This document shows positions 1 through 64,000 of a DNA stretch of 64,000 bases, in pieces. The DNA is from Acidobacteriota bacterium (GTDB lineage Bacteria; Acidobacteriota; Polarisedimenticolia; J045): NCBI GenBank assembly GCA_030949985.1, contig JAUZRX010000010.1, forward strand, positions 211,148 through 275,147, read 5' to 3'. The notes beneath the pieces were generated by a model. It was not told where the DNA came from and did not search any database. It saw only the letters and a list, made by a program, of their open reading frames with translations. Both the position numbers and the translations under genes were made by a program. How positions within the stretch are numbered: position 1 is the first letter of the stretch; every line of letters begins with the position of its first letter.

Positions 1-480
1 CGAGACCTCGCGCTCTTCGAGGAGTTGGTGCCGCGACTGGGCGGCGCGTTCACCCCGCCCCTCGGCCGCCTTGCCCTTGCGCTTCTTGGGCCGGCGACGG
101 ATCTCCTTGGCCCCCTCCTCACCCGGGGCCAGGGGTACCGCCGAGGCTGGCGGGGGGGCCGCGGGGCGAGGCCGGGAAGGGGGCCGTGGAGGACCGCTGG
201 GACCACCGGAGGGGCGACGCGGCGGCGCCTCACCTCTCTCGCGAGCCTGGTTGACCACCAGAGGCCGTCCACCGATCCGACGCTCGTTCATGCCTTCCAC
301 CGCGGCCTGCGCCATTTCCGGCGTTTCCAGGGAAACGAAGGCGAATCCGCGGGGACGGCCGGTTTCCCGGTCGGTGACGACGTGAACATCCGTGACTGTT
401 CCGTAAGAGGAGAACAGTTCACGCAGTTCCTCGTTGGTCGTGGAAAAAGGGAGGTTGCCGACGTAAAGACGCGTTGCCAT
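1..480 (-). CDS. RRM-domain RNA-binding protein (3' end cut by window)
   Basis: A cytoplasmic single-RRM protein of the bacterial RNA-binding/RNA-chaperone type. It reads from an ATG at 480 to the window edge without a stop (160 codons seen). The RRM fills residues 4-78 and has both signature motifs: RNP2 LYVGNL near residue 5 and RNP1 RGFAFVS near residue 49. The rest is a low-complexity Pro/Arg/Gly tail followed by a Lys/Arg patch (RRRPKKRKGK), which probably adds non-specific RNA affinity. Short RRM proteins with basic tails are common in cyanobacteria and delta/acidobacterial genomes, often cold-responsive; the target RNA cannot be deduced. The C-terminus lies outside the window. Confidence 0.9.
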   Translation of the reverse strand, partial: MATRLYVGNLPFSTTNEELRELFSSYGTVTDVHVVTDRETGRPRGFAFVSLETPEMAQAAVEGMNERRIGGRPLVVNQARERGEAPPRRPSGGPSGPPRPPSRPRPAAPPPASAVPLAPGEEGAKEIRRRPKKRKGKAAEGRGERAAQSRHQLLEEREVS

Positions 481-638
481 GACTGAGGGGACTCGATCCC
501 AGAATGCACGCCCGGCCACCATTGGCCCGGAGTGGTCTGGAGCATTAAACCCCAAGCGGGACCGGCGGTAAAGGCCCTTTGTGGAGATCCTTCCGCCGGA
601 CGACCCGGGGACGGATGCTATCCTGTCCCGGAACCGGG

Positions 639-738
639 GGAAGCGAGAGGGGTCTGGTGACCTCCGCGGCCTTCAAAGCCGTCCGCTCCGGTGGTCGCGC
701 CATCGGAGGGTGGGTTCGATTCCCACACGCTTCCGCCA
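639..738 (+). tRNA. selC: tRNA-Sec (anticodon UCA)
   Basis: Selenocysteine tRNA that decodes UGA. The acceptor strand GGAAGCG pairs with CGCTTCC, followed by an encoded G-CCA 3' end. The anticodon loop CTTCAAA carries TCA at 673-675 inside a GCGGC/GCCGT stem. The variable arm is very long (roughly 686-708, CTCCGGTGG paired with CCATCGGAG) and the T arm is GTGGG-TTCGATT-CCCAC. The 100-nt length, long variable arm and UCA anticodon together separate it from tRNA-Ser and ordinary suppressors. The eighth acceptor pair expected in bacterial tRNA-Sec is an A/A mismatch. A possible -10 (TATCCT) lies at 619-624. No selA, selB or selD is in the window. Confidence 0.95.
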
Positions 739-821
739 AACGCCCCCACCGGGGCCGTCCAAGGGCCGCCGGCCTTTCCCGCCCGGTTGATTCGCCCCCG
801 GGCGGGGGCGAGATTGACGAG

Positions 822-1871
822 GTGAGCGCCCTGGCCCCCATCGCCCGGCTTCGCCCCGGTACGCAGGCGCTCTACGCCGCCGTGCTGATGGCGGCCGTCA
901 CCACCTCGGGCGTGCTCCGTTCGTTCCACGACCAGACCCCCCGCCTGTTCCCCGGCGCGTTCGGCGACATCCTGGCCCTGGGCACCTTCGCCCTGCTGGC
1001 CCTGCACCTCCTCCAGCGGCGTGACGGACGGGACCTGCTGGGCGAGGCGGCCCGCCCCACGGGGCTGCGGGCCGAGGTGGCGATTCCGCTCCTGACGGTG
1101 GTGCTGGCTGAAAAGTGGGTCTCGATCGATCTGCTGGCCTCGGCCTGGAACTGGATCGACTCCCGCCTGAGCGATCCCCGGCTGGCCGACGCGGCCTACC
1201 GGGGCTGGACCGCCCTGGCCTTGATGGGCGTCGCCCTGGCAGGGACCTGGGTGCTGCGGCAAAGCCGCCACCGGCTGGCCCGCACCCTCGAGTGGAACCG
1301 GCTGCGGAGGGCCGTGCTGCTGGCCGGGGCCGGCTTTGCCATCACCGCCACGGCGGCCTGGGCGCTGGTCCTGGCCACCGGCGCCTGGTCGCCCCCCTAC
1401 CGGGGCCTGCCCCTGGCGGTGGGACTCGCCGTGGGCGTCAGCCAGGCCGTGCGGGGAGCGGCGGAGGAATTTTTCTACCGGGGATTGATTCAAACCGGAT
1501 TGGTCCGCCTGCTGGCCGAGACCGGCATGGGGGAAGGGCGCATGCCCCGGCTGCTGGCGATCCTCACCGTGAGTACGGGATTCGCCGTCGAGCATTACGA
1601 TCCCGGCATGACGCCGGCCGGCAACCTGCGGCCCCTGCTTTTTGTCCTGGTGCTCTCGGCGACCCTGGGCACCCTGCTCGAAGTCTCACGGAATCTCTAC
1701 CTGGTGATCGCCCTGCACGTGCAGATCAACCTGCTCGTGGCGGGACTCTGGCCCCTGCCCCTCGGACCGGAGGGCCAGCCCCTGCTTCCGGCCGGCACGC
1801 TGGTGGCGCTGCTGCTGGCGGTCGTCTTCGCCGGGGTCGTGCTCCGCCACCGCCGCCGGGGCTTCGCCTGA
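822..1871 (+). CDS. CPBP-family (CAAX-type) intramembrane metalloprotease
   Basis: Polytopic membrane protein of 349 residues. Family motifs are visible: EExxxR at 215-220 (EEFFYR), a second His in FAVEHY near 258, and HVQIN (HxxxN) near residue 305, all within hydrophobic segments as expected for the glutamic-type CPBP/Rce1 fold. In bacteria such proteins process prenylated or bacteriocin-related peptides or have regulatory roles; the substrate here is unknown. The GTG at 822 is chosen because the frame upstream runs through tRNA-Sec and cannot be coding there; a G-rich stretch lies just upstream. It stands alone between the tRNA and convergent small genes. Confidence 0.8.
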   Translation: MSALAPIARLRPGTQALYAAVLMAAVTTSGVLRSFHDQTPRLFPGAFGDILALGTFALLALHLLQRRDGRDLLGEAARPTGLRAEVAIPLLTVVLAEKWVSIDLLASAWNWIDSRLSDPRLADAAYRGWTALALMGVALAGTWVLRQSRHRLARTLEWNRLRRAVLLAGAGFAITATAAWALVLATGAWSPPYRGLPLAVGLAVGVSQAVRGAAEEFFYRGLIQTGLVRLLAETGMGEGRMPRLLAILTVSTGFAVEHYDPGMTPAGNLRPLLFVLVLSATLGTLLEVSRNLYLVIALHVQINLLVAGLWPLPLGPEGQPLLPAGTLVALLLAVVFAGVVLRHRRRGFA

Positions 1872-1914
1872 CGAACGGGGTGCGACCGCGGACGCCCGGG
1901 CGCGGGCCGGCGGG

Positions 1915-2181
1915 TCAGTTGAAGCAGATGTGGGCGGCCATTTCCTGGATGAAGCGGCGCGTGTCGAGCGGCTGGGCGTGGATCGTGCGCCCCATGTAAC
2001 GAATCGACACCGGGGCGACGCTCTCGTCGGTGGAGGCGATCAGTACCTGAGCCGAGACACCCGCCTCGAGACGCTCGAGGTCTTCCCGGGTGGCCGCGCG
2101 GCAGCGCCGGGGCAGACACTCGACGCTGCTGTTTTCTTCGGTGGTGCTGCCAAGAGGGTCTTCGCACTGGACGGTCTTCAT
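1915..2181 (-). CDS. hypothetical protein, 88 aa
   Basis: Small soluble protein with no recognised domain. It has two close cysteines (C20 and C25 region) and a C-terminal helix-like stretch (RRFIQEMAAHICFN). It starts 41 nt after the stop of the 109-aa gene upstream on the same strand, so the two probably form an operon read from the sigma-54 promoter at 2619-2635. A purine-rich AGGGGAA directly precedes the ATG, closer than usual for a ribosome binding site. It converges with the CPBP gene 43 nt away. Function unknown. Confidence 0.55.
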   Translation of the reverse strand: MKTVQCEDPLGSTTEENSSVECLPRRCRAATREDLERLEAGVSAQVLIASTDESVAPVSIRYMGRTIHAQPLDTRRFIQEMAAHICFN

Positions 2182-2222
2182 TTCCCCTGGACTCCTTTTT
2201 CTCTGGCTCTCGGAGCGGCTGC

Positions 2223-2552
2223 TCAGCCGGCCCGGGAGGCCTCCTGCTCATCGAGCATTTCCGAGAGGAAGCGATCGATCTCCCAGTCGACCTCACCGAT
2301 CATCACGGTGCCGTCGGGCAGGATCCCCGCACAGGCGCAGGGCACAGGATCCCGCACACCGTCCTCTTCGTCGTCTTCGAGGAAGAAATCGATCAAACGC
2401 TCACCGGGACGGGAAAGAAGGAGCCAGAGGTTCTGCCCCGAATCCCACGCCGCATCTCCGCCGACGACGAAACCGTCGACAGGTCGAAGCTGGTGGTGGC
2501 TCTGCTCCCCGCGGGTCGTGATCCTGGCTGTGGTCTGGGTTTCGGACTTCAT
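2223..2552 (-). CDS. hypothetical protein, 109 aa, sigma-54 controlled
   Basis: Soluble, acidic protein without a recognised domain. The middle is hydrophobic (NLWLLLSRPGERLIDFFLEDDEED) and is followed by a CxC pair in PCACAGI and an acidic end. The ATG at 2552 is preferred because a good GGAAGAGGGAAG ribosome binding site sits just before it; an in-frame ATG at 2573 is the alternative. It is first downstream of the near-consensus -24/-12 promoter at 2619-2635, with a leader of about 55 nt, and the 88-aa gene follows it. It is the most likely primary target of the neighbouring NtrC-type regulator. Confidence 0.6.
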   Translation of the reverse strand: MKSETQTTARITTRGEQSHHQLRPVDGFVVGGDAAWDSGQNLWLLLSRPGERLIDFFLEDDEEDGVRDPVPCACAGILPDGTVMIGEVDWEIDRFLSEMLDEQEASRAG

Positions 2553-2618
2553 CTTCCCTCTTCCTTGGGTCATCAAGTGCTCTCCCGGTTTCTCCGGCGC
2601 TTCCACGCCAGCCCGTAG

Positions 2619-2635
2619 AGCAACCCTCGTGCCAG
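2619..2635 (-). promoter_or_regulatory. sigma-54 (-24/-12) promoter
   Basis: On the minus strand the element reads CTGGCACGAGGGTTGCT. It matches the sigma-54 consensus TGGCACG-N4-TTGC(A/T) at every conserved base, with the correct GG to GC spacing. Transcription would start near 2608 and run into the 109-aa gene (ATG at 2552). An enhancer-binding protein with a GAFTGA loop is encoded immediately upstream, and inverted repeats lie 130-260 bp upstream. Confidence 0.88.
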
Positions 2636-2742
2636 CCCCCCCCGAGTGCTTGTCTGCCCCACTCTTCGGCAGCAAAGCCGCGAACTTTCGGGACTTTGCG
2701 CGGAATCTCCCCGGAGCGGGAGCGCGAGGACTCCGACTGGGG

Positions 2743-2758
2743 TGTCCGAATCAGGTCG
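2743..2758. promoter_or_regulatory. imperfect TGTCCG repeat, possible third enhancer site
   Basis: TGTCCGAATCAGGTCG matches the dyad at 2851-2866 (TGTCCGTATCCGGACA) at 12 of 16 positions. It lies about 140 bp upstream of the predicted sigma-54 start site. It is the weakest of three related sites and is listed because of its position. Confidence 0.4.
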
Positions 2759-2771
2759 CCTTGGGCCGGAA

Positions 2772-2796
2772 GGGGGTGTCAAATATTGACACCCCC
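2772..2796. promoter_or_regulatory. 25-bp perfect dyad, probable enhancer (UAS) site
   Basis: A perfect inverted repeat with 11-bp arms GGGGGTGTCAA and TTGACACCCCC around a central ATA. Its core has the form TGTC-N7-GACA. It lies about 165-190 bp upstream of the sigma-54 start site, the usual distance for an NtrC-type activator site. As RNA it would also fold into a strong hairpin, so a terminator role for the regulator gene, whose stop is at 2874, is possible; no T-run follows the hairpin on the minus strand. Confidence 0.65.
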
Positions 2797-2849
2797 TGTG
2801 GGCCGGGGATCCAACCAATTGGAATCAAAGGGATTACGGAAAGAAGGGC

Positions 2850-2867
2850 GTGTCCGTATCCGGACAC
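2850..2867. promoter_or_regulatory. dyad GTGTCCG/CGGACAC, probable second enhancer site
   Basis: Seven-bp arms GTGTCCG and CGGACAC are separated by TATC, giving TGTC-N8-GACA, close to the core of the 25-bp dyad at 2772-2796. It lies about 240-260 bp upstream of the sigma-54 start site and 7 nt beyond the stop codon of the regulator gene. Two TGTC/GACA dyads in a short intergenic stretch suggest paired binding by a dimeric activator. Confidence 0.55.
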
Positions 2868-2873
2868 CCGGCC

Positions 2874-4292
<1,419 letters not shown>

Positions 4293-4345
4293 GGGCTCGT
4301 CCTCGTCACGAGCTGGATGGGAGGAAGGCGGGTGGTGGCGCGGCC

Positions 4346-4900
4346 CTAACGCGACCCGCCCGCTCGGGAGGCGGGACCGCTCCGCGCCAGGATCTCGGAG
4401 ATCCTCCCGCAATTCTCCAGGATTTGCCCCAGACAGTCACGCACCTCTCGAGGAAGATCGAATCCCCGCATCAGGAGCCACTCCGCCGAACCGAGAATCG
4501 CGGTCACCGGACCGGCCAGGTCATGGCGCAGGTTGACGATGGCATCTTCGCCGGTCACGGCCTCCGCCACCACCAGCGCGACGCGCCCCCCGCCACGTTT
4601 CTCGAAGACCTCGATCCGGGCCGTCCCTCCCGGGCCGCCCGCGAAGGCCGGTCCGGGAGGGCGCTTGCCCGGATCGGCAGCCATCCAATCGGACCAGCCC
4701 TGCCGGCACCGCGCCTCGAACAGGGCCAGAACGTCGCTTCCCGGCTCGCCCAGCCCCTGCGCCGCGCCGTTGCGGGCCAACATCCGCCCCGCGTCATCGA
4801 TCAGCAGAGCCGGCCGGTCCAGCAGATGCAGCAGACTTGCCAGGACCTCGACGGAGACCCCCCTCTCCGGCACGACGCCGATCTTCCCGTCACAGTTCAT
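4346..4900 (-). CDS. histidine-kinase-like protein with PAS-like and DHp domains but no ATPase domain
   Basis: A 184-residue soluble protein. Residues about 15-113 look like a degenerate PAS sensor (ALLIDDAGRMLARNGAA). Residues 121-173 are a HisKA/DHp helix pair with phospho-acceptor H126 in NLRHDLAGPVTAIL. The reading frame then ends at a TAG; no N, G1 or G2 box of a HATPase_c domain follows in any frame before the regulator starts 53 nt later. The ATG at 4900 is used because GGAGGGGAG lies about 8 nt upstream; an in-frame GTG at 4918 lies within that site. By position it partners the sigma-54 regulator. It could be a phosphotransfer or phosphatase adaptor fed by another kinase, or a truncated kinase. 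Confidence 0.75.
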   Translation of the reverse strand: MNCDGKIGVVPERGVSVEVLASLLHLLDRPALLIDDAGRMLARNGAAQGLGEPGSDVLALFEARCRQGWSDWMAADPGKRPPGPAFAGGPGGTARIEVFEKRGGGRVALVVAEAVTGEDAIVNLRHDLAGPVTAILGSAEWLLMRGFDLPREVRDCLGQILENCGRISEILARSGPASRAGGSR

Positions 4901-5045
4901 TCGCGCACTCCCCTCCACTGTTCCCCCGCTGTCGACCCACCGCGGCAGTTTACGAATTCCCCGCGCCGATCGTCAACCGCGGCAGGAAGGGCCGCCCGGG
5001 CTTTTCGTTCCATAATCGGGCTCCCTGAGGAAAGGAAGACATGCC

Positions 5046-5690
5046 ATGGTCCACGACATTTCCCCACCCCTCTCCCCCGCGCTGGCGGTATGGCCCGGTG
5101 ACGTGGCCGTTCACCGGGAGGTCAGCATGGATATGCGTGACGGCGATGCGCTGAACCTCTCGGCGCTGCGCTGCACGGTACATGCGGGAGCCCACGCCGA
5201 CGCCCCCAGCCATTTCGGCGCCGGCGCCCCCAGCATCGAGCAACTCGACCTGGAAGACTTCATCGGACCGTGCCAGGTGGTGCGGGTGGAGGTCGGCGGC
5301 GGCACCGCGATCCGCCAGGAGGATCTGCCGGTCGCGATCACCGCCGAGCGCGTGCTCTTCGCCACCGGGACCCGCCCGGACCCGGAAGTCTTCACCGAGG
5401 ATTTCGCGGCCATCGATCCCCGCCTGGCCGAGAGCCTGGCCGACCGGGGCGTGCGCCTGATCGGCATCGACACGCCCAGCGTGGATCTCTTCGACGCCCC
5501 GGATCTGCCGACCCACAAGACCTGCCTGCGCCGCAACCTGCGCATCCTCGAAAACCTGGCGCTCGGCGGCGTGGAACCGGGCTTGTACGAGCTGATCGCT
5601 CTCCCCCTGCACCTGGTGGGGTTCGAAGCGTCGCCCGTTCGGGCGGTGCTGCGAGAGCAGCACGGCACCCGGCGGGGGGCAGGGGCATGA
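5046..5690 (+). CDS. kynB: kynurenine formamidase / cyclase-family metal hydrolase
   Basis: Soluble 214-residue protein of the KynB/cyclase superfamily, which hydrolyses N-formyl-kynurenine to kynurenine and formate in tryptophan degradation. Visible signatures are WPGD near residue 16 and the metal motif HAGAHADAP (H46, H50, D52), matching the family HxGTHxDAP pattern; a later GIDTPSVD block is also typical. Length fits the 200-215 aa family. A GAGGAAAGGA ribosome site precedes the ATG. Its stop overlaps the start of the lipoprotein gene (ATGA at 5687-5690). No other kyn genes are nearby, so another cyclic amide or ester substrate is possible. Confidence 0.8.
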   Translation: MVHDISPPLSPALAVWPGDVAVHREVSMDMRDGDALNLSALRCTVHAGAHADAPSHFGAGAPSIEQLDLEDFIGPCQVVRVEVGGGTAIRQEDLPVAITAERVLFATGTRPDPEVFTEDFAAIDPRLAESLADRGVRLIGIDTPSVDLFDAPDLPTHKTCLRRNLRILENLALGGVEPGLYELIALPLHLVGFEASPVRAVLREQHGTRRGAGA

Positions 5691-7030
5691 AGCCGGTCAC
5701 CCGGCCCCTGGTCCCGGCCGCGCTGCTGATGGCCGCCACCCTGGCCGGCCCCGGCTGCACCCGAACTGTTTCCAGCCCGGCTCCGCCGCCCCGGGTGCTG
5801 CTCGTCGGCATCGACGGGGCGGAGTGGGAGCTGATCCGACCGCTGGCTGCGGCCGGCGATCTGCCGGCCTTCCGACAGCTTCTCGAGGAAGGAGCCACCG
5901 GTGACCTGCGATCGTTAGCCGGCTACAACTCCCCGGCACTGTGGACCACGATCCTCACCGGGCGTCTGCCCGCCCATCACGGCATTCCCGGATGGACCCT
6001 CGAAGACGAACGGGGCGATCCGCAACTCGTAACCTCCAACATGCGCCGCGCACCGACACTGTGGGAGATTCTCGGTGCCGCCGGCCTGCGCTCGACGGTG
6101 GTCGGCCATCTGGCCACCTGGCCGGCCACTCCCATCGAGGGCTACCTGGTCACCAACTACTCGCCGATGGCCGTCACCCGCGGCGAAGGTGACCACGCCA
6201 GGACCGCCAATCCCCTCAAGGGAACCGTCTGGGAGGACGTCCCGGCGCAGGTTTTCCCGCCCTCCCTGCTGACGGAGGTCCTCCCCCTGCGCGTCGACAT
6301 GGCCGACGTGGGTGAAGAAGAGATGCGGTCCTTCATCTCCCGGCCACCGCCCGCCCCCGGAGCCCTCGAGGCGGACCTGCTCCACAGCCTGCGCTTCGCC
6401 CATGCGGCGGACAGGACTTATGCCGGCATTTTCGATCACCTGCGCGCCAAGGAGCGCACCGCTTTCGCCACGGTCTACTTCGGCGGCGTGGACGCGGTTT
6501 CCCACCGCTTCTGGCGCTTCATGGATCCGTCCCTCCAGGGAGCGTCCGACGTCGAGCGCGAACGCTACGGCAAGGTCATCGCCCGCTACTACGCGTTCGT
6601 CGATCGCTACCTGCAGCGCATCCTCCGCGACCTGGACTCCCGGACGACCCTGATCGTCTGCTCGGATCACGGGTTTCGGGCGGCCCGCAAGAAGGACTCG
6701 CGCCGCAACCGGGAGTATTCCGGCCGCCACCGGCTCCGTGGAGTCCTCGCCCTCTACGGTCGCGGTGTGCGGCGGCCGGCCGTCGTCGAAGACGCCCGGC
6801 TGGTCGACCTGGCCCCCACGATCCTGGCCCTGCTCGGTCGGCCGGCGGCCCGCGACATGCCCGGCCGCGTCCTCGCGCAGGCCCTCGATCCCCGGCTTGT
6901 CGATCGTCTCCCGGCCCCCGTCGCGACCTACCAGGCCCTCGCGCCCCGTCCCGCCGACCGGACTCCCCGACCCTCTCCCGTCGACGAGCAGATGCTCGAC
7001 CAGCTCCGCAGTCTCGGGTACGTGCAGTAG
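5687..7030 (+). CDS. alkaline-phosphatase-superfamily lipoprotein (phosphodiesterase/nucleotide pyrophosphatase type)
   Basis: A 447-residue protein. The N-terminus looks like a lipoprotein signal (hydrophobic stretch, then AGPGC with C24), though P at -2 is not ideal for the lipobox. The mature part begins with VLLVGIDGAEW (metal ligand D43), followed by the nucleophile region SPALWTTILTG (T87/T88). VYFGGVDAVSHRFW and CSDHGF supply the further metal ligands of the type I phosphodiesterase/AP fold. The likely role is hydrolysis of a phosphoester or phosphotransfer in the periplasm. It is translationally coupled to the KynB-like gene by ATGA overlap and ends convergent with korB. The substrate is not visible. 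Confidence 0.8.
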   Translation: MKPVTRPLVPAALLMAATLAGPGCTRTVSSPAPPPRVLLVGIDGAEWELIRPLAAAGDLPAFRQLLEEGATGDLRSLAGYNSPALWTTILTGRLPAHHGIPGWTLEDERGDPQLVTSNMRRAPTLWEILGAAGLRSTVVGHLATWPATPIEGYLVTNYSPMAVTRGEGDHARTANPLKGTVWEDVPAQVFPPSLLTEVLPLRVDMADVGEEEMRSFISRPPPAPGALEADLLHSLRFAHAADRTYAGIFDHLRAKERTAFATVYFGGVDAVSHRFWRFMDPSLQGASDVERERYGKVIARYYAFVDRYLQRILRDLDSRTTLIVCSDHGFRAARKKDSRRNREYSGRHRLRGVLALYGRGVRRPAVVEDARLVDLAPTILALLGRPAARDMPGRVLAQALDPRLVDRLPAPVATYQALAPRPADRTPRPSPVDEQMLDQLRSLGYVQ

Positions 7031-7075
7031 GCCCACGACCCCTGCCGCCCGACGGGCACGGAGGCCCCCGACCGA

Positions 7076-8092
7076 CTACTCGACGGTCCAGGTCGACGGA
7101 CCGGCCAGCAGCGCGGCCAGGTCGCGGGAGTCGCTCTGCTCGGCGCGGCGAATCTGCTCGTGGTGCAGATCCTCGAAAGCGGGCGCGGAGACGTCCCGCA
7201 GCACGCCGAGGGGCAACGGGAACTCCGGCGGCGCCAGGTGGGAGAGCAGGAAAGCCAGGGAGGGACTGGCCAGGGTCTCGTCGTGGACGATCAGGCGCGG
7301 ATCGGCGCCATCGTTCCAATCCACCACCTTGGGCCGGCCGCACTCCTCGAGAATCAGCGCCTTGCACCCGTCCTCGCCGAAGCGCAGGGGCTTGCCCTGC
7401 TCGAGGTAGACCACGTTGTCGACGCGCTCCTGCTTGCCGGTCACCTGGCTCCAGGCACCGTCATTGAAGATGTTGCAATTCTGCAGGATCTCGATGAAGG
7501 CCGCGCCCCGGTGACGGGCAGCGCGATGGATCATCTCCTGCAAGTGCCCCTTGAAACGGTCCGCCGTCCGCGCCACGAAGGTCGCCCCGGCGCCCAGGAC
7601 CAGCGAAAGCGGCTCAAAGGGCGGATCGATCGAGCCCAGCGGCGTCGACGCGGTGACCTTCCCCTGCTCTGAAGTGGGCGAGTACTGTCCTTTCGTCAGA
7701 CCGTAGATCCGGTTGTTGAACATCAGGATCTTCAGTCCCACGTTGCGCCGCAGGGCGTGCATCAGGTGGTTGCCGCCGATGGCCAGGCCGTCACCGTCGC
7801 CGGTGACGACCCAGACATCCAGCTCCGGCCGGGCGAGCTTGATGCCCGTGGCCAGGGTCGGAGCCCGGCCGTGTACACCGTGGATCCCGTAGGTTTCCAT
7901 GTAGTAGGGAAAACGGCTCGAACAGCCGATTCCCGAGACGATGACGAAGTTCTCCCGGGGCACGCCCATGGCCGCGAAAGCGGTCTGTACCGCGTTGAGG
8001 ATCGCGTAGTCACCGCAGCCCGGGCACCAGCGCACCTCGAGCCCCGAACTGAAATCCTTCTTCGTATAGCCGGGAACTTCGGGCGTGCTCAT
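7076..8092 (-). CDS. korB: 2-oxoacid:ferredoxin oxidoreductase, beta subunit
   Basis: The thiamine-diphosphate-binding subunit (338 aa) of a 2-oxoglutarate/2-oxoacid:ferredoxin oxidoreductase, which oxidatively decarboxylates a 2-oxoacid with CoA and reduces ferredoxin. CPGCGDYAIL near the N-terminus and GIGCSSRFPYY carry cluster cysteines; GDGDGLAIGGNH is the TPP/Mg motif, followed by MFNNRIYGLTKGQ. The ATG at 8092 overlaps the stop of korA (ATGA), so the true start is here and the longer open frame upstream is korA read in another frame. KorB-type subunits bind one [4Fe-4S] cluster. Electrons would pass to ferredoxin, linking it to NfnAB and the ferredoxin gene in this window. Confidence 0.95.
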   Translation of the reverse strand: MSTPEVPGYTKKDFSSGLEVRWCPGCGDYAILNAVQTAFAAMGVPRENFVIVSGIGCSSRFPYYMETYGIHGVHGRAPTLATGIKLARPELDVWVVTGDGDGLAIGGNHLMHALRRNVGLKILMFNNRIYGLTKGQYSPTSEQGKVTASTPLGSIDPPFEPLSLVLGAGATFVARTADRFKGHLQEMIHRAARHRGAAFIEILQNCNIFNDGAWSQVTGKQERVDNVVYLEQGKPLRFGEDGCKALILEECGRPKVVDWNDGADPRLIVHDETLASPSLAFLLSHLAPPEFPLPLGVLRDVSAPAFEDLHHEQIRRAEQSDSRDLAALLAGPSTWTVE

Positions 8093-9957
8093 CGCTTTTC
8101 CTCCAGCAGGCTCCGAGCCCGGTCCTTGATCTCCGCGACGCGGAAGGGCTGGCCCTGGATCTTCTGCAACCCCTCGATGGCCACGTTGTAGCGCGCCGTC
8201 AGCACGTCTCTGAGTTGCCCGCGATTCAGCTCGGGCAACAGGATCCGCCCCGAATACTCTCGCAGGATCGCCTCCAGCCCCCGGGGCAGAGGGTGCAGGT
8301 AACGCAAGTGCACGGAGGCCACGTTCCGACCCTCTCGACGCAGTTCCCGGGTGGCCTGGGTGATCGCACCCCAGGTCGAGCCCCAACCGACGATCAGCAG
8401 ATCGCCACCGGCCTCACCCTCCTCGAAGGTCGCCGGCGGAAGATCCTCCGCCACCGCGGCGACCTTGGCCGCCCGCGCCGCCACCATCCGCTCGTGATTC
8501 CGGGGGTCGTAGGAGACCGCCCCCTGCTCGTCCTTCTCGAGCCCCCCCACCCGGTGCTCGAGCCCCGGCGTACCCGGACGCACCCACGGCCGGGCCCCCG
8601 TCCGCGCGTCCCGCACGTAGGTCCCCCGAAAGCTCTCGGGATCGCTGTGGAAGGCGACCGGAATCGGTGGTAGATCCTCCGGCGCCGGCACACGGAAAGG
8701 CTCGGCCCCGTTGGCGATGTAGCCGTCGGAGAGCAGAATGACCGGCGTCATGTGGCGAATCGCCAACCGGGCGGCCTCGAAGACCATGTGGAAACAGTCT
8801 CCCGGAGAAGCCGCGGCAAGCACCGGCAGGGGCGACTCGCCGTGGCGGCCGTGGAGAGCGATGTCCAGGTCCGCCTGCTCGGTCTTGGTGGGCAGCCCGG
8901 TGGAAGGCCCACCCCGCTGGACGCAGATCACCAACAACGGCAATTCCATCATCACCGCCAGGCCCAGCATCTCGCCCTTGAGCGCCAGCCCCGGCCCGCT
9001 GGTGCTGGTCACCCCCAACGCCCCGGCGAAGGAAGCGCCCAGGGCCGCCCCCACGGCGGCCATCTCGTCCTCGGCCTGGAAGGTGACCACGCCGTGGGCC
9101 TTGAGGCGCCCGGCGCGGTGCAGCACGGTGGATGCCGGAGTGATGGGATAGCTGCCCAGGAAAACCTGCAAGCCGGATTGGTGCGCCACCGAGGCCAGCG
9201 CCAGGGCGATGGCCTCGTTGCCGTCCAGGTTGCGGTAGAGCCCTGCCGGCAGCGGCGCGTGGGCCACCTCGTAGACGGTCTGGAAAATGCGGGCGGTCTC
9301 GGCGTAGTTGTAGCCGGCTCGCAACACCTTCTCGTTGGCCTCCGCCAGCGATGGACTGGATGCGAACTTGCGGCGCAACCATTCCAGGGTGGGCCCGAGT
9401 GGCCGGCTGTAGAGCCAGTAGAGCATGCCCAGGGCGAAGAAGTTCTTGCAGCGATCCCGCTCCCGCACGCTCAATTCCGTCTCTGCCAGGGCCTGCCGGG
9501 TGATGCTGGTGATCCCCACGGGATAGACCCGGTAACCTTCCAGCTCGTGCCCTTCCAGAGGCGAGCTCTGGTAGCCCGCCTTGCGCAGGTTGTTTCCATC
9601 GAAGGCATCCGAGTTGACGATCAGGATGCCCCCCTTCTTGAGGCCCGAGAGATGCATCCGCAAGGCCGCCGGATTGAAGGCCACCAGCACGTCGGCTTCG
9701 TCACCGGGGGTCAGCACCGACTTGGAGGCGAACTGAAGCTGGAAGCCGGAGACACCGGGCAGGGTGCCCGCAGGGGCGCGAATCTCGGCCGGATAGTCGG
9801 GAAGGGTCGCCACATCGTTGCCCGCCAGGGCGGAGGTCTCGCTCATACGGCTGCCGGTGAGCTGGATGCCGTCGCCGGAGTCTCCGGCCAGGCGAACGAT
9901 GACCGCCTCGACCTGCTGCCGCCGCGTACCACCTTCGGAGGGGCTCGTTGAAGTCAT
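8089..9957 (-). CDS. korA: 2-oxoacid:ferredoxin oxidoreductase, fused gamma-alpha subunit
   Basis: A 622-residue subunit with the gamma domain (about 16-195, starting VIVRLAGDSGDGIQLTG) fused ahead of the alpha domain (from about 215, GNEAIALALASVAHQSG, then GSYPITPASTVLH and FQAEDEMAAVGAALGAS). This is the usual KorA layout of 2-oxoglutarate:ferredoxin oxidoreductases in reductive or anaerobic TCA metabolism. The gene pair is ordered korA-korB with a 4-nt ATGA overlap. There is no delta (polyferredoxin) subunit next door, as expected for the two-subunit Kor type. Substrate preference between 2-oxoglutarate and other 2-oxoacids cannot be settled by eye. Confidence 0.95.
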   Translation of the reverse strand: MTSTSPSEGGTRRQQVEAVIVRLAGDSGDGIQLTGSRMSETSALAGNDVATLPDYPAEIRAPAGTLPGVSGFQLQFASKSVLTPGDEADVLVAFNPAALRMHLSGLKKGGILIVNSDAFDGNNLRKAGYQSSPLEGHELEGYRVYPVGITSITRQALAETELSVRERDRCKNFFALGMLYWLYSRPLGPTLEWLRRKFASSPSLAEANEKVLRAGYNYAETARIFQTVYEVAHAPLPAGLYRNLDGNEAIALALASVAHQSGLQVFLGSYPITPASTVLHRAGRLKAHGVVTFQAEDEMAAVGAALGASFAGALGVTSTSGPGLALKGEMLGLAVMMELPLLVICVQRGGPSTGLPTKTEQADLDIALHGRHGESPLPVLAAASPGDCFHMVFEAARLAIRHMTPVILLSDGYIANGAEPFRVPAPEDLPPIPVAFHSDPESFRGTYVRDARTGARPWVRPGTPGLEHRVGGLEKDEQGAVSYDPRNHERMVAARAAKVAAVAEDLPPATFEEGEAGGDLLIVGWGSTWGAITQATRELRREGRNVASVHLRYLHPLPRGLEAILREYSGRILLPELNRGQLRDVLTARYNVAIEGLQKIQGQPFRVAEIKDRARSLLEEKR

Positions 9958-10050
9958 GGAAGATGCGCCTTCGTGGGAGCGGGCGGGGTTACCGTCCCGC
10001 CGCCGGATACGCCTAACTCGACCACCAGGTGGTTTTCGTCTTCGCTGGGC

Positions 10051-12081
10051 TCATTCTATGTCCAAACGGTTTTCGGGCAATTCCCCCACCCGCGGCAGGG
10101 GCCGTGACCAGGACCACTCCCGCAGGGTGTATTGCCGGCGCCCCAAGCGCCCCCGCACGATGATCCGGCTCGCCACGTCGAGCCCCCCGGCCCGGCGCCA
10201 GCTCTCGAAAACGAGTTCCTCGTCGGGCTCGGCGTCCGCGGCACGACCCGGCCACCAGACCCGCAGGGCCTCCGGCCGCGTGCCGCCCTCCTGCACCACG
10301 ACTTCGATCACCGACCCCTGGGCCAGTTCGACCCGCAGAAAAGGACGGGGCGCGGCGCCTGCGACCTCGCCCTCCGGCACCTCCGCGGGAAGCAGCCCGG
10401 AGACCACCGCCCCGGCCAGGACCGCCGGCTCGCGAAACGCCCATTGCTCGAGCTGGTCGAGCCCCACCGCGCCGACTTCGGACTCCTGCTGCTCACCCGT
10501 GACCAGCCGATCGCTCCCCGGGGACGAGTCGATCTCCAGCTTCCGCTCCCCCGCGCGCCAGCTCGCCCGGGCCCGCTCGGGGCCCGCCTCCACCTGCATC
10601 TCGGAGATCACGGGTCCCGCCGGCGTCATCTCCTCGACGGAGTAGCGGGCCACGTAGGCCACGGGAACCGGCCGTGCCCCGTCGCCACCCAGCGCCCGCA
10701 GGAGTTCCAGCGCCCGTTGCCGGGCACGCTCCCGCCTCTGCTCCTCCTTCACCCGGCAGGGGCGCGGCAGGTCCCGGCCGCAGTGATCGAGAGGAGCGAC
10801 GAGCCGCGGCTCGGGGAAACCCGCCAGTTCCACGGAAACAGCCGCCGGAGCGCCGGCCTCCACCGCCACCCGGGCGGCGCTGGCCAGCAGATCGGCGGCG
10901 ACCGGCTTGAGCCGGCTCGAATCCATGGGCCTCTTCCATCGGTCCGCCGGGGGCCAGCGCCAGGCGGAAGCCGTCAGCAACTCGTCGACCAGCAAGCGCT
11001 CCGGCTCCGAGCGCCGGCGGTCCGCCGCCCCGTCCAACCGTCGCCGAGCGCGCAACACGGCATCCCGACGGAATGATTGCCGGGCAGCCGAGTCCAAGGC
11101 CGCCATCAGCACTTTCCAGGCGGCCGCCCCCTGCCCGGGCCGCACCTCGGCACCGAGCAACAGGACACCGCCGCCGTCGGCCGCCGCGACCACTTCCACA
11201 GAAGCCACGGCTTCCGGGCCGAGGGCGACTCTCAGGCGCTGGGCAAGGGAACCTTCACCCTCGGCCAGGGACTCGGCGAGCAGTTCCAGGGCTGCGCCAT
11301 GGCGCTCGGCCACCCGGCGATCGAAACGCAGACCGTGAACCAGGGCCAGGGTGCCGGCGGGAGCCTCGAGGTCCTGCACCCGCAGGCGCTGGACCGTCGC
11401 CGGCACCTCCGGAAGTTCGAAGCGCAAGGACGCGAAATCCCGCTCCACCCGGGTCTCGAGTTCCGCCGCCAGGCGGGGGGCCCCGGCCGGCGGCCCGGCG
11501 AAGAGCACCGGCAGCGGCCGGAGGGAGAACTCGTCGAGCATCCGCTTCACTTCGTCGGTGGCGATCTCGGCCCACAGCCCCGGCTGGGCTTCCAGGCTCT
11601 CGGCCGCCGCGCCGGAGCCCAGCAGGGCCAGCAGGGCCATCCGCCGGGCCTGGCCGCCCGGCTCCCCACGCGCGGCCCGGGCGCGGGTCTCGAGGGTCCG
11701 GCGGGCGCTGTCCATGGCTTTCCGGGAGGGGAGCCGGGGTCTGAGCAGGGGCCGGAGCAACGCGGCCAGGCGCTGAACCCGCCCCGACGGCAGGCGGTAG
11801 CCCACCGCCACGTATCCCGGCAGGGCCAGCGTCAGGGGAGTTTCGTCTTCCCGGCCGGTGCCCTCGACCAGGGCCCGCGCCGCGAGGTAGGCCGGCGCCT
11901 GTGCAGCCCCCTCCGCGGGCCAGAGCACCACCGCCGCCATCTCTCCACCCTCCGCAGGCATGACCCGCATGGGCCCGGCGGCGCCCAGCGCGGAAAGGAT
12001 GCTTCCGACCATCAGCGCGACGGCCGACAACCACGGGCGGAAGGGAAAGAATCGGCTGGGGACGAGAGGTCGCGTACGCAT
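10051..12081 (-). CDS. exported protein resembling a degenerate M16 (insulinase-type) peptidase
   Basis: A 676-residue protein with an N-terminal export signal (Arg-rich start, then WLSAVALMVGSILSALGAAG). The centre has the M16 half-domain pattern: a gaining-strand region followed by AALELLAESLAEGEGSLAQRLR and, later, GGGVLLLGAEVRPGQGAAAWKVLMAALDSA, resembling the LLGGGFSSRLF...YAGTAPEN blocks of M16 proteins. No HxxEH zinc motif is found, so peptidase activity is unlikely if the homology is right. The C-terminal 150 residues look beta-rich (EVVVQEGGTRPEALRVWWPG), like an outer-membrane lipid or peptidoglycan-associated domain. The ATG at 12081 gives a proper signal peptide. Family assignment is tentative. 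Confidence 0.5.
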   Translation of the reverse strand: MRTRPLVPSRFFPFRPWLSAVALMVGSILSALGAAGPMRVMPAEGGEMAAVVLWPAEGAAQAPAYLAARALVEGTGREDETPLTLALPGYVAVGYRLPSGRVQRLAALLRPLLRPRLPSRKAMDSARRTLETRARAARGEPGGQARRMALLALLGSGAAAESLEAQPGLWAEIATDEVKRMLDEFSLRPLPVLFAGPPAGAPRLAAELETRVERDFASLRFELPEVPATVQRLRVQDLEAPAGTLALVHGLRFDRRVAERHGAALELLAESLAEGEGSLAQRLRVALGPEAVASVEVVAAADGGGVLLLGAEVRPGQGAAAWKVLMAALDSAARQSFRRDAVLRARRRLDGAADRRRSEPERLLVDELLTASAWRWPPADRWKRPMDSSRLKPVAADLLASAARVAVEAGAPAAVSVELAGFPEPRLVAPLDHCGRDLPRPCRVKEEQRRERARQRALELLRALGGDGARPVPVAYVARYSVEEMTPAGPVISEMQVEAGPERARASWRAGERKLEIDSSPGSDRLVTGEQQESEVGAVGLDQLEQWAFREPAVLAGAVVSGLLPAEVPEGEVAGAAPRPFLRVELAQGSVIEVVVQEGGTRPEALRVWWPGRAADAEPDEELVFESWRRAGGLDVASRIIVRGRLGRRQYTLREWSWSRPLPRVGELPENRLDIE

Positions 12082-12173
12082 GGTCAGGGATTGTAAGCGC
12101 TGGGAGCCGGCACGGCAGCGATCTTTCGCCCCCCTCCCGCTCCGGCCGGATCGGGAGCGGCTCCCACGGCGAT

Positions 12174-12202
12174 TTGGCCGGCGCAGCGTTGGGGTCCATA
12201 CT
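12174..12202 (+). promoter_or_regulatory. possible sigma-70 promoter for the YtxH/chemosensory genes
   Basis: TTGGCC at 12174-12179 and CATACT at 12197-12202 are separated by 17 bp, about 95 nt before the YtxH start, in the 215-nt divergent gap opposite the M16-like gene. Both hexamers are imperfect. Confidence 0.3.
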
Positions 12203-12296
12203 TTCGGAGAGGTTGTCCGTGGACCTCGCAGCCGAGGCTGGATGCCCATGGATCCGCAGGTTTCTCAACACGCGAAGTCATAAGGAGCAGCAGGCA

Positions 12297-12611
12297 ATGT
12301 CCAACCAGAGCGATTCCGGACTGGCAGTTCTTGGAGCCTTCATCTTCGGCGGCCTCGTCGGTGCCGCCGTAGCCCTGCTCACGGCTCCGAAGACCGGTAA
12401 GGAAACCCGGGAAGATCTCTACCGCTGGACCGAGGGCGCAGCCCAGAAGACGCGGGAGAAGGTCCAGACCCTGGCGGCCGACACGGGCGAGAAGGTGCGT
12501 TCCCTGGCCGAGGACGCCGGCGAGAAGGTGCGCCACGTCTATGGCTCTGCCAAGGATCGCTTCGCCCGCGGCGAGGAGGCCGCCGACCCCGACCTGCCCA
12601 CCGCCGACTGA
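12297..12611 (+). CDS. YtxH-domain membrane-anchored protein
   Basis: A 104-residue protein. After a short N-terminus comes one membrane segment (AVLGAFIFGGLVGAAVALLTAP), then APKTGKETRE and an amphipathic helical tail with a repeated AxDxGEKVRxLAED pattern, which is the YtxH/gas-vesicle-like family layout. These proteins are often stress-induced and membrane-attached; no precise role is known. AAGGAG lies 11 nt before the ATG. It precedes the CheW-CZB gene by 111 nt on the same strand, so it may share the chemosensory transcript, but nothing in it points to signalling. Confidence 0.8.
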   Translation: MSNQSDSGLAVLGAFIFGGLVGAAVALLTAPKTGKETREDLYRWTEGAAQKTREKVQTLAADTGEKVRSLAEDAGEKVRHVYGSAKDRFARGEEAADPDLPTAD

Positions 12612-12722
12612 TCTCCACGGGCGCCCCGACCCCGCGACAGGGGCCGTGGCGCCCGGACTGGATTCCCGGCGGCGCGCGCCCTAGATCTCCCTCTGGAGCC
12701 CGACTCCGAAGAGGGGGATGTC

Positions 12723-13559
12723 ATGTCCACCAACAATTCGCTCTTTGGCGGTGATAGCCCCGCGACCATCTTCCACATCGGCGACCGGAGCCTGGCTCTT
12801 CCGGCCTTCTCTGTGCGCGAGATGATCGCCATGCCCCCGGTGACGCCGGTTCCCCGAACTCCCCCATGGGTCAGGGGCGCATTCAATCTCAGGGGGCGGT
12901 TGATTCCCGTGGTCGACCTGCGGGTCAAGCTCGGCATGCGCCCCCTCGAAGAGGAACTCAACGACCTGGTCCAACTTCTCGGTGAGCGCCAAAAAGATCA
13001 CCTCAACTGGCTCGAAGAATTGGAGGCATCGGTCCGGGAGGGCCGGGAATTCCGCCTGGCCACCGATCCCACCAAGTGCAAGTTCGGCCGCTGGCTTGCC
13101 GGCTTCCACACCAACAACCCGCTGCTTCAGCAACTCCTGGGCCGATTCTCCGAACCGCACCAGGGAATCCATGCGATCGCGATCGAGGTCGGCCACTTGA
13201 TCACACGCAACGACAACGAAGCTGCGCTCAAGACGATCAACAACGCACGCCATGGCCTGCTCGACGAGATGATCCGGCTCTTCGAACGAACCCGCACCAT
13301 GCTCAGGGAAACGACGAGGGAAATAGCCATCGTCCTCGAACACGACGACGTCGAGTTTGCCATCTCCATCGATACGGTCGATGGTGTCGAACACCTGGCC
13401 GCGAAGACCATCGAGGAACTGCCGAACATGCTCGGTGGATTGGACGAGGATGTTTTCGCGGGCGCCGCGCGGCGTGAGAGGGACGGCTCAGTCGTTCTGC
13501 TGCTGGACCTGGGGGCCCTGCTCCCCACCATCACCGAGAAAATGGCCCAAAGCGCCTGA
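12723..13559 (+). CDS. CheW-like coupling protein with an inserted CZB zinc-binding domain
   Basis: A 278-residue soluble protein. Residues about 14-75 form the first half of a CheW fold (ends RGAFNLRGRLIPVVDLRVKLGM). A CZB (chemoreceptor zinc-binding) domain occupies about 88-190. CheW resumes at about 200 (IAIVLEHDDVEFAISIDTVDGVEHL) and ends VLLLDLGALLP. The CZB ligand set is visible: H93, C119 in KCKFGRW, H146 and H150 in EPHQGIH. CZB domains bind zinc tightly through three His and one Cys, and some respond to zinc or to oxidants such as HOCl. The protein could therefore couple receptors to CheA in a metal- or redox-dependent way. It precedes the receptor and triple CheW genes, separated from them by PPK2. 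Confidence 0.85.
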   Translation: MSTNNSLFGGDSPATIFHIGDRSLALPAFSVREMIAMPPVTPVPRTPPWVRGAFNLRGRLIPVVDLRVKLGMRPLEEELNDLVQLLGERQKDHLNWLEELEASVREGREFRLATDPTKCKFGRWLAGFHTNNPLLQQLLGRFSEPHQGIHAIAIEVGHLITRNDNEAALKTINNARHGLLDEMIRLFERTRTMLRETTREIAIVLEHDDVEFAISIDTVDGVEHLAAKTIEELPNMLGGLDEDVFAGAARRERDGSVVLLLDLGALLPTITEKMAQSA

Positions 13560-13570
13560 GGCCGCCGCGC

Positions 13571-13600
13571 GCCGGCCCCTTGTCCGGGGCCGGCTCTTTC
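13571..13600. terminator. bidirectional hairpin between CheW-CZB and ppk2
   Basis: A stem GCCGGCCCC/GGGGCCGGC with a 6-nt loop lies in the 59-nt gap between two convergent stop codons. A CTCTTTC stretch follows on the plus strand. The very stable stem and position fit a shared terminator; the U-tract is weak. Confidence 0.65.
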
Positions 13601-13618
13601 AGCGCGCTTCTCTGATCT

Positions 13619-14485
13619 TCAGTACACCTCGGGCACGAAGGTCTGGTCGCTGATCGGTGGCCTCACATAGCCGGTCTGCTTGGGCCGCTCGGGAAGCTTG
13701 ATCACCTTGGGCGTCGTATCCACGTAGGGGATCAGGCTCAGCAGGTGGTGGATGCAATTGAGCCGCGCCCGCTTCTTGTCGTCCGCGTCGACCACGTACC
13801 AGGGCGCCTGCTTGATGTCGGTATAGGCGAACATCTCGTCCTTGGCCTTGGAGTACTCGATCCATCGGGCCCGCGATTCGAGGTCCATCGGGCTCAGCTT
13901 CCAGCGCTTGAGCGGATCCCGGGCCCGGGCCTGGAAACGACGTTCCTGCTCCTCCTGGCTGACGGAGAACCAGTACTTGATCAAGGTCGTGCCGGAACGA
14001 ACGATCATCCGCTCGAACTCCGGGCAGGAGCGCAAAAATTCGCGGTACTGCTGTTCGTCGCAGAAGCCCATCACTCGCTCGACGCCCGCCCGGTTGTACC
14101 AGCTGCGATCGAAGAGAACGATTTCACCCCCGCCGGGCAAATGAGGCACGTAACGCTGGAAATACCACTGGGTCTTTTCCCGCTCGGTCGGCGTACCGAG
14201 AGCCACGACGCGACAAATCCTCGGATTCAGGCGCTGGGTGATTCGCTTGATCACGCCGCCCTTACCCGCTGCATCGCGTCCCTCGAAGATCACCACGATC
14301 TTCTTCCCCTCGGCCTTGACCCATTCCTGCAGCTTGACCAGTTCCACCTGGAGTTTGGCCAGCTCCTTCTCGTAGAACTTGCGCTTGAGCTTGGGGCGAT
14401 CGACGGTCCGGGGCGGATGGTCGTCCAACACCGCCGTCAGGGAATCGGGGCCCGGCTTGTGATGGCTCTTGTTCTTTTTGCTCAC
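13619..14485 (-). CDS. ppk2: polyphosphate kinase 2 (PPK2)
   Basis: Soluble nucleoside-phosphate:polyphosphate kinase of 288 residues, using polyP to phosphorylate nucleotides. It has the PPK2 Walker A FEGRDAAGKGG, the lid/Arg region GTPTEREKTQWYFQRY, and Walker B-like LFDRSWYNRAGVERVMGF, then KYWFSVSQEEQERRF and DPLKRWKLSP. Together these indicate a class I-like single-domain enzyme. The GTG at 14485 has GGAGGAG five nt upstream and gives a Lys-rich N-terminus typical of the family. An ATG at 14542, one base after the leader ORF stop, is the alternative (19 extra residues). It is placed opposite to, and inside, the chemosensory cluster. Confidence 0.93.
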   Translation of the reverse strand: MSKKNKSHHKPGPDSLTAVLDDHPPRTVDRPKLKRKFYEKELAKLQVELVKLQEWVKAEGKKIVVIFEGRDAAGKGGVIKRITQRLNPRICRVVALGTPTEREKTQWYFQRYVPHLPGGGEIVLFDRSWYNRAGVERVMGFCDEQQYREFLRSCPEFERMIVRSGTTLIKYWFSVSQEEQERRFQARARDPLKRWKLSPMDLESRARWIEYSKAKDEMFAYTDIKQAPWYVVDADDKKRARLNCIHHLLSLIPYVDTTPKVIKLPERPKQTGYVRPPISDQTFVPEVY

Positions 14486-14543
14486 AGGCTCCTCCGCGGG
14501 GACTCCCCTCGGCAGCACGATCGCGAGGGTGCCCTGGCTCATT

Positions 14544-14585
14544 CTAGGTCCCGCCGGGGCCTTCGTTAAGCACTTTTTTACCCAT
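14544..14585 (-). CDS. possible 13-aa leader ORF ahead of ppk2
   Basis: ATG GGT AAA AAA... encodes MGKKVLNEGPGGT and ends in TAG. It is preceded by an excellent AGGAGG site spaced 10 nt from the ATG. The stop is followed after one base by an ATG in the ppk2 frame (14542), a layout that allows reinitiation. It could be a translated leader, or chance in a GC-rich gap. Confidence 0.35.
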   Translation of the reverse strand: MGKKVLNEGPGGT

Positions 14586-15331
14586 CGATCGGCCCCTCCT
14601 GAAAAGTACACTCCACGACGTTCCCTGGGCGCGTTACACGCCGCCCCCCCGCCGGGAAGGAACGAGAGCAGCCAGGCTGCCCTCTTCGCCGATCGCGGCC
14701 ATAGGCCGCCAAGCACCGGGAATTGCCCCGCTCGCGGCCCCGGCCGGCCTCTGGATCGCAATCGAGGCGGGGAACTCCTTTCCGGTCGGTTGCCAACAGG
14801 CTCTCCGAAGGCCTTCAACCCGGTTCCCACCCCCCGGCACCCGGCGAATACGGCTGTCGATGAGGCCCACCGCAGGCCGTTCGGACAGGCTCCAGCCTCC
14901 CTTGGCCTCGCACCCCATACCTGGTGCGGAAAATCGGTTGCCGGACCCTGGGGAGCGAACGCCGATGCCGGCCCGGCCCTCAGCGACCGACCGCGCCTAC
15001 AACCGACCGCGGCCAGCGTCCGCCCCGCCTCGAACATCCACAACCCACTTTTTTTTAATACCTTGCTGGCCCAGACCCTGCTTTTTGAGTTTCCCCTTGC
15101 CTCGCCCCTTTCACGACCCTAACGTGAACCTTGCAGGAGGCTTGCAGACGGAAATGACAAAACGCCCGACACCCAACCAGAGCCCGTCGAACCGAACCCC
15201 GGCCCACCCCCCGGGCGCTTTCTCGCTCCGCCCGTCCCCCCTCTCCCAGCCACCGGAGGTCCTTTCACCTCCAAGACCGCTCCCTTAGCACTCACCGTCG
15301 TAATCCACAACCCGAGCTGGAGAAGCACAAT
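14586..15331. other. non-coding gap between ppk2 and the chemoreceptor
   Basis: About 750 nt without a convincing gene. Open frames here have no plausible start or composition. It should hold the ppk2 promoter (minus strand) and the chemoreceptor promoter (plus strand). A T-rich run (CTTTTTTTTAATA) is at 15049-15060, a sigma-54-like element at 15067-15082, and a short hairpin GGAGGT/ACCTCC at 15255-15272, 60 nt before the receptor start. Confidence 0.5.
15067..15082 (+). promoter_or_regulatory. sigma-54-like element upstream of the chemoreceptor
   Basis: TGGCCCAGACCCTGCT has the invariant GG and GC at the right spacing for a -24/-12 promoter but deviates at three other consensus positions. 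It lies 265 nt before the receptor ATG, so a long leader would be needed. Confidence 0.3.
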
Positions 15332-17260
15332 ATGAAGACCATGGCAATGCCACCCTCTGTCGAAAGCGCACCCGAGACTGCCCCCTCCAACGCCGACCTC
15401 GAGACCAAGAGGCGTCTGGCCAAGCAGCGAGCGGCCCAACGCGCCGCCAGTCGTACAGCCGCAAAGCGACAACAGGCCGCGGAGCGGATCGCCGCGGCGG
15501 TGGAGGAGATGGCGAGCTCCGTCCCCAGCGCCAATGCGACGGCCGACGAGCTCAACGGCGCCATGGAACAAATCGCCGCCGCCGCCACCGAAGCCAGTGC
15601 CTCCGCCGAGCAGAGCGCCGCGGCCGCACGTGAACTCGCCCGCGTCGCCGAAAACAGCGCCTCGTCCACCAAGGAGAATACGGAGCAGATCCTCAAGCTG
15701 CAGGAACGCATCCGCCAGACCTCCCGTGACCTCAACGCGCTGGTCGAGAACGCCAAGGTCGCTGCCGCCAACAACCTGCAATCCGCTGAACTCATCGCCG
15801 AACTCGAAAAGCAAGCCGCCGAGATCGGCATGGTGGTCAAGACCGTCGCCGGGATCGCCGACCAAACCAACCTTCTCGCCCTGAATGCCGCCATCGAAGC
15901 CGCCCGGGCCGGGGAACACGGCCGCGGATTCGCCGTCGTTGCCGACGAAGTCCGCAACCTCGCCGAAGGCGCCGAAAAATCCGCCAGGGAAATTCGAGAG
16001 CTCGTCCAGTCGATTCAGGACGACGTTCAGAAAGTCGCCGGGGAAATCAAGACCAGCGCTGCGAAGGGCCAGGAGTTGGCCACCAAGGGCGACGAGATCA
16101 CCGCTCAGCTGACCGAGGTCGAATCGGACATGGAGAAGGTCACCCAGATCTCCCTGCAGATCAACGACCTCACGACCGAGATCCAGGCCGCGATCACCCA
16201 GTTTTCAAAGGGTACCGACCAGATCGCTTCGGCGGCGGAAGAATCGGCCGCCGCTTCCGAGGAAGCCTCCGCCGCGGTCAACGAGCAGACCAAGGCCCTG
16301 CGCGACATCGAAAGCACGACCGATGAACTGGCCCAAATGGCTGAATCGTTGCGGTCGTCCACCGACATGGACAAGAGCGCGGAGCAATTGGCCGCGGCCT
16401 CCGAGGAGTTGTCGGCCACCATCGCGGAGATGAGCGCCGCCTCTCAGCAGATCGCGACCGCCATCCAGCAAATCTCCAAGGGCGCCGAAGCCCAAAGCGC
16501 CGCAACAGAAGAATCCTCCGCCGCCATCAAGCAGATCACCAGCAACATGCAGAACATCGCCTCCAGCGTCGAAGCCGCCCTCGAATCGGTCAAGGAGCAG
16601 CGGGAGCTGATCCGTAACAACCGGAGGAGCGTGGACGAGCTGGTCGCGAATCTATCCGAGAGCGCCAAATCCGCCAAGGTCTCCGCCGAGAACATCAGTG
16701 CCCTCGAAGTCCGAGTCCGCCAGATCGACAAGATCGTGGATGCCATCACCAACGTGGCCATGCAAACCAACATGCTCGCTGTCAACGGCGCGGTGGAGGC
16801 GGCCAGGGCCGGCGAGTACGGCAAAGGATTCGCCGTTGTCGCATCCGATATCCGCTCCCTGGCCACGGACTCCGACGCCAACGCCGAAAAAATCAAAGAC
16901 CTCGTTCGCAACATCCAGGACCAGGTTCAGACCGTCTCCCGTGACGTGCTCCAGCTCGGCGCCGCCGCCGACCAGGATGTCGAAGCCGCCAAGCACGCCA
17001 TCCGGAGTCTGGAACATGTGGAAACCGACATCGGCGTGGTGTACGACGGCACCGCCGCCATTCGCGACAACACCCAAGCCGCCGCATCCGCAGTCGAGCA
17101 GGCACGGACTGGCATCGACCAGATAGCCGCCGCCGCGCAGGAGTCGTCCGCTTCAAGCAACGAGGCGGCTACTCTCGCCACACAGCAGCAGCGCAGCATG
17201 CAGGAGTTGGCGCAGGCCATCGAAGACATCTCGGCCATGGCCGACGAGCTCCAGAACTGA
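15332..17260 (+). CDS. soluble methyl-accepting chemotaxis-type receptor with two signalling (MA) domains
   Basis: A 642-residue cytoplasmic receptor made almost wholly of coiled coil, with no membrane segment or recognisable sensor domain. Two MCP signalling hairpin tips are present. The first (about 174-212) is [38 protein letters not shown], abbreviated here by its ends. The second (about 475-512) is a variant in which [15 protein letters not shown] becomes [16 protein letters not shown] and ADEVR becomes ASDIR. Each lies inside its own MA-like helical stretch (about 60-310 and 365-640). Ala/Glu-rich heptads around the tips could carry methylation sites. The N-terminal 50 residues are Lys/Arg-rich. 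The gene is followed 22 nt later by the triple CheW and cheB, so it should feed the CheA encoded here. Confidence 0.9.
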
Positions 17261-17282
17261 GCATACCCACGGAGGCCGAACA

Positions 17283-18959
17283 GTGGAGCCAACCGAGATC
17301 CTGCCCGACAGCGTCAACCAGTTGGTCAGTTTCACCATGGACGGCGAGGAATTTTCCTTCCCCATCCATGCTGTCCAGGAAATCGTCCGACTGCCGGATG
17401 TGACCCCGGTGCCCGGCGCTTCCACTTCCGTCGAAGGCATCATCAACCTGCGCGGAAGCATCCTCCCTCTGATCGACCTCAGGAGATCCCTGGGCCTCGC
17501 CGATACGACCTATTGCGATGATTCGAGAGTCATCGTGGTGCGTCACCAGGGCGGACAGACCGGGATGATCGTCGATCGCGTAAACGAGGTCCTCCAAGTC
17601 CCCCGGGAACACATCGCCCCCCCGCCGCCGAACCTTTCCACGCCCGGCGGCAGCGCCCTCCTCGGCCTGGCCAAGATCGAGGGCGGCAGGCGGGTGATCA
17701 TGATCCTCTCCCAGGACCAGCTTCTTCCCCCCGTTGCCGAGCAGCCGAAGGATATGAACCCTCCTTCGTCCTCCTCCCAGGTCACCGAAACCGAAACCCG
17801 AATCGAGGACGAAAGGTTGCTCGTCACGTTCAGACTGGCCGACGAGGAGTTTGCGGTCAACATTACGGATGTCCGGGAGATCGTGCGCCCCGGCAACATC
17901 GTGCGCATACCCAAGGCTCCATCTTTCGTCGTTGGCATCATGCCTCTCCGTAACGAGCTCTTGCCGGTCATCGATCTTCGCAAACGATTTGGACTCCCCC
18001 AACCATGCCACGACCCGGCAGAGCGGGAGTCCACGCCCGAATCCGACGCCCGGCGCATTGTCGTCGCCGATATCAACAACATGACCACCGGCTTGTTGAC
18101 CGACTCGGTGTCCCAGGTACTGCGCCTGCCCGAACGCGAGGTCGCGCCGGTCCCCGATATTACCCACGCCGAGCAGGCGGCTTACCTGCAGGGCGTCGGA
18201 AAACTCCGAACCGGGGACCGTCTGCTGCTCTTACTCGACCTCGCGGGCCTGCTTTCCGCCGAGGAGCAGACCAGCATCAGTCAGGCCACGGGCAATCGGC
18301 AAGCCACCGCAGGAGAAGCGCACATGACCGCAAGACAGGATACGGAGGACGTCCGGCACCTCGTCTGCTTCCGCATTGGTGATGAGGAGTTCGGTATCGG
18401 TATCATGCAAGTGCGGGAGATCGTCCGTGTCGAAACCATAACGGCGGTGCCCGGCGCTCCATCGTTCGTCTCCGGTATCGTCAATCTCCGTGGCAATATC
18501 CTGCCGGTGATCAACCTCCGCAAGAGATTCGGCCACGAAGATCTCGAACACTCCGAACAGAGCCGAATCCTGGTCGTCGAACTCGACGGAAAGACCACCG
18601 GCCTCATCGTGGACGCGGTGAGCGAAGTCCTGCGTATCCCGGAAAAAGACATCGAACCGACTCCACAAATACTCACGGAGAACGTCGCCAGTCGCTACGT
18701 CTCCGGCGTGGGCAAGCTGGACAACGGAAACCGCACCGTGCTGCTGTTGAAAACCGAGGACCTGCTGCAGCGCGCGGAAATCCAAGCCCTGCCCGGATCC
18801 GGCGAGCCTGCGGTCCCGGAGGCCTCCGACGGGCCGAATACTGAAGAAGTCACCGGGCACGGCGAGTCCCCTTCGGGCCGCAACGGGCAGGTTCAGAGCC
18901 CGGCCAAACCGCATCGCGACCTCGTGCCGGACCAGCAGGTGGAAAACCAGCCGGCCTAG
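17283..18959 (+). CDS. triple CheW-domain coupling protein
   Basis: A 558-residue protein with three consecutive CheW domains: about 10-155 (starting QLVSFTMDGEEFSFPI), 178-330 (LVTFRLADEEFAVNI) and 356-500 (LVCFRIGDEEFGIGI). Each carries the EIVR...VPGxPxxVxGIxxLRGxxLPxIDLR core. An acidic, disordered tail follows. It lacks a receiver, so it is not CheV. It probably bridges receptors and CheA in an extended array. GTG at 17283 has GGAGG eight nt upstream. The ATG at 18324, just before the third domain, has its own AGGAGAAG site and is in frame, so a third-domain-only product is possible. Gene order is receptor, triple CheW, cheB. Confidence 0.92.
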   Translation: MEPTEILPDSVNQLVSFTMDGEEFSFPIHAVQEIVRLPDVTPVPGASTSVEGIINLRGSILPLIDLRRSLGLADTTYCDDSRVIVVRHQGGQTGMIVDRVNEVLQVPREHIAPPPPNLSTPGGSALLGLAKIEGGRRVIMILSQDQLLPPVAEQPKDMNPPSSSSQVTETETRIEDERLLVTFRLADEEFAVNITDVREIVRPGNIVRIPKAPSFVVGIMPLRNELLPVIDLRKRFGLPQPCHDPAERESTPESDARRIVVADINNMTTGLLTDSVSQVLRLPEREVAPVPDITHAEQAAYLQGVGKLRTGDRLLLLLDLAGLLSAEEQTSISQATGNRQATAGEAHMTARQDTEDVRHLVCFRIGDEEFGIGIMQVREIVRVETITAVPGAPSFVSGIVNLRGNILPVINLRKRFGHEDLEHSEQSRILVVELDGKTTGLIVDAVSEVLRIPEKDIEPTPQILTENVASRYVSGVGKLDNGNRTVLLLKTEDLLQRAEIQALPGSGEPAVPEASDGPNTEEVTGHGESPSGRNGQVQSPAKPHRDLVPDQQVENQPA

Positions 18960-18991
18960 CCGGTATTCATGGGAAAGGAAATCCGCAAGTG

Positions 18992-20080
18992 ATGGGAAAG
19001 ATCCGCGTTCTGATCGCCGACGACTCCGCGCTGATGCGCCGAGAGTTGACCCGGATTCTCGAGAGCGATCCCCAAATCGAAGTTCTTGCCGCAGCGCGCA
19101 ACGGCCAGGACGCCGTTGAGAAAACCCGCAAATTGGACCCGGACGTGGTCGCCCTCGATATCAACATGCCTGTGATGGACGGGTTGACCGCTCTGCAAAA
19201 CATCATGATGGACTCTCCCCGGCCCGTCGTGATGATCAGTTCCCTGACCCAGGAAGGCGCCTTGACCTCTTACGAGGCCCTCGAACTGGGAGCTGTCGAT
19301 TTCGTCGGCAAGCCCGGCGGCACCATCTCCCGTGATATCCGTCGCTCATCTGACGAAATCATCAACAAGATCAAGGCCGCAGCCAGCGCCAACAAGAAGC
19401 GCCTCTCCCACCACCGGGTCCGCCGCCCGGCCACGGCGACCAAGCGCGCGACCCGTACCGCCGCGCGTCCCTCCGCAAACGGCAGGATCGTGGTCATCGG
19501 CCAGTCCACCGGCGGCCCGAACACCATCCTCGACATCCTGCCGCTCCTCCCTGCCGACCTGGGCGCTCCCGTGGTCATCATTCAACACATGCCCGCTTCC
19601 TTCACCCCCTCTTTCGCCGAACGCCTCGACAGGCACTGTGCCTTCCCATTCAAGCAGGCCGAGGCCCACGATGTGGTCGAGGACAATCACGGCTACCTCG
19701 CACCCGGCGATTCGCACATGCTTCTCGCCCGTCGTGGGGGCCATCGCAAGGGAGCCCTGGTGCGCCTTTCCCCGGAACCTGCCGACACACTACACAGGCC
19801 CTCGGTGGACGTCACCATGCATTCCATTCTACAGCTCTACGGGGGCCCAAACATCGTCGCGGTCCTCCTGACCGGGATGGGTGCGGACGGCGCCGATGCC
19901 ATGGCAGCCATTCGGAAGGCCGGTGGACGCACGATCGCCGAATCCGAAGAGACTTCCATCGTCTTCGGCATGCCCCGGGAAGCCATCGCACGGGGAGGAG
20001 CCGAGTTCGTCCTGCCCTCCTACGAAATCGCGGAAAAAATCGTGGCCCTTGTCGGCGCCGGTGCGAGGGTCTCGGCATGA
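18992..20080 (+). CDS. cheB: chemotaxis protein-glutamate methylesterase CheB
   Basis: Response-regulator methylesterase that removes methyl groups from receptor glutamates or deamidates glutamines. The receiver spans about 3-122 (VLIADDSALMRREL, phospho-site in ALDINMPVMDG, K in VGKPGG). A basic linker (about 132-160) leads to the CheB catalytic domain. The catalytic triad is visible as S in GQSTGGP, H in IIQHMP and D in TGMGADGA. GTG at 18989 and ATG at 18992 are adjacent starts; the ATG is used. With CheR downstream it implies adaptation by methylation. The stop overlaps the next ORF (ATGA at 20077-20080). Confidence 0.95.
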   Translation: MGKIRVLIADDSALMRRELTRILESDPQIEVLAAARNGQDAVEKTRKLDPDVVALDINMPVMDGLTALQNIMMDSPRPVVMISSLTQEGALTSYEALELGAVDFVGKPGGTISRDIRRSSDEIINKIKAAASANKKRLSHHRVRRPATATKRATRTAARPSANGRIVVIGQSTGGPNTILDILPLLPADLGAPVVIIQHMPASFTPSFAERLDRHCAFPFKQAEAHDVVEDNHGYLAPGDSHMLLARRGGHRKGALVRLSPEPADTLHRPSVDVTMHSILQLYGGPNIVAVLLTGMGADGADAMAAIRKAGGRTIAESEETSIVFGMPREAIARGGAEFVLPSYEIAEKIVALVGAGARVSA

Positions 20081-20316
20081 ACACCCAGGCCGCGTCCGCC
20101 GCCCTGCGCGTGCGCCATCGTTCCACGCCATTCGGCCCGCTGTCACCGAGCGAGCGCCCCGGATTGTCCAGCATTGGAAATCCTTCACATACGGCCCTTT
20201 CCCCCGCCGGGAAACTCCACTCGCCCGGCCACCGCCGGCAGAAAGATCTCCTCCCGGCGCGAGTAAAACTCCACGATTCCCACGCATACGCCTCCGCCAA
20301 GGGAGACGCATCATGA
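20077..20316 (+). CDS. unrecognised 79-aa ORF coupled to cheB and the HEAT gene
   Basis: It starts with ATGA overlapping the cheB stop and ends with TGA overlapping the ATG of the HEAT-repeat gene (ATGA at 20313-20316). Both junctions have the translational-coupling layout. The product is Ser/Pro/His/Arg-rich with no domain, signal peptide or membrane segment. It may be a real small protein, or a reading frame that only carries ribosomes across a 232-nt gap. No other gene fits that gap. Confidence 0.4.
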   Translation: MNTQAASAALRVRHRSTPFGPLSPSERPGLSSIGNPSHTALSPAGKLHSPGHRRQKDLLPARVKLHDSHAYASAKGDAS

Positions 20317-20984
20317 CCGAACCTACCTTTGAAGAGTTGCTCCAACAGCTTTCCGATCCGGACGAGGAAACCAGGCGTTTCGCGGCCGAGGACCTGGGCG
20401 ATCTCCATAATCCCGAGGCCATCGACCCCCTGGTCGCCGCACTCACCGACTCCGCCGTGGCCGTTCGCGAAGCCGCGGTACAGGCCCTGATCGCCATCGG
20501 CGGCGAAACCGTCGCCCGGCGAGTCGCGCCACTCCTGGATCATCCCGAGGCTCCCGTCCGCAACAGCGCGCTGGAGGTTTTCGAGAACCTTCGTGTGGAC
20601 GCCATCGCCCCGGCTGCGGACCTCTATCTCTCCTCGACCGATTCTCATGACCTGCGCAAAATCGCGGTCGATACCCTGGGCAAGATCGATCAGACGAAAG
20701 AGTCCAAGGCTTTCGCCACACTGCTGCAAGCTCTCGACGATCCTCACATCAATGTGGCAACCGCGGCCTGTGAAGCCCTCGGGCGAGTCGGGGGGGACGA
20801 CGCCGTCGAGGCCCTGACCAGCCATATCGGCCGCCACCCCTGGATGGACGGCACCATCTTCCTCGCGCTGACGACGATCGGGTCCGACAAGGCCCGCGAG
20901 GCCCTCGAACAGATCGACGAGACGACGCTCGAACCCCAGGCCGTTTTCGCCCTCCAGGAAGCCAGGAGCCTGGTGACGCCATGA
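20313..20984 (+). CDS. HEAT-repeat protein of the chemosensory operon
   Basis: A 223-residue soluble alpha-solenoid. It has about six HEAT/PBS-lyase-like repeats with the recurring pattern DxxxxVRxxAxxALxxIGxxxxxxxLxxLLxD, for example SAVAVREAAVQALIAIGGE and EAPVRNSALEVFENL. No catalytic residues are expected; such solenoids are protein-interaction scaffolds. GGGAGACGC precedes the ATG. It overlaps cheR by ATGA (20981-20984), so it is tightly bound to the adaptation genes and may act as a scaffold for receptor, CheB or CheR. That role is inferred from position only. Confidence 0.88.
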   Translation: MTEPTFEELLQQLSDPDEETRRFAAEDLGDLHNPEAIDPLVAALTDSAVAVREAAVQALIAIGGETVARRVAPLLDHPEAPVRNSALEVFENLRVDAIAPAADLYLSSTDSHDLRKIAVDTLGKIDQTKESKAFATLLQALDDPHINVATAACEALGRVGGDDAVEALTSHIGRHPWMDGTIFLALTTIGSDKAREALEQIDETTLEPQAVFALQEARSLVTP

Positions 20985-21895
20985 CCGCCACACGATCGCT
21001 GACACCGACGTCCGAAAGGGCAAGCCGCGCCATGCTTTCCGAAATCACCCAGGTTCAGCTGGACCAGATCCGGGAGCTGATCTACAAGGAAACGGGAATT
21101 CTTTACGAAACGAAGAAAGACTACGCCATGAAGGCGCGCATCGAGCGCCGCATGGAGGCCTCCGGCCATAGAACCTTCCGCCGCTATTACCGAAGCCTGC
21201 TCCTCGAAGATCCAGGCGGAGAACTGCAGAATCTGATTGAGGAGTTGACCGTCAACGAGACTTACTTTTTCCGGGACTTCCCCCAGCTCCAGGGATTCGG
21301 GGAGCGAGCTTTGCCGTTGCTTCTTGAAGAGAAAAAAAAGGTCGGTGACTCCACTCTCAAAATATGGTCAGCGGCCTGCTCCACCGGTGAGGAGCCCTAT
21401 ACGCTCTCGATCATCGCCCAGGAGATGATTGAAGACTATGAGCGCTGGGACGTCTCCATTCTCGCGACCGACATCGATCGACAGGTCTTGAGGATCGCGA
21501 AAAAAGGCGAATACGGCCGCCGGTCGATGAAGGACACCCCGCTCGTCTATCGCAAGAAATACTTCTCCAACCAGGGTACCTCATGGCAGGTTCTGCCACA
21601 CACCGCGGAACCGGTCCATTTCGACCTGGTGAACCTCATTGATCGCAGGGCCATGCGCAAACAACGCGGCTTTGATTTTATCTTTTGCCGCAATGTTCTC
21701 ATCTACTTCAATGAGCTATCCCGCAAGAAAGTCGTCAACTCGTTTTACGACGCCCTCAAACCGGGAGGTTTCCTCTTTCTTGGAGCTTCAGAATCCGTCG
21801 GCCGCATCACGGCCGCCTTTCAACTGACGAAACTCGGCGATCAAGTCTTCTACAGAAAGCCCCAGGCCGGCTCACTCCACTCAAAGAGAGACTGA
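20981..21895 (+). CDS. cheR: chemotaxis protein methyltransferase CheR
   Basis: SAM-dependent methyltransferase (304 aa) that methylates receptor glutamates. The N-terminal helical domain contains YETKKDYAMKARIERRM and the family motif ELTVNETYFFRD. The SAM-binding core is KIWSAACSTGEEPYTLSI, followed by LATDID and the FDFIFCRNVLIYF block, with LGASES near the end. Length is slightly above the usual 270-290 because of an N-terminal extension; an internal ATG at residue 18 (MLSEITQVQ) could be the true start. It overlaps the HEAT gene by 4 nt and is followed closely by the CheY-like gene. Confidence 0.96.
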   Translation: MTATRSLTPTSERASRAMLSEITQVQLDQIRELIYKETGILYETKKDYAMKARIERRMEASGHRTFRRYYRSLLLEDPGGELQNLIEELTVNETYFFRDFPQLQGFGERALPLLLEEKKKVGDSTLKIWSAACSTGEEPYTLSIIAQEMIEDYERWDVSILATDIDRQVLRIAKKGEYGRRSMKDTPLVYRKKYFSNQGTSWQVLPHTAEPVHFDLVNLIDRRAMRKQRGFDFIFCRNVLIYFNELSRKKVVNSFYDALKPGGFLFLGASESVGRITAAFQLTKLGDQVFYRKPQAGSLHSKRD

Positions 21896-21900
21896 AAACC

Positions 21901-22275
21901 ATGCCCAGGATCCTGATCGTAGACGATTCCCACATTGTTCTGAACCTTCATTCGTTCATCTTTGAAAAGGCCGGCTTCGACTGCGCCGTAGCCGAAAACG
22001 GTTTTCTCGCCCTCGAGATTCTCAACCAGGAAGATTTCGATCTCGTCGTCACGGACATCAACATGCCCCGCATGGATGGTTACGAACTGACGCGTCAGAT
22101 CCGCAAGATTCCCGGCAAGGAAACGATTCCGATCATCATCGTATCGACCGAAGAAGAGGCCGAGGACAAGATGAAAGGCGCCGAGGCGGGGGCCAACGTC
22201 TATATCACCAAGCCCGCCGAACCCGAAGCGCTGATCGAGAACTCCAAAATGCTGCTTGGCGTGACGGCGAGCTGA
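21901..22275 (+). CDS. CheY-like single-domain response regulator
   Basis: A 124-residue stand-alone receiver. It has the acidic pair in LIVDDSH, phospho-acceptor D in LVVTDINMPRMDG (about residue 53), the conserved Ser/Thr in IIVSTEEE and K in ITKPAE. It starts 5 nt after cheR and ends 48 nt before cheA, and is the obvious phospho-output or phosphate sink of this CheA. The genome segment has no flagellar genes, so the target could be pili, another regulator or a motor encoded elsewhere. Confidence 0.92.
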   Translation: MPRILIVDDSHIVLNLHSFIFEKAGFDCAVAENGFLALEILNQEDFDLVVTDINMPRMDGYELTRQIRKIPGKETIPIIIVSTEEEAEDKMKGAEAGANVYITKPAEPEALIENSKMLLGVTAS

Positions 22276-22323
22276 ATCTGACTCTTTCGCCCTTGACCGG
22301 CGTTCGGGCACGCGGAGGCAAAT

Positions 22324-25131
22324 ATGACAGACGATCGATTCGAGTTGGACGAGGAAATTGTCGTCGAGTTCATCGCCGAATCTCTCGAGCACCTCGACGG
22401 CATAGATCAAAAGTTGATGGAATACGAGAAAGATCCGGAAAACAGCGAACTTTTGGACGGCATCTTTCGTGCGATCCATTCGATCAAGGGCAGTTCAGGC
22501 TTCCTCGACCTGTCTGATATCAACAGCCTCAGCCATCGCCTGGAAACCCTGCTCGATCAGCTCCGTAAGGGGGAAAGGGCGGTTTCGACCGCCATCATGG
22601 ACGTCCTCTTCCAGGGTTGCGACATACTCCGGCAACTGGTAAGCGACGCCAAGGAAGGGCTGGCCAACCCCGGTCAGAGCGGTTCTTCCACGGACGATGA
22701 CCAGCTCTCCGCGATTCACGAAGCCCTATCGCATCTTCTTGGGCCGGACCAGGCCCCTTCGACCGAGGCATCCAGCATGAGCTCCAGCGAAGCAAGCGGC
22801 GAAACGCCCGAAAATACCAACCTCCCCGGAGGCACAGAGGAAACCCGGAGCGTAGAGGCCGCCCAGAGCGCAGAGGACCCCGGGACCGAAGAGGCCGCCC
22901 AGAGCGCGGAGGACGCCGGGACCGAAGAGGCCGCCCAGGGCGAACCCGGCGGTTACAATATCACACCGGAGATTCTGCAGGAGTTCAGGATCGAAGCCGA
23001 GGAGCACCTCGATTCCTGTGAAAAAGGGCTCGTTCGACTTTCCGAAGTCCCGGACGACCGGGAGGCGGTAAACTCGCTTTTCCGAGACATGCATTCGATC
23101 AAGGGTACCGCCGCCTACCTCGGGCTGGACACGATCAGTCACCTGGCTCATGCCTCGGAAAGCCTGCTCGAAGTGCTTCGGCGGCAGGAATCTGCGATGC
23201 GGATCGAGGAAGACGAACTCGACCTGCTTTTCGAAGCGCTTGATCTTCTCCGGAAAATGGTCGCTGACCCCGCCGTACCCAACGAGAAAGCCAAGGATGT
23301 CGCCGAGCGCATCTCTCGCAGAATCGCCACTACGAAGGCGGACGCCGCCCGGCAGGAAAACGGCGCCCCGACATCTTCCCAGGTTCCCGAAAGCGGGCCC
23401 ATGGCCACCTTTGCCAAGGCCGTCGAACAGCACCGGGATAACCTCAAAGAATGCCTGCCCCGACTGACGGACGAGGCGAAAAGAAAAAGCACGCTTGAAA
23501 TCATGGAGCGGGCCGCCAGATCGCTGAAAAACAGCGCGCGCTACATGGATTTCCAGCAACTCGAAGGCGCAGCCGGAAACCTGGAGGATCAAATCGCCGC
23601 GATTCGCAGCGGGAAAGTTCCTTTCGACAACACGGTTTCCCAACAACTGGCCGACCGGGTCGCCGATCTCGAGAAAAGATTGGCAGATATCCTGGCGGGC
23701 AAGCCGGAGGAGCCCAGTGAGGAGCCCAGTGCGGTAGGCAGCAACCACAGTGGATCCAACACAGGCGGCGCGAAAGAAGAAGCCGGCAAGGCTTCGGCGA
23801 AACAGACGAAGCCGAGCAGCCCAAGGGTAACGGAGAGCGCTCCGAAAACCATGCGCGTCAACCAGGAACTGCTCGACACCTTCATGAACCTGGTCGGTGA
23901 GCTGATCGTGGCCCGCAACGCCTTCGGCCACATCGAGCGGCGACTCGAACTCGGCGACGGGGAAAGGGGCGACGCGCTCAAAGACCTCCGTGCGGCGTCT
24001 CTGGCCGTGGCCCGTATCTCCGAGGAGATGCAACGCACGGTGATGGAGATGCGCATGGTGCCGATCCGCACCGTGTTCCAGAAGTTCCCACGAATGATCC
24101 GGGATTTGAGCAAGAAGAGCGGCAAACGGGCCCAGATCATTCTGCAAGGCGAGGAAACCGAAATCGACAAGGGCATCGCCGAGGAACTCGGTGACCCTCT
24201 CGTTCACATCATCCGCAACAGCATCGACCACGGCATGGAGCCTCCCGAGGAACGGCTGCGCGCCGGCAAACCGGAAGTCGGCACGGTGATTTTGCGGGCC
24301 GCTCATGAAGGCAACTTCATCATCATCGAAATCGTCGACGACGGGCGCGGGATCAACACGGAGGCCGTGCTGGAAAAAGCGATCGAGAAGGGCCTCGTCA
24401 GCCGCGAACAGGCTCAGAACCTGAGCCACGAGGATATCTGCGGCTTTATTTTCAAGCCGGGCTTCTCGACCGCCAAGAACATCACCGACATCTCCGGGCG
24501 CGGTGTTGGCATGGACGTGGTCTTGACCAACCTCAAAAAGCTCAAAGGCAACGTGCATGTCAGCTCCGAGCAGGGCCAAGGCACTATCGTCCGGCTGGAG
24601 GTTCCGCTGACCCTCGCCCTGGTGGACGCACTGCTCGTGGAAGTCGACGGGCAAACGTTCGCCATGCCGTTGGACGCGGTCGCTGAAACCGTCAAGGTAC
24701 GGGTCGACGCGGTCAAATCGCTGATGAAGAAAAAGGCCATCACCCTTCGCGAAGAGGTCGTCAGTGTGGCCGACCTGGCGGAACTTCTCGGGATCCAGCG
24801 GCGGCACGACCTGGAGCAGGAAGAGTTGACCCTGCTGATCCTCAAGCTGGGCGGCAACCGGCTGGGCGTGATCGTGGATCGTATCCAGCGCAAAGAAGAG
24901 ATCGTGGTCAAACCCCTGGCGGACTACCTCACCGCGATTCCCGGGCTGGCCGGCGCATCCATCCTGGGCGACGGGCGGTCGATCCTGATCCTCGAACCCG
25001 GGGAGATGATGACCCTTGCCCGGACCAGCGACGACAACGGCAACGGCACCGGCAAAGACACCCCCGCCAAGGTTCCGGCGACGGAAATGCGTGAACCCGC
25101 CGTCAGCCCGGAAGCCGCGCCGGCCTGCTGA
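22324..25131 (+). CDS. cheA: chemotaxis histidine kinase CheA with two active Hpt domains
   Basis: A 935-residue hybrid-length CheA. Hpt1 has phospho-site H52 (AIHSIKGSSGF) and Hpt2 has H257 (DMHSIKGTAAY). A third Hpt-like bundle near 345-445 has AARSLKNSARY with R399 where the His should be. The dimerisation domain begins near 510 (MNLVGELIVARN). HATPase_c has HIIRNSIDHG near 630, then VDDGRGI and the GRGVGMDVV box. The C-terminal CheW/P5 domain spans about 770-905. The linker between Hpt1 and Hpt2 is acidic and repetitive. It phosphorylates the CheY-like protein and CheB under control of the two-tip receptor through the CheW proteins. Confidence 0.96.
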   Translation: MTDDRFELDEEIVVEFIAESLEHLDGIDQKLMEYEKDPENSELLDGIFRAIHSIKGSSGFLDLSDINSLSHRLETLLDQLRKGERAVSTAIMDVLFQGCDILRQLVSDAKEGLANPGQSGSSTDDDQLSAIHEALSHLLGPDQAPSTEASSMSSSEASGETPENTNLPGGTEETRSVEAAQSAEDPGTEEAAQSAEDAGTEEAAQGEPGGYNITPEILQEFRIEAEEHLDSCEKGLVRLSEVPDDREAVNSLFRDMHSIKGTAAYLGLDTISHLAHASESLLEVLRRQESAMRIEEDELDLLFEALDLLRKMVADPAVPNEKAKDVAERISRRIATTKADAARQENGAPTSSQVPESGPMATFAKAVEQHRDNLKECLPRLTDEAKRKSTLEIMERAARSLKNSARYMDFQQLEGAAGNLEDQIAAIRSGKVPFDNTVSQQLADRVADLEKRLADILAGKPEEPSEEPSAVGSNHSGSNTGGAKEEAGKASAKQTKPSSPRVTESAPKTMRVNQELLDTFMNLVGELIVARNAFGHIERRLELGDGERGDALKDLRAASLAVARISEEMQRTVMEMRMVPIRTVFQKFPRMIRDLSKKSGKRAQIILQGEETEIDKGIAEELGDPLVHIIRNSIDHGMEPPEERLRAGKPEVGTVILRAAHEGNFIIIEIVDDGRGINTEAVLEKAIEKGLVSREQAQNLSHEDICGFIFKPGFSTAKNITDISGRGVGMDVVLTNLKKLKGNVHVSSEQGQGTIVRLEVPLTLALVDALLVEVDGQTFAMPLDAVAETVKVRVDAVKSLMKKKAITLREEVVSVADLAELLGIQRRHDLEQEELTLLILKLGGNRLGVIVDRIQRKEEIVVKPLADYLTAIPGLAGASILGDGRSILILEPGEMMTLARTSDDNGNGTGKDTPAKVPATEMREPAVSPEAAPAC
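22855..22938 (+). repeat. 36-bp tandem repeat inside cheA linker
   Basis: Two full 36-bp units (22855-22890 and 22891-22926) that differ at two positions, plus a 12-bp partial third unit. They encode EAAQSAEDxGTE repeats in the Hpt1-Hpt2 linker. The in-frame length permits expansion or contraction without loss of frame. Confidence 0.85.
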
Positions 25132-25189
25132 GCCCAAAGCCCGCGCAAGACCAAGCGTCTCCGGACCTACCGGGGGCGCGGGGGAGGCA

Positions 25190-25247
25190 GGCGGAAGAGT
25201 GACTTCCGCCCCTCCCCAGGGCCGGCGCGGCGGGTACTCGCGCCGGC
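25190..25247. terminator. two stable hairpins between cheA and the subtilase gene
   Basis: GGCGGAAG/CTTCCGCC with loop AGTGA (25190-25210) and GCCGGCGCG/CGCGCCGGC (25221-25247) lie in the 260-nt gap between two convergent stops. They are the best candidates for transcription ends in both directions, although neither has a clear U-run. The rest of the gap shows nothing recognisable. Confidence 0.5.
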
Positions 25248-25391
25248 ACGCCCCGCTTACCCCTCTCCTCCGGGCCGCGGGCGAGCGATCCTCGCCGCCC
25301 GCCGCGCCTGGCGGCCTCGGCGCCCCCCCCCCGGCGGGCAGCGGATGGGAGCCGGAGCCTCGCCTCCAACCGGACCTGCCCGATGGCCTGC

Positions 25392-28300
25392 TTACGGGCC
25401 CTCGTCGCCGCAGGCGTTGGCGGCACGAACCAGGTAATAGTAGGTCTTGCCGTCACTCCCCACGTTCTCGTCATCGTAGAAGAGCCCCTCGCTCTCCCCG
25501 AGCAGCACGAAAGACGCCGGCTGGGGCGATTCGGAGCGATAGACGCGGTAGACGCTGGCCTCGGCGACAGCATGCCACTCGAGGCGCAGATGCACGTGCC
25601 CGTAGAGAGTGGCCCCCAGGCCGACGACCTCTGCCGGGAGCTCTCGGCTGGTGGTCTCCTGCACGGCGACATGAACGTTGTTGTCGTCCATCACACCGCC
25701 GCCCGCCGGCCCCGTCGAACAGGTCTCGTCGTTCTCCGCTCGCACGACATAAAAAAGCTGCCGGTCGGTGGGCGCCGACGTGTCATCGTAGGATAGAGTC
25801 GTGATGCCGGAGGCGACCAGGTTCGTCGGACCGGGGGCGAAATCCGGTTGCTCGGCGCGGTAGACGGCGTAGGTCCCGCCTCCACCGGTGCCCCAGGAAA
25901 CAGCGGCGTTCCACGAGACGGTGACACCACTCGCTCCACAGGCGTCGTTGTCGGTGGCCGAAACGGCGCCGGCGAAGGAAGGTGCGCCGGTGCAACCTCC
26001 GCAGGGCCCATAATCGGGCAGGGATCCGTCTTTAAGGATCACGTCGTCGATGGTCCAACCGGAATACTGCGCGCCGGCATCGGCGGACTGCCGAAACTGA
26101 ATCCGCATGGAAGGGCGGCCATCGACAAAAGTTCCCAAGTCGTACTCCAGTTTCTCCCAGGCCGCATCGTCCACCAGCCCCTCGGAACGGAAGAGCGGGC
26201 GACCGGCGTCGGTCCACAGCCAGATCGACGCCTCGTCTCCGTTTCCCGCATGCAGTTGCTTGTAGACGATCAGCTTGGTCCGGGTCCAGCTCGAAGCGTC
26301 GAGAAAGGGCGTGTAGGCCGATTCCACCGTTGACGGTTCGTAGTCACCGGGGTGAGCCCCCTGTCCACTGAGATCGTGTCCCAGCACACCGGCGTTGTTG
26401 TAGGCTTCCGCGGGGTCGGGACGGCCGGAGGAGCCGCCGGCCCCCTGGGCCGGGCCGAACTCCCACTCGCCCTCCAGCGTCCACGAACCGCTTCCCTGCT
26501 CGAAGGATTCTTTCCAGTACAGTCCCGGAACCAGGCCGAGGTCGAAGGCGAAGGACGCGCCATGGCGATCCCGCACGGTGGTGTAGCCGAATTCGTCGGT
26601 GCTGCGCACCCGGAAGTAGACCGTCCCGCAGCTCTGGAACTCGTGCAGAACGACGCTGTGACTCGTGACCAGCGAAGCCGCCGCCGTGGTCCGGCCCAGT
26701 TCGGGCGTCAAGCCCCATTCGACGACGGAATCCGCCGGTTCCTGGGTAGTCCAGCTCACCGTCGCCCGCTCGTCGGTGATCGCTTCCACCCGCAGGTCCG
26801 AGATCACGGGTCCGGCACAATCGGCCCGCGCCGTGTCGTAGGCAACAGCCGCGGCCCCTGTGCCGTCGTCCGCGTCGAGGTAGGTCACGGTGATCCGGTC
26901 CCCGTCGGCCAACTGGAGCCGGCCATCGGCGACCGGTGAGCCGGTCGCCGTACCGATCGAACCGGTAAAGCGGGAGGTATCACTCCCCGTCTCGGTCAAT
27001 TGAACCCATTCGCCGACCGTCTCCGTGGTGCTGGTCACCTCCACAGTCACCGTGTCGACCGCCCCACTGTCCAGGTTCAGGTCGAGATCGGTGACGGTGA
27101 TACCCACCGTATCGGCGCAGGAGTAGAAATCGAGGTCGATCGTCACCTTGCCCGCGTGGCAGGACTGGGGTCCCTCGCCGAAATCACCCAGCGTCTCGAA
27201 ATGATAGAATTGGCCGTTCCTGTCGTCCATGGCCCGGTTGCCCAGGGCATCGACGCTGGTGACCCGGTAGTAGTAGACGGTGCATTCGTCGAGACGAGAG
27301 AGTAACACCGAATGCTGCTGGACCAGGCGGCCGTCAGCCTGCTCGAGAGTCGGTGGAATCGCCGGCCCGTACTCGACGAGAGAGTCGCTTCTCTCGTCGG
27401 TGCTCCACTTGATGCTCACCGAAGTGAGGGTCGCTCCCTCGTCACGCACGTCAGTGATCAGAGGCTCGCTGCAATCGATATCGGCGGTATCGGTCTTGGG
27501 GATGTTCGTCCCGCCGGCGCCATTGTCGGCATCGATGTAGGTCGCCGTCACCACGTCGCCGTCGACCACCTGGATCGCACCGTCCGCCTGGGGCGGACCA
27601 CCGTCGACGGGGATCTCGCCGCGGAAGACGCCGGTAGCCGGTCCGGTTTCGACCAGGGTGATCACTTCCGCGGTGGGCTCCGTGTTGGAAGTGACATCCA
27701 CGTCGAGCGTGCCACCGCCCTTGAGATCGGCGTCGGTGACCACCAGCGAAAGGGTTCCGGCGCAGTTCGAAGCCCGCTCACGAATCGACATCCGTCCGTC
27801 GGAATTGGCTGTCAGCAAGACCGCCTCGTAAGCATCCACCCGGCCCGTGCCGTAGGTATTGTCCTTGCCCGGTTCACCGAGATCGACCGAGCTGTCTTCG
27901 AGCAACAGCTTGATGTCGTCGGGCGTCAGGTCGGGATCGTTGGCCACCATCAGGGCCACCGTACCCGCCACGTGGGGGGTCGCCATCGAGGTACCCGACT
28001 TGGTCGAGTAACCGCTGCAGAGGTTGTGAGACTTGGTGTTCACGCCCGGCGCCGAAACGTCGGGCTTGATCAGCCCGGGCGGGTAGGGATGGTCGTTGAA
28101 CGGCGGCACGTCCTCCCAGGTCACAGGACCGCGACTCGAGAACGACGCCGCCTGGTCGCTGCAGTCCGTCGCGCCGACGGTGATCACCCGGGGCACGTCG
28201 CCGGGCGTGCGCACGTTGTCCGGCTCGCTGCCCGAACCCTCGTTACCGGCCGCGATGACCATCGCCGTGCCCGCGTCGATCGTGTTCTCGCAGTTGGTGC

Positions 28301-29339
28301 GCCAGGTGGCCCGATCCGGGTTCTGGTTGTGGGGCCAGCCGAGACTCATGGAAATCGCATCGGCCCCGTTGTCCGCCGCGTACTGCATGGCCTCCCACAC
28401 ATCGGGCTCGTCCGAGAATTGCAGGCCCACGCGGAGGATCATCACCCGGGCGTCGGGGGCCATACCGGCCTGGGTCCCCGCGGTGCCGTCCCCGGCCACG
28501 GTACCCGCGGTGTGCGAACCGTGGGAGTTGTCATCGTTGGGATCGTTGTCCCCCTGGTCGATATCGTATCCGACCAGGTCATCCACATAGCCGTTGCCGT
28601 CGTCGTCGACACCGTTCTCGTCATCGGCGTCCATCACGACACCGTCACCGTCGAGATCCTCGCCGGGATTGACCCAGACCTGGTTCTCGATGTCCGAGTG
28701 ATACCAGCAGGTGCCGGAATCGATCACCGCGATCACCGCGCCCTCACCGGTGACCCCCAGGTCGTTCCAGACCAGCGGCGCGTTCATCAGGTCGACCCCG
28801 CATTCGATTTCATCGACCCCCGCGGCCGGCGCGAGGTAGGCTGCCAGCGGCGAGGTTTCCCTCACCGGCGTCAGGGGTTGATCGAGAGACACGTCCACTT
28901 TGGGCGAGTAACTCACGTGATCGATCTCGTCGAGCGTGGACAGCCGGCGGATCTCCTCGGCACTCAAGTCGGCGGCGACAATGTTGCCGATCCAGAGGTA
29001 ACGCACCCGTCGCGCCCGCCCCAGACTCTCGAGCCGCTGCAACTCACGGCGCAACCGGAGCTGAGTCCGTTCGGCGTGCGCCTTGAGCGCCCCGACCACG
29101 ATCCGTCGACGCTGGTCCCGGTCCGCGACGCCGGCGACCCGCTCCCGCAGAGCGGGGCCTGTCAGTTGCTCGGCCAGCACGAAGTAGACCGGTATCCATT
29201 CTCCGGGAGCGGCCTCGTCGAGAACCCGGGACAGGGGTTCCCGCAGGCGGGGACCGGCCGTCTCCGCCGACACGGAAGACGCCGCCGACAGGACGGCCGC
29301 GCACAGCAATAGCCACAAGCACCTCGAGCGGGTGATCAC
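25392..29339 (-). CDS. large secreted subtilisin-family (S8) serine protease with repeated C-terminal domains
   Basis: A 1,315-residue exported protease. The signal peptide (LWLLLCAAVLSAASSVSA) is followed by an inhibitor-like propeptide (about 45-150) and the S8 domain: catalytic D207 (AVIDSGT), H273 (NSHGSHTAGT) and S451 (SGTSMATPHVAGT). An insertion at about 227-272 is packed with DxDGDG-type acidic loops, likely calcium sites. After the protease come two copies of a beta domain plus FnIII pair (residues about 500-940), a jelly-roll/MAM-like segment (SFEQGSGSWTLEGEWEFGPAQ) and terminal FnIII-like modules. There is no sorting tail. GTG at 29339 has GGAGGAAGG six nt upstream. The likely job is extracellular protein degradation. 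Confidence 0.93.
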   Translation of the reverse strand: MITRSRCLWLLLCAAVLSAASSVSAETAGPRLREPLSRVLDEAAPGEWIPVYFVLAEQLTGPALRERVAGVADRDQRRRIVVGALKAHAERTQLRLRRELQRLESLGRARRVRYLWIGNIVAADLSAEEIRRLSTLDEIDHVSYSPKVDVSLDQPLTPVRETSPLAAYLAPAAGVDEIECGVDLMNAPLVWNDLGVTGEGAVIAVIDSGTCWYHSDIENQVWVNPGEDLDGDGVVMDADDENGVDDDGNGYVDDLVGYDIDQGDNDPNDDNSHGSHTAGTVAGDGTAGTQAGMAPDARVMILRVGLQFSDEPDVWEAMQYAADNGADAISMSLGWPHNQNPDRATWRTNCENTIDAGTAMVIAAGNEGSGSEPDNVRTPGDVPRVITVGATDCSDQAASFSSRGPVTWEDVPPFNDHPYPPGLIKPDVSAPGVNTKSHNLCSGYSTKSGTSMATPHVAGTVALMVANDPDLTPDDIKLLLEDSSVDLGEPGKDNTYGTGRVDAYEAVLLTANSDGRMSIRERASNCAGTLSLVVTDADLKGGGTLDVDVTSNTEPTAEVITLVETGPATGVFRGEIPVDGGPPQADGAIQVVDGDVVTATYIDADNGAGGTNIPKTDTADIDCSEPLITDVRDEGATLTSVSIKWSTDERSDSLVEYGPAIPPTLEQADGRLVQQHSVLLSRLDECTVYYYRVTSVDALGNRAMDDRNGQFYHFETLGDFGEGPQSCHAGKVTIDLDFYSCADTVGITVTDLDLNLDSGAVDTVTVEVTSTTETVGEWVQLTETGSDTSRFTGSIGTATGSPVADGRLQLADGDRITVTYLDADDGTGAAAVAYDTARADCAGPVISDLRVEAITDERATVSWTTQEPADSVVEWGLTPELGRTTAAASLVTSHSVVLHEFQSCGTVYFRVRSTDEFGYTTVRDRHGASFAFDLGLVPGLYWKESFEQGSGSWTLEGEWEFGPAQGAGGSSGRPDPAEAYNNAGVLGHDLSGQGAHPGDYEPSTVESAYTPFLDASSWTRTKLIVYKQLHAGNGDEASIWLWTDAGRPLFRSEGLVDDAAWEKLEYDLGTFVDGRPSMRIQFRQSADAGAQYSGWTIDDVILKDGSLPDYGPCGGCTGAPSFAGAVSATDNDACGASGVTVSWNAAVSWGTGGGGTYAVYRAEQPDFAPGPTNLVASGITTLSYDDTSAPTDRQLFYVVRAENDETCSTGPAGGGVMDDNNVHVAVQETTSRELPAEVVGLGATLYGHVHLRLEWHAVAEASVYRVYRSESPQPASFVLLGESEGLFYDDENVGSDGKTYYYLVRAANACGDEGP

Positions 29340-29654
29340 CAGCCTTCCTCCAAGCCCCCGAAACGAGCCGTACGAACCCTGTCGGCCCTGCATTCGGCCT
29401 CCCGCCGCATCCAGGGCCGATGCGATCCTCGAACCTGACCTTTCGTCACTATGTACGGCGAAGACGGCCCGGCGTCAGGCAAAAGTAGAACGAAAGGCGA
29501 CGGATTCCACGGCGGAGTGCGCAAGAGGCCGGCAAAACCCCCTTCCATCGCGGGCCACGGCGAGAAACTTAATGTAAAGTTATCCGCCCTTGCGGCTGAT
29601 TTCCCGGAACCCGGGGCGGACCCACCGCCCCCCCCTGACATGGGAGGCCCGACA
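29340..29654. other. divergent promoter region between subtilase and HEAT-like gene
   Basis: 315 nt between divergently transcribed genes, with no credible ORF. An AT-richer patch (AACTTAATGTAAAGTTATC, 29567-29585) about 70-85 nt before the HEAT-like start is the most likely promoter core for the plus-strand operon. No clear operator was seen. Confidence 0.45.
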
Positions 29655-30440
29655 ATGGCGCGAGCCGAACTCGAAACCCTCTACCGGCAGCTGCGCGCCC
29701 ATGGCGCCGACGAAGTCCTCGAAGCCCTCTTCGCCCTCCGCCGGCTGGTACCCGACCTCGAGCCCCAGGAGCGTTCGGAAGCCGCCGCCGCGGTGGCCTC
29801 CCTCTTCTACCTCGACGTGCAGGACCGCCCCGAAATGGCGACGGTGGTCGACCAGGCCATCCGGCTGCTCCACTCGATGGGCCCCGACCTGATCCCCCTG
29901 CACATGGAGGAAATGCGGGGCTCTGATTTCAAGGCCCTGTTCTGCTTCGCCCGGGTCCTGGCACTCTTCGGCTCCGAGGCTGTCACACCCATCATCGACG
30001 CCTGCCGGGGCAGCGACGACTCCCACCTGCTGGTGGGAGGCATCTACGCCCTGACCAAGATCCGGGATCGCTCCATCCTCCAGGGCCTGGATCTGGTGCT
30101 CGAACTGACCGGGCACGGCGATTCCGAAGTGCGGGATACGGCCGTGCGTGCCCTGGGCAAGTTCGTCGAGCGCTTCGGCAAGCAGTTCGACACCTCGGCC
30201 GCGGAACGCAGCTACACCCGGCTGATGGCCGCCAGCGTCGATCCCCTCCCCGCCATTCGCGCCAAGGCCGTGCGGGGCCTGGGGAAGATGGCCGCGGCCG
30301 GCATACTCAGCAGCGACCAGCGCGCCCGCGTCCAGAGTCGACTCGACCAGGTGCTCGGCCAGTCCTCGGAGATGGGCTGGGACCAGGCCTTCATCGTCCG
30401 CCGCGAAGCCGCCGAAGCCGCGGAACACCTGGCTGACTAG
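29655..30440 (+). CDS. HEAT-like alpha-solenoid protein upstream of nfnAB
   Basis: A 261-residue soluble, helix-only protein. It has HEAT-like repeats, clearest in DSEVRDTAVRALGKFVERFG and LPAIRAKAVRGLGKMAA. No catalytic motif or cofactor site is visible. The ATG at 29655 is used because GGAGG lies about 10 nt upstream; in-frame codons further upstream have poor composition. It lies 18 nt before nfnA, so the three genes are almost certainly one operon. It may scaffold or regulate the transhydrogenase; that is inference from position. Confidence 0.75.
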   Translation: MARAELETLYRQLRAHGADEVLEALFALRRLVPDLEPQERSEAAAAVASLFYLDVQDRPEMATVVDQAIRLLHSMGPDLIPLHMEEMRGSDFKALFCFARVLALFGSEAVTPIIDACRGSDDSHLLVGGIYALTKIRDRSILQGLDLVLELTGHGDSEVRDTAVRALGKFVERFGKQFDTSAAERSYTRLMAASVDPLPAIRAKAVRGLGKMAAAGILSSDQRARVQSRLDQVLGQSSEMGWDQAFIVRREAAEAAEHLAD

Positions 30441-30458
30441 GAAAAAGAGGAAAAAACC

Positions 30459-31322
30459 ATGCGCGAGTACGAGATCCTCTCCACCGAGGACGTGACGGAA
30501 GAGATCAAGATCTTCGACCTCTATGCCCCCATGGTCTCGCGACGCTGCCAGCCGGGACAGTTCCTGATCGTGATGAACGACGAGCGGGGGGAACGCATTC
30601 CCCTGACCATCGCCGACTTCGACCGCGAGAAGGGCACGGTGGAGATCGTCTTCCAGGTCGTGGGCAAATCCACCGCCCAACTCGGCGCAATGAAGCCGGG
30701 TGACGCGCTGTATGCCGTCGTCGGCCCTTTCGGGCATCCCAGCGAGATCCGCGGTCACAGGAAGGTCGTCACCGTCGGTGGCGGCATCGGTATCGCCCCG
30801 GTCTACCCCATCGCCCGGGGCTACCGGGAAAACGGCGCCTACACGATCAACATCATCGGCGCCCGCCATGGTGACCTGCTGGTCTACGAGGAGAAGATGC
30901 GCGCGATCAGCGACGAACTGATCGTCTGCACCGACGATGGTTCCCGCGGCCGCAAGGCGCTGGTTACCGAGCCCCTCAAGGAAATCCTCGAGGCCCACGA
31001 CGACGTGGACCTCTGCCTGGCCATCGGCCCGCCGATCATGATGAAGTTCGTCGCCGAAACCACCCGGCCTCTGGGAGTCAAGACCATCGTCTCCCTCAAC
31101 TCGGTGATGATCGATGGCACGGGGATGTGCGGCGGTTGCCGCGTCGATGTCGGCGGCAAGACCTTCTTCACCTGTGTCGACGGCCCGGAATTCGACGGTC
31201 ACGCCGTGGACTTCGACCTGCTGATGTCGCGCCAGAGCATGTACCGCGACCAGGAACGCCAGGCGATGGAACGCTGGGAGCACGAGTGCCGTCTCGGACT
31301 GCAGCCGGGCGGAGAAAATTGA
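30459..31322 (+). CDS. nfnA: NfnA: ferredoxin-NADP+ reductase-like subunit of bifurcating transhydrogenase
   Basis: A 287-residue FAD- and NAD(H)-binding subunit. It begins YEILSTEDVTEEIKIFDLYAP and has the FAD motif ERIPLTIAD and the nucleotide motif TVGGGIGIAPVYPIARG. It ends with GTGMCGGCRVDVGGKTFFTCVDGPEFDGH, whose cysteines bind a [2Fe-2S] cluster. The family also includes dihydroorotate dehydrogenase electron-transfer subunits, but the adjacent nfnB settles the call. NfnAB reversibly couples NADH and reduced ferredoxin oxidation to reduction of two NADP+. AAAAAGAGGAAAAA gives the ribosome site. Confidence 0.93.
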   Translation: MREYEILSTEDVTEEIKIFDLYAPMVSRRCQPGQFLIVMNDERGERIPLTIADFDREKGTVEIVFQVVGKSTAQLGAMKPGDALYAVVGPFGHPSEIRGHRKVVTVGGGIGIAPVYPIARGYRENGAYTINIIGARHGDLLVYEEKMRAISDELIVCTDDGSRGRKALVTEPLKEILEAHDDVDLCLAIGPPIMMKFVAETTRPLGVKTIVSLNSVMIDGTGMCGGCRVDVGGKTFFTCVDGPEFDGHAVDFDLLMSRQSMYRDQERQAMERWEHECRLGLQPGGEN

Positions 31323-31356
31323 GTCATCCACAGGGATCGACGCCGGAGACAACCTG

Positions 31357-32757
31357 ATGGCCGACAAGCGGAAGACCAAGGTCCCCATGCGGGAGCAGGA
31401 TCCCGAGGTACGCAGGCGGAACTTCCTCGAGGTGCCCCTCGGCTATAGCCCCGAGGAAGCCCGGGAAGAGGCGGCCCGCTGCCTGATGTGCAAGAAGCCC
31501 AAGTGCGTCGAGGGCTGCCCGGTGGAGATCGACATCCCCGGATTCATCGCCCTGATCAAGGAAGGGCGCTTCAACGAGGCCGCGCGCCACATCAAGCAGA
31601 AGAACGCCCTGCCCGCCATCTGCGGGCGGGTCTGTCCCCAGGAGGAGCAGTGCGAGGCGGTGTGCGTGGTGGCCAAGAAGGGCGAGAGCGTGGCCATCGG
31701 CAACCTCGAGCGCTTCGCCGCCGACTACGAGGCCGCTCATCCCGACGGCGTGTGCCCCGAGATCGGGCCGAAGCGCGACCTCAAGGTGGCCGTGGTGGGA
31801 TCGGGACCCGCGGGCCTGACGGTGGCCGCCGATCTGGCTCTCAAGGGCTACCAGGTCACCATCTTCGAAGCGCTCCACAAGGCGGGCGGCGTGCTGGTCT
31901 ACGGCATTCCCGAGTTCCGCCTGCCCAAGGCCATCGTCCAGCGGGAACTGGACTACCTGGCCAGTCTCGGGGTGGAGATCCGCTGCAACGTGGTGGTCGG
32001 GGCCTCGATCAGCATCGACGATCTCTTCGAGGAAGGCTACAAGGCCGTGTTCATCGGCGTCGGCGCCGGCCTGCCCATGTTCCTCAACATCCCCGGTGAG
32101 AACCTCAACGGGGTCTACTCGGCCAACGAGTACCTGACCCGGGCCAACCTGATGCGGGCCTTCGAGTTCCCCAACAGCGACACGCCCATCGCCCACGGCC
32201 GGCGGGTGGCGGTGTTCGGAGGCGGCAACGTGGCGATGGACGCCGCTCGGACGGCCCTGCGGCTGGGGGCCGACGAGGTCTTCCTCTTCTACCGGCGCGC
32301 CCGGGAGCAAATGCCCGCCCGCCAGGAGGAGATCCACCACGCCGAACAGGAGGGGCTGAACTTCCAGTTCCTGACCTCGCCGGTGGAACTGCTCGGTGAC
32401 GGCAAGGGCAACCTGCGGGCGGTGCGCTGCCAGCGCATGGAACTGGGCGAACCCGATGCATCGGGCCGACGCCGGCCGGTGCCCGTCGAGGGCAGCGAGT
32501 TCGACACCGAGATCGACATTGCCGTGGTCGCCATCGGCAACGGATCCAATCCCCTGCTGACCCAGGCCACCGCCGACCTGGAGACCAACAAGTGGGGCAA
32601 TATCGTCGCCGACCCCAAGACCGGCCGGACGACCAAGCGTGGCGTCTTCGCCGGTGGTGACATCGTCACCGGCGCGGCCACGGTGATCCTCGCCGCCGGC
32701 GCCGGGCGCAAGGCCGCCAACGCCATCGACGAGTACCTGAACTGGGTCACCTGGTAG
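31357..32757 (+). CDS. nfnB: NfnB: glutamate-synthase-like large subunit of bifurcating transhydrogenase
   Basis: A 466-residue GltD-like flavoprotein. The N-terminal domain holds two [4Fe-4S] motifs, CLMCKKPKCVEGCP and CGRVCPQEEQCEAVC. Two dinucleotide-binding motifs follow: VVGSGPAGLTVAADLA for FAD and VFGGGNVAMDAARTAL for NADPH. GGDIVTGAATVILAAGAG is the C-terminal FAD motif. No glutamate synthase large subunit is nearby, and nfnA precedes it by 34 nt, so it is the site of FAD-based electron bifurcation between NADPH and ferredoxin. With KorAB it would balance reduced ferredoxin with NADPH. Confidence 0.94.
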   Translation: MADKRKTKVPMREQDPEVRRRNFLEVPLGYSPEEAREEAARCLMCKKPKCVEGCPVEIDIPGFIALIKEGRFNEAARHIKQKNALPAICGRVCPQEEQCEAVCVVAKKGESVAIGNLERFAADYEAAHPDGVCPEIGPKRDLKVAVVGSGPAGLTVAADLALKGYQVTIFEALHKAGGVLVYGIPEFRLPKAIVQRELDYLASLGVEIRCNVVVGASISIDDLFEEGYKAVFIGVGAGLPMFLNIPGENLNGVYSANEYLTRANLMRAFEFPNSDTPIAHGRRVAVFGGGNVAMDAARTALRLGADEVFLFYRRAREQMPARQEEIHHAEQEGLNFQFLTSPVELLGDGKGNLRAVRCQRMELGEPDASGRRRPVPVEGSEFDTEIDIAVVAIGNGSNPLLTQATADLETNKWGNIVADPKTGRTTKRGVFAGGDIVTGAATVILAAGAGRKAANAIDEYLNWVTW

Positions 32758-32797
32758 ACCGGCGCGACAGCTTCGGCGGGCGGGTTATGCTCTGGCC

Positions 32798-34198
32798 ATG
32801 GTGATCCAGGGCCCAGGTCGCGGTTTCCCCCCGGCTCCCCGGCCCGAGGTCTCCCGGAGCCTCGACGGGGAACTGATCTTCTACCTCCCCGCCTCCCCGA
32901 GCCCCTGCTACCTCCATTCGCGCCTCGACCCCCGGGCCCAGGCGCGGGAGGTGGTGACGGCCGCCGGGGTGAGCGCCGCGGAAACGGTGGTCGTCTTCGG
33001 CGTCGGCGCCGGCCACCTGCCGCGGGCCGCCCTGGCCGCGGCCCCTGCCGGGGCTCGCCTCTTCTGCGTGGTCCTCGACCCGGGCTGCTTTGCGATGGCC
33101 CGGAAACTGGGAGCCCTCGACGACCTGCTCGATCACCCGCGCCTGGTCTTCCTGACCGGCGATCTGGCCACCATCGCCGGGGCGCTGCCCCGGCGCCTGG
33201 ACGAAGACCTGCGGGTGGTCGTGCATGCTCCCCTGCTGGCGGCCACCGCCCCCGCCCTGGCTCCCCTGGCGGCCATGGCCCGGGAACTGGAAACGGTGCA
33301 GCGTTCACGCCTGCGGCAGCGGGGCGTCGTGCTGGCCAACATCGAGAGCAACCTGCCGCTGATCCTACGCTCCGAGCCGGCCGCGGCCCTCGCCTCCGCG
33401 CTGCGGGGCAAGCGCGTCCTGCTCATCGGCCCCGGCCCGAGTCTCGACAGGCAACTCGGTCTCATCGCCCGAACCGCGCCAGGCAAGGTCGTCGTCGCCG
33501 CCCTGGACACCGCCCTGCGCGCCCTGGCGCAGGCCGCCGTACCCGTCGAACTGGCTTTCACCCTGCACCCCCTCGACGGGAATCTCGCCAAGGTGGAAGG
33601 CCTGCGCCTCGACTTTCCGCTGGTCTACTTCGAGGGCGCCCACCCCCGGATCGCCGCCGCCTCCCCTCGCCCGCTCTTCGCCTGCGAAGCCGGTGGCCTG
33701 CTCGACCGGGCCCACCCCCTTTTCGGCGCCGCCGGCCGCTATGCCAGCGAGGGCACGGTGCTGCTGGCCGCGCTGGAAGTGCTCGACGCCCTGGCCGTGG
33801 AGCAGACGGGGTTGTGCGGAATCGACCTGGCTCTGGCGGGAGAGGTCAGCCACGCGGGGGGCCGGCGAGCGGACGCCGGCACCCGGCTCCAGGTGCCCGC
33901 GCGTGGTGGTGGCAGCGTGCTCACCACGCCCTCCCTCGATCTGCACCGTCGACGCCTCGAACGCTGGCTGGCCCGCAAACCCCGGCGGCTGGTGGATCTG
34001 ACCGCCGCGGGAGCCACGGTGGCGGGCCTCGAGGCCCGGCCCCTCGAGGAGTGGCTGGCCGACGCGCCCGCCCACCCGGCGACCGATCTCAGGCGGCCGG
34101 ATCCGTCACGGACCCTGGGCCGGGATTTCCGGGCCGACCAGGCCCGGCAGGCGGCTCGCCTGGCGCTCGAAGCCGCAACCAGGCAGGCAGGTGAATAG
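32798..34198 (+). CDS. DUF115 / Maf-like (MptE-like) protein
   Basis: A 466-residue soluble protein. The core motif GKRVLLIGPGPSLDRQL near 203-219 and the following VVAALDTALRAL, FTLHPLDGN and YFEGAHPRI blocks match the DUF115 family. That family includes motility-associated Maf proteins (sialic-type sugar transfer to flagellin) and archaeal 6-hydroxymethylpterin diphosphokinase MptE. The N-terminal 190 residues resemble the Maf N-domain. No flagellar or pseudaminic-acid genes are present here, so its acceptor is unknown. The last 110 nt overlap the 3' end of the opposite-strand symporter gene. No clear ribosome site precedes the ATG. Confidence 0.75.
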   Translation: MVIQGPGRGFPPAPRPEVSRSLDGELIFYLPASPSPCYLHSRLDPRAQAREVVTAAGVSAAETVVVFGVGAGHLPRAALAAAPAGARLFCVVLDPGCFAMARKLGALDDLLDHPRLVFLTGDLATIAGALPRRLDEDLRVVVHAPLLAATAPALAPLAAMARELETVQRSRLRQRGVVLANIESNLPLILRSEPAAALASALRGKRVLLIGPGPSLDRQLGLIARTAPGKVVVAALDTALRALAQAAVPVELAFTLHPLDGNLAKVEGLRLDFPLVYFEGAHPRIAAASPRPLFACEAGGLLDRAHPLFGAAGRYASEGTVLLAALEVLDALAVEQTGLCGIDLALAGEVSHAGGRRADAGTRLQVPARGGGSVLTTPSLDLHRRRLERWLARKPRRLVDLTAAGATVAGLEARPLEEWLADAPAHPATDLRRPDPSRTLGRDFRADQARQAARLALEAATRQAGE

Positions 34199-35567
34199 CC
34201 ACCGACACCGCCAGGGCGGGAAAGATCGGCTCGATGCCGAGGGGAAGTTCCCGTCCCGCCCAGGTCGGCGCCATCCAGGCCAGGGCCGTCAAGGCGGCGC
34301 CGAGGATCGAGGCTCCCGTGGCCCGGCTCCCCGCCCGCCAACGGGGAAGAAAGCCCCCCAGCAGCGGTAACAGCAGGCTCGGCGTGATCACCGACCCCAT
34401 GGCCTTCCACAGGGTGACCACCGAATCGGTGGACAGGGCCAGCGCGACACTGGCGGCCGTGGCCAAGGCCAACCCCACCCGGGTGGCGCGGGTAGTCCCC
34501 GCTTCCGACCGGGTCTCCGCCCCGCCATCCACGCCCCTCCAGCGGCGCCAGATCCGTGGCAGGTCGAAACCGATGGTGGTGGCGGCGACGAAGAGGTAGG
34601 ACTCGACGGTGGACATCACCGTGGCCAGCAGGCCGACATAGAACAGCCCCCGGGCCACCGGCGGGAGCAGGGCGTCGGCGAGGGCAGGGTACGCCTCGAC
34701 AGGGTTGCCGAGATCCGGCAGCAGGACGCGGGCGAGCATACCGGTGAGGGTGGTCAGTCCATCGAAGACGATCCAGAAGAACACGGACCAGAGAATGCCC
34801 CGTCGGGCCACCGCCGGCGTGCGCGCGGCGTAGCAGCGCTGGTAGAACGAGGGTTCGACCAGGGTCTGCAACGCAATGACGTACCACACCGCCACTGCCT
34901 GCAGGCCCAGCCCCCCGTCCCAGCTCAGGGCCCCGGCGGGCAGGCCGGACAGCGCTCCCACGCCACCGGCCCGCACCAGGGCCACCGGCAGCAGCAGGGC
35001 GAAGCAGCCGTACATCAACACGAACTGCAGGCCGTTGTGCCGGACCACGGCGCGAAAGCCGGCCCCAACCACCAGGGTCACGCTCAGCACGGCGAAGAAC
35101 CCGACGCCCAGGCCCACGGAGGTGCCCAGCAGGCGGTGGGCCAGCACACCCAGCATCAGCAGGTAGGCCGCGGGCAGCATGTTGACGAACACCAGCACGG
35201 CACCGAGGGCGGCGACCCCCGGGCCGTGATCGGCCAGCAGCCGGTCGGGCACGGTGACCAGGGCGGAGCGCCGCGCCTTTCCCGCCAACAGGAAGGCGAA
35301 GATCAGCCCCGCCAGGTAGTAGGGCCCGCCCAGGGCGATCCAGTTGGACAGGCCGTGCAGGTAGGAGTACTCCCCCACGCCGAGCACGCCGCCGTACCAG
35401 GTGCTCACCAGGGTGGCGACGAATGCCGGCAGGGTCAGCGAGCGACCCGCCAGCAGGTATTCGCCGGTGCTCGTCGATCGGCGGCGGCGGGCCAGCAGCA
35501 CCAGGGCCGCCAGGTAGGCCGCCACAACGGCCAGATCGACCAGGGCACCCGGAGCGCCGCCGGTCAC
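34089..35567 (-). CDS. sodium:solute symporter (SSS family), likely thiamine or precursor uptake
   Basis: A 492-residue inner-membrane transporter with about 13 hydrophobic segments and SSS features: STSTGEYLLAGRSL after the first helix, STWYGGVLGVGEY in the unwound helix region, and ATVMSTVESYLFVAATTIGFDL near the second sodium-site region. It follows the TonB-dependent receptor by 22 nt on the same strand and should be co-transcribed under the upstream TPP riboswitch. SSS-type carriers have been predicted as thiamine transporters in other riboswitch-controlled loci. Substrate is therefore inferred as thiamine, its phosphates or a pyrimidine moiety. Its 3' end overlaps the DUF115 gene on the other strand. 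Confidence 0.85.
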   Translation of the reverse strand: MTGGAPGALVDLAVVAAYLAALVLLARRRRSTSTGEYLLAGRSLTLPAFVATLVSTWYGGVLGVGEYSYLHGLSNWIALGGPYYLAGLIFAFLLAGKARRSALVTVPDRLLADHGPGVAALGAVLVFVNMLPAAYLLMLGVLAHRLLGTSVGLGVGFFAVLSVTLVVGAGFRAVVRHNGLQFVLMYGCFALLLPVALVRAGGVGALSGLPAGALSWDGGLGLQAVAVWYVIALQTLVEPSFYQRCYAARTPAVARRGILWSVFFWIVFDGLTTLTGMLARVLLPDLGNPVEAYPALADALLPPVARGLFYVGLLATVMSTVESYLFVAATTIGFDLPRIWRRWRGVDGGAETRSEAGTTRATRVGLALATAASVALALSTDSVVTLWKAMGSVITPSLLLPLLGGFLPRWRAGSRATGASILGAALTALAWMAPTWAGRELPLGIEPIFPALAVSVAIHLPAWLRLRAPGEPPAGPGRPGNPGPGSVTDPAA

Positions 35568-35589
35568 CGCCAGCCGACTCCCGGACGGG

Positions 35590-37788
35590 TCATCGGACGG
35601 GCTTCCAGGAGAGCATCAGGAAAACGTTGCGGGAGGCTCCGGGAATGAATGTTGGCTCGCCCCAGTTGTAGCCGTAGGCCTCGTATTCGCTGTCGAAGAG
35701 GTTCTCCACCCGCAGCCGCACGGCATACCGGCTGTCGCGCCCACCGGGCAGGTTGTAGAGCAGATCGAGATGCCAGAGGGTGAAGGGGTCGGTGGAAGCC
35801 TCCCGACTCTGGCTGTTGTCGACGAAGATCCTGCCCACGTGCTGCCCACCCAGTTCGAGGCGCCCCCAGGAAGGCGACCAGGAAGCCGCCAGCCGCGCCA
35901 GCGCGCCGGGGAACCCGGCGATGCGCCGGCCGGAGTAGTCCACCCGACCACCCCATCCGTCTTCGATGTAGCGCAGGTTGCGGTCGTCCGAAACGGTCAA
36001 CGAGCCGGCCAACCGCCAGCGGGCGGTGGGCGCCCAGGCGGCCTCCAACTCGAGGCCCTCGTGACGGGAGCGCTCGGCATTGCCGGTCAGGGCCTGGCCC
36101 AGGTCGTTGATGCCACCGAGATAGATGATCTCGTCGCGAAAGTCCATGCGGTAGGCCGTGGCCTTGAAGAGCAAGCGCCCGGCCCGGTACTCGAGCCCCA
36201 GTTCCAGATCGTCGAGACGCTCTTCCCGCGGCAGCGGGCCGGTGGCCCGGCCCGTGGGATCCACGCTGCGGAAGGCGGGGGCATCCCAGGCGTCCTGGGG
36301 GTCGTAGAGATCCTTGACCGCCGGCTCCCGACGCGTCCGGCCGAGCGAAACGTAAGCCCCCAGGCGCGGACCGAAGCGCCAATGAAGACCCAGACGCGGA
36401 GCCCACCACGAGTAGCGCACGTCGTAGTCGATGCCGGTGACCCGGTCTTGTTCCAGGCTCCAGCGATGGCTCACGTACTGCAGGCCGGCCAGCACCGTCA
36501 ACCGCCGGACGGGCTTCCATTCCTCCTGCACGAAGAAGGTGGTGCTGGTCTTGGGCAACTCGTAGTCGTAGTACCGAAAGCCCTGAGGCGTGCCCGCAGG
36601 CAGGTTCTGAGCGCTGACGGTGCCGTAGTGTTCGGCCCGGTGGATCCGCAACTCCGCCCCGGCGGTGAGCCGGCCCCGGCCGTGCTGCAGACTGACCCGC
36701 GGCAGCCAGCCGTAGTCCCACTCCTTGATCCAGCGCTGGCGGAACACGTCGGTGGCCCGGCCCTCACCGTAGCCATCGGCCAGGTGCAACTCGAACCAGT
36801 CCTTCTCGCCGCGGAACTGGTCGAAGTAGCCCCGGCCGTAGAAGGCATAGACCGTGTTGGCCACCTCCAGGTTCCGACTCGCCTGCCACTCGTGAATCAC
36901 CTCGAAGTGAGGCTGGCTGAAATGGTCCTGTTCCCCGGGCCAGTCGAGGGGATTGGCCTTGCGGTCGGCGGCGAGCTGCTCCCGGGTCAGCCCCTCGTAG
37001 GCCAGGTGGGAATTCTCCTTGCCGCCGTAGAGGTTGATCCGCAGCAGGCTGTTGGCCCCCATCCGCTGAGCCGTCAGGAAAGCCAGGCCCATGCGTGTCC
37101 AGGACTGGTCACGATAGCCCCCGGTGGCAATCCGGGAGAGCTGGACCCCCAGCACCCAGCGCCCGGCGAGCAGATCCGATTTCCAGCCGGCCGTGACCTT
37201 GCTCGTATTCCACGAACCCACGCCCATCTCGGCATGGAAGGTTTCCCCCGGAGCCAGGCGGGCGGTTTCGAGATTCACGGCGCCCCCGATGGCGCCGGCA
37301 CCATAGAGCACCGTACCGGCCCCCCGCTGGACCTGCACATCCTCGAGCGAGTCGGCGAAGTTCGGCAGATCGATCCAGAAAACCTCGTGGGACTCGGCGT
37401 CGTTGAGCGGCACACCATTGATCGTGACGTTGATCCTCCGCTGGTCGAAGCCACGGATCCGCATGTAGGAGTAGCCGATGCCATTGCCCGCATCGGAGTA
37501 GGAGTAGACCGCCGGAAGGGTCCCGAGAAGCATCGGCAGGTCCTGGGCCCAGTATTGCTCGTCGATCGCCTCCTGCGAGAGGTTGCTGTGGGTCGCGGGG
37601 GTGTCCTCACCCGCCCGGGTCGCCGTCACCAGCACTTCCTCGACCACCGAGGTGCCGGCCGGCGCATCGGACTCTCCCGCCGAATCCTCGTCCGCTCGGG
37701 GGATCGGCAGGATCATCAACAGGGCCAGGAGGAGAAGGCCCGAGTTCCAACCCACGGACTTTCGGGTAGTCGTCGAAAAAGAACGCAT
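35590..37788 (-). CDS. TonB-dependent outer-membrane receptor, thiamine-regulated
   Basis: A 732-residue outer-membrane receptor. A signal peptide (WNSGLLLLALLMILPIPRA) is followed by a TonB box-like EEVLVTATR. The plug domain has the motifs SYMRIRGFDQRRINVTINGVPLNDAE and VQVQRGAGTVLYGAGAIGGAVNLET. A 22-stranded-type barrel follows, ending SRNVFLMLSWKPVR (the GRNVFL...W pattern with few aromatic last residues). ATG at 37788 has GGGAGA six nt upstream. The TPP riboswitch directly upstream makes thiamine or a phosphate ester the most likely ligand, imported to the periplasm and passed to the SSS symporter. Confidence 0.93.
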   Translation of the reverse strand: MRSFSTTTRKSVGWNSGLLLLALLMILPIPRADEDSAGESDAPAGTSVVEEVLVTATRAGEDTPATHSNLSQEAIDEQYWAQDLPMLLGTLPAVYSYSDAGNGIGYSYMRIRGFDQRRINVTINGVPLNDAESHEVFWIDLPNFADSLEDVQVQRGAGTVLYGAGAIGGAVNLETARLAPGETFHAEMGVGSWNTSKVTAGWKSDLLAGRWVLGVQLSRIATGGYRDQSWTRMGLAFLTAQRMGANSLLRINLYGGKENSHLAYEGLTREQLAADRKANPLDWPGEQDHFSQPHFEVIHEWQASRNLEVANTVYAFYGRGYFDQFRGEKDWFELHLADGYGEGRATDVFRQRWIKEWDYGWLPRVSLQHGRGRLTAGAELRIHRAEHYGTVSAQNLPAGTPQGFRYYDYELPKTSTTFFVQEEWKPVRRLTVLAGLQYVSHRWSLEQDRVTGIDYDVRYSWWAPRLGLHWRFGPRLGAYVSLGRTRREPAVKDLYDPQDAWDAPAFRSVDPTGRATGPLPREERLDDLELGLEYRAGRLLFKATAYRMDFRDEIIYLGGINDLGQALTGNAERSRHEGLELEAAWAPTARWRLAGSLTVSDDRNLRYIEDGWGGRVDYSGRRIAGFPGALARLAASWSPSWGRLELGGQHVGRIFVDNSQSREASTDPFTLWHLDLLYNLPGGRDSRYAVRLRVENLFDSEYEAYGYNWGEPTFIPGASRNVFLMLSWKPVR

Positions 37789-37796
37789 GATCGGTC

Positions 37797-37826
37797 TCCC
37801 GGTGCGGCGCGCGCCGCATGCCGGGA
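37797..37826 (-). promoter_or_regulatory. ribosome-binding-site-covering hairpin (riboswitch expression platform)
   Basis: On the minus strand TCCCGG pairs with CCGGGA around an inner perfect palindrome (TGCGGCGC/GCGCCGCA). The 3' arm overlaps the GGGAGA ribosome site of the TonB receptor gene (complement of 37795-37800). The layout fits translational control: ligand-bound aptamer, hairpin formed, site covered. No U-run follows, so a terminator is less likely. Confidence 0.6.
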
Positions 37827-37870
37827 AACGGTGCAATCTTGGATGTCTACGTGGAGATCCAGGACCGTCG

Positions 37871-37955
37871 CCGTTTCCCTACGCTGGTGCGAACCAGGTC
37901 AGGTTCCAAGGGTCTTTCTCAGCTCCCGCCACGCCGGCCGGAGCACCCCTAACGG
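37871..37955 (-). promoter_or_regulatory. TPP (thi-box) riboswitch
   Basis: On the minus strand the conserved TPP aptamer blocks appear in order: AGGGGTGC, then GCTGAGAAAGACCC, then GAACCTGACCTGGTTCG, then CACCAGCGTAGGGAA. The outer P1 stem is CCGTT/AACGG. It lies between a sigma-70-like promoter and the TonB receptor gene, and controls the receptor-symporter operon by thiamine pyrophosphate. Confidence 0.97.
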
Positions 37956-37966
37956 GAATCACCGCC

Positions 37967-37995
37967 TTTTTAGCACTGGGCGGAAAGACGATCAA
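37967..37995 (-). promoter_or_regulatory. sigma-70-like promoter of the thiamine uptake operon
   Basis: On the minus strand TTGATC (37990-37995) and TAAAAA (37967-37972) are spaced 17 bp. Each hexamer matches the consensus at four of six bases. The predicted start near 37960 falls a few bases before the riboswitch P1 stem. Confidence 0.6.
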
Positions 37996-38016
37996 GTCCT
38001 TCCCTGCCCCGGATCC

Positions 38017-38526
38017 TCAACCGAGGCGAAACTCGGGAATGTCGAACCAGAAACCGTGACCGTTGGCGGCGTCGATCTCGGCCTGCACGATGGTTCCATG
38101 GCCTTCCTCGATCTCGAGGAAGCGGGCGAAGAGCCGCCGCCCCTGGCCGTCGAGTTCATCGACCATGCGGCGGTAGAAATCGGAGGTCTCCTGCTCGACC
38201 TTCAGCGCCTTCTCCAGCAGACGAACCTCGTCCTTACCGATCGGCGAGGTTTTGTTCAGCTTCTCGCCGAGCTGCCGGGTCTTCGCCTCGATCTCCCCGG
38301 CGGGGGGCACGGCGCTCTCCAGCACCTCGTCGGTCAGGGTACCGCTCTCCTTCCACTCGGCCAGCCGGCGGCGCAGGTAGGCGATATGGCCGGCCTCCTC
38401 ACGAGCCAGGGTGCCGAAGACCCGCCGGCCGACCTCGTCGCCGGCCCTGTCATGGGCTTCCTTGTAGGCGGCGTGCACCCGGGTCTCGTATTCGATGGCA
38501 GTCGTGATGGCTTCTTCGAGGGTCAT
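38017..38526 (-). CDS. rubrerythrin/ferritin-like diiron protein
   Basis: A 169-residue four-helix-bundle protein. Metal ligands appear in two repeated sets: an ExxxxxxH/Y helix (AIEYETRVHAAY) with REEAGHIAYL, and VEQETSDFYRRM with EIEEGHGTIVQ. This is the ExxH pairing of rubrerythrin-type diiron domains. There is no C-terminal rubredoxin domain. Likely roles are peroxide or oxygen detoxification or iron handling in the cytoplasm. It lies upstream of the riboswitch operon on the same strand, but that operon has its own promoter, so the two are probably separate units. Confidence 0.85.
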   Translation of the reverse strand: MTLEEAITTAIEYETRVHAAYKEAHDRAGDEVGRRVFGTLAREEAGHIAYLRRRLAEWKESGTLTDEVLESAVPPAGEIEAKTRQLGEKLNKTSPIGKDEVRLLEKALKVEQETSDFYRRMVDELDGQGRRLFARFLEIEEGHGTIVQAEIDAANGHGFWFDIPEFRLG

Positions 38527-38723
38527 GGCGGCGGATCTCCTGGCGGGGACTGTGACGGGCAGCAGTTTCCCGCATAGGACCGGCCGTGTCCAGCAACTCC
38601 ATCCGCCGGCCTACCGGACAGCACCCGCCACGGCCGGCCAAACTCCTCCGGCTGACGGGGAATTCGCGATTGGACAACCACTTCGCGGAAACCTAGGTTC
38701 TGATCGGAGGGCTTGAGGGTGCC

Positions 38724-41579
38724 ATGAGCCGACTCGACTCCGCCTTTCGCGAAGTGACCGTTCGCCGCTGGCTTCAGTGGGCCGCGCTGTGCTGGTCCGC
38801 CCTTGCCCTCGGTGCCCTGACCCTGAGTCTGCTGACATTCCTGCAGAGTGACAGGCAGCAAGCCGTAGCGGCCGCACGCACGGCCCTCGAAACAGACCTG
38901 CTCTACCGCTCCAGGGCCGCCTCGAAGGGTGGCCTGTACGTTCCCCTAACCGAGGAAACACCCCCCAATCCGCACCTGGACGAGGCATCCCGCACGTTGA
39001 ACATCGAGGGCGGCGGCCAACTCGTGAAGGTGAACCCGGCCTACATGACGCGCCAGATCGAAACGCTCCGCGACAAAAAGGCACACATCACCGGCCGCAT
39101 GACCAGCCTCCACCCGCTCAGCAAGGCCAATATGGCCGTCGGATGGGAGCGCGAGGCCCTCCAACGCCTCGAACGCGGCGAGCCCGAGGTGGTCACCTTC
39201 GGCCGGCGGGGCCGTCGCACCATTGCCCGGGTCATGTGGCCGCTCCGCATGGAGCGGAGCTGCGCCGCCTGCCACGACAGCCAGTGGGACGTCGTCGGCG
39301 CCGTCAGGGGGGGGCTGACCATCGAGATCCCCGTTCCGCCGGTTTCGACGTCTTTCGCCAAGTGGTCGAAGTCCCTGGGGCTCACCCTGCTGGTGGCCTG
39401 GCTCGTCGGCCTGATCGGCCTCTCCTACACCCGCGAGCTGCTCGCCCGTCGCCGGGCGGAGATCCTGGGCGCCGCGGCCGCCGTCAAAGAGAGCGAGCAA
39501 CGCCTCAACCTGGCTATCCAGGGCGCCGACACCGGCCTATGGGACTGGAATCTGAAGAACGGGAAGATCGTCATCAACGACCTGTGGGCCCGCATGCTCG
39601 GCTACGAAGCCCACGAGATCAAGGCGCACTCTGAGTTCTGGAAGCAGCGTATCCACCCCGAGGACAGCGAGTGGGTGCTCGCCGAACTCCAACGCCACCT
39701 GGAAGGCAAGACGCCCATGTTCCGGGCCGAGTATCGCCTGCGCCACCGCAACGGTGAGTGGGTCTGGATCCTCGACACCGGGCGTGTGGTCGAACGGGAT
39801 CAGAACGGCCAACCGATCCGCATCGCCGGCACCCACGTCAACATCACCTCCCTCAAGCGCATGGAGTTGAGAGTCCGTGCTCACGCGCGTTTCTCCCGCG
39901 CCTCGGCCCGCATCGGTGAAATGATTCTCCTGCGCAGGGAGCCCCAGCTCGTCAACGATTCCGCGTGCCGCGAGCTGGGCGACGCCCTCGAAGCTCCCTT
40001 CGCCGCACTCCTCCGGCCCTACAGGGGCAACCAGATCCTCGGGATCACGGCCGCCTTTGAACGCGACTCCGAACCAGGCCAGCGGGAGGTGGCCGTCGAT
40101 GAACGCCTCGCCGCCGGGCGCGCCTTCCAGCGCGGCCGGACGGTCATCATCGAAGACCTCGACGACCCTGACAACGAGCCCGCCAGTGATCTCCTCGGTT
40201 CGCGCGGCTTGCGGGCAGGCATCTTCGTTCCCTGCCAGGAGGGAGACGGACCGCTCGGCGTGCTCGTCGTCGGCCTGCGCGAACCCCACGCCTTCTCCCG
40301 CGAAGAGGTGCTCTTCGTCGAATCGATCGCCCGCCAGATCGTCCTCTCGGCGGTCACCAGCCGAACCGAGCGCGAAAGGGAACTCCTGGCGCGGGCCATC
40401 GAGCAAACCCGGGACGCGGTCGCGGTCAGCGACAAGCAAGGAAAGCTGCTTTACGTCAATCCCGCGTGTGAGAAAGTCACCGGCATCGCCCGGAACAAAC
40501 TCCTCACGATGAATCTCCGCGACTTGGCCGAGCCCGAAGGCGGGGCTTCCGTGTTCGAGCAGATCTTCACCCAGCTCGAACGAGGGCAACCCTGGCAGGG
40601 ATTGCTGACGGGCCACAAGGCGGACGGCACTGTCTACAAGGAAAAGGCCGTGATCTCGCCGGTACGCGGCTCCGACGGAAAGACCGAATCCTTCGTCAAG
40701 GTCGGCCGAGACGTCTCAAGGGAACTGGAACTGGAAACCCAGCTCCAGCAATCCCAGAAGCTCGAAGCCGTCGGACAGCTTGCCGCCGGAATCGCCCACG
40801 AAATCAACACACCGACCCAATTCGTCGCGGACAATACCCGCTTTTTGAAGGATGCTTTCGGGGATCTCGAACCCCTGCTGACCACGCTCAAGGAGGAATG
40901 CCTCAAGGACGAGCCTTCCGACCTGGCCGCCAGCTTCGCGCGCCTCAAAGAAGCTCTCGAAAAGGTCGATGTCGACTACCTGCTCGAGGATGTCCCCCAG
41001 GCCGTCGCCCAATCTCTCGAAGGCCTCGAGCGCATCTCCAGCATTGTCCGCGCGATGAAAGACTTCTCCCATCCCGGCGGTACCGGCAAGGAGACCGTGG
41101 ACCTCAATCGTGCGATCCGCAGTACCGTGACGGTCGCCCGCAACGAGTGGAAGTATGTCGCCGACGTGAAACTCGAACTCGACGAGGAAATGCCCCCGGT
41201 GGCCTGCAGCCACGGAGATTTCAACCAGGTGGTGCTGAACATGATCGTCAACGCCGCCCACGCCATCGCCGAAAAAGTCGGCGATGGTGCCTCCGGCAAG
41301 GGGCAGATAACGATTCGCAGCCGGGTGGAAGGTGAAGAGGCCGTAATCGAGATCGAGGACACCGGCGTCGGCATCCCCCGGGAGAATCTCTCTCGCATCT
41401 TCGACCATTTCTTCACGACCAAGGAAGTCGGCCGCGGCACGGGCCAGGGACTGGCCATCGCCCACGGGGTCATCGTTCAGCAGCACGGGGGACGTATCGA
41501 GGTCGACAGCGAGGTCGGGAAGGGAACGACCTTCCGTATCCGGCTACCCTTGCAGGCGCCGGTTACCGCTCCGGTGTGA
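38724..41579 (+). CDS. membrane sensor histidine kinase with heme-type CxxCH (DUF3365-like), PAS, GAF and PAS domains
   Basis: A 951-residue kinase. Transmembrane helix 1 (about 17-40) and helix 2 (about 214-236) flank a periplasmic DUF3365/Tll0287-like domain with C180-A-A-C183-H184, a c-type heme attachment motif, so it may sense redox, oxygen or NO. The cytoplasmic part has PAS (about 255-380), GAF (about 400-550) and PAS (about 555-680). The HisKA domain follows, with phospho-acceptor H692 in AAGIAHEINTPTQF. HATPase_c has NMIVNAAHAI, DTGVGI and GTGQGLAIAHGV. It has no receiver. The three receiver genes that converge on it at 41563-44454 are the probable partners; the 3' ends overlap by 17 nt. 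Confidence 0.92.
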   Translation: MSRLDSAFREVTVRRWLQWAALCWSALALGALTLSLLTFLQSDRQQAVAAARTALETDLLYRSRAASKGGLYVPLTEETPPNPHLDEASRTLNIEGGGQLVKVNPAYMTRQIETLRDKKAHITGRMTSLHPLSKANMAVGWEREALQRLERGEPEVVTFGRRGRRTIARVMWPLRMERSCAACHDSQWDVVGAVRGGLTIEIPVPPVSTSFAKWSKSLGLTLLVAWLVGLIGLSYTRELLARRRAEILGAAAAVKESEQRLNLAIQGADTGLWDWNLKNGKIVINDLWARMLGYEAHEIKAHSEFWKQRIHPEDSEWVLAELQRHLEGKTPMFRAEYRLRHRNGEWVWILDTGRVVERDQNGQPIRIAGTHVNITSLKRMELRVRAHARFSRASARIGEMILLRREPQLVNDSACRELGDALEAPFAALLRPYRGNQILGITAAFERDSEPGQREVAVDERLAAGRAFQRGRTVIIEDLDDPDNEPASDLLGSRGLRAGIFVPCQEGDGPLGVLVVGLREPHAFSREEVLFVESIARQIVLSAVTSRTERERELLARAIEQTRDAVAVSDKQGKLLYVNPACEKVTGIARNKLLTMNLRDLAEPEGGASVFEQIFTQLERGQPWQGLLTGHKADGTVYKEKAVISPVRGSDGKTESFVKVGRDVSRELELETQLQQSQKLEAVGQLAAGIAHEINTPTQFVADNTRFLKDAFGDLEPLLTTLKEECLKDEPSDLAASFARLKEALEKVDVDYLLEDVPQAVAQSLEGLERISSIVRAMKDFSHPGGTGKETVDLNRAIRSTVTVARNEWKYVADVKLELDEEMPPVACSHGDFNQVVLNMIVNAAHAIAEKVGDGASGKGQITIRSRVEGEEAVIEIEDTGVGIPRENLSRIFDHFFTTKEVGRGTGQGLAIAHGVIVQQHGGRIEVDSEVGKGTTFRIRLPLQAPVTAPV

Positions 41580-42096
41580 GATCCAGGGCCTCGCGGACAT
41601 CGATCACAACGGCACCTTCTTCGTCTTCTTCGATGGTGGTGATACCCGGATTGTCTTGCTCCAGGTGACGCAGGAGTCGCATCTTTTCGTCCACTTCGCG
41701 CCGCAACTCGGTGTTTTCGCGCAGCAAATCCCGATGCTCGAGGGCCTGGCGGATGCAGTAGAGCAGTTCGGTTTCCTCGCACGGCTTGAGCAGGAAGCGG
41801 AAGATCTGCCCCTCGTTGATCGCTTTGACCGCCGCGTCGAGCGTGGCCTGTCCGGAGAGAATGATGCGAATCACCTCGGGATGACTTTCGGCGGCCCGGC
41901 GAACGAGTTCACTGCCGCTCATCCCCGGCATGCGTTCGTCGCTGACCAGGACATCGACGGCTTCCGCGTCGAGAATCTCGAGGGCCTGCTCTCCCGACTG
42001 GGCTTCGAGGACCTGCATCCCCTCACGGCGAAGGCGGCGGCGCAAGGCCGCGGTCACCCGAGGTTCGTCATCGACCAGCAGGACAGTGGCGGACAT
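41563..42096 (-). CDS. response regulator with receiver domain and C-terminal coiled coil
   Basis: A 177-residue protein. The receiver (about 1-125) has VLLVDDEP, phospho-acceptor D in VLVSDERMPGMSG (about 53), S in IILSGQ and K in LLKPCEE, then a coiled-coil segment (HRDLLRENTELRREVDEKMRLL) and an acidic tail. There is no DNA-binding domain. Similar REC-coil proteins pass signals by protein contact. It is the last gene of a three-receiver operon, starting 5 nt after the preceding stop. Confidence 0.88.
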   Translation of the reverse strand: MSATVLLVDDEPRVTAALRRRLRREGMQVLEAQSGEQALEILDAEAVDVLVSDERMPGMSGSELVRRAAESHPEVIRIILSGQATLDAAVKAINEGQIFRFLLKPCEETELLYCIRQALEHRDLLRENTELRREVDEKMRLLRHLEQDNPGITTIEEDEEGAVVIDVREALDLTPER

Positions 42097-42101
42097 GGGC
42101 T

Positions 42102-43259
42102 TTACTCCTCTCCCGGGGTGACGGAAGTGAAACAGGGGACTCTCACGCGGAACGGCTGCTTGATTCCCATTCCCTTGTCGAAATTCTTCAGACGCATGAT
42201 CAGCGCCCCCGTCACTTCCTGGCCGCGACTGATGACGACGACTCCGTTGACGGCCAGGACGTCTTCATCGAGAACCATCCCCGGCGCCAGGTCGCGCAGG
42301 TTCACGGCGCGCACGGTCATCGACTGTTCTTCGGAGGCGTCGTACTCCCTGAGCAGAGCGAGATGCTCTTCGGGGAACGGAGGGTCCGCGCCAGCCAATT
42401 CGGCGATGGCGAGCTTGGGCGTCAGGCCCCTGCTGACCAGATCGTCGAAACGCGCCGCCACGCGAATCAACCCCGCCCCCAGGCGCACCGCTTCGTCTTC
42501 CGTATAGGGTTCGACGAGATTCGAGGGATCGTTCTGGCAGGCGATCATCGCCGCCACGCGTTCGAGCCGCGGAATCTCCCGCAGCAGGAAGTAGCTGGTC
42601 CGAGGATGATGAGCGACCATCTCAGCCTCGTCCTCGCTGACCTCCTGCCCGGCGAAGACCTTCTGCAGAGTCTCCGCCGGGATCGTTGCGCATCCCACCT
42701 GGGACAGCAGACCGGCCAACTCGAACTCCCAGGGATCGGGAGGCTGAAGCCGACCGACCAGCCACGCAACACAGCGCTTGATGCGCGCGGCGCGGGAAAA
42801 GGCGACGGGATTGACCATGCCGAGCAGGTCCACCAGCGCCTTGACGCTGCTCGATAGAGTCTGCTCGAGAAGCTGCTTTTCCGCCGTGACCAGCCGGTAT
42901 TGCTCGAGAGCATCATCGAGCGCGGCGATCAGTTCGTCCCGCGAAATGGGCTTGGGGAGAAAGCGAAAGATCTTCGACGAGTTGATCGCCCCGATCACGG
43001 CGTTCATCTCGGCCTGCCCGGTGAGCATCATGCGCACCGACTGCGGACTGGTTTCCCGCACCTTGGCCAGGAATTGCACGCCGTCCATGCCGGGCATGCG
43101 GTAGTCCGAAACCACGACCGCAAAGGGACCCTCAGTCTCGATCATCTCCAGCCCGGCTTCTCCTCCTTCCGCGGTGAAGACATCGAAATTCCGCCGCAGG
43201 TTGCGCCGAATCCCGGAGAGAATGTTGACTTCGTCATCGACGAAGAGGATGCGCTTCAT
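42102..43259 (-). CDS. response regulator with degenerate HD-type output domain
   Basis: A 385-residue protein with an N-terminal receiver (ILFVDDEVN, D in VVVSDYRMPGMDG, K in LPKPISRDE) and a C-terminal HD_5/HD-GYP-like domain. The fold markers remain (AGLLSQVGCATIP, HHPRTSYFLLREIPRLERVA, then AAMIACQNDP), but the HD pair of LLHDIGK is replaced by QV and the usual HHERWDG block is lost. Cyclic-di-GMP hydrolysis is therefore unlikely; it may bind partners or nucleotide without catalysis. The ATG at 43259 comes one base after the preceding gene's TGA. It is a probable target of the CxxCH kinase. Confidence 0.85.
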   Translation of the reverse strand: MKRILFVDDEVNILSGIRRNLRRNFDVFTAEGGEAGLEMIETEGPFAVVVSDYRMPGMDGVQFLAKVRETSPQSVRMMLTGQAEMNAVIGAINSSKIFRFLPKPISRDELIAALDDALEQYRLVTAEKQLLEQTLSSSVKALVDLLGMVNPVAFSRAARIKRCVAWLVGRLQPPDPWEFELAGLLSQVGCATIPAETLQKVFAGQEVSEDEAEMVAHHPRTSYFLLREIPRLERVAAMIACQNDPSNLVEPYTEDEAVRLGAGLIRVAARFDDLVSRGLTPKLAIAELAGADPPFPEEHLALLREYDASEEQSMTVRAVNLRDLAPGMVLDEDVLAVNGVVVISRGQEVTGALIMRLKNFDKGMGIKQPFRVRVPCFTSVTPGEE

Positions 43260-43260
43260 T

Positions 43261-44454
43261 TCATGCGTCCTCGGCGACCGCTTGAATCTCTTCCACCATT
43301 TCGCGCCACCGCGGCCACCGGTCCACCAGCCCCAAACTGCGCAGGTAGTCGGTATCGATGGCCGCGGCGCCGGTCTTGCCCGAAGACAAGGCGTTGGCAA
43401 CGTGGACCCAGGTCAGGGTCGTCACTCCCTCGGCGTGACAGTCGGAAGGCCGATGGTGAAAGGCAATCGCCTCGACCACCGTGTTGGGCAAGCCCCAGAC
43501 GCTCATCAGGAAGGCCCCGACAGCAGCATGGTCCGCTCCCAGCAGCGCCACCTCTTCGGCCGGATCGTAGTGGCCCGCCTGGCACTGCTGGAGAACCTTC
43601 TCATACTCGTCGGGGAGGTTGATCGCCAGGATCACCTTGCCGGCATCATGCAGAAGACCGGCGGTGAAGGCATCTTCGACTTCGGCGGTGCTCGCTCCCT
43701 CCTCCTTGACCATCCGCCGTGCGAGGCTGGCCACATCGTTTCCGTGCCGGGAGATCTCCTCCAGGCGGAAACGGTTGACCAGTGACTTGTCCGCCTCGCT
43801 GAACACGCCCTCGCGAAGAACCAGGGATGACAGCGAAGCGATGCCCAGGTAGCCGACCGCCCGTTCGGCGTTGTGGATCTCCTGGGGGAGCCCGAAGTAT
43901 GCGGAGTTCACCAGGCGCAGGACTTGGGCGGTCATGGCCGGATCCTGCATGACCAGACGGGCGACCGCCGGAAGCGAGGCGTCCTCCTTGCCCAGTTCCT
44001 CGACCAGTGCGGCAAAGAGGCTCGGCACACTCGGCAGATGGTCCATCTTGCCCACCAGCGAACGCAGGTTCTCATCGGCCAGCAGGCCGCGCAGGGCCTG
44101 GGCCCGGCTGATGGTACTGCGCAGCGTGGACGCGTCGCAGGGCTTGGTCAGGTACTGATGGGAGGGGCCCACCGAGGACAACACGAGTTCGATCTCGGAA
44201 TAACCGGAGAGCACGATGCGCAGCATTTCCGGGTGGCGCCGACGAACTTCCGCGAGGAGCTGGGATCCGTCCATGCCGGGCATGCGCATGTCGGAAACGA
44301 TCACGTCGAAGGGCTGCTTTTCGAGCATCTCCAGGGCTTCGGCGCCCGACTCGGCGAAAGCCGTCTCCCATTCGTCGCGCATGGAGTGCAGCATGCGCCG
44401 GAGACCGGCGAGGATACGGGGCTCATCATCGACGAAAAGAATGCGAAGTTTCAT
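43261..44454 (-). CDS. response regulator with HDOD output domain
   Basis: A 397-residue protein. The receiver spans about 1-120 (ILFVDDEPRILAGL, D in VIVSDMRMPGMDG, S in IVLSGYSE, K in LTKPCD). The HDOD domain spans about 135-340 (LPSVPSLFAALVEEL, DPAMTAQVLRLVNSAYFGL, FTAGLLHDAGKVIL, AFHHRPSDC). HDOD domains are usually regulatory, non-hydrolytic relatives of HD domains found in signalling operons. ATG at 44454 has GAGGAG directly upstream; the in-frame GTG just before it overlaps that site. It is first in the receiver operon, followed one base later by the degenerate HD regulator. Confidence 0.92.
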   Translation of the reverse strand: MKLRILFVDDEPRILAGLRRMLHSMRDEWETAFAESGAEALEMLEKQPFDVIVSDMRMPGMDGSQLLAEVRRRHPEMLRIVLSGYSEIELVLSSVGPSHQYLTKPCDASTLRSTISRAQALRGLLADENLRSLVGKMDHLPSVPSLFAALVEELGKEDASLPAVARLVMQDPAMTAQVLRLVNSAYFGLPQEIHNAERAVGYLGIASLSSLVLREGVFSEADKSLVNRFRLEEISRHGNDVASLARRMVKEEGASTAEVEDAFTAGLLHDAGKVILAINLPDEYEKVLQQCQAGHYDPAEEVALLGADHAAVGAFLMSVWGLPNTVVEAIAFHHRPSDCHAEGVTTLTWVHVANALSSGKTGAAAIDTDYLRSLGLVDRWPRWREMVEEIQAVAEDA

Positions 44455-44727
44455 CGGCACTCCTCACCTGGCAACCGCCAGGGACTCAAACCCACCCTCA
44501 TGGGTCTAATCTGGGTCCTCGGTCCACGTGAAGCACGTTCCGCAGTGACGAAAAGAAACCTCAGGCAACAACGGCGGCGCAAAATAATCGCAAGGGCTTA
44601 CGGGTAACCCAGGCGGCCGGGTGGTGCGCCGACCCCGTCTACGCGATGCGAGGGGCCGGGATTCCAAGGCCGCCGTGGCCGCCGGAAGCTCGGTTTCCCC
44701 CACGCAAGAGGCTCCTGGAGCGGGCTG
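44455..44727. other. promoter gap upstream of the receiver operon
   Basis: 273 nt between the REC-HDOD start and the helicase stop, both on the minus strand. A small perfect hairpin CCTGGC/GCCAGG lies at 44467-44482, inside the leader. An AT-rich patch (GCAAAATAATCGCAAG, around 44578-44594) is the likely promoter. No ORF is convincing. Confidence 0.4.
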
Positions 44728-46647
44728 CTAGACGTTGCCGCAGAACCAGGCCTCGGCCTGCGCCCGCTCTGCGAGCAGGGGCCAGTCGGGCAGGGAGGCG
44801 AGGACGGCGTCGCCGTAGCGGCGGGTGCGCACCCGCACGTCGAGCAGGGCCAGAAGGCCCCGGTCCCGGCGGCTGCGGATCAGGCGACCGAGGGCCTGGC
44901 GCAGGGAGATGACCGCGTCGGGCAGGGAATCTTCCATGAAAGGATTGCCCCCCCGGCGCCGGATCGCCTCGCCCCGGGCGGCGACCAGGGGGTCGTCGGG
45001 CACGGCGAAGGGGAGCTTGTCCACGATCACCAGGGACAGGGCCCTCCCGGGCACGTCGATTCCCTGGCGGAACGAAGCCGTGCCCAGCAGCACCGAATGC
45101 ACCTCCCGGCGGAAGGTTTCCACCAGTCGCTCCCGCGGGGACTGACCCTGTACGAGCACCGGCCATTCCAGGCGACCGGGCAGTTCCGCAGCCGCTTCTT
45201 CCAGCGCCCGGTGGGAGGCGAAGAGCACCAGTGCCCGCCCCCGGCTGATCCGGATCAGGGCCTCGATCTCGTCCAGCGAGCGGCGGGGGTAATCGGGGTG
45301 CCGCGGTTCAGGAAAATCCCGGGGGACGTAGAGCGCCGCCTGCTTGCGATGGTCGAAGGGGGAGGAGACGATCACCCTCTCCGCCCCGGGCAGACCGAGC
45401 TGCCGGCAGGCGCGATCGAGCCGCCGGGCCACCGACAGGGTCGCGCTGGTGGCGACCACCGAGGCGCAGGAGCGGGCCAGGGTGGATTCGAGCAGGGGGC
45501 CGACATCGATCGGCCAGGAGGCGATCACCGCACCGCGTCGTCCCTGGGCCTCGACCGTCACCACCCGCGTCTCGCCCTGGCCGGAGAGCAGGGAGGCCAG
45601 GGTCTCGGCCTGCTGAAGGCAGCGTGCCGCCACCAGGGCGCGCTCCTCGCCGCGCTCCCCCGCCCCCCCCACGGCGGAGGCCAGTTCCGCCCAGCCCGCT
45701 TCGAGATCTTCGACCACCTCGCGCTCGGCCTCCAGCCCGGCACGCTCGAGACGTACCCGCCCCCGACCGGCCGGAGGCCGCAGGCGGGCGAAAAGTCTTC
45801 GGGCCCGGCGCTCCAGTTCCCCGGCCACCAGGGGATCCTCCCCCAGTCGCTCGAGTTCCTCCGCCGCGTCCCGCGCCAGGTCCGTCACCATGCGCAGGCT
45901 GAGGCGCTCGCCGAAGTGGGAGGCAGCGACTTCCGGAACCAGGTGGGCCTCGTCCAGTACGACCGCCTCCGCTTGGGGAAGAATCTGGCCGGCCCCGCTG
46001 TCCTTGAGGGCGAGATCGGCCAGCAACAGGTGGTGGTTGGTCACTACGAGCTTCGCCTGCTGGGCCCGGCGGCGGGCGGCGTAGAGAAAGCAGCGATCGA
46101 AGAAGGCGCAACGGCTGCCGATACAGGTCTCGCTGCGGGCATCGAGACGGGACCAGAGGGAGGAGCGATCCGGCAGAACCCCGACTTCGGCACGGTCACC
46201 CGTGACCGTGGACCCGGCCCAACGGCGAATCTCCTGGAAGACGGGCACTTCCTCGGCATGCCCCAGGGTGGGCTCCACCTCGGCATCCTCCAGGCGCTTG
46301 AGGCAGAGGTAGTTCTCCCTCCCCTTGAGGACGGCGACCCCCGGATCCCGTCCCGCCACCCGGCAGGCCGCCGGCACCTCCCGCTCGAGAAGCTGGTCCT
46401 GAAGGGCCCGGGTGCCGGTGGAAAGAATCACCTGGCGGCCGCTGAGGACCACCGGCACCAGGTAGGCCAGGGACTTGCCGACCCCCGTCCCGGCCTCCAC
46501 CACCAGGTGCCGCCCCTCGGTCAGGGCCCGGGCGACGGCCCGGGCCATGGCCTGCTGGCCGGCCCGGTATTCGTAATCCGTTCGCAGGCGACTGAGGGTT
46601 CCCCCCTTGCCGAAGACCCGCTCGAGACCCTCCGGGCCGGCCTTCAT
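44728..46647 (-). CDS. dinG: DinG/XPD-like ATP-dependent DNA helicase
   Basis: A 639-residue superfamily 2 helicase of the iron-sulfur DinG/XPD group. It has Walker A EAGTGVGKS, Walker B DEAH, motif SATLS and motif VI QALGRLIRS, with RQGIDVPG ahead of it. Cysteines that suit the Fe-S cluster are in YLCLKR and ETCIGSRCAFFDRCF. Such helicases unwind 5'-3' at damaged forks, D-loops or R-loops. Length is close to the YoaA/DinG family. ATG at 46647 follows 22 nt after the glyA stop, so it is probably in the rpiB-glyA operon. The assignment between DinG and YoaA subtypes is not resolved. Confidence 0.9.
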   Translation of the reverse strand: MKAGPEGLERVFGKGGTLSRLRTDYEYRAGQQAMARAVARALTEGRHLVVEAGTGVGKSLAYLVPVVLSGRQVILSTGTRALQDQLLEREVPAACRVAGRDPGVAVLKGRENYLCLKRLEDAEVEPTLGHAEEVPVFQEIRRWAGSTVTGDRAEVGVLPDRSSLWSRLDARSETCIGSRCAFFDRCFLYAARRRAQQAKLVVTNHHLLLADLALKDSGAGQILPQAEAVVLDEAHLVPEVAASHFGERLSLRMVTDLARDAAEELERLGEDPLVAGELERRARRLFARLRPPAGRGRVRLERAGLEAEREVVEDLEAGWAELASAVGGAGERGEERALVAARCLQQAETLASLLSGQGETRVVTVEAQGRRGAVIASWPIDVGPLLESTLARSCASVVATSATLSVARRLDRACRQLGLPGAERVIVSSPFDHRKQAALYVPRDFPEPRHPDYPRRSLDEIEALIRISRGRALVLFASHRALEEAAAELPGRLEWPVLVQGQSPRERLVETFRREVHSVLLGTASFRQGIDVPGRALSLVIVDKLPFAVPDDPLVAARGEAIRRRGGNPFMEDSLPDAVISLRQALGRLIRSRRDRGLLALLDVRVRTRRYGDAVLASLPDWPLLAERAQAEAWFCGNV

Positions 46648-46669
46648 CGGTGTGCGCTTCCCGACCCGC

Positions 46670-47953
46670 TCAAGCGGAATCGCCGGGCAGGGCCCGCCGG
46701 CGCTCCGGGTAGAGCGGGAAGCCCTCGCAGAGGTCGATGACCTCGGCCCGCAGCCGGGCCAGCTCGGCGTCGTCCTCCCGGTGGCGCAGGGCGCGGGCGA
46801 TCAGCCCCGCGATGACCTGCATCTCGCCCTCCTTCATACCGCGGGTGGTCAGTGCCGGGGTTCCCAGCCGCAGGCCCGAGGCGAGCGCCGGCGGATTGGG
46901 GTCGAAGGGGATGGTGTTCTTGTTGGTGGTGATGTTCACCCGATCGAGCACGACCTCGGCGTCCTTGCCGGTCATGCCTTCCCTGAAGACATCGACCAGC
47001 AGCAGGTGGGTGTCGGTCCCGCCGGAGACGATACGCAGCCCCTCCTCGGCCAGGGCTGTGGCCAGCGCCTCGGCGTTGGCCATCACCTGCCGGCAATACT
47101 CTTTGTATTCCGGCTGCAGGGCCTGCCGGAAGGCGATCGCCTTGGCGGCGATCACGTGCATCAGCGGTCCCCCCTGGAGACCGGGAAAGACCACCCTCTG
47201 CATGTCCTTGTAGAACTTCTTCCGGCAGAGGATCAGCCCGCCTCGAGGCCCGCGCAGAGTCTTGTGGGTGGTGGAGGTGACGAAATCGAAGTGGGGCACG
47301 GGGCTGGGGTGGAGCCCGGCGGCGATCAACCCCGCCGGATGGGCGATGTCGGCCATGGTCAGGGCCCCGACCTCGTCGGCGATGGCCCGAATGCGCTCCC
47401 AATCGATGAAGCGCGGGTAGGCGCTGGCGCCGGCGACGATCAGCTTGGGACGATGCTCCCGGGCCAGGCTCTCAAGCTGGTCATAGTCGATGCGCTCGTC
47501 TTCCCGCCGCACACCGTAAGCCACGAAGCGAAACAGCCGCCCGGAGAGGTTGAGGGGATGGCCGTGGGTCAGGTGCCCGCCGTGGCTCAGGTCGAGACCC
47601 AGCACCGTATCGCCGGGCTCGAGGACCGTGAAGTAGACCCCCTGGTTGGCCTGGGAGCCGGAATGGGGCTGCACGTTGGCCCGTTCGGCGCCGAAGAGCT
47701 GCTTGGCCCGGTCGCGGGCCAGGACTTCCACCTCGTCGGCATGCTCGCAGCCGCCATAGTAGCGTCGACGGGGGTAGCCCTCGGCGTACTTGTTGGTGAA
47801 CACCGAACCCGCGGCCGCCAGCACCGCTTCGCTGACGAAGTTCTCCGAGGCGATCAGCTCGAGATGTGTGTGCTGGCGCACGGCCTCGTCCCGAATCGCG
47901 CGGGCCGTATCGGGATCGGCCTGCCACAGGGCTTCATACATCGCTTCGTACAT
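46670..47953 (-). CDS. glyA: serine hydroxymethyltransferase
   Basis: PLP enzyme (427 aa) that interconverts serine and glycine with tetrahydrofolate. It has [37 protein letters not shown], and the PLP-lysine motif [14 protein letters not shown] (usually T-T-T-H-K). The tetrahydrofolate-site [10 protein letters not shown] segment and a C-terminal TRGM are also present. The ATG at 47953 overlaps the rpiB stop by one base (TGATG). The order rpiB-glyA is a frequent bacterial pairing. Confidence 0.98.
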
Positions 47954-48423
47954 CACTCGCTCCCCGGGCCGTCGGCCCCGTCGGCAGCGGCGGGCGGGGC
48001 GTCGATCTGCTCCACCCGGCGCTGGTGCCTGCCCCCCTCGAAGGGCGTCGCCAGAAAGGTGTCCACGATGGCCTCCGCAAGCCCCACGCCGCTGACCCGG
48101 GAACCCAGGGCGAGAACGTTGGCATCGTTGTGTGCGCGAGCATAGCGCGCGTCGTATTCACTGGTGCAGCGGGCGGCACGAACCCCCGGCACCCGGTTGG
48201 CGGCCATCGAGATGCCCAGTCCCGTCCCACAGATCACCAGGCCCCGATCGGCCCGTCCCGCGGCCACCGCCGCGGCCACCGCCCGACCGTATTCCGGATA
48301 GTCGCAGCTTTCCTCGGAAGCCGTGCCCAGGTCGAGGACATCGGCTCCCGCGGCGGCAAGGCGGGCGGCGAGATGCTCCTTGAGCCGGTAGCCGGCGTGA
48401 TCCGAGCCCACGGCGATGCGCAT
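47953..48423 (-). CDS. rpiB: ribose-5-phosphate isomerase B
   Basis: RpiB/LacA-family isomerase of 156 residues that interconverts ribose 5-phosphate and ribulose 5-phosphate. It begins [18 protein letters not shown] and has [16 protein letters not shown], then [24 protein letters not shown], with the catalytic Cys in that CGTG segment, and [14 protein letters not shown]. Length is typical. It starts the operon with glyA and the helicase. Confidence 0.97.
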
Positions 48424-48524
48424 GGCTGCTTCCTCCCCGGCGCGCGCTGTCCGGCGCCGGCCCCGATTGTACTCGCACCACCGCGGACCTTGCCGCTCCC
48501 CGACCGGGGAGCCATCTTTCCCCC

Positions 48525-48710
48525 ATGGCCAGCGTGGTGAGCATCGACACCGATCTCTGCGAAAACGAACAGGTTTGCGAGGCGGTCTGCCCCGAGCCGG
48601 TCTTCCGTATCGAGGACGGCGTCGTCCGGATCGTCGACGCCGGCAGCTGCACGATCTGCTTCAAGTGCGCCGAGAGCTGCCCCAACGGCGCCATCGAACT
48701 CGACTACTGA
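48525..48710 (+). CDS. ferredoxin with one canonical and one modified iron-sulfur motif
   Basis: A 61-residue ferredoxin of the two-cluster fold. The second motif C42-x2-C45-x2-C48-x3-C52-P is canonical. The first is C12-x2-E15-x2-C18-x3-C22-P, so the second cysteine is glutamate; C52 would complete it. Site one may hold a [3Fe-4S] cluster, or a [4Fe-4S] with a carboxylate ligand as in Pyrococcus ferredoxin. It is a possible partner of KorAB and NfnAB. It lies between rpiB (divergent) and hsp20. A GGGGAG lies upstream of the ATG. Confidence 0.85.
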   Translation: MASVVSIDTDLCENEQVCEAVCPEPVFRIEDGVVRIVDAGSCTICFKCAESCPNGAIELDY

Positions 48711-48837
48711 TCCCCCGGGGCGCCCCTTCCGCCGCCTCCCCTTCCATTGACGGACGGCTCCGGCGATCCCATGAGCACCCTCGGTCGGCCGGTGTACCAT
48801 TACGGCGACCCGGGAAAGCCGGATGGAGGGAGCCGCC

Positions 48838-49260
48838 ATGCGGGAGTTCGTCGAACTGAAGGAAAAGATCAACCGCCTGCTCGACGAGGCCCTCGGCCGC
48901 CTCGAGCCATCGTCCGAGACCGGCGGAGCCGGCGACTGGAGCCCGCGGGTCGACCTCTACGAGTTGCCCGACCGCATTCTGCTCCGCGCCGACCTTCCGG
49001 GCATGGATCCCGCCGACATCGACGTGCGCCTGGAGGACGGTCAACTGGTCCTCTCCGGCCGCCGCCGCCCCCCCGGCGATGTGGATCCGGCCACGGCAAG
49101 ACGCATCGAAAGGCCCTTCGGCTCTTTCCTCCGCCGTTATGCCCTGCCTGACGGGATCGACCCGGAGGGCGTGCGGGCCGGCTACGGCGGCGGGGTGCTC
49201 GAAGTGGTCCTGCGCCGCCAACAAGAGACCTCCGTTCGCCGCATTCCCGTTCAGAGCTGA
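48838..49260 (+). CDS. Hsp20/alpha-crystallin small heat-shock protein
   Basis: A 140-residue holdase chaperone. A helical N-terminus (about 1-25) leads to the alpha-crystallin domain, VDLYELPDRILLRADLPGMDPADIDVRLEDGQLVLSG, with the later motif GVRAGYGGGVLEVVLRR. The ATG at 48838 is preferred since the in-frame ATGGAGGGAG before it supplies the ribosome site. It heads a small proteostasis cluster with a DegP-like protease and GrpE. No CIRCE-type operator was seen. Confidence 0.93.
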   Translation: MREFVELKEKINRLLDEALGRLEPSSETGGAGDWSPRVDLYELPDRILLRADLPGMDPADIDVRLEDGQLVLSGRRRPPGDVDPATARRIERPFGSFLRRYALPDGIDPEGVRAGYGGGVLEVVLRRQQETSVRRIPVQS

Positions 49261-49315
49261 GTCCCCCAGACGGCCCGGCCCCTGGCAACCCCGCCCCTCG
49301 AGGAGAACGCCGCCG

Positions 49316-50656
49316 ATGACCTCCCGCTCCCTGCCCGCCGTCGCACTGACCGTCCTGGCCGTGGCCCTCGCCGGCACCGTCGCCGGTGCCCCGCCGGTAT
49401 CCCGCCGCACCCCCGTGGTCGACGCCGTGGAGCGGGTCTCCCCGGCGGTGGTGAACATCTCCACCGAGGTGATCGTCCGCAACCCCTATGCCCGCACGCC
49501 GGACATCTTCGACTGGTTCTTCGGCGGCGGCCCGCGGCGCGGCCGCCAGTATTACGTGGAGAATTCCCTCGGCTCGGGGGTGATCGTCGACTCGCGCGGC
49601 TACGTCCTGACCAACAACCACGTGATCGCCGCCGCCAGCCGCATCACGGTGACCTTCGTCGACGGTAAGCAGGTGGAGGCCGACCTGGTCGGATCGGACC
49701 AGGCCACGGACCTGGCCGTCCTCAAACTCCAGGGCGAGGGTCCCTGGCCCTCGGTGGCCATGGGCAGTTCCGCGGACCTGATGGTGGGTGAGACCGCCAT
49801 CGCCATCGGCAATCCCTTCGGACTGCAGAGTACCGTCACCACCGGCGTGATCTCGGCCACCGGCCGCATGCTCCCCGGGCCCGACGAGGGGGCCATCCCC
49901 TTCGCCGATTTCATCCAGACCGACGCCGCCATCAACCCCGGCAATTCCGGCGGCGCGCTGCTGAACATCCGCGGCGAGCTGATCGGCATCAACACCCAGA
50001 TCGTCGCCAAGGGCCAGAACCTGGGCTTTGCGATCCCCATCGACCGGGCCCGTAAAGTGCTCCGGGAGCTGAGGGATTACGGCTACCTGCGCCCGGCCTG
50101 GACCGGCCTGGTGGTCGAGGACCTCGATCGCCAGTTGGCCGAGTACTACGGCATGGAGTCCCGGGAAGGTGTGCTGGTGGTCAAGATCTACCGCGACTCG
50201 CCGGCCACCGAGGCCCACTTTCGCCTGGGCGATGTGATCATCGCCGTCGGCTCGCGGAAAGTCACCAACATCGCCGACTGGGATACCGCCATCGCCCAGG
50301 TGGAGTACGGCCGGCGGGTCAACGTCCGCCTGGTGCGCAAGGGGGAGGAGGTCGTCCATCCCTTGCGGGTGGTGGCCTTCCCCGCGGAGCGTGCCGAAGA
50401 TTTCGCCTGGAGCGTGCTGGGATTCACGGTCACCGACCGCCGCGGGCTGGTGGTCATCGACAAGGTCCGCGCCCATTCCAAGGCGGCGGAGATCGGCCTG
50501 GTCTCGGGGCTCGCCGTTCGCAGCCTCGCCGGCCACAAGGTCCGCAGCGCCAAAGAGTTCTACGAGTTCGTGCCGCAGATTCTCTACCGCCGGTCCGCCG
50601 ACCTGGTGATTGCCGCGCGGCGGGGGCTCTACCGCATTCCGCTACCCATTCGCTGA
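49316..50656 (+). CDS. DegP/HtrA-family periplasmic serine protease with PDZ domains
   Basis: A 446-residue exported protease. The signal peptide (VALTVLAVALAGTVAGA) is followed by a trypsin-like domain with catalytic H in TNNHVIAA, D in ATDLAVLK and S in NPGNSGGALL, then a first PDZ (about 260-340) and a second PDZ-like domain (about 350-440, KVRAHSKAAEIGL). HtrA proteins degrade or refold damaged periplasmic proteins. GAGGAG lies about 8 nt before the ATG. It follows hsp20 by 55 nt and precedes grpE, fitting a protein-quality-control operon. Confidence 0.95.
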   Translation: MTSRSLPAVALTVLAVALAGTVAGAPPVSRRTPVVDAVERVSPAVVNISTEVIVRNPYARTPDIFDWFFGGGPRRGRQYYVENSLGSGVIVDSRGYVLTNNHVIAAASRITVTFVDGKQVEADLVGSDQATDLAVLKLQGEGPWPSVAMGSSADLMVGETAIAIGNPFGLQSTVTTGVISATGRMLPGPDEGAIPFADFIQTDAAINPGNSGGALLNIRGELIGINTQIVAKGQNLGFAIPIDRARKVLRELRDYGYLRPAWTGLVVEDLDRQLAEYYGMESREGVLVVKIYRDSPATEAHFRLGDVIIAVGSRKVTNIADWDTAIAQVEYGRRVNVRLVRKGEEVVHPLRVVAFPAERAEDFAWSVLGFTVTDRRGLVVIDKVRAHSKAAEIGLVSGLAVRSLAGHKVRSAKEFYEFVPQILYRRSADLVIAARRGLYRIPLPIR

Positions 50657-50684
50657 ACACCCAGGAAGACGAGAGACGAAAACG

Positions 50685-51338
50685 ATGAGCGAGACGAAAT
50701 CCCGCCACCCCGACCCCGAAGAGCTGGCCGAAAACGCTCCGGACGAGGTACGCATCCACGACCACCGCCGCTTCACCCCGGAAGGCGAGCTGCGCACCCA
50801 AGCCGACGAAAACGACGCCTCTGCCACCGGGGAGAGCGCCGCGAGCGAGGATCTCGCCGACACCGTGGAGACGAGGGATGACGCCCTGGCGGCCCTCGAG
50901 GAACGAGCCGCCCGGGCGGAGGAGAAGCTCCGTCGCTACGCGGCCGCCTATGACCAGGCCCGGGAAGACGCCGAGGCCTTGCGCCGTCGCCTCGAGCGTG
51001 ATTTCGAGCAGCGCGTCCGCGAAACCCTCTCCCGCACCTTCCTCGGCATCCTCGGCGCCCTCGACAACCTCGAGCGCACCTTCGAACACGCCGAGGCCGG
51101 CCCCCTCCTCGACGGGGTCAAGCTGGTCCACAAGCAGATCCTCGACCTGCTCGAAACCGAAGGCGTCGAGCGCCTGGAAGTGGTCGGGCGGCCCTTCGAT
51201 CCGGAGGAGGCCGAAGCCGTGATGGCCACCCCGGCGGAGGAAGGCCAGGAAAAAGGCCACGTCATCGAGGAACTGCGCCCGGGCTACCGTTTCGAGGGCA
51301 AGATCCTGCGGCCCGCCCAGGTGCGCGTCGCCTCCTGA
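50685..51338 (+). CDS. grpE: GrpE nucleotide-exchange factor
   Basis: A 217-residue co-chaperone that releases ADP from DnaK. An acidic disordered N-terminus is followed by a long coiled coil (about 70-125, LEERAARAEEKLRRYAAAYDQ) and the beta domain with VKLVHKQILDLLETEGVERLEVVGRPFDPEEAEAV and the C-terminal IEELRPGYRFEGKILRPAQV. This is the GrpE signature. It starts 28 nt after the DegP-like gene. No dnaK or dnaJ lies in the window, which is less usual for grpE. Confidence 0.96.
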   Translation: MSETKSRHPDPEELAENAPDEVRIHDHRRFTPEGELRTQADENDASATGESAASEDLADTVETRDDALAALEERAARAEEKLRRYAAAYDQAREDAEALRRRLERDFEQRVRETLSRTFLGILGALDNLERTFEHAEAGPLLDGVKLVHKQILDLLETEGVERLEVVGRPFDPEEAEAVMATPAEEGQEKGHVIEELRPGYRFEGKILRPAQVRVAS

Positions 51339-51344
51339 ACCGCG

Positions 51345-51602
51345 TCACGAGGCGGGTTGAACATCCCAGGTCTCGTCACCCTCGATCCAGCTCAGAAGGT
51401 AGTGCCGCCCCCCGACCCGCACGACCGACTCGTAACGAATCGGCAGGGCGGGGTCGGGAGCCGCGATCAGCCGCCGCTGCAGGGTGGCCTCGATGGGATA
51501 CATACGCCCATGGGGGTCGACGAGCATCCGCGGCTCTCCCGGGGGCACCCCTTGCGACCGGGCAATCACTCGCCACCGTGGAAAAGTGATGACCTGTCCC
51601 AT
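51345..51602 (-). CDS. hypothetical protein, 85 aa
   Basis: Small soluble protein without a recognised domain. It has an MGQVITFPRWRV start and a beta-rich middle (MLVDPHGRMYPIEATLQRR, YESVVRVGGRHYLLSWIEGDE). ATG at 51602 has AGGGAG about 8 nt upstream. It converges with grpE, stops six nt apart, and follows the DUF2007 gene on the same strand after 123 nt. Confidence 0.6.
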   Translation of the reverse strand: MGQVITFPRWRVIARSQGVPPGEPRMLVDPHGRMYPIEATLQRRLIAAPDPALPIRYESVVRVGGRHYLLSWIEGDETWDVQPAS

Positions 51603-51725
51603 GCCCAAACTCCCTTCTTCCCTCGAAGGCAATCTGGGCAGGCGCAGCAGCCCCGGCAACGATGGCAGAAAGCACGGTACAGGCCGGGCGACAACGTACC
51701 AGGACGGATGGCCCCCGCCAGACGG

Positions 51726-51968
51726 CTACGCGTTTTCTTCCAGCGCGGTGGCGATCAGTTCCCGGGCCTGCGGGGCGAGAGACGAGGGCACCTGGACCTC
51801 CACCTGCCCCAGGCCGTCGAGAGTAAAGCCATGGGTCAGCCGCAAAGACTCGCCGCGCAGGCAAGAGGTGATGCCGTGGGAATCGAGGAACGAGCGGATC
51901 ACCTGCGCCTCCCCCTCGCCCTGGGCGGTGTAGACGGTGACGGGATCATCGGTCAATGGCCTGGCCAT
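51726..51968 (-). CDS. DUF2007-domain small protein
   Basis: An 80-residue protein resembling the DUF2007 (putative signal-transducing, PII-like ferredoxin-fold) family. It has VTVYTAQGEGEAQVIRSFLDSHGITSCL and a C-terminal VEVQVPSSLAPQARELIATAL. The ATG at 51968 is preferred because AGGAGAA lies at the right distance; an in-frame ATG at 51977 sits too close to that site. It lies downstream of the UbiA gene by 52 nt on the same strand. Role unknown. Confidence 0.75.
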   Translation of the reverse strand: MARPLTDDPVTVYTAQGEGEAQVIRSFLDSHGITSCLRGESLRLTHGFTLDGLGQVEVQVPSSLAPQARELIATALEENA

Positions 51969-52020
51969 GGTTTGCATTCTCCTGCCGGACGAAGCAACCC
52001 ACCGCTCCCACGCCCTGCTG

Positions 52021-53085
52021 TTATAGCAGATAAGCCGCCGCGAAGCCGACCTGGGCGGCCATCATCATCAGGTACATGTGAGTCCAGGAGGGGTGGTTCT
52101 CGGTAGTGGCCATGGCTTCGGGATCCCGCAGGATGAGCCAGACGGTGTAGCTGCCCCAGGCGGCCAGGCCCAGCCCCAGCAACACCAGGGCCAGGGGGTT
52201 GCCGGTCAATACGGCGTGGGCCCCGGCCGGGTCGAGGGGGTCGGGCAACCAGACACCGAGGGGCACCAGCAGCCAGGGCAGAACGAACGACGGGGCCATC
52301 ATCCAGGCCGCCGTCCTCACCCCGAAGCGAAGCGGCAGGGTGCGGCAGCCCCCCGCCAGGTCGCCCTCCATGTCGGAGAAATCCTTGGTGGACGCCGCCC
52401 CCACCAGGAAGAGGGCGAAGATCAGCCCGATGTACCACGGCTCGAGGGCCAGCACCGGACCGACCATCGACCACCCCGCCACCTTGAGCAGCATGCCCCG
52501 TGGAACGGCGATGGTCAGGTTGGCGCCGAGGGCGTGACGCTTGGTGCGCCCCAGGACCGGAGCCGAGTAGACGAAGGTGAAGGCCATCCCGGCCAGGTAG
52601 ATGAAAAAACAGGCGTGGCCGGCCAGGATCCGGACGATGAAAGGCGCTCCTTCGAGCATCCCCGGCGGAATCAACCAGCGATCCGCCAGGCCCCGCGCCG
52701 GGTAGATCACCACCAGCCAGGTGGGGAGCACCGCCGCAGCGTAGAGCAGCCAGGTATAGCCCCAGGCGGCCCGAAGCGAGATCCTCCCCGCCGGCAGCAT
52801 GCGCTCGGGCTTGTTGATGCGATCGATCTCCAGGTCGTAGATCTGGTTGATCACGTTACTCGCCGCGTTGAGCAGGGCCGCGCAGAGCGAACCCAGCAGG
52901 ACGGTGAGGATCACCGAGAGATGAAGCTCGCGCGCCGGATCCGGGTTCCAGTAGGAGCCCCACGCGCAGATCGCGCCGGAGATCACCCCGAGTGTCGGGG
53001 GCAAGAGTGTGAAGGGTCGGGTGAAGCGGATGTACTCCACCAGCCCACCGGTCCCGCCGGTGGCGGGGACTGTGCTCTGACTCAC
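52021..53085 (-). CDS. UbiA-family prenyltransferase
   Basis: A 354-residue integral membrane enzyme with about nine helices. It has both aspartate-rich motifs: NVINQIYDLEIDRINKPERMLP (NxxxDxxxD) and DFSDMEGDLAGG. These bind the prenyl diphosphate through Mg2+. The pattern is closest to the chlorophyll synthase / digeranylgeranylglyceryl phosphate synthase / homogentisate side of the family; the acceptor is not visible. GTG at 53085 has AAGGAG eight nt upstream. It lies downstream of a gene that looks able to make prenyl diphosphates from prenols, so the two may act in sequence. Confidence 0.88.
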   Translation of the reverse strand: MSQSTVPATGGTGGLVEYIRFTRPFTLLPPTLGVISGAICAWGSYWNPDPARELHLSVILTVLLGSLCAALLNAASNVINQIYDLEIDRINKPERMLPAGRISLRAAWGYTWLLYAAAVLPTWLVVIYPARGLADRWLIPPGMLEGAPFIVRILAGHACFFIYLAGMAFTFVYSAPVLGRTKRHALGANLTIAVPRGMLLKVAGWSMVGPVLALEPWYIGLIFALFLVGAASTKDFSDMEGDLAGGCRTLPLRFGVRTAAWMMAPSFVLPWLLVPLGVWLPDPLDPAGAHAVLTGNPLALVLLGLGLAAWGSYTVWLILRDPEAMATTENHPSWTHMYLMMMAAQVGFAAAYLL

Positions 53086-53271
53086 GGGGTGACTCCTTCG
53101 GCTCACAGCGCCGCCGGGCGGCCAGCGATGGTAGGCCACAACCGCCGGCGGCGTCGAGCGCACGCCCCCCACGGAGGCCTGAACACCCGCGCCGGACTCG
53201 AGCCGTACTCCGCGGCGCGCCCGGCGCCGGGCCGGTCCGGAGCCGGCCGGCGCGCCTGTCGGCCGCGGGGT

Positions 53272-54609
53272 TCAGAGTCCATGCACCAGGGCCATGGCCA
53301 CCACCCCCCCCACGAGGGTGTTGAGGAAGTTCTGCGCCTCGTTGTCGATCCGGGCTCGACGCTCGAGCAGAGCGCCGAGATAGCTCTCGAGAGTCGTCCC
53401 GATCCAGGCGGCGAGCACGACCCAGGCGACGGCCGCCGGGGAGATCAACCCCATCCCCCAACCCAGCAGAGCCACCACCAGCGACCCGGCGACGCCTGCC
53501 AGGGTCCCCTCGAGACTGACCGCGCCATCGGTGCCTCGCGGAACCGGACGGAAGGTGGTGACCAGGTAAGTCCGGCGGCCATAGGCCTGGCCGATCTCCG
53601 AGCCCAGGGTGTCGGCGGTGGCGGTGGCGAAGGCCGCGACAAGCGCCAGCCAGTAGGGCCCGGGCTCGGCGCTGCCCGCGGCGAGCAGGGCGAAGAGGGC
53701 CCCCGCACCGGCATTGGCCCAGGCGTTGGCGGCCCCCCGGGCGCCCCCCTTCTCCTGGGCGGTGCCCTCCCTGATCTTCGTCCCATAGCCCACCCGGGTG
53801 GCGGCGCTGCCCAGGAAGAAAAAGGCGAAGAGCATCAGGAAGCCGCCCGCGCCAGCGAAAACCCAGATCGCCGTCCCGAGCACGACCCCGTGGAGCAGGC
53901 CCGAACGGTCCACCGAACCAGCCTTCCACGCGGCCACCCCCAGCAGCAGGTTGACGGCCACCGCCGCCAGCACGCGGCCGACGAACACGTCCTTCCGCTC
54001 CACCAGCACCTGGGGGTCGATGGAAAGCGCCGCGTAGAGCAGGGCCCCGCCGCCCACCGAAACCACGATGTTGTCGTCCAGGCCCAGGGGGAGGCTCTCG
54101 ACCACCGCCATCACGGCGGCCACGAGCAGCAGGGGCAGCAGCCAGGCGGCTTCCATCGTCACGCCCAGCGTCCAGCCGTAAAGGGTGGCGGAACCGGCTC
54201 CGCCAAAGGCCGCGAAGGCCAGCAGGCCGACCCAGGACTTCTGGGGATTCCACGGCAGGCTGCCGCCACGGCCTCGCGCCAGGATGCCCGCCACCGTGGC
54301 CATACCATCACCGAAAGCCAGCAGCCCCCAGGCCGCAGCGACGATTTCGAGGTGCCCGGGGAAGATCAGCACCAGGGCCAGGATGCTGGCGGGATAGAGC
54401 ACGATGCCCAGGTCGTGTCCCCGCTCGGAAGCGGTCCCGCGGAAGATGCGCCGGCCGCCGTAGCGGGGCAGCACGAAGAGGTTGTGGACCAGGGCCCCGC
54501 AGGCCAGCAGCGCCGCCTGCCAGGGCGTCAACCACACGAGCAGGAAGGCAAAGCCTCCCATGGCCACATGCACACCCTTGCGCGCCATTTCCCGACCGAT
54601 GGACGACAT
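53272..54609 (-). CDS. fused prenol kinase (VTE5/dolichol-kinase-like) and prenyl-phosphate kinase (DUF92/VTE6-like)
   Basis: A 445-residue polytopic membrane protein made of two families. Residues 1-190 resemble CTP-dependent phytol/dolichol kinases, with MARKGVHV, GDGMATVAG at about 100-108 and QKSWVGLLAF near 123. Residues about 230-445 are DUF92/VTE6, with FLGSAATRVGYGTK, RGAANAWANAGAG, ADTLGSEIGQAYGR and VPRGTDGAVSLEGTLAG. In plants VTE5 and VTE6 phosphorylate phytol and then phytyl phosphate. One chain with both would turn a prenol into its diphosphate. ATG at 54609 has GAGGAG six nt upstream. It is 10 nt after the SDR stop and precedes the UbiA gene. Confidence 0.8.
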   Translation of the reverse strand: MSSIGREMARKGVHVAMGGFAFLLVWLTPWQAALLACGALVHNLFVLPRYGGRRIFRGTASERGHDLGIVLYPASILALVLIFPGHLEIVAAAWGLLAFGDGMATVAGILARGRGGSLPWNPQKSWVGLLAFAAFGGAGSATLYGWTLGVTMEAAWLLPLLLVAAVMAVVESLPLGLDDNIVVSVGGGALLYAALSIDPQVLVERKDVFVGRVLAAVAVNLLLGVAAWKAGSVDRSGLLHGVVLGTAIWVFAGAGGFLMLFAFFFLGSAATRVGYGTKIREGTAQEKGGARGAANAWANAGAGALFALLAAGSAEPGPYWLALVAAFATATADTLGSEIGQAYGRRTYLVTTFRPVPRGTDGAVSLEGTLAGVAGSLVVALLGWGMGLISPAAVAWVVLAAWIGTTLESYLGALLERRARIDNEAQNFLNTLVGGVVAMALVHGL

Positions 54610-54619
54610 CACCCGCTCC

Positions 54620-55624
54620 TCAACCCGGCGAGTTGGCCGCCGGGCTCCGGTCGCGCTCCTCGAGCCAGCGCATCATCCGCGCCAGACCCTCGGCGGCCGG
54701 AGTGATGGTGTAACCCAGTTCCCGCCGGGCCCGCTCGGACGAATAGGCCCATTCGTGGCGGTAGATCTCCACCTCGCCGGGACTCAGGGGAGGCTCGATC
54801 CCGGTCCAACCGGCCTGCCAACAAAGTATCCGGCCCAGCCAGCCGGCCACCGAGTAGGGGATCACCCGCCGGGGCACCTCCACGCCGCCGGCCCGGGCCA
54901 TCAGCTCCAGCGCCTGGCGCACGGTGAGGTTCTCGCCCCCGAGCACGTAACGCGAACCGGGTTCCGCCTTGTCCAGGGCCAGCAGGAAGCCGGCCGCCAC
55001 GTCCTCGACGAAAGCCAGGCATTGACGCCGGTCCCCCGGACCGATCGTCCCCGGCAGGCGACCCCGGAGAAGATCCCGGCCGGCGGCGGCGAGGATGTTG
55101 CCGTCGGTCATGCGCCCCGGGCCGTAGACGACCCCGGGATAGAGCGCGACCAGGGGCGCACCCTTTTCCATGCGCTGGCGCAGTTGCCGATCGGCGAGCA
55201 GCTTGGTCCTCTCGTAATCGTTTCGCGGCCGGCCGTCATGCAGGGAATCCTCGTCCCCGGTGGTACGGTCGGTGGGTCCCAGGGCGACGAAGGACGAGCA
55301 GACCAGCACCTTTTCGAGACCCCGCCCCAGGGCCAGGTCGATCAGGGTGGCCTGGGCCTCCACGTTCACCTTGTCGAAGAGGGATCGGTCCTTGACCCAG
55401 CGCTTGACCAGCGCCGCCACGTGGATCACCGCGTCCACGTCGGCCAGGCCCCGCTCGAGGCTCGCTCGATCGAGAAGGTCTCCCCGCAGCGGGAGAAGTC
55501 CCTCCCGCCTTTCCAGGGCTTCCGGACGCCGGGCCAGGGCCACCACCTGGTGACCGGCCCGCAGCAGGTGGTCGATGATCCGTCCCCCGAGGAAACCGGT
55601 TCCGCCGGTCAGGAAGACCCTCAT
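54620..55624 (-). CDS. extended SDR: NAD(P)-dependent epimerase/dehydratase or reductase
   Basis: A 334-residue Rossmann-fold enzyme. The nucleotide motif is FLTGGTGFLGGRII, the catalytic YxxxK is Y-E-R-T-K, and VCSSFVALGP holds the Ser position. The sequence style is like dihydroflavonol-4-reductase/HpnA-type SDRs, with YPGVVYGPGRMTDGNI. The substrate cannot be told from sequence. Its ATG overlaps the stop of the RmlD-like gene (ATGA, 55621-55624), and the kinase fusion follows, so all three are one operon. Confidence 0.85.
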   Translation of the reverse strand: MRVFLTGGTGFLGGRIIDHLLRAGHQVVALARRPEALERREGLLPLRGDLLDRASLERGLADVDAVIHVAALVKRWVKDRSLFDKVNVEAQATLIDLALGRGLEKVLVCSSFVALGPTDRTTGDEDSLHDGRPRNDYERTKLLADRQLRQRMEKGAPLVALYPGVVYGPGRMTDGNILAAAGRDLLRGRLPGTIGPGDRRQCLAFVEDVAAGFLLALDKAEPGSRYVLGGENLTVRQALELMARAGGVEVPRRVIPYSVAGWLGRILCWQAGWTGIEPPLSPGEVEIYRHEWAYSSERARRELGYTITPAAEGLARMMRWLEERDRSPAANSPG

Positions 55625-56511
55625 CGGGGCTCCTCCCCCGGCTCACCAGCCGCCACTCCCAGGTATTCCGCGGCCCATTCCCGCCAGTCCCGGGGCTTCC
55701 AGCCCAGGGCTCGCTCGAGGCGCGAGGTGGCCAGCGGGGTACGGGACGGACGCCGCGCCGGCAGTTCCACGGCGGCGGGATCGGTTCCCTCCACCCGTTC
55801 CGGGTCGGCGCCCAGCACGCGCGCCAGTTCGCGGGCGAAGTCGGCGCGAGAGCCGGCGGGCGGATTGGCCAGGTGCCAGACCCCCGTCAGATCCGACTCG
55901 AGGATGCGCTCCACCACCTGGGCGATCTCCAGGGTGCAGGTAGGCCGACTGGCCCACCCCTCGAAGACCCGCACGGCCCCATCGCCCTGCCGCAGCTGAT
56001 CGGCGATCTTGTCCAGGAAAGTCGGTCTTCCGGAACCGAAGACGAACGAAACCCGGAGCACGACCGCCTCGACGAGGGTCTCCAGCACCGCCTGTTCTCC
56101 ACGCAGCTTGCTCCAGCCGTAGTGGTTGACGGGACCCGGTGCGTCGGCCTCGTCGTACTCACCCTGTTTTTCTCCATCGAAGACATAATCGGTGGAGAAA
56201 TGGATCAGGCGGATGCCCTCCCGCCGGCAGATCTCCGCAAGGTGCGCGGGGCCCTCGGCATTGACGCGATCGGCGGCCTCGGGATCTTCCTCGCAGGCAT
56301 CCACGTTGGACATCGCCGCGCAGTTGAGCACCACGGTGGGCCGCAGACGGGCTATCTCCGCGGCCATGCCCCAGCGGTCGCAGATGTCGATCTCGGCCCG
56401 CGTGGCGGAGACCGTATGGGGAAAACGAGGCTCGAGCCGGCTGACCAGGGTGCGGCCCACCAGTCCTCCGGCACCGATGATCAGCGGCCGGATCTTGAGA
56501 TTTTCCTGCAC
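55621..56511 (-). CDS. RmlD-like SDR (dTDP-4-dehydrorhamnose reductase family)
   Basis: A 296-residue protein of the RmlD/NAD-dependent sugar-nucleotide reductase group. It has IIGAGGLVGRTLVSRL for the cofactor, VLNCAAMSNVDACEEDPEAADRVNAEG, STDYVFDGEKQGEYDE and the active-site YGWSK, all RmlD hallmarks. No rmlABC genes are nearby, so it may act on another nucleotide sugar. It may instead be a MAT2B-like paralogue. The GTG at 56511 follows GAGGGAG very closely, so the exact start is uncertain. Confidence 0.8.
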   Translation of the reverse strand: MQENLKIRPLIIGAGGLVGRTLVSRLEPRFPHTVSATRAEIDICDRWGMAAEIARLRPTVVLNCAAMSNVDACEEDPEAADRVNAEGPAHLAEICRREGIRLIHFSTDYVFDGEKQGEYDEADAPGPVNHYGWSKLRGEQAVLETLVEAVVLRVSFVFGSGRPTFLDKIADQLRQGDGAVRVFEGWASRPTCTLEIAQVVERILESDLTGVWHLANPPAGSRADFARELARVLGADPERVEGTDPAAVELPARRPSRTPLATSRLERALGWKPRDWREWAAEYLGVAAGEPGEEPR

Positions 56512-56592
56512 AGCTCCCTCTCAGTCCCACCCCGCCGCCTGGACCGGCCAGAGAATACCCCAACTTGGCGCCCTCCCCACCAGGGACGGCTT

Positions 56593-59007
56593 TCAGCGGG
56601 AGTCCTTCAGATCGAGAATCTGGCCGATGCCGGCCAGGTCCACCACCAGGCGGATCTCGTTGCGGTCGTTGCCGACGAAATCACGCCGATCCCAGCCGAG
56701 CTGAAAGCTGCAACACTGGGTGGAATAGCGGAGGAGGTAGTACTGGTGATCCAGGCGTCCGTCCTCCAGGTTGTAGTCCAGGTCCACCTGCCCGGAAAAG
56801 CGCCTGCTGAAGGTGCGCCCCCAGCGCGTCCGCAGGAAGTTGGTGGGGTTCGTCGCCGCCGGGTTCGACGGTCGGCGCCGATACCACGACCCCTGGAAGT
56901 AGCCCCGCTCACCGCTGCCCATCAGGGCCGAGACCTGGGTCTCGGTCAGGACGTTGTTGGCCGGATCGAAGGTGTAGGCCACGTCGAGGGCCTGCTCGTG
57001 GGTCGGGTTGAAACGACCACGGATGGTGATCGGCGAGAAGGAACGCACACCGGTGGTGACCGTCACCACCCGGCCGGTGAGAGGATCGCGACGGGGCTCG
57101 AGAGTCTCGGGATCGAGGAGAACCGTGTAGACCCGCCCCAGGTCACGCACCAGCGAATAGGACTGGTAGATCTCCAGGCTGGCGATCTCGGTGGGGTTGA
57201 GGTTCTCGGTCACCTCCAGTCGAGGCATCGCCTCGGGCTCGGCCTCCGCCTGCTCGCTGCGCTTCGCCTCCTGCTCGGCCTCTTTCTCGACAGCCTCGAG
57301 AGAGGCGTCCTCGGCGCTGGCCACCCCGCTCGAGCGCCCGATCCCCGGAGGGCGCAGGGCGAAAAGACGCTGGCGCACCCCGTAGCGAAAGTCGGAAAGC
57401 TCCCCCGGAACGGAGTCGATCTCGTCAAAGACGACGATCTCCCGCTGGTCGACCCCGGCCGGCGGCCGCCAGCGATACTCCACGAAGGGCTCGATCACGT
57501 GCTTGAGCTTGGGCGAGAAGCTCCACTTCGGCGTGGGAAAGACCCGCTGAAGGCGCGGACCCGCCAGGCTGAACCCGGCATTCCACAGGCTGCGGAACAA
57601 GGGCTCGGAGACCAGCGACAGATCCGCGCCCGCATCCGGTGCGTTGGCGTGGGTGTACCAGGTGCCGCGCCAGCCGGCGGAGAGCTGAAAGTCGAGCCAG
57701 CTGCGACGCACCAGGGGCACACTGAGTCGGGGATTGACATCCACCCGGCCCCATCGATTGAGCACTCGCGTCTCCAGTTCCTCGTCGCTGTGGACACCGG
57801 GCATGCCGTCGGGGGGCTCGAGAATGCGCTTTTCGAAACCGGCGATCGAACTCTCGAACGAAAGATAGAACGGGCTCCTCCCCAACCTCTGACTGCGGCC
57901 CCGCAACTCGATTTCCGGCAACTGGCTGTTGACCACCTGGCCGGTGAGCAAACGACTGTCGAGAGTCCCCCCCACGAAATACTGCTTGTGCCGCCGGGCG
58001 CGCAAGGAGAGGGAATACCAGGACCAGTTGCGGGTGATATCCACCGTGGAATAGGTCTGGGGCGTCGACGAGCGGGCCAGGTCGGTCTCGTAGTCGGTGG
58101 TGTAGTCGAAGTCGGAGATCGTCTCCAGCTTGGCGGTCAGTTTGAAGTCCCGGGGCAGGTCCTGCCGTTGTTCCCATTCGAAACGGTAGCGGGTGCGGCG
58201 ACGTACCTGGTCGTTGATCCAGTAACCCCGGCCGCGGGCCCGACCGTTCCAGGTGGGCAGCCATGCGAGTTCCGCACCCAACGCTGCCCCCACCCGCGTA
58301 TGCGCATCGAAATAGAGAGTGATATCAGCATGCTCCCCGAGCACCCAGTAGTAGGGCAGGGACAGGGTCTGGCCGAGCTTGTCGGAGGAGCCGAACTCGG
58401 GGAAGAGAAAGCCGGAGGCCCGGTCTTCCTTGATCGGCCAGACCAGAAAGGGCGTGTAGAACACGGGCACCCTGCCCGCGCGGAAGGAAACCCCCCGCAG
58501 GTGGGCGTAACGGCCCAGGTCGAAGACCCCGCGACGCATGCGAAACGACCAGTAGGGCACCGGCTGGCTGCAGGTGGTAAACACCGCCTTTTCGACCCGC
58601 ACCTTGCCCTTCTCGAGCAACTCGAGGCGTGCGGCACGCAGGATCGCGCCGTTTTCCTCGAGAAAAGCGACCGCCTCGTCCATCTCCCCGGTCCCGGCCT
58701 CGTAACGATAGATCAGGCGGGATCCACTGAGCACCGCTCCGGGGATGCCGAGCACGACGTTTCCCGTCGCCTCGGCGATCTTGCGGTCCTGATCGACGAA
58801 GACCTCGTCGGCCAGGATCTTCGCCTCCGGCCCTTCGAGGATCACATTCCCTTTCAGCAGCAGCCAGTGGTCGTCACCGGGGCCGCTTTGGATGCGATCG
58901 GCGACGACACGGTCGAAACCCACTCCGGCACCGGCCAGGGGCAAGGCCGCCCGGGCCGCCGGGAACCCGCCGAGGAACGCGAGCCCTATGGCAAGGCAGC
59001 GCCTCAT
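56593..59007 (-). CDS. lptD: LPS-assembly protein LptD
   Basis: An 804-residue outer-membrane translocon that inserts lipopolysaccharide into the outer leaflet. The signal peptide (LAIGLAFLGGFPAARA) is followed by an OstA/LptA-like jelly-roll (about 30-170, WLLLKGNVILEGPEAKILADEVFVDQDRKIAEATGNV, abbreviated to its ends) and a large barrel domain. The C-terminus has YSTQCCSFQLGWDRRDF, matching the conserved Cys-rich end of LptD. An acidic Glu/Ala linker (about 560-585) interrupts the barrel region. It proves an LPS-type outer membrane. The ATG overlaps the stop of the MEMO gene by one base. Confidence 0.92.
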   Translation of the reverse strand: MRRCLAIGLAFLGGFPAARAALPLAGAGVGFDRVVADRIQSGPGDDHWLLLKGNVILEGPEAKILADEVFVDQDRKIAEATGNVVLGIPGAVLSGSRLIYRYEAGTGEMDEAVAFLEENGAILRAARLELLEKGKVRVEKAVFTTCSQPVPYWSFRMRRGVFDLGRYAHLRGVSFRAGRVPVFYTPFLVWPIKEDRASGFLFPEFGSSDKLGQTLSLPYYWVLGEHADITLYFDAHTRVGAALGAELAWLPTWNGRARGRGYWINDQVRRRTRYRFEWEQRQDLPRDFKLTAKLETISDFDYTTDYETDLARSSTPQTYSTVDITRNWSWYSLSLRARRHKQYFVGGTLDSRLLTGQVVNSQLPEIELRGRSQRLGRSPFYLSFESSIAGFEKRILEPPDGMPGVHSDEELETRVLNRWGRVDVNPRLSVPLVRRSWLDFQLSAGWRGTWYTHANAPDAGADLSLVSEPLFRSLWNAGFSLAGPRLQRVFPTPKWSFSPKLKHVIEPFVEYRWRPPAGVDQREIVVFDEIDSVPGELSDFRYGVRQRLFALRPPGIGRSSGVASAEDASLEAVEKEAEQEAKRSEQAEAEPEAMPRLEVTENLNPTEIASLEIYQSYSLVRDLGRVYTVLLDPETLEPRRDPLTGRVVTVTTGVRSFSPITIRGRFNPTHEQALDVAYTFDPANNVLTETQVSALMGSGERGYFQGSWYRRRPSNPAATNPTNFLRTRWGRTFSRRFSGQVDLDYNLEDGRLDHQYYLLRYSTQCCSFQLGWDRRDFVGNDRNEIRLVVDLAGIGQILDLKDSR

Positions 59008-59819
59008 CAGGAAAACACCATGCCGGCATAGGTCACCACCTCGGTGTCATCGCCGGTGACCTCTCCCGAGTGGGTGTAGCAGACCGTCCTGGCCGAACGC
59101 GCACCCAGGAGGCGCAGCGCCTCGAGGGCCGCCACCGCGCAGGCCGCGCCGCACATGCTGATCTCCCGCTCCCGCACCACCCGCGCCAGGCCCTCCGGGT
59201 CGAGGGCCTCGAGGCGCTCGAGAGCCGCGGCGTCCTTCTCCCGCGCCGCGGCGGCGCTTTCGTAGTGGGTCATGTCCGAGGAAACCGCGATCATCGGCCG
59301 CGGTCCCTCGCAGCTCTCGATCACCTCCGCCAGGGCTCGCCCCATCTCGAGCAGGGCCGGCAGGTCGGTGACGGCCGACACCAGGGGCGCGATCTGCACG
59401 TCTTCCCGGCGGCGCTGCATGAAAGGAACCTGTACCTCCAGACCATGCTCCGCGGAGTGGGCCCGGGAATCGAAGCGCAAGGCAGCGAGTCGCCGACCGA
59501 GATCCTCGAGCAGGCTTCGGTCGACGGCCACGGAGCCGAGGGGCGTGGCCCACGAGGCCTCTTCCGCGGCCGCCAGCGCCGCCCCCCGACCGGTGTGGTT
59601 CGGACCGAGGAGAATCACCCGCCCGGGAAGCGCGAGGGTGCCCCACACCGCCCCGGCGCAGGAGCCGGAGTAGACGTATCCCGCATGGGGCACGAGTACT
59701 CCCATCGCCGGAACAGCTTCGGGTGTCGAGGGCATCATGCGATCGAGCAGGGCGGCCAAACGGACACGATCGGCGGGGTAGAAAGCCCCGGCCACCGCGG
59801 GGTACCTCACGGCAGGCAT
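59007..59819 (-). CDS. MEMO1-family protein (AmmeMemoRadiSam system protein B)
   Basis: A 270-residue MEMO homologue related to class III extradiol dioxygenases. Metal-type residues appear in PHAGYVYSG, LGPNHTGRG and SSDMTHYE, and EHGLEVQVPFMQ is the family core. In many bacteria it sits with AMMECR1 and a radical SAM protein; neither is here. The biochemical role is unknown. ATG at 59819 starts MPAVRYPAVAGAFYPAD, the usual family start, with GGGAG about 11 nt upstream. It is co-directional with lptD. Confidence 0.9.
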   Translation of the reverse strand: MPAVRYPAVAGAFYPADRVRLAALLDRMMPSTPEAVPAMGVLVPHAGYVYSGSCAGAVWGTLALPGRVILLGPNHTGRGAALAAAEEASWATPLGSVAVDRSLLEDLGRRLAALRFDSRAHSAEHGLEVQVPFMQRRREDVQIAPLVSAVTDLPALLEMGRALAEVIESCEGPRPMIAVSSDMTHYESAAAAREKDAAALERLEALDPEGLARVVREREISMCGAACAVAALEALRLLGARSARTVCYTHSGEVTGDDTEVVTYAGMVFS

Positions 59820-60056
59820 CTTTACTTTTTCTCCCAGGGCACTGTCCCCGGTGATGTCCCGGGCCCGGCGCAGCCGTGCGGCCCAGGCCCGCATGATGAC
59901 CGAACCCGGCCACGGGGGACGCCGCACGAGGCCTCCCGATCAGACGTCTCCCGGGCCGCCGGCCCCCCGGGGGCTCTTCGTGACGGTCCCACGAAAACGC
60001 CCCTGGATCTCATCCGCCCCAAGAATAGCCGCCCGCCCCTCCATCCGGCCAGCCTT

Positions 60057-60506
60057 TCACTCGGCGAAGAGGGCGGGCTGGTGGGGCACGCTCTCCCCGG
60101 GCCCCAGGAGGTGGCGCACCAGCAGGCCACGCCGGGAAAGATCGTCGGCAATGAACTTGCGGTGGCAGGAGCGGGGATCGGCCTCGGCACAGAGCAGGGC
60201 GGTGGGCTGGTCCCCGGCCAGGGCGATCAGCCGGCGGAGCCCCTCCTGGTAGACGTCGGTCAGCCGATGGGCCGCGTAACCCTCGTCCCGCAGCCCTCCC
60301 AGGGCCGCGCCGAGCCAGTGGTAGGCGATGGCCGCCGCGGCGAGGATCCGCTCCATCTCGTCCCGCCCGTGCCACGGATGCCGGCGACTCCAGGGGGACG
60401 AGCGCACGTCGGCGACAGCGGCGATCCCCGCCTCCGTCAGCAGCGCCACCAGCTGCTCGGCACTGCGGCTGGAGTGTCCGACTGTCCAGACGATCTTCTG
60501 TGCCAT
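60057..60506 (-). CDS. DUF488-family protein
   Basis: A 149-residue soluble protein of the DUF488 family, with the family pattern WTVGHSSRSAEQLVALL, ADVRSSPWSRRHP and LLCAEADPRSCHRKFIADDL. The CxExxPxxCHR-like motif (CAEADPRSCHR) suggests metal or nucleotide binding; no activity is established for the family. The 237-nt stretch between it and the MEMO gene has GC-rich dyads but no gene. Confidence 0.88.
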   Translation of the reverse strand: MAQKIVWTVGHSSRSAEQLVALLTEAGIAAVADVRSSPWSRRHPWHGRDEMERILAAAAIAYHWLGAALGGLRDEGYAAHRLTDVYQEGLRRLIALAGDQPTALLCAEADPRSCHRKFIADDLSRRGLLVRHLLGPGESVPHQPALFAE

Positions 60507-60606
60507 GTCTCACTCCAGCCACGGGCCGCCCCGGCGGCCTCCATGACAGAACCCCGTGCCGATGACAATATTCCGCCGGGACGGATCCCGGCAAGGGGGC
60601 TTGACC

Positions 60607-61299
60607 ATGCGCCAGTGGCCCAGGGTCGTGCTGATCGACGGCTACAACGTGTTGCTCACCCTGGCGAGGCGGGAGGGTGCAGAGCTGAACGACGGGGATC
60701 TCCCCGGCGCCGTCGACCACCTGACGACCCTCCTCGGGCAGTGGGCCGCCCTGCGGGAAAGCGAGGTCGTCCTGGTCTGGGACCGGCGTCCGGGCACCCT
60801 GCGCGGCGAGGAAGCAGGCCTGCGGGTGATCCGGGTCGACCCGCCGGCAGAGGCCGACGACTGGATCGCCGCCGAGGCCCGGCGCCTCCAAGGGGCGGGC
60901 AGGCAGATCGCGGTGGTCACGGCGGACCGGGGGCTGGCCCGCCGGCTGCCGGAAGGAACCCGGGTCTTCCCTCCCCGGCACCTGGAAGGCGATCTCCAGG
61001 CGCTGGTCTCGGGTCCCCTGGGCCATCCGGGCCGGGGCGTTCACCTGGACGAGGATGAAATACCCGCCTCCAGCGGGCCCGTCGATCCGCGAACCCTGCC
61101 GCGACGCCGGCAACGGCCGGAGGCCCCGGTCGCCCCGGCGGTCCCCGTGGCCCCGCCCCCCACCCCTGCCCCTCTCTCCGGCTCCCCGGGGGGCGTCGGC
61201 GAGGATCGCCGGACCGCCGCCCGCCAGGCGGCCCGGGAGGAGCGTGCCCGCCGGCGCGAACGCTACATGAAAAAACTCCGCCGCAAGAAGGGCAGGTAG
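60607..61299 (+). CDS. NYN-domain (YacP/Rae1-like) predicted RNase
   Basis: A 230-residue protein. The N-terminal NYN/PIN-like nuclease domain (about 1-135) has the acidic starts VVLIDGYNVLLTLAR, VVLVWDRR and ADDWIAAEA, followed by VVTADRGLARRL. These acidic residues form the metal-dependent RNase site. YacP/Rae1 proteins cleave mRNA on the ribosome in Firmicutes. The C-terminal 95 residues are Pro/Arg/Ala-rich and end in a Lys/Arg cluster, probably an RNA-binding tail. ATG at 60607 follows AAGGGGG. It is 44 nt before rsmI. Confidence 0.85.
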   Translation: MRQWPRVVLIDGYNVLLTLARREGAELNDGDLPGAVDHLTTLLGQWAALRESEVVLVWDRRPGTLRGEEAGLRVIRVDPPAEADDWIAAEARRLQGAGRQIAVVTADRGLARRLPEGTRVFPPRHLEGDLQALVSGPLGHPGRGVHLDEDEIPASSGPVDPRTLPRRRQRPEAPVAPAVPVAPPPTPAPLSGSPGGVGEDRRTAARQAAREERARRRERYMKKLRRKKGR

Positions 61300-61343
61300 A
61301 ATCGACCTCCCCGGCCGTGCCGCGGGATGGAGGCCCGAGCCCG

Positions 61344-62210
61344 GTGAACGAGTCGCAGACCGGCCCCGAAAACCGCCAGGCCGGCCGCCTCTACGTGGTG
61401 GCCTCCCCCATCGGAAACCTGGACGACCTGACCCCCAGAATGCGCCGGGCCCTCGAGGCGGCCGACCTGGTGGCCGCCGAGGACACCCGGCGCACCGGCC
61501 GGCTGCTCGAACACCTGGATCTGCGTCGCCCCCTGCTTTCCTGCCACCGCTTCAACGAGGCCCGTTCGATGAGGCGCCTGATCGAGGTGCTCGAAAGGGG
61601 CGGCACCCTGGCGCTGATCTGCGATGGAGGCACCCCCACCATCTCCGACCCGGGCCATCGCCTGGTGGCCGAAGCGGCCCGTCTCGGCCACCGGGTCGTT
61701 CCGATCCCCGGCCCCTCGGCGGTGATCGCGGCCCTGTCGGTGGCCGGACTGCCCGCCGATCGCTTCTACTTCGGGGGATTTCTTCCTTCCCGGGCCACCG
61801 CCAGGCAACGCCGGATCGAGGCCGCCGCGCATCTGGACGTGACCGTGGTGTTCTTCGAAGCGCCCCACCGGGTGCTGGCGACTCTGGCCGAGATGGAGTC
61901 GATCCTCGGCCAGCGCCCCCTGGTGCTCTGCCGGGAGCTGACCAAGCTCCACGAGGAGATCCTGCGAGGCAGTGCGGCCGAAATCCGCCGCGCCCTGGCC
62001 CCGCGGGAGAAGATCCGGGGAGAAATCGTGCTGGTCGTGGCGGCGGGCGAGGGCCCCGCCCCCCGGGAGGCGGACGCGGCACTGCGTGAAGCCTACCGGG
62101 CCGCCCTCGACGCCGAAGGGGGTGACCGCCGCCGGGCTCTGCGGCGCCTGAGCCGCCAGCTCGGACGCCCCCGGCAGGAACTCAAGGAGCAGCTCCCCGA
62201 GGACGGGTAG
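61344..62210 (+). CDS. rsmI: 16S rRNA (cytidine1402-2'-O)-methyltransferase
   Basis: SAM-dependent rRNA methyltransferase of 288 residues. It has LYVVASPIGNLDDLTPRMRRAL at the N-terminus, VAAEDTRRTGRLLEHL, and SDPGHRLVAEA with VPIPGPSAVIAALSVAGLP. KLHEEILRGSAAEI is also typical. The GTG at 61344 lies after GGAGG about 11 nt away; an upstream in-frame GTG at 61317 would add nine residues. It acts on the decoding centre of the small subunit. Confidence 0.96.
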   Translation: MNESQTGPENRQAGRLYVVASPIGNLDDLTPRMRRALEAADLVAAEDTRRTGRLLEHLDLRRPLLSCHRFNEARSMRRLIEVLERGGTLALICDGGTPTISDPGHRLVAEAARLGHRVVPIPGPSAVIAALSVAGLPADRFYFGGFLPSRATARQRRIEAAAHLDVTVVFFEAPHRVLATLAEMESILGQRPLVLCRELTKLHEEILRGSAAEIRRALAPREKIRGEIVLVVAAGEGPAPREADAALREAYRAALDAEGGDRRRALRRLSRQLGRPRQELKEQLPEDG

Positions 62211-62237
62211 CGGCCGAAACCGGCCGACCCGCGTCGT

Positions 62238-63089
62238 TCACCGACCCCGGCGGGCGGTCACGATGCGCGGGCGATCGAAGCGGTCACGGTGGATGCGGCA
62301 CTGCTCCCAGCCGGCGGCGGCCAGTTCGGCGGCCATCCGTGACGTTTGCCCGGGAGCCATCTCGAGAGCCATGCGCCCCCCCGGCCCCAGACGCCCGGCC
62401 GCCTGCTCGGCGAGCTTGCGGATCAGGGCCAGCCCATCGTCCGCGGCGACCAGGGCCTGCCGGGGTTCGTGGTCCCGTACCTCGGGCTGAAGCTCTTCCC
62501 ACTCCGCCTCGGTGACGTAGGGCAGGTTGGCCACCACGAAGGCGCCCGGTCCCAAGCCGCCCAGGCCGGTCAACAGGTCCGAGCGCAGCAGGCCGACCCG
62601 GTCCGCGAGGCCGGCGCGGCGAAGATTCTCCCGGGCCAGAGAGAGGGCTCCACCGTCGCTGTCCACCGCCAGGATCTCGAGAGCCGGGTGACGACGGGCC
62701 AGGGCCAGGGCGATGCAGCCGCCGCCGGTTCCCACGTCGAGGAGCCTCCCCGAAGACCCGGCGGCGAGCTGCTCCGAGACCAGCAGCGCCAGGTCCTCGG
62801 TCTCCGGGCGGGGCACCAGGGCTCTTTCGTCGCACTTCACATCGAAATCCAGAAAGGGCCAGCTTCCCAGCAGGTATTGCAGGGGGCGCCGGCGACAGCG
62901 CTGCTCGATCAGCGCCTCCAGGCGCCGCCCGGCGGCCGGCGGCAGGGGCTGACGGAGACGCAGGGCCAGCTCTCCGGGAGCGATCTCCAGCACGTGGGCC
63001 AGCAACCAGCGGGCCTCCCGGCGGGGACCCTCGATCCCCGCCGCCGCGAGGCGCTCGGCAGCCCGGCCGAGCTGCTCTCCGAGTTTCAT
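62238..63089 (-). CDS. prmC: peptide chain release factor N5-glutamine methyltransferase
   Basis: A 283-residue methyltransferase that modifies the Gln of the GGQ motif in release factors. It has LLDVGTGGGCIALALARRHP for SAM and VVANLPYVTEAEW as the NPPY-type catalytic motif (here NLPY), with a helical N-terminal domain ending RRPLQYLLGSWPF. ATG at 63089 has GGGAGGGG just upstream; the longer in-frame start at 63125 overlaps prfA. It lies 32 nt after the release factor gene, the classical prfA-prmC order. Confidence 0.95.
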   Translation of the reverse strand: MKLGEQLGRAAERLAAAGIEGPRREARWLLAHVLEIAPGELALRLRQPLPPAAGRRLEALIEQRCRRRPLQYLLGSWPFLDFDVKCDERALVPRPETEDLALLVSEQLAAGSSGRLLDVGTGGGCIALALARRHPALEILAVDSDGGALSLARENLRRAGLADRVGLLRSDLLTGLGGLGPGAFVVANLPYVTEAEWEELQPEVRDHEPRQALVAADDGLALIRKLAEQAAGRLGPGGRMALEMAPGQTSRMAAELAAAGWEQCRIHRDRFDRPRIVTARRGR

Positions 63090-63121
63090 GGCCCCCCTCC
63101 CGGGCGCGAGCCGAGCGGGGC

Positions 63122-64000
63122 TCACTCGGCCTGCATCTCCGCCTGGAGGCGTGCCGCCTCGTCGGCGGTGGCCAGCGCGTCGATCAGCTCGTCGAGATCG
63201 CCCATCAGAATCGCCTCGAGGCGGTGCAGGGTGAGCTTGATCCGATGATCGGTGACCCGATTCTGGGGAAAATTGTAGGTCCGGATCTTCTCCGAGCGAT
63301 CACCGCTGCCGACCTGGACGCGGCGGGTGGCGGCCTGATGAGCCTGCTGCTCGGTGCGCTGCTTGTCCAGCAACCGTGCCCGGAGCACTTTCAACGCCTT
63401 GGCGCGGTTCTTGTGCCACGACTTCTCGTCCTGGCATTGCACCACCAACCCCGAAGGCATGTGGGTGATGCGCACGGCAGAGGTGGTCTTGTTCACCGAC
63501 TGCCCGCCAGGGCCGGACGAGCGAAAACTGTCGATGCGCAGATCCTTCTCCTCGATCTCCACATCGACTTCTTCGGCTTCCGGCAGGATGGCCACGGTGG
63601 CCGCCGAGGTGTGCACGCGGCCCTGGGTCTCCGTGGCCGGTACCCGCTGAACCCGGTGCACCCCCGATTCGAACTTCAGCCGTGAGTAGACGCCTTTGCC
63701 CGAGACGTTGATCACCGCTTCCTTGATCCCCCCGATCTCGCTCTCGGACAATTCCACCAGGTCGAAACCCCAGTTCCGCGACTCGGCGTAGCGCTGGTAC
63801 ATGCGCATCAGCTCGGCGGCGAAGAGGGTCGCCTCATCGCCCCCCGTGCCCGCCCGCACCTCGAGCACGGCACCCCTGTCATCATCCGGGTTGCGGGGCA
63901 GCAGCAAGCGCCGCAGGCGGTCTTCCAGTGCTGCGCAGCGGGATTCGAGGGCGTCGATCTCTTCCCGGGCCAACTCGCGCATCTCGGCGTCGGCCTCGCC
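63122..64000 (-). CDS. prfA: peptide chain release factor 1 (5' end cut by window)
   Basis: Release factor that ends translation at UAA and UAG. 292 codons are visible; the start lies beyond the window. It has the GGQ loop in [12 protein letters not shown] and the RF1-type PAT tripeptide in [15 protein letters not shown], which distinguishes RF1 from RF2. [13 protein letters not shown] and [12 protein letters not shown] are also present. prmC follows. Since tRNA-Sec is present, RF2 (which reads UGA) would be the competing factor for selenocysteine, not this one. Confidence 0.96.

Follow-up and report, generated by a model that had tools for sequence, protein, structure and literature searches.

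In Vibrio cholerae, DosM (VC1403, cluster I, F9 class) was described in 2016 as the receptor that scaffolds a two-layer cytoplasmic array (Briegel et al. 2016, as cited in PMC7534058). The citing paper reports that this two-baseplate array requires DosM as an essential component and that, by cryotomography, DosM appears as an extended rod across both layers. The gap between the baseplates of the array is 35 nm (PMC3964821). F9 systems have two signatures, DosM and a triple CheW protein (CheW3), and were found in ~2% of 2781 species; sensor domains are absent from 98% of the DosM homologues (PMC9321776).

A second group of described receptors also carries two subunits in one chain. An engineered single-chain Tsr~Tsr signals (Mowery et al. 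2015, PMC4692393), and the same paper cites Greenswag et al. for tandem soluble Tar constructs that are mostly intramolecular dimers and notes natural soluble single-chain receptors with reference to Wuichet and Zhulin 2010. Like DosM, these constructs have two receptor subunits per chain, and they work as one dimer. Unlike DosM, they are artificial and their subunits are identical, and Tsr~Tsr also contains membrane and HAMP regions and depends on long linkers.

A double-tip receptor in an F9 gene cluster

In the window, a whole stretch of 64,000 nucleotides, the receptor is encoded by an open reading frame with an ATG start codon that spans exactly 15332–17260 on the plus strand. The receptor and its parts are as follows.

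15332–17260, plus strand: dosM, soluble MCP of 642 aa with two signaling hairpins (two Pfam MCPsignal stretches; 26 orthologues of like layout)
15389–15496, plus strand: basic N-terminal helix or tail of DosM, ~residues 20–55 (net charge; invariant R37 and R41)
15860–15931, plus strand: tip 1, residues 177–200, canonical (L377, L380 and A382 in Tsr numbering, 27/27)
16358–16366, plus strand: mid-chain junction with the STD motif, residues 343–345 (AlphaFold2 break; heptad phase; deletion in L035)
16760–16831, plus strand: tip 2, residues 477–500, diverged (M377, V380 and G382 in Tsr numbering, 27/27)

The earlier note, made from the letters of the DNA, had placed two MCP tips in one chain, at about residues 174–212 and 475–512, and we found them at residues 177–200 and 477–500. 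The domain search that it had suggested returned two MCPsignal stretches (whole-protein E 6.7e-65, Pfam), and the two domains scored 124.9 and 100.7 bits when the whole genome was searched, both above the Pfam cut-off of 34.6, so that the single MA domain it had named as a possible objection was not what Pfam found. Its description of a soluble protein with no sensor also held: Pfam detected no sensor or any other domain above the cut-off over the whole chain, and a hydropathy scan revealed no membrane segment, the highest 19-residue Kyte–Doolittle mean being 1.05. In this single soluble polypeptide, two complete MCP hairpins are connected at their bases.

The genes that surround dosM are the following.

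12723–13559, plus strand: CheW with an inserted CZB domain of the zinc-binding, HOCl-sensing type (Pfam CheW split into two parts by a CZB match of E 5.1e-10)
17283–18959, plus strand: cheW3, three CheW domains in one protein, an F9 signature (Pfam CheW, 3 stretches, E 1.8e-111)
18989–20080, plus strand: cheB (Pfam Response_reg and CheB_methylest)
20313–20984, plus strand: HEAT-repeat protein (Pfam HEAT_2, E 5.4e-35; same place in L029–L033)
20981–21895, plus strand: cheR (Pfam CheR and CheR_N)
21901–22275, plus strand: cheY (Pfam Response_reg)
22324–25131, plus strand: cheA with Hpt stretches and dimerization, ATPase and CheW domains (Pfam Hpt x3, H-kinase_dim, HATPase_c and CheW)

The triple CheW gene directly follows dosM, and the cluster is complete for cheA, cheY, cheB and cheR, its order being dosM–cheW3–cheB–HEAT–cheR–cheY–cheA, all in the same direction. 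An identical order is annotated on plasmids of Methylosinus trichosporium, Methylobacterium currus, Sphaerotilus sulfidivorans, Eleftheria terrae and Azospirillum oryzae (L029–L033), which include the HEAT gene, as here. Their DosM proteins are of similar length (642 aa in four) and ~40–45% identical to the present one, with the same 300-residue spacing and tip signatures; in several of these plasmid clusters, cheA is followed by ParA or by an additional response regulator. The clusters of Agrobacterium vitis, Novosphingobium and Rhizobium have no HEAT gene, and their response regulator is retained downstream of cheA. Furthermore, a metagenome-assembled contig (L005) carries dosM–cheW3–cheB, with a DosM 60% identical to ours.

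These comparisons, all drawn from sequence, lead us to assign the receptor to DosM, the double-signaling-domain receptor of an F9-class chemosensory system, with a probability of about 0.9; the F9 placement rests on gene content and order. In favor of this identity are the two MCPsignal domains above the cut-off, the adjoining triple CheW, the gene order identical to that of L029–L033 and close to that of L034–L036, the tip spacing, which is 300 aa in all but one of the 27 orthologues and holds across several phyla, the methylation-type motifs found in the receptor arms and the presence of just two other MCP genes in the genome; no finding spoke against it. Like VC1403 of V. cholerae, the protein has two MCP signaling domains, is soluble, has no sensor and has a triple-CheW gene as its neighbor within an F9 operon (PMC7534058, PMC9321776); this likeness follows the published description of VC1403, and the sequences compared were intact DosM proteins from six gammaproteobacterial genomes that belong to one family. 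The present cluster differs from that of V. cholerae in belonging to another organism, outside Vibrio, and in having a CheW-CZB gene near dosM. The present DosM is thus a further member of a known family and not a new type of protein.

Several neighbors deserve mention in their own right. The HEAT-repeat protein between cheB and cheR is a conserved, uncharacterized F9 accessory, kept in alpha- and betaproteobacterial F9 clusters and absent from those of Rhizobiaceae and Novosphingobium. The product of cheA (22324–25131, plus strand) has three Pfam Hpt stretches. The CheW-CZB gene, with a 3His/1Cys zinc site of the HOCl type, lies ~1.8 kb upstream of dosM and outside its operon; this architecture is uncommon (1.4% of CZB proteins), and both it and the triple CheW were already known (PMC10653840; PMC8262984). 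Between cheW-CZB and dosM, a gene from 13619 to ~14689 on the minus strand encodes a PPK2-like polyphosphate kinase, a call made by eye from the motifs GRDAAGKGG and FDRSWYNRA.

Conserved features of the DosM orthologues

We compared 27 intact DosM sequences, the present one included, from alpha-, beta- and gammaproteobacteria, from its own phylum and from one metagenome-assembled genome labeled Bacteroidetes. The spacing from tip to tip was 300 residues in all except one of them, which had 299. Similarly, tip 1 always had L377, L380 and A382, whereas tip 2 always had M377, V380 and G382 (Tsr numbering), while E385 and G390 were present in both tips, as was R388 save in one tip 1. The invariance of these two residue sets in 27/27 sequences indicates that the tips are two fixed, differing types. 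The substitutions in tip 2 to which the earlier note had drawn attention are a family signature, and their invariance across the orthologues rules out the reading of tip 2 as a decaying copy.

Two other segments are also conserved. The mid-chain motif common to the orthologues is in most cases NSTD or STD, with a Gly in some. The N-terminal segment before the hairpin is positively charged in every one of the 27 (net charge +4 to +13), and R37 and R41 are invariant in a 9-sequence alignment. In Myxococcus xanthus, the soluble receptor FrzCD has a positively charged tail that tethers it to the nucleoid (PMC5716589). FrzCD resembles DosM in being soluble with a basic N-terminal tail but has one signaling tip against the two of DosM, and it is for the tail of FrzCD that DNA binding was shown. 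By analogy, the basic tail of DosM might anchor F9 arrays to DNA, which is only a lead.

Among the candidate relatives, L007 and L008 turned out to be ordinary one-tip receptors, and L006 was set aside because it showed no second tip. A gammaproteobacterial homologue (L064, G495:C12) matches the second half of DosM alone and has an in-frame TAA; it is possibly a pseudogene or a truncated receptor.

Spanning rod or folded-back dimer

Could the two tips reach opposite baseplates, or does the chain fold back and bring both to the same one? The structure prediction of the hairpins that had been suggested earlier was run with AlphaFold2 on a lone DosM chain with two aligned sequences, and such predictions favor compact folds. 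It returned four helices (residues 20–192, 194–342, 346–492 and 494–641; mean pLDDT 89.6), and the middle of the chain folded back as a hairpin with a break at residues 343–345. The hydrophobic heptad phase was constant over residues 48–336 and over residues 350–636, with a jump of ~107 degrees, equal to one residue, between the halves, and the DosM of L035 has a one-residue deletion at the junction. The helix break, the phase jump and the L035 deletion together indicate that the middle of DosM is a discontinuity and not a single continuous coiled-coil helix. When segment 196–492 (C1 + N2) was folded alone, the break was retained, and the predicted structure resembled antiparallel hairpins, among them SMC arms and a Thermotoga receptor that aligned along all 297 columns (TMq 0.51); as a sign of folding back, this modeled hairpin is only suggestive.

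In the spanning rod (dumbbell) model, two DosM chains would pair as a homodimer into two four-helix bundles joined base to base, with tip 1 and tip 2 in opposite CheA/CheW layers, and we give this arrangement an even chance. It is the arrangement reported for V. cholerae DosM from cryotomography and fitting (PMC7534058). The rigid conservation of the tip-to-tip distance across the orthologues is consistent with it, as is the way in which the N- and C-arms finish at mid-level, at ~residue 43 and residue 642, respectively. On the other hand, the rise of a four-helix bundle is ~0.148 nm per residue, and a straight span of 300 residues computes to ~44 nm. This predicted length exceeds the 35 nm measured in V. 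cholerae (PMC3964821). Furthermore, the helix break and the non-conserved register at the junction would create a hinge where a rod needs stiffness, AlphaFold2 folds the middle segment into a hairpin, and the conserved basic N-terminal helix would probably enter the second bundle.

In the folded-back dimer, whose chances we put somewhat below even, the chain would turn at residues 343–345, and N1, C1, N2 and C2 would make up one intramolecular four-helix bundle of ~22 nm with its tips next to each other at a single baseplate. Two opposed layers of such bundles, overlapping by ~9 nm, would yield a sandwich of 35 nm. In the sandwich formed by a Tar fragment, whose opposed receptors touch base to base, the distance between baseplates is 31 nm, which is shorter than twice the length of the fragment, taken by us to be ~39 nm; overlap of opposed receptors is therefore one way in which such a gap can arise. 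The length argument (44 versus 35 nm), the four predicted helices with their break, the best matches of the isolated C1 + N2 segment to antiparallel hairpins, the heptad phase that is steady in each half and shifted by one residue between them, and the L035 deletion exactly at the junction all speak for the folded-back dimer. By arithmetic on the heptad phase, the core layers of the hairpins are equidistant from their respective tips, and the engineered Tsr and tandem Tar chains point in the same direction (PMC4692393).

Charge patterns were also compared between helices. In the level-matched register, N1–C2 ranked 1st, N2–C1 ranked 3rd and N1–C1 ranked 1st among 126 circular shifts, and the complementarity of N1–C2 and N2–C1, pairs that never touch in the rod, was at least equal to that within the hairpins. 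A within-minus-cross charge statistic, for which rods predict zero or negative values, was positive in every offset window over 14 sequence groups, with a z that varied with the window from 0.3 to 4.0, and it was picked after a first scan. The charge argument is weakened because the halves are still alike (level-matched identity of 24–26% versus a background of 13–14%), and common ancestry can itself give cross-complementarity; we thus regard the charge test as suggestive only. Core-volume covariation did not favor the folded-back dimer, as its signal lay within hairpin 2 alone and did not discriminate between the arrangements. The reported cryotomography of V. cholerae (PMC7534058), with its extended spanning rod, also stands against folding back, and so does the bias toward compact folds that AlphaFold2 has when given one chain and two aligned sequences.

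We consider the spanning rod slightly likelier than the folded-back single-chain dimer; the mid-chain break, the register shift, the AlphaFold2 hairpin and the lengths of 44 and 35 nm fit the latter equally well or somewhat better. Could DosM then be a natural single-chain receptor dimer? In ordinary receptor dimers, the two subunits are stated to hold different positions, one on the axis of the trimer and the other toward CheA/CheW (PMC4692393), and two fixed tip types per chain would suit that division. DosM would in this case be no rod, and its tips would take the inner-trimer and outer CheW/CheA-ring sites, a reading that we hold tentatively and would sooner bet against. The weakest explanation, an assembly or annotation artefact in which a receptor segment was duplicated or two genes were fused, has no finding in its favor and virtually no probability left: the halves (residues 46–342 and 346–642) show identities of only 34% (protein) and 52% (DNA), which indicates an old duplication and no assembly error, and both tips, the layout and the spacing are common to 26 orthologues from other genomes, which together rule out the assembly duplication that the earlier note had allowed for.

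Signal input and implications for the F9 family

By analogy with the V. cholerae orthologue, DosM would serve as the central scaffold receptor in a flat cytoplasmic array that has two CheA/CheW baseplates. The earlier proposal of a two-layer array is reasonable from family membership, as judged by neighborhood and sequence, but it is not new, being published for V. cholerae DosM. Because DosM is without a sensor domain, its input must come from partners, presumably through other array members. Candidates for this input are the CheW-CZB protein (12723–13559) and a protoglobin MCP encoded elsewhere on the contig, and DosM may be tuned through methylation by CheR and CheB.

A whole-genome profile search found three MCP genes, dosM included. 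The gene of the protoglobin-HAMP MCP (L045) adjoins its own cheA and cheB, and the third MCP (L046) is of the HAMP type with an N-terminal hydrophobic stretch, its gene lying beside a cheA. FliG is present in the genome. On the same contig but outside the window, L045:8807–13983 is a second chemosensory cluster with the soluble protoglobin-HAMP-MCP and cheB, in which cheA appears split into an Hpt part (8807–9985) and a kinase part (9928–11115) that overlap in different frames.

The DosM described here extends a rare system to another lineage, F9 with DosM being present in 5 of 396 sampled genomes of its phylum, its own genome counted. The fixed 300-residue spacing, the fixed tip asymmetry and the conserved mid-chain break with its heptad shift (~residues 343–346) go further than what was known of the family. 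The spanning rod and the single-chain dimer, both published views of such proteins, predict opposites, and the spacing, the break and the asymmetry make the choice between rod and fold-back testable. If the chain does fold back, the inner and outer receptor subunits would be separately mutable in DosM, which is impossible in ordinary homodimers.
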